Made by a program: the position numbers and the translations under genes
Assembly: GCA_016927325.1 (NCBI GenBank)
Contig: JAFGMY010000058.1
Span: 1 to 35,693, forward strand
Length of the DNA: 35,693 bases
Source: Actinomycetota bacterium
GTDB taxonomy: Bacteria; Actinomycetota; Geothermincolia; Fen-727; Anoxymicrobiaceae
Direction of reading: 5' to 3'
In this document: positions 1-35,693 of the stretch, piece after piece
How positions within the stretch are numbered: position 1 is the stretch's first letter
Layout: the number at the start of each line of letters is the position of its first letter
The notes under the pieces: model-generated
Seen by the model: only the letters and a program-made list of their open reading frames with translations
What the model was told of the DNA's origin: nothing
Database searches by the model: none

Positions 1-641
1 CCCAGCGAATAAACCGCGGAACCGATCTCACGCCCGTAGGGCACTATCCTTGTTTCCCAACCCAACTGGACACCTATGCTGTCCAGCTGTTCGGCTACCG
101 TTGTTCCATTGAAGTTTCCGCTGGTCCATATGTACAGGCTCTTTTCCTGAAGCTCCTTAACGATATTTTCGGCCGTCTCCGGATCGGGGGCGGAACCGGC
201 CAATGCGCAGAACCCCGGTGCGGTACCGTCTACGAACTCCACGCCGCGCTCACGCATGATAACGTCGTCGGCTGCACCGAGCCAAATACCGTTAACGGGG
301 TTAGGCCCATCCACATATTTTATAGCTTCCTCGATCTCCTCCATAAAAAGTGTCGCCATCCCGGCATCCAGGGTAGGACCAAGGTAAGGAGTCCACATGT
401 TCTCCGCGGGAACGGGCGGCAGAAGATCCTCCGCGATCTGCATGATCTTCGGACAATCGGAAAGTTTTTCCACTTTCTCACCGGTCATCGCGTAAATGAT
501 CGGAAGGTAGTAGGCAGTGTTGGGAAACCCTATCTCCTGGTTTCCCCCCAGTTTCTCCAGTGCCTCTTCCAACCTCCCCGCAACACGATCATGTATGGCG
601 TGAGCGCCACGAATCGCGGCGCTTGCAATAATCTTAGACAT
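1..641 (-). CDS. acsB: CO-methylating acetyl-CoA synthase (CODH/ACS beta/alpha subunit), N-terminal part; gene continues past the left edge
   Basis: Open frame absent from the ORF track because it has no stop in the window. ATG at 641 preceded by GGAGG. Translation MSKIIASAAIRGAHAIHDRVAGRLEEALEKLGGNQEIGFPNTAYYLPIIYAMTGEKVEKL...DGTAPGFCALAGSAPDPETAENIVKELQEKSLYIWTSGN, typical of ACS N-terminal domain; next to cooS and acsD. Confidence 0.88.
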   Translation of the reverse strand, partial: MSKIIASAAIRGAHAIHDRVAGRLEEALEKLGGNQEIGFPNTAYYLPIIYAMTGEKVEKLSDCPKIMQIAEDLLPPVPAENMWTPYLGPTLDAGMATLFMEEIEEAIKYVDGPNPVNGIWLGAADDVIMRERGVEFVDGTAPGFCALAGSAPDPETAENIVKELQEKSLYIWTSGNFNGTTVAEQLDSIGVQLGWETRIVPYGREIGSAVYSL

Positions 642-699
642 CCAACTAACCTCCTTTAACAGCGCGACTTCTTGCCGCGCCAATAAGCCAAATTCTCAA

Positions 700-2658
700 T
701 TACTCGATTTCCAGTTCCCTTCTCATAGCCATGTCGAACAGCACTCGCTCGCGCTTTCCGAGAATTCCGAGCGCTTCGCGCTTCTTGTCAATGTGGGTGA
801 GTATCTTTCCAACCATCTTTTCAGGGTCGGACTCAAAGTCCCACATCGCTCCATAGATGTTCTCATACTCCTTGAACAGAAAATCGGTAAATTTCTGGCT
901 ACCGAGAGTCGGCCATTTCACGCCAAAAACCGTATACACTCCACTGGTAACGAAGTAGTGGCCGATAGATATTGCTTTTTCGCTCATCCACTCCGGCGCC
1001 GCGCCGGCAACCGGCAGATCGCTGATATCCTTTCCGAGGCCCCCCTCTTTGACCATCGCGGTGCATGACATCAATATCCGGCTGTTATCGACGCAAGAAC
1101 CTGCATGCAGAACCGGCGGAATCCCGACGGCCTCACATATCTCATAAAGGCCCTTGGGGCACTTATCCTTAGCGCTTTCCGGCGACATCAAACCGGTCTT
1201 AGCGACCGACTGCGCCGCGCAGCCCGTCATTACCACCAGACAACCGTTGGCCACAAGCTCCTCGGTCACCCGCTGATGAATCAAGTCATGCGGCACCCTT
1301 GGGTTGTTACACCCCACCACGCCGACTACCCCGCGGATCCGGCCGTCGATAATGCCGTCGTTCAACGGGCGGTAAGAAGCTCGGAAACGGCCGCCCAGCA
1401 TATAATTGATGTACTCGTGTGTGTAACCGCCGATGAACTCCTCGGTGTCCTTCGGGATATCGACTTTGCCCCGGTTTGAGAAGTTATCGATCGCCATTTC
1501 AACGATCTTTTCCGCGGTCTCGAGAGCGCTTTCTTCATGGAACTCCAGGTGCTCCGCCAGCGGCATTTTACCCTTGGGGCTCGTCGTGATAACTTTGGTG
1601 TGATAACACTGTGACAACTGGCCGATCGCCTGGTAGATGCACTGTACGTCGACTACCATCGCTTCCACTGCACCAGTCAGTATCGCCATTTCCTGCTGCA
1701 AAACATTCCCGGCGATGGGTATTCCGTGCCTGGAAAGGATCTCATTCGCGGTACAGCAGATACCGGAGATGTTGATTCCGCTCGCGCCTTTCTCCTTGGC
1801 TTTTTCAATCAACTTTGGATTCTGCACGGCAAGCAGTATCATTTCGGAAAGAAGAGGCTCGTGCCCGTGGACGATAATGTTTACCTGGTCCTCTTCAAGG
1901 ACACCCAGGTTTATCTTCGACTTTATAGCTTTGGGTGAACCAAACAGGACGTCCTGAAGTTCAGTGGCAAGCATCGATCCGCCCCACCCGTCACCGAGCG
2001 CGCATCGTGTCCCCTGGATCATGATATTTTCCATCTCCTGGTCCACGCCGATGTGTGTACGGTGTAAAACCTCGACGATTTCACGGTCTATGCCCCTCGG
2101 GAATACCCCAAGCTTCCGCCAGAGTTCCTGCCTTGGCTCCGGGGCCCTCTGAGCGAACTCTATTTCTCCGGTCTGGTTGCCGAACATCGCAAGGCATTTC
2201 TCGCCGACCTCCAGGCCGATCTCCTCTATCGGTCGGTCCCCGACTTCCACACCGATATCCGCCGCGATCTCCAGCAGCCTCATCCTATCCTTGATTTTAT
2301 AATCCGCAGTTTCGCCTTTCGACGCCATTATCATGGTCTCGGCTACAGCGCGCCCGTGGTCTGAGTGAGCAGCTGCCCCTCCGGCAATCATTCTTACGAA
2401 ATTCCTTGCAGCCACCACTTCGGCGGTCGCCCCGCAGATGCCACGCTTCTCCGGTTCGCCTTCCTTCTTGGGCGGCGTCAGCCTGCAGGGGCCCATGGCG
2501 CAGTTCTTGCAGCAGATGCCGCTTTCGCCGATGGTGCAGGCTTTCATCTGCTCAGTCCTGGAAAAAGCGGTCGACTGGTCTTCGCCCGCCGCTTTCTTGA
2601 GCATTTCAATCGTCGCGTCGCACGACGTTCTTTCTGATAAATCACTCACGTGTCTCAA
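700..2658 (-). CDS. cooS/acsA: Anaerobic carbon monoxide dehydrogenase catalytic subunit
   Basis: 652 aa with CCKNCAMGPCRL cluster motif, GICGATAEVVAARNFVRMIAGGAAAHSDHGR, and C-cluster region motifs GVVGCNNPR, MTGCAAQ, HAGSCVDNSR. Confidence 0.96.
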   Translation of the reverse strand: MRHVSDLSERTSCDATIEMLKKAAGEDQSTAFSRTEQMKACTIGESGICCKNCAMGPCRLTPPKKEGEPEKRGICGATAEVVAARNFVRMIAGGAAAHSDHGRAVAETMIMASKGETADYKIKDRMRLLEIAADIGVEVGDRPIEEIGLEVGEKCLAMFGNQTGEIEFAQRAPEPRQELWRKLGVFPRGIDREIVEVLHRTHIGVDQEMENIMIQGTRCALGDGWGGSMLATELQDVLFGSPKAIKSKINLGVLEEDQVNIIVHGHEPLLSEMILLAVQNPKLIEKAKEKGASGINISGICCTANEILSRHGIPIAGNVLQQEMAILTGAVEAMVVDVQCIYQAIGQLSQCYHTKVITTSPKGKMPLAEHLEFHEESALETAEKIVEMAIDNFSNRGKVDIPKDTEEFIGGYTHEYINYMLGGRFRASYRPLNDGIIDGRIRGVVGVVGCNNPRVPHDLIHQRVTEELVANGCLVVMTGCAAQSVAKTGLMSPESAKDKCPKGLYEICEAVGIPPVLHAGSCVDNSRILMSCTAMVKEGGLGKDISDLPVAGAAPEWMSEKAISIGHYFVTSGVYTVFGVKWPTLGSQKFTDFLFKEYENIYGAMWDFESDPEKMVGKILTHIDKKREALGILGKRERVLFDMAMRRELEIE

Positions 2659-2711
2659 CTCCTCGCTCTTCTTGAGCTTTTTATGTTAACCAGGTTGACT
2701 GGGGCTCCCGG

Positions 2712-3647
2712 CTACATCAACGAATCAATCACTTTCCGGACCGTCTTAATGGCATCCGGATGCCTCATCATAACAATGTTGGCTCCAGCCATCAGCAGGC
2801 AAGAGGCGGTGATTATCTCCCAGAATACACCGCGCCTGCTCTCGTCCCCCCACTCCGGGAACTCTGAAGCCGGCGCCTTTGCCTCCTTCGCTTTCCACGA
2901 CTCCCAACCTACATCCGCAATAAGTGGCATCTGGGTCATACCATCGTCCTGCTGGAGCGCGGCGATCTTCAACCTCTCCATTACCGAATAAGAATATTCA
3001 AGTCCATATCCCAGAGCCCCGGTAGTCGGGTCTATGATGATGCTTCCCACGTCAACGCCTAAATTGGAGAGCAGTACATTCAACTGCTTCGCCAGGTTGA
3101 CGTCTATCGGGGTCTTGGCAACGACACTCTGCTTGTAACCCAGTGAAGCGGCGCCGATAGTCTTGAAATTGTCCTCAACCGCGGGTCCCAGCAATACGTT
3201 CTTCCCTTCCGTCGCGGTCGCAACTGCTTTCAGGACCTCGCCGTCTTTTTCCACATCTTCGGCACCATAGACAATCACCGGAACATCTACGGCCTCTACT
3301 ACAGATTTCGCAGTCTGTGCCGCTTCTTCGGCCGACTTGTCGTCACCCTTCGGATCTGTGCTCTTGAGCCTGAGCGCTATAAGGTCCGCACCCCACTCGT
3401 CCTGGGCTTTCTTCGCCCACACTACCGGATCGGAGATAACATCAGCGAGCGGCTCCATAACAGCCGGAGGCCACCCCTGGGGATTATCGTCGCATACCTC
3501 AACCGCAATCAGCGGCCTGTTGGGCATTTGCCCGTCAAATAGATAAAATGGCAAAACATTTTCACCGCCAACCTTTACATCACCCGTTCCCAGGGAGACC
3601 TCGCGAATCTTTGATTCGGTTGTCTCAGTCGGCATCTCAAACGCCAT
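2712..3647 (-). CDS. acsD: CODH/ACS delta subunit (corrinoid iron-sulfur protein small subunit)
   Basis: 311 aa TIM-barrel-like protein (LYVGEN-type start, VEVCDD, DPTTGALGYGLEYSYSVMERLKIAAL) in CODH/ACS context. Confidence 0.92.
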   Translation of the reverse strand: MAFEMPTETTESKIREVSLGTGDVKVGGENVLPFYLFDGQMPNRPLIAVEVCDDNPQGWPPAVMEPLADVISDPVVWAKKAQDEWGADLIALRLKSTDPKGDDKSAEEAAQTAKSVVEAVDVPVIVYGAEDVEKDGEVLKAVATATEGKNVLLGPAVEDNFKTIGAASLGYKQSVVAKTPIDVNLAKQLNVLLSNLGVDVGSIIIDPTTGALGYGLEYSYSVMERLKIAALQQDDGMTQMPLIADVGWESWKAKEAKAPASEFPEWGDESRRGVFWEIITASCLLMAGANIVMMRHPDAIKTVRKVIDSLM

Positions 3648-3735
3648 TTTCCTTCACTTCCTTTCTAACCTTATATCTGTCTGGTTTCATTGATATTTCT
3701 CAATCAGACATGCCGTAAACATCGCACTCACTGTT

Positions 3736-4647
3736 CTATTCCAGCCCCGCCTGCATTTTAGCGGCGGTCAGGGCGTTCTTGAGCAGCATCATATTAGTGA
3801 CCGCTCCAACCCCGCCCGGCACGGGAGTTATAGCCTTGGCTTTTTCCTTCACGTCGTCGAAATCGACGTCTCCGACCGTCCTGGTCTTTGGCTTGCCCTT
3901 GTCGTTCAATACCGGATTGCCCTCTTCATCCAGGACTTTTACCCTGTTGATGCCGACATCTATCACAACCGCACCCTCTTTTACCAGGTCCGATGTAATA
4001 AGCCCCGCTTTCCCGGCGGCGACGATCAGTATATCCGCACCGGTCGTGTGCTTCTCCAGGTTGCCCGCCTGGGAAGTAAATATATGCGCTACGCTTGTCG
4101 TCGCGTTCCGGTTCAGTGCCAGCAGAGCGACCGGCTTTCCAACTATATTGCTGTGCCCCACGACAACGATTTCCGCGCCTTCAAACTCAACCCCTACGCG
4201 CTCCATCAGCTCAATGCAGGCCGAAGGAGTACATGGAGCCAGAGTCGGCTCTCCAAGGGTCAACCTTCCCATATTGAACGGGTGGAAGCAGTCGATGTCC
4301 TTGTCCACGCGGATGGTATTGATCACCGCCGAATCTGAAATGTGACCGGGAAACGGCCTCAGGGGAAGGATTCCGCTAACCTTGGGGTCCTCATTCAATT
4401 CTTTTACCACATTGACCACCTCTTCCTCGGTGGTCTCCTCCGGAAGGCTCTTGTCGATGTAATTGAACCCTACGGATTCACAGTTTTTCTCCACCTGGCC
4501 CCTGTACATCCTTGACCCGAAATCGTCTCCCACAAGCAGGGTTGCGATACCGGGGGTAATTCCTTTGTCGGCGAGCTTCTTTTTTTCAACTACTATTTCG
4601 TCCTTGATCTCATCAGCCACCGCGTTGCCGTCTATGATCTCAGCCAT
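3736..4647 (-). CDS. folD: Bifunctional methylenetetrahydrofolate dehydrogenase/methenyltetrahydrofolate cyclohydrolase
   Basis: Start placed at MAEIIDGNAVAD (4647), inside the longer track ORF. Motifs ATLLVGDDFGSRMYRGQVEKNCESVG, ILPLRPFPGH, VVVGHSNIVGKPVALLALNRNATT, ITPVPGGVGAVTNMML. Confidence 0.95.
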   Translation of the reverse strand: MAEIIDGNAVADEIKDEIVVEKKKLADKGITPGIATLLVGDDFGSRMYRGQVEKNCESVGFNYIDKSLPEETTEEEVVNVVKELNEDPKVSGILPLRPFPGHISDSAVINTIRVDKDIDCFHPFNMGRLTLGEPTLAPCTPSACIELMERVGVEFEGAEIVVVGHSNIVGKPVALLALNRNATTSVAHIFTSQAGNLEKHTTGADILIVAAGKAGLITSDLVKEGAVVIDVGINRVKVLDEEGNPVLNDKGKPKTRTVGDVDFDDVKEKAKAITPVPGGVGAVTNMMLLKNALTAAKMQAGLE

Positions 4648-4657
4648 ATTCAACACC

Positions 4658-5284
4658 TCACCCCAACTTTTCATAAGTCGTCTTTAATACTCTATTTTTC
4701 AACCCGGCTGTATTCGATAGTATATCTTCTATCGCGGACCATTTCTCATCCGCGAAAGCCTTGTCTTCAATACTTGCAAGATTAATCTTCACATTCAGTG
4801 CCGCGGACTGCGCGCCGGCGTCGGCCAGCAAAACCGCGACGCCTGCGTCGCTTACGGCGTTAACGTTGCCGATTTCAGCGGCAAGCTCGCTCAAACGCGC
4901 GACCTCGAGCGCATTCTCGGCAATTTGATAAGGCACCATGGTCGCGTCAAGAAGCGCCTCCTGTATCGCCTTTTTTCTGCTTGATTTCTCCTCGCCGGTC
5001 TCCCGTGGCATTTTAAAAGCCTTTGACAACACCCCGTATACTTCGGTGTCTTTCTGAACCAGTTCCTGAAGATTACGCCTGACACTTTCCGCCGACTCGA
5101 GCAGACCGGCTATGCGATCCTGTACATCACTATATTTTTCTTTTCCAACAGTGAGATTCGCCACCATGCTCACCAGAGCCGCTCCTATGGCAGACGCCAG
5201 AGCGCAGGCGGCACCGCCCCCGGGTTCAGGTGAACCGGAAGCAAGCTTATCCATGAACTGCAGTATCGGACCGTCCATGTACAT
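4658..5284 (-). CDS. fchA: Formiminotransferase-cyclodeaminase family protein (methenyl-THF cyclohydrolase FchA type)
   Basis: 208 aa; FTCD_C-type N-terminus ILQFMDKLASGSPEPGGGAACALASAIGAALVSMVANLTVGKEKY; between folD and cooC. Confidence 0.9.
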   Translation of the reverse strand: MYMDGPILQFMDKLASGSPEPGGGAACALASAIGAALVSMVANLTVGKEKYSDVQDRIAGLLESAESVRRNLQELVQKDTEVYGVLSKAFKMPRETGEEKSSRKKAIQEALLDATMVPYQIAENALEVARLSELAAEIGNVNAVSDAGVAVLLADAGAQSAALNVKINLASIEDKAFADEKWSAIEDILSNTAGLKNRVLKTTYEKLG

Positions 5285-5287
5285 CTA

Positions 5288-6058
5288 TCACACCACCCCC
5301 TGAAGAATTTCTTCCAGCATTCCTCGAACCGTAACCATTGCGGGGGACCTGTCGTCCAATTCCACAATAGGGCGGCCATTCAGATCCAACTCGGCGATAC
5401 CGGGGTCGTCGGGAATAAAACCGGCAATATTCAAACCTGTCTCTTCCGCGGCCGCCACCAGTTTTTCATCGACCGGGAATTTAGCCCTGGAAACGACAAG
5501 GTAGGACCTGCCCGTTTCAAGTTCCATCTCCCCACCCAGCTCATCTATTCTCTTCGCCGTCTCCAGGCCCCTCCTGGATGGATCGCTCACGATAAACATA
5601 TGGTCGACCGAACGCGTTGTCCTCCGGCTTAAATGCTCCATTCCCGCTTCATTGTCAATCACTACAAAACGGTAATGCTCCTGCATCCCGTCAAGAAGGA
5701 CCCTGAGCATATTATTAATTGCGCAATAACAACCCGGACCTTCGCCTCTTCCCATACTAAGCAGGTCAAAGTCCCCTGATTCCACGAGTGCCTGCTCCAC
5801 CTGCATCTCAAGAATATCCTGCTTGGACATTCCCGCGGGAAGTTTCTGCTGCTGGATATCACGGGACATGCCCTCCCGAAGAGATCCCACGGTACTGGTA
5901 ATTTCTACGCCGAGGGCCATGTCGAGGTTGCTGTTGGAGTCAGCATCCACGGCGAGTACCGGCTTCAGATTATTATCTATTAAATACTTTATAATCAAAG
6001 CCGACAGTGTGGTCTTTCCGGTGCCCCCTTTGCCTGACACAGCTATAACGGTTGTCAA
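5288..6058 (-). CDS. cooC: CODH nickel-insertion/maturation ATPase (CooC/AcsF family)
   Basis: 256 aa; deviant Walker A IAVSGKGGTGKTTLSA, VDADSNSNLDMALG, CYCAINNMLR, VIDNEAGMEHLSRRTTRSVD. TTG start overlaps the upstream stop (TTGA). Confidence 0.94.
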   Translation of the reverse strand: MTTVIAVSGKGGTGKTTLSALIIKYLIDNNLKPVLAVDADSNSNLDMALGVEITSTVGSLREGMSRDIQQQKLPAGMSKQDILEMQVEQALVESGDFDLLSMGRGEGPGCYCAINNMLRVLLDGMQEHYRFVVIDNEAGMEHLSRRTTRSVDHMFIVSDPSRRGLETAKRIDELGGEMELETGRSYLVVSRAKFPVDEKLVAAAEETGLNIAGFIPDDPGIAELDLNGRPIVELDDRSPAMVTVRGMLEEILQGVV

Positions 6059-8040
6059 TTGTCGCTACCTCCAGCTTCCCCCCGCGCGGTGCGAGCCCTT
6101 TCCCTGGCTTCTTCCAGCCTGCGCATAACGGTTGGAAAATTTTTCGAGTGCGTGTGGGGGAGAAACAGCGCCGAAACGTACTGGTCCATGAACTTGGCAT
6201 TCGTGGAAAGCTCGAGATAAGTCATCATCCTGGCTATCCGCTCGGCTTCCTTGATGAGATTGCCGGAAAGCGCCATAAGGTAACTCCCCAGCAGCGAACC
6301 GTTCCCCACAAACTTGATCTTCTCGGTATCAACGTCGGGAAGCAAACCGATAATTATAGCTTTGTCGATCTCGAGATATCTTCCGAAAGCTCCCGCGATC
6401 AGGATTTCGTCCAGCATATCGAGCGTCATGCCCACTTCCTCCATCATAATGTTGATACCGGCGAAAACTGCCGCCTTGGCGCGCATCAGGTTGTCAACAT
6501 CGACATCGGTAATAACAATGTCGCGGTGGGTTCCGGTTTCCTCCGCCCAGGCGATCACGTACTCTCCTCCGTTGTTTCCCTCGCGGACGCGCGGGGTGTC
6601 CAGATCGACGTTTACCTTTCCCCGTTCATCCAGGATGCCTGTAAGGAACATCTCCGCGAGAAGGTCGATCAGGCCTGAGCCGCATATCCCCACCGCATGC
6701 TTGCTGCCGACGGTGATGATCATCGGCTCGAGCGTCGCCTCGTTTATCCTGACCTGCTCGATAGCCCCTCTCGTCGCCCTCATGCCGTGTTTTACACCCG
6801 CCCCTTCAAAAGCCGGACCGGCGGAACAGGAACAGGCCAGCATCCAGTCTTTATTGCCAAGAACCATCTCTCCGTTGGTCCCGATATCGATATAGAGAGT
6901 CATCTTCTCGGAGTTGAACATCCCCGAAGCCAGGACTCCCGCCACGATATCCCCGCCGACATAAGATGCCACACCGGGAGTACAGTGCAGATATACTCCT
7001 GAAGCGATCCTGATGCCCAGGCTGCTTGCCTTTATCCACGGGAAATACTGCGCGACCGGAATATAGGGATCGACCCGGATGTATCTTGGGTCCAGGCCGA
7101 GAAGGAGATGCGTCATCGTAGTGTTTCCCGAGATGCAAAGATGGGTAATGCTGCAAAACTCGATGTTTGTCTTCTCCACCATTTCCTGGATCAGGTTCCA
7201 GATCGTGTTGACCACCGCGGACTGCAGCTTGGCGAGGCCGGTGGCCCTTGTCGAATAGATGATCCGCGATATCACATCTTCGCCGTACGGAATCTGACCG
7301 TTATAGTCAGCCGCCTCGGCGATTACCTTCCCGGTCTGAAGGTCTATCAACTGGGTCGCTATCGTAGTGGTGCCGAGATCGATGGCGATCGCAGCCTGCC
7401 GGAGAGTAGTGTCGCCCTTTTCTATCCTGACCGCTCTCAAATCGCTTCCGCGGTCGAGCACGGTCACCGTGACGTCAAAGGAAGATGCGCGTATCATTCC
7501 CGGCAGAGCCTGAAGCATCGGATAGTCGATGACCAGATCGTTCATTCCCGAAAGTCTGGCCAGGTCCCTTTTTATCCTTTCGGCGTCACTCAGGTTATCC
7601 TCAAGTGTCGGCTTTTCCATAATCAGATGGCGCTTGGTCGTCGGGGGATTGAGCTCCCATTGCGGGAGCCTCTTCGCCCAGTCCTCGGCTGAAAGGGTAT
7701 ATCCCTTGAGCGGAATTGGCGGGCGGCGCGTAAGCGCGCTCTTGTCACCGATCTGAGTCTCGATCGGCACCCTTACCTCGAGATCCGACTCTATGGATGA
7801 GCAGCACGCCAGGACATAACCCTGCTTTACTTCCTCCTCGGACAGTTTGACCCCGAGCTTCTGCTTGACATCGCCCTTTTCCACTATTACCCGGCACTTG
7901 CCGCACGATCCCTCACCGCCGCAGGAAGCGTTGATGTGGACGTCAGCCTTCATCGCCGCCCTCAGGAGGTTCTCTCCCCTGGCGACCTCTATACAACGCT
8001 CTTCGGGATGAAAACACACCCTGCACATATCGTTTTCCAA
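6055..8040 (-). CDS. Reductive activator of corrinoid protein (RACo-like; 2Fe-2S ferredoxin domain plus ASKHA/DUF4445)
   Basis: 661 aa; N-terminal CGGEGSCGKCRV...CC ferredoxin motif, then AIDLGTTTIATQLID, DIGTNGEMVLG, CSAGPAFEGAGVKHGMRATRGAIE, GICGSGLIDLLAEM, IAGAFGRYLEIDKAIIIGLLPD. Confidence 0.92.
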   Translation of the reverse strand: MENDMCRVCFHPEERCIEVARGENLLRAAMKADVHINASCGGEGSCGKCRVIVEKGDVKQKLGVKLSEEEVKQGYVLACCSSIESDLEVRVPIETQIGDKSALTRRPPIPLKGYTLSAEDWAKRLPQWELNPPTTKRHLIMEKPTLEDNLSDAERIKRDLARLSGMNDLVIDYPMLQALPGMIRASSFDVTVTVLDRGSDLRAVRIEKGDTTLRQAAIAIDLGTTTIATQLIDLQTGKVIAEAADYNGQIPYGEDVISRIIYSTRATGLAKLQSAVVNTIWNLIQEMVEKTNIEFCSITHLCISGNTTMTHLLLGLDPRYIRVDPYIPVAQYFPWIKASSLGIRIASGVYLHCTPGVASYVGGDIVAGVLASGMFNSEKMTLYIDIGTNGEMVLGNKDWMLACSCSAGPAFEGAGVKHGMRATRGAIEQVRINEATLEPMIITVGSKHAVGICGSGLIDLLAEMFLTGILDERGKVNVDLDTPRVREGNNGGEYVIAWAEETGTHRDIVITDVDVDNLMRAKAAVFAGINIMMEEVGMTLDMLDEILIAGAFGRYLEIDKAIIIGLLPDVDTEKIKFVGNGSLLGSYLMALSGNLIKEAERIARMMTYLELSTNAKFMDQYVSALFLPHTHSKNFPTVMRRLEEARERARTARGEAGGSDN

Positions 8041-8107
8041 CCTTCCGCTCTCCTTTGTTTTAAGGATGCCCGAAGATGCCGGGCCGGCATTACAGGCCGC
8101 TATCCGT

Positions 8108-9823
8108 CTAGAACAAGCCCATTATCCTGCCGTTTTCATCAAGCTCGACCTTGTTTCCGGCGGGCTGGCTTGGAAGCCCCGGCATGGTCCTCATGTCGCC
8201 GCAAAGCGGGAAAATGAAGCCCGCGCCTACAGATGGCTGAATGTCCCTTATCGGCAGCCTCCAACCTTGGGGGCGGCCCTTTTTTGTCGGATCGTGTGAA
8301 AGCGAAAGGTGAGTTTTTGCCATGCAGAGCGGGAGCTTGTCGAATCCCGCGTCGGTGAGACGCTTGATGGAAGCTTCAGCAACAGGCGCGTAATCGACTC
8401 CTTCGGCACCGTATATTTTGGTAGCCACCTTCTCAATCTTTTCCTTTATCGAATCCTCAAGGTCGTAGAGATAATGGAAATCGTTCTTCATATCGCAGGC
8501 TTTCACTATCGCTTCCGCCGCCGCGGTACCACCCGCACCGCCTTCCGCCCAGACGTTTATCGGCTCGCAGAAATCGGCGCCCGCTTCAAGCGAGATTTCG
8601 CGGATCATTTCCGTTTCCTTGTCATGGTCCGTCGTCCGGTGGTTGATTGTCACCACGACCGGCACCCCGAATGATTTCATGTTCTCGATATGCTTGACGA
8701 TATTCTGACAACCGTTCTCCAGGGCTTCGTAGTTCTCTTTCGCCTGAACGTCATCAGGAATCGGCTTGCCGGGGACCGCGGGGAACGCCCCACCGTGCAT
8801 CTTAAGAGCCCTGACCGTGGAGGTAATAACAACACAGTCGGGCCTGATTCCGTACCGTTCCATCGCCCTTACCTTGATGTGCATCATCTTCTCCGCACCG
8901 CAGTCGGCACCGAAACCGCTCTCGGTTATCACGTAGTCGGCCAGCTTGGTGGCGATCAGGTCGGCAACCACCGAATTGTTGCCCTGGGCTATGTTCGCAA
9001 AGGGGCCTGCGTGCATAAAGCAGGCGTTCCCTTCAAGAGTCTGAATAAGGTTCGGATTGATGGCATCCTTAAGAAGAACCGCCATGGCACCCGCGCATTT
9101 CAAATCGGAAGCGGTAACCGGCTTTCCGTCATAATCATAAGCCACGACGATTCTCTTCAGCCTTTCGACCAGGTCGGGAAGGCTGTCGGCCAGCGCCAGG
9201 ATAGCCATAACCTCGGATGCGACGGTTATATCGAATCCGGTCTGGCGCGGATAACCGTTTGCCTTCCCCCCAAGACCGACAACGATATCGCGCAATGCCC
9301 TGTCACTTATGTCAACGACCCGTCTCCAGGAGACAGTCAACGGATCGATGTTCAGGGGGTTGCCTAGAAGAATACTGGTGTCTATGTACGCGGCAAGCAG
9401 GTTGTTGGCGGCCCCGACGGCGTGAATGTCACCGGTGAAGTGAAGGTTGAGGTCCTCCATTGGCACTACCTGGCTGTAGCCTCCGCCCGCAGCTCCGCCC
9501 TTGATGCCGAATACCGGGCCCATGCTGGGCTCGCGGATGCATATTATGGTGTTCTTGCCGATCTTGTTCATCGCCTCGGTCAGTCCGATCGAGGTTACGG
9601 TCTTTCCCTCTCCCAGCGGGGTCGGGGTTATCGCCGTTACATCAACATACTTCGCTGTTGGATTATTTTTGATTCTATCCAGAACATCCAATTTGACCTT
9701 GGCCTTGTACTTTCCATAAAGCTCCAGGTCGTCCTCTTCAAGTCCGATAGACTTGGCTATCTCCGTAATAGGCTTCATCTTGGCAGCTTGCGCTATCTCA
9801 AGATCGCTTGGCACGTTAACCAT
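8108..9823 (-). CDS. fhs: Formate--tetrahydrofolate ligase
   Basis: Start placed at MVNVPSDLEIAQ (9823), preceded by AAAGGAG. Motifs TAITPTPLGEGKTVTSIGL, REPSMGPVFGIKGGAAGGGYSQVVPMEDLNLHFTGD, FGADCGAEKMMHIK, AEGGAGG. Confidence 0.97.
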   Translation of the reverse strand: MVNVPSDLEIAQAAKMKPITEIAKSIGLEEDDLELYGKYKAKVKLDVLDRIKNNPTAKYVDVTAITPTPLGEGKTVTSIGLTEAMNKIGKNTIICIREPSMGPVFGIKGGAAGGGYSQVVPMEDLNLHFTGDIHAVGAANNLLAAYIDTSILLGNPLNIDPLTVSWRRVVDISDRALRDIVVGLGGKANGYPRQTGFDITVASEVMAILALADSLPDLVERLKRIVVAYDYDGKPVTASDLKCAGAMAVLLKDAINPNLIQTLEGNACFMHAGPFANIAQGNNSVVADLIATKLADYVITESGFGADCGAEKMMHIKVRAMERYGIRPDCVVITSTVRALKMHGGAFPAVPGKPIPDDVQAKENYEALENGCQNIVKHIENMKSFGVPVVVTINHRTTDHDKETEMIREISLEAGADFCEPINVWAEGGAGGTAAAEAIVKACDMKNDFHYLYDLEDSIKEKIEKVATKIYGAEGVDYAPVAEASIKRLTDAGFDKLPLCMAKTHLSLSHDPTKKGRPQGWRLPIRDIQPSVGAGFIFPLCGDMRTMPGLPSQPAGNKVELDENGRIMGLF

Positions 9824-10356
9824 TTTGTCTCCTTTTGGCTCCTGCTGAATCATCCCGACAGTTGAAGTTCAAAACATTCTTTAAAATGAATATCCGGCCT
9901 ATTTACTACTTACACGGCGGTCTGTATCAGTCCGGGCATCATCTCCTTCCACTCCCGCGCCGACTATCTGATCTCTGCAACTCAACTACTTCTCCTCAAA
10001 TAAACATGGCCTCCTTGCGGAGGCCCACCCATCTATTTTCCCTTTGAATCAGTTATTAAATTATATGAGATTATATTTAAAGCAATGGGCTATTGCAAGC
10101 AGGTCGTGACCTGCTTCCGTGCGTATCCCCTGACATTAAATATAACCCAACAAGGGTAGGCTTGCGCCCCATGATAATAACCTATATGACGGTGATCCTG
10201 TCAAAAGTGAAAGATGCCTGTGGGAAACAGGCCGGAACGATGCGCTTCCGCACGGGGGGAAGTTCGCTTCGATTGACTGCAATTGACGCTTTATGAGAAA
10301 GTAATTGCGCTTATTACAGAACACTCAACGCACAAACAGTTTTATGGGGGTACGCT

Positions 10357-11769
10357 ATGTCAGCAGAAAATTCAGAATATGATGTCGTAGTCATAGGCGC
10401 CGGCCCCGGCGGTTATCCCGCAGCCATAAGGGCCGCGCAGCGCGGGGCAAAGGTAGCCCTGGTGGAAAAAGAAAAAGTGGGCGGAACGTGCCTGAACTGG
10501 GGATGCATTCCCACCAAAGCCCTTCTGGCTTCAGCCGAACTGATCGACAAGGCAAAAGATGCGGAAGCATTCGGCCTGAAGATTGAAGGGGTACAACCTG
10601 ACTGGCCCGCAATAATGGCCCGGAAAAACAAGATTACCGAGACACTGACCGGCGGCGTAAAGCAGCTCCTCAAGGCAAACGGCATTACTCTCATCCAGGG
10701 AACAGCCTCAATAACTCCCGATAAAAATGTCTCGGTGGAAGCGGATGGCGGCGAGCAGTTGCTGAACGCGGGTAAGATAATAATCGCCACCGGCTCCGAC
10801 CCGGCGGAACTTCCCACATTTGATTTTTCCGAACCGTCGGTTATGACCTCAACCGACGGCCTGGCCCTGGAAACCGTGCCCGAAAGCCTTATCATAGTCG
10901 GCAGCGGCGTTATAGGATGCGAGTTCGCGACGGTTTTCTCCGCGATGGGCACCTCTATCACCATGCTCGAACTTATGGACAGGATACTCCCAACCGAAGA
11001 CAGCAGGGTGTCAAAGCAGATGAGAAGCGTTCTCAGAAAGAGGGGAATAGATATCAGGACAAAGACTACGGTTGAAAAAGTCCTCGAGTACGGGCCGGAC
11101 GGAATAAAAGTGGAGCTATCCACCGGAGACACCCTGGAAGCTGACAAACTGTTGATCTCGATCGGGCGAAAACTGAATTCGAGCGGCCTCGGCCTGGAAG
11201 AAGCGGGTGTTGAACTGGACGCTCGCGGCACAATAGCGGTAAATGAAAAGATGGAAACATGCGTTGACGGCATTTTCGCGATTGGAGATGTGACCGGCGG
11301 TATCCTGCTTGCCCATACCGCAACGGCCGAAGGTCTCGTCGCCGCGGAAAACGCGACCGGCGGAAACAGGTCGATTGATGAGAAGATCGTTCCCGCCTGT
11401 ATTTTCACAACCCCTGAAATCGGAAGCGTCGGGCTTAATACCGATAAAGCGGCGGATCAGGGAATTGATGTGAATATCAGCCGCTTCCAGTTCGGCGGAC
11501 TCGGTAAAGCCCTCGCGATGGGTGAAGACATGGGATTCGTCCAGTTGGTGTTAGACCGGGAGAGCGACCGCATTCTGGGCGCGCAGATCATGGGACCCCA
11601 CGCTTCCGATCTCATACATGAAATTGCCATCGCTATGAAACTGGGAGCAACCTCGGCGGATATCGCTGAAACCATTCACGCTCATCCATCGCTCGCCGAA
11701 GCGATACTCGAAGCCGCTGAAGCCGCGCACGGACAGGCGATCCACGCGGCGCCGGCAAAGAAAAAATGA
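10357..11769 (+). CDS. lpdA: Dihydrolipoamide dehydrogenase
   Basis: 470 aa; FAD motif VVVIGAGPGGYPAAIRAAQRGAKVALVEK, redox disulfide GGTCLNWGCIPTKALL, NAD motif IIVGSGVIGCEFATVF, C-terminal HAHPSLAEAILEAAEAAHG. Confidence 0.95.
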   Translation: MSAENSEYDVVVIGAGPGGYPAAIRAAQRGAKVALVEKEKVGGTCLNWGCIPTKALLASAELIDKAKDAEAFGLKIEGVQPDWPAIMARKNKITETLTGGVKQLLKANGITLIQGTASITPDKNVSVEADGGEQLLNAGKIIIATGSDPAELPTFDFSEPSVMTSTDGLALETVPESLIIVGSGVIGCEFATVFSAMGTSITMLELMDRILPTEDSRVSKQMRSVLRKRGIDIRTKTTVEKVLEYGPDGIKVELSTGDTLEADKLLISIGRKLNSSGLGLEEAGVELDARGTIAVNEKMETCVDGIFAIGDVTGGILLAHTATAEGLVAAENATGGNRSIDEKIVPACIFTTPEIGSVGLNTDKAADQGIDVNISRFQFGGLGKALAMGEDMGFVQLVLDRESDRILGAQIMGPHASDLIHEIAIAMKLGATSADIAETIHAHPSLAEAILEAAEAAHGQAIHAAPAKKK

Positions 11770-11858
11770 TTAAACTTGGATCATTAGTAATGAGACAGCG
11801 GTGTCATCCCGCGGTTGGCACCGCTTCGCTTGTCAATCCGGTGATCCGCTTTCAACAA

Positions 11859-12536
11859 CTATTCCAGGGTGACGATACGCTCGACAGCCAGATTGGCCAC
11901 TTCCTCCTCGCGGCCGGGAAAGAAATGATCGGTTCCGTATAGTACGTTGACGTTTTTCTTGTCGTCGGCGGAAACCTTTGACGTAAAAGACATCAGCGTG
12001 TCAACCTTGCAGTACTGATCCCGTGCCCCGACGAAGTAAAAACGCTTTGTTTTGGAATTAGCGCTGATTTCGGCTGCCAGCCCTTCCCACTCGAACTCAT
12101 CGAGCGGAAGGGCGATTGAAATACACGCGTAAACCGGAATGCCCATCGCAAGAGATGCCAGAGCCATTCTGGCCCCGAATGACCAGCCGATAAGGCATAC
12201 TCGCTCAGGGTTTACATTCGGGTAGTTGGACATAAAAGCGGCAGCCGCCTCAACGTCCTTCGGCTCTTCCTTCCCGTTGGTGAAAACCCCTCCACTGAGC
12301 CCTACTCCGCCGAAATCGAATCTCAGGGCCACTATACCCTGCGTACAGAGCCGGTTCGCGATCTTGGTTATCAGACTTACATCCATGCTCCCGCCATCCA
12401 TGGGATCCGGGTGGCAAAGAACGGCGGCGGTTTTCTGTTCCGAACCCAGAGGTTCGTGGATTATACCGATCAATTCCGTCGTTTGCTGTCTGGTAGAAAG
12501 GAAATTTACCTTGTTTTCAATCACTTGACCCACCAT
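11859..12536 (-). CDS. Alpha/beta hydrolase (dienelactone hydrolase-like)
   Basis: 225 aa; VLCHPDPMDGGSMDVSLI, ALRFDFGGVGLSGG, LIGWSFGARMALASLA (GxSxG nucleophile elbow), GTDHFFPGR. Confidence 0.8.
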   Translation of the reverse strand: MVGQVIENKVNFLSTRQQTTELIGIIHEPLGSEQKTAAVLCHPDPMDGGSMDVSLITKIANRLCTQGIVALRFDFGGVGLSGGVFTNGKEEPKDVEAAAAFMSNYPNVNPERVCLIGWSFGARMALASLAMGIPVYACISIALPLDEFEWEGLAAEISANSKTKRFYFVGARDQYCKVDTLMSFTSKVSADDKKNVNVLYGTDHFFPGREEEVANLAVERIVTLE

Positions 12537-12661
12537 ATTACTTTTCGGATTACACTGCTCAAAATATTATACCGCCGGTGTTTACTTCAACACAGCACCC
12601 GTTCTCTACTGCTTCCGCTTTATATTTGCCATTGCACCGAGTCAATAAAATGCCGGGGACT

Positions 12662-13069
12662 CTAGAATCTAACCTTTATCAACCTGAATGGGCAAGCATC
12701 AACACAAGAACCACACAAAATGCAGCGGTCTTTATCAAGGGTCAGCTTGAAATCTGGAGGACCCACGGTCAGGGCGCCTGTAAGACACACGGCGGTGCAA
12801 ACCCCGCAACTGGTGCATATAGTATCATTCAGATCGATATCCTTGATAGCTTCCTCAACCGTAACCCCCTGGTCCTTGAGGTACTGGACCCCGTTTTTTA
12901 CGTTTCCGCCGTCACCCTCCAGTTCCACCAGCATGCGGCCGACCTCGCCCTCGGTCACCTCGGCACGTAGAATATTGGTTATGACATCGTAGTCTCTTAT
13001 CATAAGAGATATTACGGGCCTCTCTACAACCTCGGGGGGGAAAGTAAGCACAACTCTTCTCTTCATCAT
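12662..13069 (-). CDS. NIL-domain ferredoxin with two [4Fe-4S] motifs (homocysteine-synthesis partner, MA1822-like)
   Basis: 135 aa; NIL-like N-terminus VVLTFPPEVVERPVISLMIRDYDVITNILRAEV, then CTSCGVCTAVC and CILCGSCVDACP. ATG abuts the stop of the DUF39 gene. Confidence 0.88.
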   Translation of the reverse strand: MMKRRVVLTFPPEVVERPVISLMIRDYDVITNILRAEVTEGEVGRMLVELEGDGGNVKNGVQYLKDQGVTVEEAIKDIDLNDTICTSCGVCTAVCLTGALTVGPPDFKLTLDKDRCILCGSCVDACPFRLIKVRF

Positions 13070-14233
13070 TTATCTCTCACCCCTTCTCTCCTCGAGGGTA
13101 TTCAAGCCGCCGTCACGGGGAAGCTCTTCCACCGGTCTTGAAACAGTAAACGCCCCTTCAAGTATCCGCTGCTTCAGTATACCGGCGATCTCACGGCTCA
13201 TTTTAAAACTTGAAAGCGGCGCGGTCTTGACCATTCTACCTTTTAATTCCACTTTTCCGCTACGAAGTTCCCGGTAATTCACCTTCTTGAGCCTGTTGCG
13301 CGCGCGTGAGGGTTCACTGTAGTCGAATATATAAGTCTCTATATCCTCATCTGATATCCCGGTACGCACAGCCATGTCCTCATCCAGGATTGGTATAGGT
13401 ATCCCTATTCCGACATATAGAGTTACGCCGTACCTGTGAAACCTCGCGCCCCGGATGAATTTTGAATCCATCGTCTTCATATCGCCGATAAGGGCAAGTG
13501 AACCCGAAGGCCCGACCGGGACTCCATTATCGTTTCTTTCGACTTCAGGATTGTGCTGGGTACCCGCCCACGCGACATACCCGGTCCCTCCGCCGAGAAA
13601 TATCCTGGTGCCGATTCCTATCGTGCGATAATCGGGATCGTTCAGTAACGGATTCAACTGCCCGGCACTGCAGTAAGTAATGTTTCCATAGTTTGGAAGA
13701 AGTATTCCCATATAGGTATAAATCGTCTTTTCCGAACTGTTGGTCGCGCTGGCATAGTTCTCATACGCGTTTCTGGGATTGAACAGATAAGCCTGGTTAA
13801 GATCGCTTAAAGCCACTTCCGTCTCTATCTCTTTTCTGGGATAACAGTCAGTCGCAATCGCGGTACTCTTGAGCTTTATCCTCTTGCCCTCTATCAGATC
13901 CTGAATAATGTGGCCTCCACCATAAGCAAGGCCTTCACTGTCGGATATCGCGGCGGCACCGATATACGCATCCACAGCGGCCACGTCCGCGCACACAGGT
14001 ACATCGTTCAACCATAAACGGTGCATCTTTATCGGAGGATCGCTGTGACCGAAATTGACAAAAGCACCCGACGAGCACATGGGACCGAAAGTCCCTGTTG
14101 TGACAACATCGACTTTCCCGGCCGCCTCCCCGGCTCCTTCGCTTTTCACCAGTTCGGTCATTTCTTCCGCGGTCAACACCACGGCCCGGCCTTTTTTAAT
14201 CTTCTCGTTGATTTCTTCATAACTCTTTGCCAC
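13070..14233 (-). CDS. DUF39 homocysteine-biosynthesis protein (L-aspartate semialdehyde sulfurtransferase, HcyS/MA1821 family)
   Basis: Start placed at GTG 14233 after GGAGGTGAGACT (VAKSYEEINEKIKKGRAVVLTAEEM). Motifs TTGTFGPMCSSGAFVNFGHSDPPIKM, GGGHIIQDLIEGK, TDCYPRKEI, FLGGGTGYVAWAGTQHNPEV. Confidence 0.87.
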   Translation of the reverse strand: MAKSYEEINEKIKKGRAVVLTAEEMTELVKSEGAGEAAGKVDVVTTGTFGPMCSSGAFVNFGHSDPPIKMHRLWLNDVPVCADVAAVDAYIGAAAISDSEGLAYGGGHIIQDLIEGKRIKLKSTAIATDCYPRKEIETEVALSDLNQAYLFNPRNAYENYASATNSSEKTIYTYMGILLPNYGNITYCSAGQLNPLLNDPDYRTIGIGTRIFLGGGTGYVAWAGTQHNPEVERNDNGVPVGPSGSLALIGDMKTMDSKFIRGARFHRYGVTLYVGIGIPIPILDEDMAVRTGISDEDIETYIFDYSEPSRARNRLKKVNYRELRSGKVELKGRMVKTAPLSSFKMSREIAGILKQRILEGAFTVSRPVEELPRDGGLNTLEERRGER

Positions 14234-14273
14234 AGTCTCACCTCCTTGAAAAGACCTCGTCTTTTCATAGAAA

Positions 14274-14307
14274 ATAAAAAACCTCCGTCCACGTGGGGAC
14301 GAAAGTT
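14274..14307 (-). terminator. Intrinsic terminator of the T-box
   Basis: RNA AACUUUCGUCC-CCACGU-GGACGGAGGUU followed by UUUUU; 11-bp stem counting G-U pairs. Confidence 0.92.
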
Positions 14308-14570
14308 CTATCTTCCGTGGTACCACCCCACTTCACGCCGGCCTCACAGCCTGCGCCTTGTCGGGTACGCCCTGATCCGGGATATACCCTAGTCCTGTAA
14401 CGGGGACTTCCGTCCGGCATTACCGACCGCCTGTACATACCTGATCTTCATTCAGGCGGTTTTCCTCCGGAAGCTCGGGGGCCATGTTCGAGAACACCTG
14501 CGGCGCCGGTTCCCACTGTCCCGGCTCACTTCAGCCCGGCCCTTTCCCTACTCATCCCCTTCGTAGCCTT
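14274..14570 (-). promoter_or_regulatory. T-box riboswitch, tRNA-Met specific (AUG specifier), transcription attenuation, upstream of hcyS
   Basis: RNA reads GGGGATGAGTAGGG...AAGTGAGCCGGGacaGTGGGAACCGGC...GGTGTTCTCGAAC[ATG]GCCCCCGAGC (stem I with AUG specifier at 14485-14483), then T-box motif GGGTGGTACCACGG (14328-14315), then terminator. Confidence 0.93.
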
Positions 14571-14612
14571 TGGGGTAATCACAGCTTATAAGCTGTTCTA
14601 CTACTGAAACTG

Positions 14613-14641
14613 AACCTACACTTTTCAATGCATGCTGTCAA
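14613..14641 (-). promoter_or_regulatory. Predicted sigma70-type promoter of the T-box/hcyS transcript
   Basis: TTGACA (14641-14636), 17-bp spacer, TAGGTT (14618-14613) on the minus strand, just upstream of the leader. Confidence 0.5.
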
Positions 14642-14843
14642 GAATATTTGTCAGCCGTACTATCGAGCGTAAACCGTGCCCGTGCTTTCGGTGATTTCCG
14701 GAAGGAAACCGCTGCCGGAAAAAGACCTGGCCGTGATACCGCAATGCCTGAAGTGGCATAATCAGGGAAATGCGTATATTTTTAACTTGCCGTAACCGGT
14801 CCCGGGACCGGCAATGCTCTATAAATAGACACGGAGAGATCGC

Positions 14844-15896
14844 GTGAAGGAAACATCATCAAAAAAGATCGGCCTGGCTTTCAGCGGCGGGCTGGACAGT
14901 ACCGCGGCCGGTATTATCCTCAAGAATGAAGGGCATGAGATAATCGCGGTTACGATGTCGATAGAGACCGATGAAAACGAGATAATAATTGAACGTGCCT
15001 CACGAATCGCGCGCAAGGCGGGTTTCGTGCACAAAATCATCGACCTTAACGCCGAGTTCAAAAGAGAGGTAATCTCCCCATTTATAAAAGCCTACGAGAG
15101 CGGTATGACCCCAAACCCCTGTATCCGCTGTAACCGGGATATCAAGTTCGGTGCCCTCATGAGAAAGACGCTCGATTTCGGATGCGACCTCTTTGCAACC
15201 GGCCACTATGTAAGGTTGCTCGGAAACAGCAGCAAAAAGCAGTGCCTGAAACGTGGAATAGACAGCAGGAAGGATCAAAGCTATATGCTGTGGACGCTCG
15301 GCCAGGCGGTCCTTGGGAATTCGATCTTTCCTCTTGGTAACACCACCAAGGAGAATATACGCAGGCTGGTCCGCGAGACCGGCATCGAAGACAATGCTCC
15401 CGAAAGCCAGGACATCTGTTTTCTTGCCGGCAGGAGCTACCGTTCTCTGTTCGACGGCCGTGCTGAAGGCACCAACACGGGTCCGGTCTACACAGTGGAC
15501 GGAACCGTTATTGGAAAACACAAAGGGCTCACATACTACACGATAGGACAGAGAAAGGGACTCGATCTCGGGACCCATGAGGCCATGTTTGTGGTAAAGA
15601 TCGACCCTGAAGACAACTCGATTACCGTTGGCGGCAGAGAAGACCTGAAGTGCGTGGGGTTTACAGTGTCCGAGCTGAACTTCATTGAAGGGTTGCCGCC
15701 CGCCCGGAGTTTCAAATGTGAGGTCGAAACACGGTACAGGGGCCCGCTGGCCTGTGCAGATGTCAAACTAATAAACAGCTCGGAAGGTATTGTGAGTTAC
15801 AGTGAACCGGGCTTCCGGGGAGCCCCCGGGCAATCGGCAGTTTTCTACCGGGGTGATACCCTCCTGGGTGGAGGAGTCATCAACCGGGAACAGTAG
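14844..15896 (+). CDS. mnmA: tRNA-specific 2-thiouridylase (MnmA/TrmU family)
   Basis: 350 aa, GTG start; SGGLDSTAAG PP-loop, PNPCIRCNRDIKFGALM, FATGHYVRL, RKDQSYMLW, SQDICFLAG, GLTYYTIGQRKGL. Confidence 0.9.
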   Translation: MKETSSKKIGLAFSGGLDSTAAGIILKNEGHEIIAVTMSIETDENEIIIERASRIARKAGFVHKIIDLNAEFKREVISPFIKAYESGMTPNPCIRCNRDIKFGALMRKTLDFGCDLFATGHYVRLLGNSSKKQCLKRGIDSRKDQSYMLWTLGQAVLGNSIFPLGNTTKENIRRLVRETGIEDNAPESQDICFLAGRSYRSLFDGRAEGTNTGPVYTVDGTVIGKHKGLTYYTIGQRKGLDLGTHEAMFVVKIDPEDNSITVGGREDLKCVGFTVSELNFIEGLPPARSFKCEVETRYRGPLACADVKLINSSEGIVSYSEPGFRGAPGQSAVFYRGDTLLGGGVINREQ

Positions 15897-15922
15897 CGTC
15901 ACACAGGCAACGGCCGTACGCA

Positions 15923-16978
15923 CTATCGCCCGAATGGACACGATGAAGGTACGATCAACTCAATTGCCTTCGGAATGACTTCGGCTGCGAACGGGGCTTC
16001 ACCGATTACCTCCCCGTCCGATTGAACCAGCAGTCTGTCCGCGGACGTTACCTTGACCGATTTGCCCCTTAACACTATTACCGAGGGGTCCTCCACATGT
16101 TTGCCCTTGAATACCCCCGGAATATTCCTGAGCATTCTCAGCTTGGCAAGTAACCTGCGGCCGATGGACCTTGGCGGAACACTTTCACCGGGCGGCAAAT
16201 CCACAATCGGATCGCCGTAGCCGGCTCCCAGCACTACTATCTCGAACAGCCCGTCGTCAGGTTCGGCGCTGGGCGCAATCCACATCCTGCCTCCAAAATA
16301 CTGGCAGTTAGCGAAGATAACCGAAGTGGCAACCACCCTGACCCGGCTGCCGTCTATCTCCAGTTGGATATCCCTTTCCTTATAGGTGATATACGTCACA
16401 AGGAGGCTTATCAGGTAAACGGGTGTTCCTCCTATTGTTGCAGCGATCCAGTCCGGCACATGGTTTGCGAAATCTGTCACCTCCGCGTCAAATCCCAGGC
16501 CGGTAATGTTTATGAAGTACCCGGTGCGGTCGTTTCCGTTGGAGCGGTAACTCATCCTGCCGGCGTCTATCACGCTTCGCTCACCCGATGAAAGCAACGA
16601 CACGGCACTCCTGACATCCTGGGGGATCTTGACAGTCCGGCAGAAATCGCCCCCTTTTCCGCACGGTATAACCCCGAGAACCGCGCGTTTCTTGCGGGGG
16701 ACGGCCATCAAACCGTTCACGACCTCGTAGACCGTTCCGTCCCCCCCGACGGCAACAACCAGACCATACCCTTGAGAACACGCTTTTTCGGCGAGCCCGG
16801 CGGCATCGCCCGGGAACCGGGTAAAAACAAAATCATAGTCAACGCCGCCGGCTTTAAGCTGAATTTGAAGTTCGTCCCAGATTCTAACCGGTGTGCCGTC
16901 GCCGGCTTTGGGATTTACTATCAACATGGTCTTTGGAAAACCGGCCGTCTTTTCACTGTCCGGCAACTTATTACTCAT
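15923..16978 (-). CDS. Diacylglycerol kinase-family lipid kinase (YegS/BmrU-like)
   Basis: 351 aa; MLIVNPKAGDG, VVAVGGDGTVYEVVNGLM, GVIPCGKGGDFCRT, DGLFEIVVLG. Confidence 0.9.
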   Translation of the reverse strand: MSNKLPDSEKTAGFPKTMLIVNPKAGDGTPVRIWDELQIQLKAGGVDYDFVFTRFPGDAAGLAEKACSQGYGLVVAVGGDGTVYEVVNGLMAVPRKKRAVLGVIPCGKGGDFCRTVKIPQDVRSAVSLLSSGERSVIDAGRMSYRSNGNDRTGYFINITGLGFDAEVTDFANHVPDWIAATIGGTPVYLISLLVTYITYKERDIQLEIDGSRVRVVATSVIFANCQYFGGRMWIAPSAEPDDGLFEIVVLGAGYGDPIVDLPPGESVPPRSIGRRLLAKLRMLRNIPGVFKGKHVEDPSVIVLRGKSVKVTSADRLLVQSDGEVIGEAPFAAEVIPKAIELIVPSSCPFGR

Positions 16979-17155
16979 CGGGGCAACCCACCTCTCCTGG
17001 AAGTGCCGACACCTGATAATAGCGCAAACGTTGCGGTATTAAACATCCCATCTGGTATATCGCCGGTTTAACTCAGTCTGCGCCGTCATGAAGGCAAACA
17101 ACAGCCTCCAGGGAATTATAATATATAGAGGGGATCTTTAACCGGGAGGGGCTTA

Positions 17156-18445
17156 ATGAGTGCTGATGTTATCGTTGTCGGCGCGGGTTACGGCGGATTG
17201 ACGGCGGGGGCGATACTCGCCAATAACGGGCTCGAGGTTGAGGTCCACGAAATGACCGGCCATATCGGTGGCCGTGCGACTTTCGACCGCAAAGACGGCT
17301 TCCTTGTGGATTACGGTATTCACGCAAACCGGTTCGCGGATGAAGGCGCGGCGGCGGAGGCCTTGAGAGAGATCGGCCATGAAATGGAGTTTCTCCCGCC
17401 GGGAAAACCCCGCATCCACAAGGATGGGTGTTTTGCCGATTTTCCCACTTCCCCCTCACGGTTCCTGACGGAAAAATCGCTCTCTTTTTCCAACAGGGTC
17501 TTGTCGGCGGCCGGCCTTCTTAAGCTCGCATCGGCAAACGAAGAGAAAAGCAACGACAAGGTGATAAGGGACTTGATCCTGGGAAAGGACCGTCCCCAGA
17601 TAGAACGGTTATTCGAAACACTGTGCGGGGTATGCATAGTGTCTCCGGATATTGATGACACGAGCGCTGGAGTAATGTCGGCATTTTTAAAAAAAGCCCT
17701 CAAGGCGAAAGACAACACCGGCTATCCAAGACGGGGAACCAGCCAGATAATAGGTGCGCTGGAGAGCAAGATAAGGGAATCGGGACGTATTGTCACGAAC
17801 AGCAGGGTCAAAGGTCTGTTCGAATCGGCCGGTACTCTGCGCGGCGCCAATGTGAGAGATGAAAAGATCGAATCAAGAGCTATAGTGCTCGCAGTCCCTG
17901 CCGGAAGGACCGCCGAACTGCTGAAAGATATCATGCCGGCAGGGTATCTCGAGACGCATTCTTCGATTACACCAACCGCCGGAATATCCATCGACCTCTG
18001 CCTCCGGCGGAAAGTATCGGATATCGACGGCCTGATTATCACCGATTCTCCTTTTACGGTAGGCCAGTTCACATCCAATATCGACATCGACACGGCCCCC
18101 GAGGGAAAACAGCTGGCCACGTGGCTGTACCCGCTGCCGGTTGAAGTAATGCACAACAGAGACCTCGTTGAAGCGGAAGAAATAAGAATGAGAGCGGTAA
18201 TAGAGAGTATGTTTGACGGCATCATGAGCCAGGTCGAGTGGGAGCGCACATTACGCCTCAACATGATCGACGGGTTCGTACCCCGGCCCGGCCAGACGTT
18301 AAAAGACCGGCCGAAGGTGGAAAACCCGCATATACCGAATCTCTTCCATGCCGGGGACAGCATTTCCGCACCGGGCACCGGAGGTGATGTCGCTTTTTCC
18401 AGCGGAGTCGCGGCGGCAGGAAAAGTAATGGAATATTTGAAATAG
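17156..18445 (+). CDS. FAD-dependent phytoene desaturase-like oxidoreductase
   Basis: 429 aa; VIVVGAGYGGLTAGAILANNGLEVEVHEMTGHIGGRATF at N-terminus, C-terminal LFHAGDSISAPGTGGDVAFSSGVAAA. Confidence 0.85.
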   Translation: MSADVIVVGAGYGGLTAGAILANNGLEVEVHEMTGHIGGRATFDRKDGFLVDYGIHANRFADEGAAAEALREIGHEMEFLPPGKPRIHKDGCFADFPTSPSRFLTEKSLSFSNRVLSAAGLLKLASANEEKSNDKVIRDLILGKDRPQIERLFETLCGVCIVSPDIDDTSAGVMSAFLKKALKAKDNTGYPRRGTSQIIGALESKIRESGRIVTNSRVKGLFESAGTLRGANVRDEKIESRAIVLAVPAGRTAELLKDIMPAGYLETHSSITPTAGISIDLCLRRKVSDIDGLIITDSPFTVGQFTSNIDIDTAPEGKQLATWLYPLPVEVMHNRDLVEAEEIRMRAVIESMFDGIMSQVEWERTLRLNMIDGFVPRPGQTLKDRPKVENPHIPNLFHAGDSISAPGTGGDVAFSSGVAAAGKVMEYLK

Positions 18446-18455
18446 GCTTTATATA

Positions 18456-19205
18456 TTGAAAAACACCAGACACGAACTCAAGCTTACCGGCGAGAGGACT
18501 TTGCCGGGCCACAAGGAAGAAAACTACTGGTTTACCAGACATGTCGCGGCTTACCGTTACGCGGCCTCATTGTCTGAAAACCTGAGCGTAGCCGATATCG
18601 GCTGTGGAGAAGGTTACGGAACGGCCATGGTCGCCGCAATGGCTAAAGAGGTGACGGGAGTAGATGCCGCGCCGGAGGTCATGGAACACGCCGTGATAAA
18701 ATACGAAAGGGACAACCTGTGTTACAGGGTAATGGACGCAGCGGCTCTGGATTTTCCTTCGCGCCGGTTTAATATGGTTGTATCCCTTCAGGTAATAGAG
18801 CATCTGGCAACCGCGGACGGCTTTCTTGAAGAGATTAAGCGAGTACTCCTTCCCGGTGGGACCGCGATTATTTCAACGCCGAACAGGCTCAAGATCTCAC
18901 CGGGTTCCGACACGCCGTTGAACCCTTTCCATTTGAGGGAGTTCACCCCCGAAGAGCTGCGTGGACTGCTTCTCGATCATTTCAAAACGGTCAAGATCGC
19001 CGGTCTGTTTCACGCCGGATGGCTGAGGGTCAACGATTTCCTGAAGTTCGTGGATTTCATTAAGTACTACGAGATGGGAAAATTGAACCTGAGGTACTGG
19101 ACCCATCAGTTCCTCACCCCGCTGGTCCATGAACGGAACTTCCGGATCGGTGAAAAGAACGTGGACCGGTGCCAGGATATAATCGCGATATGCGAAAAGA
19201 GTTGA
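18456..19205 (+). CDS. Class I SAM-dependent methyltransferase
   Basis: 249 aa, TTG start; VADIGCGEGYGTAMVA motif I, DFPSRRFNMVVSLQVIEHL, EIKRVLLPGGTAIISTPN. Confidence 0.85.
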   Translation: MKNTRHELKLTGERTLPGHKEENYWFTRHVAAYRYAASLSENLSVADIGCGEGYGTAMVAAMAKEVTGVDAAPEVMEHAVIKYERDNLCYRVMDAAALDFPSRRFNMVVSLQVIEHLATADGFLEEIKRVLLPGGTAIISTPNRLKISPGSDTPLNPFHLREFTPEELRGLLLDHFKTVKIAGLFHAGWLRVNDFLKFVDFIKYYEMGKLNLRYWTHQFLTPLVHERNFRIGEKNVDRCQDIIAICEKS

Positions 19206-19246
19206 ATGAAAACTCCCGGAAACGAGAACAGGGTGAACCGCTGACC

Positions 19247-20839
19247 ATGTTGAAAGGCTACTTCTCTTTCGTCCTGCACACACATATGCCTTACGTAAGG
19301 AAGAACGGCAAGTTTCCGGTAGGTGAAGACTGGCTTTACCAGGTCTTATCGGATACGTATATCCCCCTCCTGGGAACCCTGGCGGAGCTGGAACACGAAG
19401 GAATCCGTTCCTGCATGGCGGTCACTTTAACGCCCGTGCTGTGTGAACAGCTCCGGGACCCTTATGTCCGGGAACAGACAACAGAGTACTTCAAAACCAT
19501 GATCAAGCACACCGAAGAAGACATCAAGGAGTTCAGCCGCGACAACGACCGGTTGCGGCTGGAACTGGCAAAGTCGTACCTCGACGATTTCAGACGCAGG
19601 CTCAAGGCATATGCCGCTATCGACGGCGATATCCTGGGGGCTTTCAGGTATTTCGAAAAGAGTGGAATGATCGAAACCATAGGTTCCTGCGCCACCCATG
19701 CGTTTCTGCCCGCGCAAAAACACCGGCAGGATATTACGTCACAGGTGTTGATCGGGCTGCACTCCCACCGCGAAAACCTCGGCACCAATCCAAAAGGTTT
19801 CTGGTTGCCGGAGTGCGGCTACAGAGACGGGATCGAGGATATCCTCGATACAGAGGGAATCGATTACCTTATCGTCGATCCGTCCGCCCTGCCGCATGTT
19901 GCCGGCAACTTCCCTTGTTATATCGGCGGCTCGAACATAACGGCGCTCAAGAGGAATAAAAACACCCACCTGAATGTGTGGTCACCGAGTGTCGGTTATC
20001 CGGGTGACGGGAACTATCTCGACTCGGTGAAAAGGCACCACAACTCCGGGCTTTATTACTGGAAAGTGACGGGCAGGGGTGTCTCCATTGAAGACAAGGA
20101 GCTCTACGTTCCCAATAACGCGCTGGCCAGAGCCTTTGACCACTGCGGACATTTCATTAAAAACATCCAGGAGGAACTCGACAAGGATCTCAGCCCGAAA
20201 ACGGTCCCCGGTGGAGACCTCAAACCTTCAGAGTTCCGTGAAATGAAAATGGCTGAAAAACACGATATTCATCCTCTCGTCCTTGCGAGCTACGATACCG
20301 AGCTTTTCGGCCACGCGTGGAGGGAAGGTGTGTACTGGATCGAAATAACTTTGAGGTCGCTGGCCGCCTCTGAATCAATCAGGCTCGCCCTCCCTCATCA
20401 ATACCTGGAAAGCAACCCCCCTGCCGATTCCTGCCGGCCGCTCGGCACAACCTGGGGCGAAAACAATGACGATTCAACCTGGGTAAATCCCGAGACCTCC
20501 TGGATCTGGGAAAATCTTGAAAAAGCCCAGGAGCGGTTCTCCACGGTAAGCAGAAAACACACGGGTCCGGAAGAGGAGAACTCAAGACAGGCCCTGGAGC
20601 AGGCGGCGCGGGAGCTTCTGCTTCTCGAATCCAGTGACTGGCCCTTTATGGTTGCAAAAGACAGGGCGAAAAAGTATGCTACCGAAAGGTTCAACAACCA
20701 TCTGGAGCGGTTCGATATTATAGTCGGCGCTCTTGAGAAAGGCAACCTGGAGAGTATCCGGAAGGAACTTGAAGAAATCGAGAACCTGGACAATATCTTC
20801 CGCGGGTCCATTCGGGATATTACATCATATTTCAGGTAG
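19247..20839 (+). CDS. GH57-family 1,4-alpha-glucan branching enzyme-like (DUF1957 type)
   Basis: Start placed at MLKGYFSFVLHTHMPYVRK. GH57 motifs: HTHMPYV, GSCATHAFLP, FWLPECGYR (nucleophile Glu), ASYDTELFGHAW (acid Asp). Confidence 0.88.
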   Translation: MLKGYFSFVLHTHMPYVRKNGKFPVGEDWLYQVLSDTYIPLLGTLAELEHEGIRSCMAVTLTPVLCEQLRDPYVREQTTEYFKTMIKHTEEDIKEFSRDNDRLRLELAKSYLDDFRRRLKAYAAIDGDILGAFRYFEKSGMIETIGSCATHAFLPAQKHRQDITSQVLIGLHSHRENLGTNPKGFWLPECGYRDGIEDILDTEGIDYLIVDPSALPHVAGNFPCYIGGSNITALKRNKNTHLNVWSPSVGYPGDGNYLDSVKRHHNSGLYYWKVTGRGVSIEDKELYVPNNALARAFDHCGHFIKNIQEELDKDLSPKTVPGGDLKPSEFREMKMAEKHDIHPLVLASYDTELFGHAWREGVYWIEITLRSLAASESIRLALPHQYLESNPPADSCRPLGTTWGENNDDSTWVNPETSWIWENLEKAQERFSTVSRKHTGPEEENSRQALEQAARELLLLESSDWPFMVAKDRAKKYATERFNNHLERFDIIVGALEKGNLESIRKELEEIENLDNIFRGSIRDITSYFR

Positions 20840-20857
20840 CAGCGGGGTTCGGTCGTT

Positions 20858-22096
20858 ATGAAGACTTTAATTCTAAGCTGGGAGTACCCGCCTCGGATCA
20901 TAGGCGGCCTGGGAAGGCATGTCTACCATCTGGCCACTTCCCTCGCGAATGAAGGAATTAATGTTCATGTGGTCACCAAAGATCATCCCGATACGCCGGC
21001 ATATGAGTTTTCTCAGGGTGTACACATATACAGGGTCGGCGACTATCCTCCCCGCATCCCACAGGAAGATTGGGTCCCCTGGACATTACAGCTTAATATC
21101 GCCCTGCTGGAGAGGTCCATCTCCCTGATGAACGACCTGGGAAGCGTGGACGTTATTCATGCTCACGACTGGCTCGTAGCACACGCGGCCTCCGGCCTGA
21201 AACACGCTTATCAGGTACCGCTGGTGGCTACGATACACGCCACAGAGTACGGCAGACACCAGGGCCATCTGCCCGGACCGATGAACAGGCTGATCCACCA
21301 GATCGAATGGTGGCTTACCTTTGAATCGGTTAGGACGATATGCTGCAGCCAGTATATGGCCGACCAGGTTGAAAAGATATTCGAGCTTCCGACTGACAAA
21401 ATAGATATCATCCCGAACGGCATAGACACATCCAGCTTCAAGCACGACGTCAATGTCGATTTGCACAGGAGAAAGTATGTGCCGTCCGGAGACAAGCTGG
21501 TCTTCTTTGTAGGACGCCTGGTCTACGAAAAAGGAATCCAGACCGTCATCGAGGCAATGCCCGTGATTCTCAAGGAAGTACCGGACGTCACCTTTGTGGT
21601 CGCCGGTACCGGCCCGCATATGAACCAGCTGCGCGCGATGACGCATGAACTGGGTCTCGACAGAAAAGTCAGATTCACCGGCTATATCGACAACGACACG
21701 CTTTCGGCGTTCTATAAGTACGCCGATCTTACCGTTGTCCCGAGCTTATATGAACCGTTCGGCATGGTAGTGCTCGAATCGATGGCAATGGGCACACCGA
21801 CCATCGTCGCCGACACCGGCGGCCTGAGCGAGATAGTCATACACGAGGAAACGGGACTGAAGTTCCAGGCGGGAGACCCGAAATCCCTGGCTGAAGCCAT
21901 GTTGAGGGTTCTTACCGACGAAAAGCTCGCCGAGAGAATAACCACCGATGCCAGGAGCTACATGGGAGACCGCTACAGCTGGAAAACGATAGCCGACCGG
22001 ACGATCGAGGTATACGAGAAAGCCGGGCGCAACCATGTATATCAACCCCGCAAGCTGGATCTCTGCCCCCCGGTCCCCGGCGAAGCCACCGGTTGA
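20858..22096 (+). CDS. GT4-family glycosyltransferase (glycogen/starch synthase-like)
   Basis: 412 aa; LILSWEYPPRIIGGLGRHVYHLATSL, VIHAHDWL, IPNGID, FVGRLVYEKG, EPFGMVVLESMAMGTPTI (E-x7-E). Confidence 0.9.
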   Translation: MKTLILSWEYPPRIIGGLGRHVYHLATSLANEGINVHVVTKDHPDTPAYEFSQGVHIYRVGDYPPRIPQEDWVPWTLQLNIALLERSISLMNDLGSVDVIHAHDWLVAHAASGLKHAYQVPLVATIHATEYGRHQGHLPGPMNRLIHQIEWWLTFESVRTICCSQYMADQVEKIFELPTDKIDIIPNGIDTSSFKHDVNVDLHRRKYVPSGDKLVFFVGRLVYEKGIQTVIEAMPVILKEVPDVTFVVAGTGPHMNQLRAMTHELGLDRKVRFTGYIDNDTLSAFYKYADLTVVPSLYEPFGMVVLESMAMGTPTIVADTGGLSEIVIHEETGLKFQAGDPKSLAEAMLRVLTDEKLAERITTDARSYMGDRYSWKTIADRTIEVYEKAGRNHVYQPRKLDLCPPVPGEATG

Positions 22097-22142
22097 ACAC
22101 CGTGCGGCAATCTACTTAATTAATACCGGTTGGATCTTCATC

Positions 22143-22172
22143 ATGTCCAGGTGTCCCGGGATGGACGTTTTT
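22143..22172 (+). terminator. Probable intrinsic terminator downstream of the GT4 gene
   Basis: ATGTCCA-GGTGTCCCGGGA-TGGACGT followed by TTTT; 7-bp stem with one wobble. Confidence 0.5.
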
Positions 22173-22222
22173 GCAGAATGAAAACGAATGCCAGTCGCCG
22201 GTGCCTGACAAACTTGATTTTC

Positions 22223-23215
22223 TCAGCTCCTTAAGAACCCCGCGGCGTGTTCCGGAGTTATCACGTTAATCATCATACCGGTTCCCCACTCGAAAGCCCC
22301 GGGTGTAGAAACCCTGGGAAAGCATTCCAGATGCCAGTGATAATACCCGTAATCGCCGCCGTCACATGGGGCCGAATGTATGTAATAGTTCAGCGGTGGA
22401 TTATTGAACTTCAGGTTCAGTTTCCTCAGTATATCCCGCACCGCTCCGGCAAAACCCTCAATTTGCGAGTCGCTCATGCCGCCGAATGAAGGCTCATGGC
22501 TGTCAGGAATTATCCAGACCTCAAAAGGAAAACGGGAAGCGAAAGGTGTTATGGCAATAAAGCCGCCGGCATCGGCGATGACTCTTTCGCCGGAATCTCT
22601 CTCCCGGCTTATCAAGTCACAGAACACGCACCCGCCTGTCTTTTCCCTGTAATCGAATGAGCCGCGCAACTCCAGTTCCATTAACGGCGGAACCAGCGAA
22701 ACCCCAAAGAGCTGGGTGTGCGGATGTTCCAGGGAAGCGCCCGCCTCGGCACCATGGTTCAGGATCAGATGAATGTAATCCACTTCCGGGTCCATCTCAT
22801 TCACCCGGTAACGCTCCCGGTAGACCTCCATCACCTTCCCGGCGTCCCCCACGGACATCTCGGCCAAATGCCTGCAGTGATCGGGTGAATGGACTATTAC
22901 CTCGTGGGTACCCTCGGCCGCGCATCTTTTGAATAAGCTGTGCGATCCGGCGACCACTTCACAGTGTTTGAAGGCGGGGAACTTATTGGGAACCACGCGC
23001 ACAAGCCACCCTGGGCCGTCGGGGGCGGAACCATCAGGCCTCAATGCGAAGAGTTCGTGCGGAGTCATCCGCTCGTTTCCGGGACAAAACGGACACTCCT
23101 CAGGCCCTGCAACTTCAGCCGACCTTACCTTTGACAAGTCTGAAGGCCGCATCGCCCTTTCGGTGGCAACCACCACCGACCTTCCGGTAACAGCGTCCTG
23201 CCGTAGTTCAGGCAT
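22223..23215 (-). CDS. galT: Galactose-1-phosphate uridylyltransferase-like (HIT superfamily)
   Basis: 330 aa; MPELRQDAVTGRSVVVATERAMRP, ECPFCPGNE, VRVVPNKFPA, LEHPHTQLFG, CVFCDLI, YHWHLECFPR. Confidence 0.9.
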   Translation of the reverse strand: MPELRQDAVTGRSVVVATERAMRPSDLSKVRSAEVAGPEECPFCPGNERMTPHELFALRPDGSAPDGPGWLVRVVPNKFPAFKHCEVVAGSHSLFKRCAAEGTHEVIVHSPDHCRHLAEMSVGDAGKVMEVYRERYRVNEMDPEVDYIHLILNHGAEAGASLEHPHTQLFGVSLVPPLMELELRGSFDYREKTGGCVFCDLISRERDSGERVIADAGGFIAITPFASRFPFEVWIIPDSHEPSFGGMSDSQIEGFAGAVRDILRKLNLKFNNPPLNYYIHSAPCDGGDYGYYHWHLECFPRVSTPGAFEWGTGMMINVITPEHAAGFLRS

Positions 23216-23910
23216 TAGTAATCCCCCTCGTCCCAGGCTGCATCTTCAGGGCTCCTGCGGTACTTGAGCACCCTCGCCGGCACTCCACCTGCGATAGCGT
23301 ACTCCGGCACATCCCTGGTTACGAGTGACATCGCCCCTACGACCGAACCGCTGCCGACGGTTACCCCGCGCAAGACCGTTACTTTCTCGCCGATCCATAC
23401 ATCGGGCTCAATCCTGACAGGTTCTTTCCTTATGCCCTGGCTCCTTATACTTACGTTTGGGTCTACGTACCAGTGGTCAAAATCGGCTATGTAAATGTTG
23501 TCGGCCAGCAGGCACTCATCACCAATCTCAACGCTCTCAAAACAATTGATGGTATTGTTTCCGCCCATGGCAACCTTGCTTCCGATTCTCAGGGTTCCTT
23601 CATGAGCTCTAAGAGCGCAACCCTTGCCGATCCATACCCAGGCACCAAAAGTGAACTTTGCCCCCTTGCCTTTCTTGATCTCGTATTTTCCCGGCAGGAA
23701 GATGATTCCCTCTGTCTTTATTCCGGGATGACGGAGCTTGAATTTAATGAAACGAAACAGCATCAGCCAGTATAGAGGGCCATACATCCTGTTCCTGAAA
23801 ATAAACCCGAGATTCCTCTTAGTCCATTTTAATGGAGACCGGCCGCCGGCTTCCCGGCTTCTCATGTTTTCCGGGCGGGCAGGCCCCGCCGGACTCGAAT
23901 CCAATATCAA
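23215..23910 (-). CDS. Left-handed beta-helix acyltransferase
   Basis: 231 aa; hexapeptide-repeat region ending VWIGEKVTVLRGVTVGSGSVVGAMSLVTRDVPEYAIAGGVPARVLKYR. Confidence 0.85.
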   Translation of the reverse strand: MILDSSPAGPARPENMRSREAGGRSPLKWTKRNLGFIFRNRMYGPLYWLMLFRFIKFKLRHPGIKTEGIIFLPGKYEIKKGKGAKFTFGAWVWIGKGCALRAHEGTLRIGSKVAMGGNNTINCFESVEIGDECLLADNIYIADFDHWYVDPNVSIRSQGIRKEPVRIEPDVWIGEKVTVLRGVTVGSGSVVGAMSLVTRDVPEYAIAGGVPARVLKYRRSPEDAAWDEGDY

Positions 23911-24836
23911 CTCATCACCTGCTTCGGCTTGCGCGCAAAAAGGAGCATATTGTAAAACCAGGATGATGGAACATACCTGTACAGAACCTCATCCAGAGCA
24001 CTCAACCGCAGATAAGCGTGGTAGGACCAGAGACGGAACCCGTCAGTCACATTTTCCTCCGCAAGCATATTCTGGACAGTCCTGGTTATCCAGCCGACAA
24101 AACTCGAGAGGAGTTCTTCAGCTTCATAACGGACCTCACAAAAACCTTCCGCTCTCGCAAGATCACAGATCGTTTCCGGTTCAAACGTGTGTACATCGAC
24201 AATGTTCTCATACTCCCGCCCCGGAACCGTCACGTGGGGTTCCATTTCACTCCGGCGCAATCTTACACGACTGCCCCCGAGCTTCATCCCGGAAACCTCG
24301 AGAAGCCTCACCAGGATCCCCGAGAGCTCTCTTGCCGTTCGGCCCAACCTGTCCCCCGCCCGGGTCGGCTCTCCGGCGAGAATGCATATACCCCCCGGAA
24401 CAAGTACCCTGCCGATCTCCGAAAAAGCTTTTTTCAAGTCCGGAACATGGTGCAGAACCGCGTGCCCGAGCACTATGTCAAAGTAGTTGTCGGGATAATC
24501 GAGCTGCTCCATCTCGGATCTCTTGGCCTTTGCCCTTATGCCCAGGGAAGACGCGTTTTCCAGGAATACATCGACCATACCATCACTTATGTCGCACGCA
24601 TGGAGTTCTTCCACCAGCCCGTCCCGCATGCAGATGTTCAGCGACGCATAGCCGGTTCCGCAGCCCACGTCCAGCATCCTTTCCACATGAGGAAACGGAA
24701 AACCAAGGGCTTTTTCAAACTTGCCGGTTACTCTCACCGATGAATCTTTGTCGTAGATGATTCCCCATTTATCGTCGTAAACCGCAGACTCATAGTCATG
24801 AAAAAGCCGGTTTGCCTTTCTAAGATCGATATTCAT
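23907..24836 (-). CDS. Class I SAM-dependent methyltransferase
   Basis: 309 aa; MLDVGCGTGYASLNI, YFDIVLGHAVLHHVPDLKKAFSEIGRVLVPGG; 4-nt overlap with the acyltransferase. Confidence 0.86.
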   Translation of the reverse strand: MNIDLRKANRLFHDYESAVYDDKWGIIYDKDSSVRVTGKFEKALGFPFPHVERMLDVGCGTGYASLNICMRDGLVEELHACDISDGMVDVFLENASSLGIRAKAKRSEMEQLDYPDNYFDIVLGHAVLHHVPDLKKAFSEIGRVLVPGGICILAGEPTRAGDRLGRTARELSGILVRLLEVSGMKLGGSRVRLRRSEMEPHVTVPGREYENIVDVHTFEPETICDLARAEGFCEVRYEAEELLSSFVGWITRTVQNMLAEENVTDGFRLWSYHAYLRLSALDEVLYRYVPSSWFYNMLLFARKPKQVMS

Positions 24837-24984
24837 CCGAGCTCCGTTCGCTTAAACCTGCAACTGCATTACACATATACTAAATCAAATCCTTCTAAAC
24901 AGTCATCATCTTCAGGCGTCTCCTGTCTCATGCAAAGCGCAAGCTAAATTAAAAACAGGCACCTCTCCAACTTTCCGGGAACAC

Positions 24985-25100
24985 AACGCGGGGCCTGATA
25001 GACCCCGACTGAAGGTGTACGGGGAGATAACGCGGGGTTTGGATAGACCCCGTCCAAAGGCTGCGGGAAAGACATTGCGGGGCCGAGAGCCTGGTCGTGT
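24985..25100. repeat. Degenerate ~44-45-nt tandem repeat (two clear copies, a partial third)
   Basis: AACGCGGGGCCTGATAGACCCCGACTGAAGG (24985), AACGCGGGGTTTGGATAGACCCCGTCCAAAGG (25029), ATTGCGGGGCCGAGAGCCTGG (25074). Each clear copy can fold CGGGG...CCCCG. Confidence 0.7.
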
Positions 25101-25102
25101 GA

Positions 25103-25139
25103 AATAAAAAAAGGCGCCGGCGTAATACCGGCACCTTTC
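25103..25139 (-). terminator. Intrinsic terminator downstream of acyl-CoA dehydrogenase 1
   Basis: Minus strand AAAGGTGCCGG-tattacg-CCGGCGCCTTTTTTTATTT; 11-bp stem with one mismatch plus T-run. Confidence 0.82.
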
Positions 25140-25157
25140 TGTTCAATTATATAGCAT

Positions 25158-26315
25158 CTAGAACTGCCTCAACTCTTTCATCCGGTTCAGGTTGGCGGCC
25201 AGAACAAGACGCTGGACCTCGTTGGTCCCCTCGTAAATCGACATCACCTTAGCGTCGCGCATGTACTTCTCGAGCGGGTAGTCCTTCATGAACCCGTAGC
25301 CGCCAAGCACCTGCAAAGCCTGAGTGGTCACTTCCATGCACATCTCGGCGCAGTACGCTTTCGCGGCGGACGACATAACCGAACTGGTCTTCCCTTCATC
25401 GGCCAGCCAGCAGGCTTTACGGTAGAGCTCCCTTCCCGCTTCTATCTTGATCAGCATATCGCTCAACATGAAGCTGATTGCCTGATTCTTGATTATGGGC
25501 TCGCCGAACTGGATCCTTTCCTTGGAATAAGCAAGCGCTTCCTCGAACGCGGCCCGCGCGATTCCCACTGATCCGGCTGCGATGCCCGGGCGGGTCTTGT
25601 CGAAAGTTTTCATGCTGATGTAGAAAGCCTGGCCGACTCCTCCCAGGATATCTTCCTTCGGCACCCGCACGTTGTCGAACAACACCTCGGCGGTGTGGGA
25701 AGCGCGGATTCCCATCTTGTCCTCAACCTTGCCCATGCTCACGCCCTCGTAATCACCGCCGACAATGAAAGCAGCCTGCCCGCGGTAGCCCATTTCCTGG
25801 TCGGCATTCGCAAAGACCACACAGACGTCGGAGATCCCGCCGTTGGTGATAAAGCACTTCTGGCCGTTGATAATATAATGGTCGCCCATATCTTTCGCCG
25901 TGGTCTTGATGCTGGCGACATCGCTCCCCGCTCCAGGTTCCGTAAGACAGAAACTGGCAAGCTTTCCCTCCCCCAACCGTGGCAGCCACTTCTCCTTCTG
26001 TTCGTCGGTTCCCGCTATAACTATTGGTGTAATCGCGAGGTTATTGGCGAGAAGGCTTACGGCCAGCCCTGCGTCACCCCAGAAAAGCTCCTCCGTAACC
26101 ATAGCGCTGGTAAGGTGGTCCAGACCGCCTCCACCGTATTCCTCGGGTATCTCACCACTGGTCAACTCCGCTTCGGCGGCCTTTGGCACAAGAATATCTT
26201 TTGGAAACTCACCTTTCCGGTCGTATTCCTCGGCGATGGTCCTGAGCTCATTCACGGCGAAATCGTGGGCCATCTCCACAGAAGCCTTTTGCATGTCATC
26301 CAGTTCGTAATCCAT
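25158..26315 (-). CDS. Acyl-CoA dehydrogenase (paralog 1)
   Basis: 385 aa; CLTEPGAGSDVASIKTTA, YIINGQKCFITNG, LGGYGFMKDYPLEKYMRDAKVMSIYEGTNEVQRLVLA (catalytic Glu in YEGT). Confidence 0.95.
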   Translation of the reverse strand: MDYELDDMQKASVEMAHDFAVNELRTIAEEYDRKGEFPKDILVPKAAEAELTSGEIPEEYGGGGLDHLTSAMVTEELFWGDAGLAVSLLANNLAITPIVIAGTDEQKEKWLPRLGEGKLASFCLTEPGAGSDVASIKTTAKDMGDHYIINGQKCFITNGGISDVCVVFANADQEMGYRGQAAFIVGGDYEGVSMGKVEDKMGIRASHTAEVLFDNVRVPKEDILGGVGQAFYISMKTFDKTRPGIAAGSVGIARAAFEEALAYSKERIQFGEPIIKNQAISFMLSDMLIKIEAGRELYRKACWLADEGKTSSVMSSAAKAYCAEMCMEVTTQALQVLGGYGFMKDYPLEKYMRDAKVMSIYEGTNEVQRLVLAANLNRMKELRQF

Positions 26316-26512
26316 TAACTTCTTCCCCCTCTCAGGTAAGAGCTGTACGTCCTATTCAGAGTCCGGGTAATCAAAGCCGGTAAACTGCTTATTATAAACA
26401 AAGCACTGGTATACTATCATCGAGCCGGGGCTTATGGCACGTCCCGCCGAATACTCCGCCGCCGAATTCACCTGTCCGGAAAACCCGGAGTACCGCGGAT
26501 GGACCCGTCATC

Positions 26513-27670
26513 TCAATACTGCTTCCACTCTTTTACTCTTCTAAGGCTCGCGGAAAGAACCAGTCTTTGTATCTCATTGGTCCCTTCATATATCGAAATG
26601 ATCTTCGCGTCGCGCATGTACTTCTCGAGCGCGTAATCCCTTGTGCAACCGTACCCACCTAGCACCTCCACCGCGTTTGTTGTGACATCCATGCACATCT
26701 GGGCACAGTAAGCTTTCGCGTTGGAAGCCTGTATGCTGTTGGACTTTCCCTGGTCCGCCAGCCAGGATGCCTTGTAGTAAAGCTGCCTGCCGGTATCTAT
26801 CTGCATAAGCATCTCGCTCAACATAAAGCTGATCGCCTGATTCTTGATTATCGGCTCGCCGAACTGAACCCTTTCCTTTGCGTACGCGAGAGCTTCCTCG
26901 AATGCGGCGCGCGCGATACCCACACCCGCCGCGGCAAGCCCCGGCCTCGTCCTGTCAAAAGTCTTCATGACTATGTAGAAGGCCTGGCCGACCCTTCCAA
27001 TAATGTTCTCCTTGGGAACCTCAACTTTTTCAAAGATGACTTCGGCGGTATGTGAAGAGCGTATGCCCATCTTGTCTTCTTTTTTCCCCATGCTTACGCC
27101 GTCTGAACTGCTGTCGACAATAAAAGCGGTGTGTCCACGGAACCCCATGTCGGGATCGGCGTTCGCGAAAACAACGCAGAAATCGGCAATTCCCCCGTTG
27201 GTAATAAAGCACTTCTGGCCGTTAATCACATAGTGACTTCCCATGTCCCTGGCAGTTGTCTTAATGCCGGCCACATCGCTTCCCGCACCTGGTTCAGTCA
27301 GACAGAAACAGGCGAGCTGGCCGTCGACCAGTCTGGACAGCCACTTCTTCTTCTGCTCGTCGGTGCCGGCAATGATTATCGGGCCGCTGGCGAGGCTATT
27401 TGCCACCACGCTTGTCGCCATGCCTGCGTCACCCCAGAACAGCTCTTCGAGAACCATCGCGCCGGTCAAAACATCGACTCCCCTGCCACCATACTCCCGG
27501 GGAATCTCACCGATTGTGAATCCAGCCTCGGTGGCTTTGGGTATCAGACGGTCCTTGGGGAAAACACCTGACCTGTCATACTCCCTGGAAATAGGCCTCA
27601 GTTCGTTAACAGCGAACTCGTGAGCTGAGTCTACCGCCTCTTTTTGCTTGTCATTCAACTCGAAGTCCAT
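26513..27670 (-). CDS. Acyl-CoA dehydrogenase (paralog 2)
   Basis: Start placed at MDFELNDKQ (27670) after GAAGGGGAAT. CLTEPGAGSDVAGIKTTA, LGGYGCTRDYALEKYMRDAKIISIYEGTNEIQRLVLS. Confidence 0.95.
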   Translation of the reverse strand: MDFELNDKQKEAVDSAHEFAVNELRPISREYDRSGVFPKDRLIPKATEAGFTIGEIPREYGGRGVDVLTGAMVLEELFWGDAGMATSVVANSLASGPIIIAGTDEQKKKWLSRLVDGQLACFCLTEPGAGSDVAGIKTTARDMGSHYVINGQKCFITNGGIADFCVVFANADPDMGFRGHTAFIVDSSSDGVSMGKKEDKMGIRSSHTAEVIFEKVEVPKENIIGRVGQAFYIVMKTFDRTRPGLAAAGVGIARAAFEEALAYAKERVQFGEPIIKNQAISFMLSEMLMQIDTGRQLYYKASWLADQGKSNSIQASNAKAYCAQMCMDVTTNAVEVLGGYGCTRDYALEKYMRDAKIISIYEGTNEIQRLVLSASLRRVKEWKQY

Positions 27671-27807
27671 TGATATATTCCCCTTCCGAAAAATATCAAA
27701 CACAAAGTACCGGCATTAAGCGGACCGGTATCCGCCAATACATTTCTTTTAGATACTCAGGATAAATGCAATCGCCTGCGATGAATTTCCCAAAAAGCCG
27801 GGTAATG

Positions 27808-28605
27808 CTATTTGCCCTGGAACCTGGCCTTTCCGGGGCCTTCCTTTATGAAGGTTTCCATGCCTATCTTCTGGTCCTCGGTGGAAAAACACATGGCTAT
27901 GGACTGAGCTTCCAGCGCAAGGCCGTCTATCAGGGAACCGTTAACGCCGTAGTTGACAGACATCTTGGACATCGCCAGCGCGACCGGCGGGAACTTGGTG
28001 GCATACTCTTTCGCCACTTTTTGAGCTTCCGCTATCACAGCCTCGCCGTCGCCCTCGATAACCCTGTCGGCGACTCCGTACTCAAGACAGGTCTTTGCGT
28101 CGTAAGATTTTCCGGAGTATATCATCTCTTTCGCCCTGGGAACGGGGATAAGGCGTGCAAGCCTCTGTGTCCCGCCGGAACCCGGAATAATGCCGAGCAG
28201 TATCTCGGGCAGTCCTATCTTCGCCGTTTCGCCGACGAACCTCCAGTCCGCGGCGAGCGCGACTTCCATTCCTCCGCCGAGCGCGTATCCGTTTATGGCG
28301 GCTATCACGATCTTGGGTATGTTTTCCAGTCGGTTAATCGCTTCCTGCGCGTGGCTTGTGGTACGTGTAGCCTCAGCCGCTGAAAACTCCGCGATCTCCT
28401 TGATATCCGCCCCGGCCGCGAAAACTTTCGGGCCTCCGGTGAAGACAATCGTCCTGACATCCTTATCATAATGGAGCTCGGTAGCGCAGTTCCCTATCTC
28501 ATCAAACACCTGCCAGTTGAGTGCATTTACTTTCGGCCGGTCGAGCCTTACCGTAGCAACCCATTCATCAATATCAACTTTTAAAAACTCGTAGTCGTAT
28601 GCCAT
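27808..28605 (-). CDS. Enoyl-CoA hydratase/isomerase family protein
   Basis: Start placed at MAYDYEFLKVD (28605) after GGAGG. VRLDRPKVNALNWQVFDEI, VFAAGADIKEIAE, INGYALGGGMEVALAADWRF, PEILLGIIPGSGGTQRLARL. Confidence 0.94.
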   Translation of the reverse strand: MAYDYEFLKVDIDEWVATVRLDRPKVNALNWQVFDEIGNCATELHYDKDVRTIVFTGGPKVFAAGADIKEIAEFSAAEATRTTSHAQEAINRLENIPKIVIAAINGYALGGGMEVALAADWRFVGETAKIGLPEILLGIIPGSGGTQRLARLIPVPRAKEMIYSGKSYDAKTCLEYGVADRVIEGDGEAVIAEAQKVAKEYATKFPPVALAMSKMSVNYGVNGSLIDGLALEAQSIAMCFSTEDQKIGMETFIKEGPGKARFQGK

Positions 28606-28851
28606 CTTCCTACCTCCAGTCGTCGGAATCAGTTCTGTTTTATCTAAAAAAAGAACCTTATGATTGTTTAAAGCGCTGATAATTGTATTACAACAAAATA
28701 AAAACACCAAAACCGTTATTACTGATGGGAATAACGCAAACCGTCACCGTCAATCAACCGGTGAAATCGAAAATTACCATCAGCTAGTAGTTGTATACGA
28801 AACAGGATCGTTCCCGGATTCACCTAATTTTCCGCGGACCCGGTTTCATCG

Positions 28852-29370
28852 CTACCATTCTATGCCTTTTCGTGGAGGCACGCCCCGGTCAAAGTAGTGC
28901 CTGACATTTTTCATTTCGGTAACCAGGTCCGCCATCTGGATGAACTCACGGGGCGCGCCCCGGCCGGTTAATATGAGTTCAACCCCTTCCGGCCTTTCAT
29001 CTACCAGTCGAAGCACTTCACCCAGGTCCAGTATCCCCAGGTCAACCGCTGTGTTTATCTCGTCAAGAACAACAACGTCATATTCTTCGCCCGCTAAAGC
29101 TTCCCGGGCGGCTTTCAGGCCTTCGCCGGCCAACTTCAAGTCATTTTCCGCCGGCTTGCCGGATACTATGAATTCACCGCTTCCGAACTGGTCTATTTTC
29201 AGGTTATCGAATCGTTCTTCCAACCCCAGTTCCGCGGACTCCCGGCCTTTAAGGAACTGGACGATAATCACTGAAAGCCCGCTTAACGCGGCCCTGACGG
29301 CCAGACCGAGCGCCGCGCTGGTTTTTCCTTTTCCGTCCCCCGTATATACTTGAACCCGGCCTTTTTTCAT
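28852..29370 (-). CDS. cobO: Cob(I)yrinic acid a,c-diamide adenosyltransferase
   Basis: 172 aa; VYTGDGKGKTSAALGLAVRAALSG, VIIVQFLKG, VVLDEINTAVDLGIL, LILTGRGAP. Confidence 0.94.
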   Translation of the reverse strand: MKKGRVQVYTGDGKGKTSAALGLAVRAALSGLSVIIVQFLKGRESAELGLEERFDNLKIDQFGSGEFIVSGKPAENDLKLAGEGLKAAREALAGEEYDVVVLDEINTAVDLGILDLGEVLRLVDERPEGVELILTGRGAPREFIQMADLVTEMKNVRHYFDRGVPPRKGIEW

Positions 29371-29547
29371 TTTTTCGAGGCTCCTTGTCGAATATCAAGG
29401 GAGTGTCCCCCGCGTTATATTTAAAATATTACAACAACGGAGCCCGGCGAACCCGAAAAAAGAGTGGTTCGTCTATGTGGCAAAATGTGTATCATTAAGA
29501 TTACTTCACCGGGAATGGACAAATCATGACCCGCGGACGGCAATGCC

Positions 29548-30678
29548 ATGAAACAAAAAGATAGAGGGAGATCAAAGGCGTCCCGCAACAGGGGCGGCAG
29601 AAAACCGGGAGACCTGCATCTTCTGCGACGCGTTTACCTGTATATCAGGCGCGCGGACAAGTTCAGGGTCGCTCTCCTGCTCTCGTTCATATTCCTGCTT
29701 GTCACCGGGTCAGGTCTCTTCACTTATTTGTTCATACAGGACCTGGCTCTCGGTGGAAAAATCTTCAACGGAATAACTATCGACGACAAGCCGGTCGGAG
29801 GAATGTCAAGAGACGAAGCAGCGGATTTCGTAAACAGTAATATCGTAGGACCCCTGGAGCAACCTATCGTACTGTATTGCGATAAAAACGAGTTCGCCCT
29901 GAACCCCGGGGACATCGAAATATCCTTCGATGTCCCGGGCATGGTGAACAGCGCCTACTACAAAGGCACAAGCCTGAACATACTCTCCAGGATGTACAAG
30001 CGGTTCACCGGAGAACCCCTGGCGGAGAATATTCCGCTGATTATGAAATACAACAAAGAGAAACTTGAAAACTTCATAGGTACCGTAGCCGGAGAACTGG
30101 AGTGCCCCCCAAAGAATGCGAGCATCGACATGTCGGAAGGCAGGCCGAAAATCAACTACGCGCGCAACGGGTCTACGATGAACAGGGAAAAGACGATCGG
30201 CGCGCTTATCGCCGCGCTTTCCACCGGCAACCGTAGAGTGCCCATTGTCCAGGAAACCGTGGAGCCCGACATTACCGACAACGATATCAAATATATCGTG
30301 GTGGTAAGGCTCAGCCAGCATGTGTTGGAGCTTTACAAGCACGAGGAGCTCGTTTACTCCTTCCCGTCGGCCGTGGGAAGCCCTGAGTATCCCACTCCCA
30401 CGGGTAAGTTTTATATAGTCAGCAAGGAAAAAGACCCGACCTGGATACCCCCCAAATCGGACTGGGCCAAAGACAAGCAACCGATACCACCCGGTCCGGG
30501 CAACCCCCTCGGACCGTACTGGATGAGCCTGGGCGGCAGTCTGGGTATCCATTCCACCCCGGACCCGTCATCGCTCGGTTACTCGGTTTCACACGGCTGC
30601 ATCCGACTGTCCGAGTGGTCCGCGATGCAAGTGTTCAACGCGGTCAATAAGGGAACCCCTGTCTATATTCTGCCATAA
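29548..30678 (+). CDS. L,D-transpeptidase (YkuD) with N-terminal TM and putative peptidoglycan-binding region
   Basis: 376 aa; TM segment VALLLSFIFLLVTGSGLFTYLFIQ, YkuD-type VVVRLSQHVLELYKHEELVYSFPSAVG and SLGIHSTPDPSSLGYSVSHGCIRLSEWSA. Confidence 0.92.
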   Translation: MKQKDRGRSKASRNRGGRKPGDLHLLRRVYLYIRRADKFRVALLLSFIFLLVTGSGLFTYLFIQDLALGGKIFNGITIDDKPVGGMSRDEAADFVNSNIVGPLEQPIVLYCDKNEFALNPGDIEISFDVPGMVNSAYYKGTSLNILSRMYKRFTGEPLAENIPLIMKYNKEKLENFIGTVAGELECPPKNASIDMSEGRPKINYARNGSTMNREKTIGALIAALSTGNRRVPIVQETVEPDITDNDIKYIVVVRLSQHVLELYKHEELVYSFPSAVGSPEYPTPTGKFYIVSKEKDPTWIPPKSDWAKDKQPIPPGPGNPLGPYWMSLGGSLGIHSTPDPSSLGYSVSHGCIRLSEWSAMQVFNAVNKGTPVYILP

Positions 30679-30686
30679 TCTCAAGG

Positions 30687-30718
30687 TGTCCCACGTACCT
30701 CCGGGTGTCCCACGTCTT
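30687..30718. repeat. Tandem copy of a 12-mer, GGTGTCCCACGT
   Basis: AAGGTGTCCCACGTACCTCCGGGTGTCCCACGTCTTTT in the intergenic region after the L,D-transpeptidase. Confidence 0.6.
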
Positions 30719-30917
30719 TTGCAGAGCTCTGGCTATGATGGAGTATGATCCCTGTGTCCGCCTTCAGACTGACCATGGTCTTATGCTTATGATGTGGCAC
30801 CGGTCAATCTTTCTTTTTCAAGAAGTCGGAAGTTAAAAGAAGAACAACTACGTTAACAAATATCGGCCACTGTATCTCAACCTGGTCTGTTGTTGGTTTT
30901 CTTCCAACTTCCAGCTT

Positions 30918-32303
30918 CTAGACTCTGCTTCTTCCGGTGCCGTAATCCCTCAACGCTTTAAGCGCAAGGAGTGCGTCTTCGGGGGCCTCAAATATCGGGA
31001 AGGGGTTTTCACTTCTGATCCTGCTCAGATAGTCGCCCTGGGTCAGAACGGTCAATGCAACCGGCTTATTGTGCTTGCCCATCATCTGACCGATGTCACC
31101 GTAGACCTCACGCGCCAGACCCGAAAAAGCTCCATCGTAGCGCGAGTCGGACCTTCTGAACAGCACAACGATAACACCATGAATATCAGATTGAGACAGA
31201 ATCGAATCAAGGGCATAGACGATCGCGTCGCTCTTGTACATGTCCCCGAGATCCAGGGGGTTTCTGAAATTGATGACATCCGCACGCGCCCGCTCCTTAA
31301 GGCCCTGCCTGGTTGTCGCGTCAAGCTCGGGGAGCTTGAATCCATTCCTGGCGCAGGCATCGGCTAGTATTACGGAGTATCCACCAGCCTGCGACATTAC
31401 TACGATCCTGTCACCTTTGCACGGCGGCAAATCGAATGCAGTAGCGGCGCACGCCATTTCCCTGATTGAATCCACCCGTATAATTCCAGCCTGCCTGACT
31501 ATTCCTTCTATCACCGAATCATCGTTCGCCAGCGAGGAGGTATGACTGGCGGCGGCACGTGAACCCGTGTCGGTTCTGCTGGCTTTGCAAAGCAGTATCG
31601 GCTTCTTGATTCCTGAAGCCGTTTCGGCGAACTCGCGCCCTCTTTTGATATCCTCCAGGAACATGCAGATGACATTGGTTCCAGGATCTTCAGCCAGCAA
31701 CTTCAAGAAATCCACCTCGTCCATATCCAGCTTATTGCCGACCGATATGAACTTGTTGAAGCTTCTCCTGGCATTTCCGAGAAGCATTATGAAGCTCAAG
31801 CCCACTCCCCCGCTCTGTGAGATTACCGAAACTGTCCCGGGCTCTCTTTTTGCCAGGAGAATAAACGGGAGACAGAGCCCGTTTTCCGCGTTTATAACCC
31901 CCAGACAGTTAGGTCCAATGATCCGGAGGCCTCCATCGCGCGCCTCGGCAAGGAGTTCCCGCTCCAGTAATCTACCCTCATCCCCGAACTCTGAAAAACC
32001 TGCCGAGGGCACTGCCAGGCACTTTATTCCCAGATCGATACACTGCCTGGATATATCGGGTACCACGGTTGCAGGCACAAACGCGACCACCAGATCCACT
32101 TTGCCCGGTATTTCCGTCAGAGAAGTGTACCCCTTGTACCCGTAAACATCCTCACCTTCTGGATTTACCGGGAACACATCCCCTTCGTACTCCCACTCGG
32201 TTATGTTCTCCACGATATTCCGGCCGACGTTTGTCTCTTTCGGTGAAGCCCCCACAACCGCCACCGTCTTCGGGTAGAAAATATTGTTATACAAGTCCTT
32301 CAT
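30918..32303 (-). CDS. NDP-forming acyl-CoA synthetase alpha-subunit-type protein (CoA-binding plus succinyl-CoA-ligase-like domains)
   Basis: 461 aa; NIFYPKTVAVVGASPKETNVGRNIV, IIGPNCLGVIN, VSVISQSGGVGLSF, AAASHTSSLANDD (phospho-His region). No ATP-grasp domain in the frame. Confidence 0.86.
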   Translation of the reverse strand: MKDLYNNIFYPKTVAVVGASPKETNVGRNIVENITEWEYEGDVFPVNPEGEDVYGYKGYTSLTEIPGKVDLVVAFVPATVVPDISRQCIDLGIKCLAVPSAGFSEFGDEGRLLERELLAEARDGGLRIIGPNCLGVINAENGLCLPFILLAKREPGTVSVISQSGGVGLSFIMLLGNARRSFNKFISVGNKLDMDEVDFLKLLAEDPGTNVICMFLEDIKRGREFAETASGIKKPILLCKASRTDTGSRAAASHTSSLANDDSVIEGIVRQAGIIRVDSIREMACAATAFDLPPCKGDRIVVMSQAGGYSVILADACARNGFKLPELDATTRQGLKERARADVINFRNPLDLGDMYKSDAIVYALDSILSQSDIHGVIVVLFRRSDSRYDGAFSGLAREVYGDIGQMMGKHNKPVALTVLTQGDYLSRIRSENPFPIFEAPEDALLALKALRDYGTGRSRV

Positions 32304-32347
32304 GTGTGGCCATCCTCATTCTTGAGCTGAAATTGACAATGCGTGTC

Positions 32348-33313
32348 TCAGTCATTCACGAACCGGTTGACGAAACCGTCGACGTCGACATCTATAATAC
32401 CGGCATCGTTCAGGAAACGGGCATATCCCATTAAAGCTTTCTTATTGATCTCAGGGTTAAAATCAGTATTTTCAACCACAAAGCGCGTGGCCTCCCTGCC
32501 CGTCCCCATCGCCAGGTTCCCTTTGTCGGCCGACTCCAGCGGATACCGGTGAATAAAATCGATCGCTCTCTTATGGGCCGACTTCAAACCGCTCAAAATG
32601 GCCGGGTTCTCCCCGGCGAACGCGGAATCCACCACAACCAGAGCGGAAGGAACATCTTTAATAATATCATCCGCGGTCATTATCACACGACCCACACCGT
32701 CCGCCTCGGCACTCCATGGATAAGGCTCGAACCCCATGATCGCCTCAACGCTCCCGGCCTTGAGGTAAGAAACCATATCGTGGGGCTTGACCTCCACCAC
32801 TTTCACTTCATTATCCGTCAGTCCAGCTTCATCCAGCGCTTCCAGAAGCATGAACTCCTCCAGCGTCGCCCTGCCCGGCACCGCCACCCTCTGCCCGACA
32901 AGACCACTTATATCTTCAGCCTCAAATGCGCTCTTGACAGCCAGGGCGGAGCCACCGTCGGTGGACTGTGCGACAGCCTCCACATACGCGAGACCCATAG
33001 CCGCAAACGTAAGTGGTGACCCGGTGTCAACGTAACCGATGTCGATCTCGCCCGCGGCCATCGCGCTCATGAGTTCCGCCCCAGTACCGAAAATAATCTC
33101 GCCTTCCACTTCTATGCCCGATTCCAGGAACAGTCCTTCATCACGCGCTATGTAGTAGGGCAGCTGCCTTGCGTCGTTTCTTAAGACGCCTATCTTCACC
33201 TTCCCTGCCGGCGCTTCCTTCCCGCATCCGACCGTCATGGGAATCATGGCGGCATAAACAAACAGTAACGCAGCAACCAACTGTCTGGCTTTCAGTCTAC
33301 TTCTCATTGACAC
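32348..33313 (-). CDS. ABC-transporter substrate-binding lipoprotein (SsuA/TauA/NMT1-like)
   Basis: 321 aa; signal peptide with lipobox-like TVGC, then KIGVLRNDARQLPYYIARDEGLFLESGIEV, AMAAGEIDIGYVDTGSPLTF. Confidence 0.85.
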   Translation of the reverse strand: MSMRSRLKARQLVAALLFVYAAMIPMTVGCGKEAPAGKVKIGVLRNDARQLPYYIARDEGLFLESGIEVEGEIIFGTGAELMSAMAAGEIDIGYVDTGSPLTFAAMGLAYVEAVAQSTDGGSALAVKSAFEAEDISGLVGQRVAVPGRATLEEFMLLEALDEAGLTDNEVKVVEVKPHDMVSYLKAGSVEAIMGFEPYPWSAEADGVGRVIMTADDIIKDVPSALVVVDSAFAGENPAILSGLKSAHKRAIDFIHRYPLESADKGNLAMGTGREATRFVVENTDFNPEINKKALMGYARFLNDAGIIDVDVDGFVNRFVND

Positions 33314-33420
33314 CTGTTCCGATCACTCTGAAATATGCCGGTTCGAGTCTTCACTCGTTGTCCCTTTTCACCTGTTACATTTACTCAAAATAATAAAACT
33401 GTAAACCCGTTGAGGATGTT

Positions 33421-33555
33421 ATGTTAAAATACCATTCGGTTTCGATACCAGACCCGCCGGGGTTTAAATGGGAGCCCGGGGAACTGTACAATCAGGTAAT
33501 GTATCAGTTCTGCCGGATTATTGCGGATTTGCAGGGGAAGGGCGATGGCAAATAA
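33421..33555 (+). CDS. Candidate small protein (44 aa) overlapping the downstream start codon
   Basis: MLKYHSVSIPDPPGFKWEPGELYNQVMYQFCRIIADLQGKGDGK*; TGAGGATGTT before ATG; stop overlaps the next gene's start in ATGGCAAATAA. Confidence 0.4.
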   Translation: MLKYHSVSIPDPPGFKWEPGELYNQVMYQFCRIIADLQGKGDGK

Positions 33556-34276
33556 AAGAATCGAACTTGAGCGTTATAAATACTATGTCAGGATAGGAGA
33601 CGAAGAGCCGAACCGCAAGAGGGCCGCAAGAGGCGCCACCATAAGCCTTATTGCCTCTATGCTTCTCGTTGTCTTTTTCCTGGTTCTCGGTGTGAGCCTT
33701 TCCTCAAAACAAGCCAGTAACCCCGGAGTGGTTCTTGAAACGCCCGCCCCGGCAACTGACGGTGCCATTGAAGACGGCGGCTTTAACGAAATGAACCAGG
33801 AAGGGATGCCTTTAGATTTTAATACCCCCGAAAACCAGGTAACTCCCGTAATGCCGGAACAGAGTCCAACGCCAGACCAGTCGATGGCTCCACGAAACGG
33901 ACGGCTTGCCTCAGGTTCCACCGGGATCCCGGCTGCGGGTCCGATATCCGAAAGCGTTTGGGGCGAAGGGCTCCTGGCACAGGCAGAGCCCGCCGGCGAA
34001 GGGGAAGAAAACGGGCCCGGAATTGAAGTCCAGCCGATTGACAACCCGATCGATCAACCACAGGAAACTTCACCTGTCCAGCAGGGCACACTGCCTGCTG
34101 AGACCAGGCAGAAAGGGCCGGATCAGCAGACCAAAGGGGTGGGGAACCTCGCTAATCTGGCGGAACTGGCCGGCGGCAGGGGATTCCAGCTATACATACT
34201 TATAACAACTATATTTCTGCTTATCGTGATCTACATGGCCCTCAGCAGAATACGCGGACAGAGGAAAACAAATTGA
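33545..34276 (+). CDS. Hypothetical membrane protein: N-terminal TM, Pro/Gln/Gly-rich linker, C-terminal TM
   Basis: Start placed at MANKRIELERYKYYVR. TM1 ISLIASMLLVVFFLVLGVSL, low-complexity middle (PEQSPTPDQSMAPRNG...), TM2 LYILITTIFLLIVIYMALS. Confidence 0.72.
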   Translation: MANKRIELERYKYYVRIGDEEPNRKRAARGATISLIASMLLVVFFLVLGVSLSSKQASNPGVVLETPAPATDGAIEDGGFNEMNQEGMPLDFNTPENQVTPVMPEQSPTPDQSMAPRNGRLASGSTGIPAAGPISESVWGEGLLAQAEPAGEGEENGPGIEVQPIDNPIDQPQETSPVQQGTLPAETRQKGPDQQTKGVGNLANLAELAGGRGFQLYILITTIFLLIVIYMALSRIRGQRKTN

Positions 34277-35019
34277 AGGCAAACGTAATAGTATTCGAAA
34301 CTGCGATACTGATTTTCACTATCGTTTTCTATCAGGGCGCAAAACTCCTGATGGGGAAAAAGCGAAACCTGGCTTTCTTTCTGGGTGCGGCCTGCTTTTC
34401 TCTTGTTATTGAATCGATAGCAGTCGCCGGAGGGGCAAAGAACTTCTACTGGTATGCCGCCAACAACTACTACAGCCATTATCCTCCGGGCGGTTATATC
34501 GTCTGGCTTGGCGTGGTGCCGCTGGCATACTGCCTCCTCTGGTATATTGTTTCGATGACTTCCTACGTCATCGCGACGGCTTTCCTTCCAAGGGCGAAAT
34601 CGTACTTGAGCTGCCTTCTCGCGGGAGGAATTGCGGTGGTCTTCTACATGATAATCGAACCTGTCGGTGTCCTGAACCACTGGTGGACCTGGAACCTGAA
34701 AAGCTTCTACATGATCGATGTTCCGCTTGCCGCCTGCATATCCGCATTTCTCTCGGTCTTCGTTTTCACCTGGATTTACCACGTGACAGTATTCGAAAAA
34801 CGCGATATCGGCGCACTCGCACGGATTGAGAACAACACGTTCAAAAGATGGCCGATGAAAACCAGGAAGCTGACCAGGAACCTGGATTGGGACGATCTTC
34901 AAACAGTCTATTTCTTCCGGCTGGGATTAGGTGTTCTGGCCTATTCCGCCGTGATCGCGCCGTTCATGGTGCTGTTCTGGGCGATAGCCAACCGCGGCCA
35001 TATCGTACCGGGATGGTAG
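34273..35019 (+). CDS. Multi-pass membrane protein, possibly DUF422/carotenoid-biosynthesis-like
   Basis: 248 aa, TTG start overlapping the previous stop; about six hydrophobic segments with ESIAVAGG, PLAYCLLWYI, EPVGVLNHWWTW. Confidence 0.6.
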   Translation: MKANVIVFETAILIFTIVFYQGAKLLMGKKRNLAFFLGAACFSLVIESIAVAGGAKNFYWYAANNYYSHYPPGGYIVWLGVVPLAYCLLWYIVSMTSYVIATAFLPRAKSYLSCLLAGGIAVVFYMIIEPVGVLNHWWTWNLKSFYMIDVPLAACISAFLSVFVFTWIYHVTVFEKRDIGALARIENNTFKRWPMKTRKLTRNLDWDDLQTVYFFRLGLGVLAYSAVIAPFMVLFWAIANRGHIVPGW

Positions 35020-35198
35020 GCACGGCGGTGTAACAGTTCGTCGTATTTTGATCCGAGCCTCAAGAACTCCCCAACCCCGGTTTCTGTCGGCAGCCGACCC
35101 TCCGTGATGGAACAACCGCCATGGATCTCAAAGGTATTTACGCCTTTTGTCCGCTATCGGTGTCACCCTTAACGGTTATAATCAGGTTGCCTGAACTC

Positions 35199-35693
35199 AT
35201 GGAGGTGAAGATTACGACTGTTGAAGAACGTTATGCTGATGTGATACTCGAAACGGCGGTTAAGGGACTTGACCGGCCGTTTTGTTACCTCATTCCCGAT
35301 AGACTGAGCGGGACCCTGGATATCGGGTCACTTGTTATTGTTCCATTCGGGGGAAGACAGGCCCTTGGTTATGTTACCGGGTTTCCATCCAGCTGCGACT
35401 ACCGGCAGTTAAAAGAGATATCCAACGTCCTTGACGAACCGCCTCTGTTTGACTTTGACGGACAACGGCTGTGTAAATGGATCTCCAGGCGCTACATGTC
35501 GAGCCTTTCTCAATCCTTTAAACTCCTCATGCCTCCGGGGCGCGGAAGAAATGTAAAGAAAGTCTATTCGCTTCCGGGGGACCCCGCTAAAGCGTCTGCC
35601 GCCGCTGGATCCATGGGCATTGACGAAGCCGCGATCATCGAGGCGGTAATTGCGATGGGGGGAAAAGCCGACTACGCGACCCTTAAGGACCAC
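35199..35693 (+). CDS. priA: Primosomal protein N' (PriA) N-terminal part; continues past the right edge
   Basis: Open frame from ATG 35199 (or GTG 35205): YADVILETAVKGLDRPFCYLIPDRLSGTLDIGSLVIVPFGGRQALGYVTGF...LCKWISRRYMSSLSQSFKLLMPPG. Confidence 0.85.
   Translation, partial: MEVKITTVEERYADVILETAVKGLDRPFCYLIPDRLSGTLDIGSLVIVPFGGRQALGYVTGFPSSCDYRQLKEISNVLDEPPLFDFDGQRLCKWISRRYMSSLSQSFKLLMPPGRGRNVKKVYSLPGDPAKASAAAGSMGIDEAAIIEAVIAMGGKADYATLKDH

Follow-up and report, generated by a model that had tools for sequence, protein, structure and literature searches.

A methionine-specific class I T-box leader predicted to control a DUF39/NIL-ferredoxin homocysteine operon in an uncultured actinobacterial lineage

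Does the long leader of a DUF39 operon in an uncultured actinobacterium sense a tRNA, and if so, which one and by what mechanism? The leader lies within the window, that is the whole stretch of 35,693 nt of DNA analysed here. It measures ~370 nt and extends on the minus strand from a promoter-like site (14641-14613) to the GTG start codon of HcyBio (14233). The initial annotation, made from the sequence, had proposed a tRNA-Met T-box attenuator upstream of a homocysteine operon. Protein family hits confirmed the target named there, HcyBio (DUF39) followed by a NIL-domain ferredoxin, whose gene begins with the first base behind the HcyBio stop codon. Desulfovibrio vulgaris requires DUF39, NIL/ferredoxin and COG2122 for its homoserine-independent synthesis of homocysteine (PMC5764234). 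By analogy with these published relatives, both proteins of the window would have an enzymatic role in this route. No full-length Cys/Met PLP enzyme of the MetB/MetC/MetY type was found in the window genome (82% complete). A gene for an mnmA-type tRNA thiouridylase (14844-15896, plus strand) is oriented divergently from the T-box operon.

The leader was searched with cmscan at permissive settings. Minus-strand positions 14573..14292 matched the T-box family RF00230 over the full length of the model (1-219 of 219, 86 bits, E=3.3e-19), and this covariance-model alignment bears out the proposed T-box type. The score is below the gathering cut-off of 93 bits, which is a curators' cut-off and not a structural feature; hence a default Rfam scan misses the T-box. 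Five leaders ahead of HcyBio in other families score above this value (101-121 bits). Among the matches listed, the T-box is the single one in the window genome (G000), located directly ahead of HcyBio/DUF39 and NIL-ferredoxin, and the other genomes of the class with a match have likewise just one each. Stem I is of full length and comprises the K-turn, the distal double-loop motif and a specifier loop with a codon fitting the downstream gene. Stem I has its K-turn strand, GCTACGA, at its base. The K-turn had initially been assigned to GATGAGTAG, which is not a K-turn: its AGTA makes up the 5' side of the specifier loop. Apart from this label, the original description of the leader holds. The parts of leader and operon are listed in Table 1.

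Table 1. Features of the T-box leader and the downstream operon in the window
Feature	Position	Strand	Evidence
Candidate sigma-70-type promoter, TTGACA-N17-TAGGTT	14613..14641	-	read in sequence
T-box leader, stem I to antiterminator	14292..14573	-	RF00230, 86 bits
Stem I base with K-turn strand (GGCTACGAAGGGG)	14556..14568	-	aligned to model consensus gCgaUGAaagGGA
Specifier-loop 5' strand GAGTAGGG (AGUA S-turn)	14546..14553	-	aligned to model AGUA
Specifier codon AUG, within GAACATGGCCCC (14489-14478)	14483..14485	-	covariance-model alignment; invariance in 27 HcyBio leaders
Stem II region, extra hairpin and degenerate S-turn (GGTAATG; relatives GAGTAGAA)	14410..14476	-	alignment with relatives
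Stem IIA/B pseudoknot, ACGG/CCGT and AGTCC/GGACT	14391..14413	-	read in sequence
Stem III hairpin GGGTATATCCCGGATCAGGGCGTACCC	14363..14389	-	
T-box sequence GGGUGGUACCACGG = GGGTGGTACCACGG	14315..14328	-	UGGU capable of pairing with the tRNA end ACCA
Antiterminator: helix A1 (6 bp), 7-nt bulge UGGUACC, helix A2 (7 bp)	14293..14331	-	-15.2 kcal/mol
Intrinsic terminator, 11 bp and TTTTTTATTTT	14271..14307	-	-13.8 kcal/mol, covariation
Perfect 8-bp hairpin GAAAAGAC-GAG-GTCTTTTC, adjoining the Shine-Dalgarno sequence upstream	14248..14266	-	read in sequence
Shine-Dalgarno sequence AAGGAGG of HcyBio	14241..14247	-	read in sequence
HcyBio / DUF39, 387 aa, GTG start	13070..14233	-	PF01837, E=1e-151
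NIL-domain ferredoxin, 135 aa	12662..13069	-	PF09383, E=2.5e-19; 4Fe-4S domains

The folding energy of the whole leader barely exceeded that of shuffled sequences (z=-1.6), and the support for the element therefore comes from homology and covariation, not from folding energy. Covariation was scored over 13 canonical HcyBio leaders, namely that of the window, those of G002, G003 and G005 from the same family, and L062, L065, L068, L073, L076, L077, L084, L108 and L114. In the antiterminator 91% of cells were paired and 14 showed changes on both sides (shuffles 5.9, 0/500 as high); in the terminator 82% were paired and 11 showed such changes (shuffles 5.1, 0/500 as high). Both hairpins have bases in common, the terminator starting at 14307 with its U-run ending at 14271, and are mutually exclusive. 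The mechanism class suggested earlier, transcription termination by an 11-bp hairpin with a U-run, was supported, as this covarying terminator occupies the canonical place. In the pseudoknot, loop and partner change together (GCCC/GGGC in L108, TCCAG/CTGGA in L114). Helix A1 of the window immediately precedes UGGU. The leaders of G005 and G002 have the same candidate promoter upstream as that of the window, spacing included.

The covariance model sets GAA-C-AUG-G of the window on its consensus GAA-a-uuc-a, which identifies AUG, and not a non-Met codon, as the specifier. AUG was invariant in 27/27 HcyBio leaders read (13 canonical, 14 divergent); this count leaves out the T-box loci before HcyBio in G049 and G207. 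The neighbouring bases vary. AUG is preceded by C or U and followed by G or U in the canonical leaders, and the 14 divergent leaders, all from families f5-f7, read GAA-G-AUG-G, so that C, U or G precedes AUG over the whole set. The same specifier core was found in a pattern scan of GTDB genomes ahead of metG in Desulfofundulus, Desulfovirgula and other Bacillota. Applied to other T-boxes of the phylum, the positional reading rule gave UUC/Phe for pheS (identified by eye), GUC/Val for ilvD and CUC/Leu for leuA. The Met specificity claimed initially is thus corroborated by the model alignment, by conservation of T-box and AUG ahead of orthologous DUF39 genes in relatives and other families, by metG and by the rule checked on these three genes. 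Both outcomes that the initial annotation had set as refuting its proposal, a non-Met codon at the specifier and a lack of T-box conservation ahead of orthologous DUF39 genes, were looked for and not seen. AUG is the codon for the amino acid made from the operon's product. This agreement of specifier and gene function, to which the initial annotation had given weight, holds, and it is stronger across genomes than within the window genome.

Judged by sequence comparison, the window carries a class I T-box with Met specificity, a known type of switch on an apparently unreported target. We put the probability that a class I (transcription-attenuating), tRNA-Met-specific T-box controls the HcyBio-NIL/ferredoxin operon at about 0.9. 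The sequence itself shows the homology, the specifier, the covarying alternative hairpins and the gene order, and from these tRNA binding, charge sensing and termination are inferred. Stem I would read the CAU anticodon via the AUG specifier. With uncharged tRNA-Met bound, the ACCA end would pair with UGGU, the antiterminator would hold, and RNA polymerase would read through, allowing conversion of aspartate semialdehyde and sulfide to homocysteine and further to methionine. With charged tRNA-Met, the terminator would form. Against this model stand the score below the gathering cut-off, the degenerate-looking S-turn and extra hairpin of stem II, the lack of a T-box match in 5 of the 9 members of the window family and, in a genome 82% complete, an elongator-type tRNA-Met gene that was not recovered. 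A literature search for a T-box or riboswitch paired with DUF39 gave nothing relevant, which does not prove that no report exists; the use of a Met T-box on the DUF39 homocysteine pathway seems unreported.

The last of these objections concerns the nature of the ligand. The CAU tRNAs found belong to the initiator type, to a GGGCCC-type that is probably tRNA-Ile2, and to an elongator TTCATAC-type present in G002, G005, G013, G015, G023 and G026. Those recovered from the window genome look like initiator and tRNA-Ile2. Complete CAU tRNAs of the window genome and its relatives end in ACCA, with the exception of one odd gene in G005. This gene, L136 (G005:C364), resembles tRNA-Thr, has the anticodon CAU and lacks an encoded CCA; it is either an assembly error or an odd tRNA. 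The UGGU-ACCA pairing put forward initially is possible; it adds little specificity, since almost all the CAU tRNAs found would match UGGU, and it cannot pick initiator or elongator because CAU tRNAs of both types end in ACCA. In G003 (L028/L124) the bulge reads UGGC instead of UGGU, and an elongator tRNA was not found in that genome. The ligand might be initiator tRNA-fMet and not elongator tRNA-Met, so that the switch would sense initiation capacity as in S. aureus, where the T-box of the met leader has a strong affinity for uncharged initiator tRNA and a weak one for the elongator (PMC3771891). The CAU anticodon and ACCA end common to both tRNAs would permit this, and the CAU tRNAs recovered from the window genome are in line with it. 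No feature of the leader, however, points to an initiator preference, and we regard this reading as rather doubtful.

HcyBio was found in 84/397 sampled genomes of the phylum, and comparison of coordinates with the T-box searches placed a T-box within ~520 nt upstream in at least 28 of the 84. In L065 (G217) an additional open reading frame lies between T-box and HcyBio. In families f2-f4, which belong to the same order, HcyBio is not preceded by a T-box. Among the five members of the window family without a match, two carry a relic, two have T-box-free upstream regions, and in one HcyBio is cut by the contig end. The relics, in G007 (L009, with CCTTTCGTCCCCGTGGTGGAAGGCTTG) and G006 (L004), consist of the 3' end of a T-box just before HcyBio, the rest of the leader being gone; L004 is cut by a contig end. 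G006 and G007 have several full-length Cys/Met PLP enzymes, a sample too small to claim a link with T-box loss. These relics, together with the sub-gathering score and the degenerate S-turn of the window leader, would fit a T-box in decay that has no current function. Such a state is very unlikely for the window element, in which promoter, specifier, UGGU, pseudoknot, both alternative hairpins and Shine-Dalgarno sequence are all intact, with compensatory changes.

Control at translation by a class II T-box masking the Shine-Dalgarno sequence, as on ileS in many Actinobacteria, would agree with most described actinobacterial T-boxes (PMC1262725, PMC7583486) and with the small hairpin (14266-14248) directly preceding the Shine-Dalgarno sequence. 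That sequence lies beyond the terminator and outside the switch, though, and the full-length stem I with its distal double-loop motif and the covarying terminator and U-run at the canonical place after the T-box leave this reading scarcely credible. Other frames have been considered for some T-boxes (TBDB, PMC7778990), and a specifier shifted to His CAU or Trp UGG would make the element answer to a different amino acid; the chance of this is negligible, as the model aligns AUG, metG is preceded by the same core, and the -1 (CAU/UAU/GAU) and +1 (UGG/UGU) codons are not conserved among leaders of the same gene, owing to the variable flanking bases, while AUG is constant.

The window element as a class I Met T-box joins a known kind; the novel part is the form of the Ca. 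Solincola leaders (f7), which lies outside the window. Ca. Geothermincola and Ca. Solincola both fall within families f5-f7. Over the 14 leaders of f5-f7, stem I, AUG specifier, stem II and pseudoknot are near-invariant, and a short antiterminator hairpin and a terminator persist and covary. The f7 leaders have stem I with the AUG specifier and the stem IIA/B pseudoknot and score 60-83 bits with RF00230. The canonical GGGUGGUACC is absent from f5-f7 leaders; f5 and f6 keep AGUGGU. In f7, UGGN was found at the antiterminator bulge in none of the 12 leaders (L013-L015, L018-L021, L023-L027). The scan gave two UGG matches, located in the A2 loop or stem and not in the bulge, and the 12 bulges are purine-rich, e.g. 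GAGAGA, or read UGAU. UGAU, present in some Solincola leaders, was considered as a weak T-box and rejected, as both it and UGGN are missing at this place in the family's other genera.

A short reading frame encoding VVxLVWxMxxLPR or a variant, with one Met codon, lies just before HcyBio, at a distance of 60-112 nt, in all 14 leaders of f5-f7 (L013-L016, L018-L027) and also in G014 (L085), where the T-box is absent. It is tandemly duplicated in G030 (L019). In several f5-f7 genomes its final codons (CCTCCCG) are complementary to the Shine-Dalgarno region of HcyBio (CGGGAGG). The frame is a possible second, translation-based control. AAGGUGGUGGUG before the Solincola HcyBio was considered as a displaced T-box and rejected, since it lies in frame within the small reading frame (K-V-V-V) and past the terminator. 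We tentatively suggest, as a possibility and not as the expected outcome, that the Solincola T-box still binds tRNA-Met by stem I and pseudoknot but has ceased to read the 3' end of this tRNA, charge sensing having passed elsewhere, perhaps to the small reading frame. If true, the Solincola leader would be a T-box without its T-box, at odds with a 2020 review according to which every known T-box invariably has UGGN at the edge of the bulge (PMC7583486).

The window leader has its closest counterparts in the met/metG leaders of Firmicutes (class I, RF00230), with which it has in common the AUG stem I, the IIA/B pseudoknot, the UGGN bulge and the choice between antiterminator and terminator; the metG leaders of Desulfofundulus also have the core GAA[C/G]AUGGCCC. 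It differs from them in its DUF39/NIL homocysteine target, its uncultured actinobacterial host, a higher GC content and the extra stem II hairpin. The metICFE-mdh T-box of S. aureus (PMC3771891) likewise targets methionine biosynthesis by transcription termination, but controls the classical homoserine route and prefers initiator tRNA, whereas the window T-box is located on the DUF39/NIL route. The actinobacterial ileS T-box (class II; PMC1262725) belongs to the same phylum and has the GAA-NNN specifier context, a likeness already pointed out in the initial annotation. It is translational with a usually shortened stem I, in contrast to the terminator, long stem I and AUG of the window.

The window element shows that Met T-boxes of the transcription type occur in deep-branching Actinomycetota; an early survey there had reported no T-boxes other than translational ones on ileS (PMC1262725). 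Ahead of HcyBio, the relatives form a series from an intact T-box through loss of the UGGN bulge to complete loss, and the role of this bulge can therefore be tested. In an uncultured lineage, an independent regulatory signal links methionine supply with the DUF39/NIL homocysteine route, known from methanogens and sulfate reducers.
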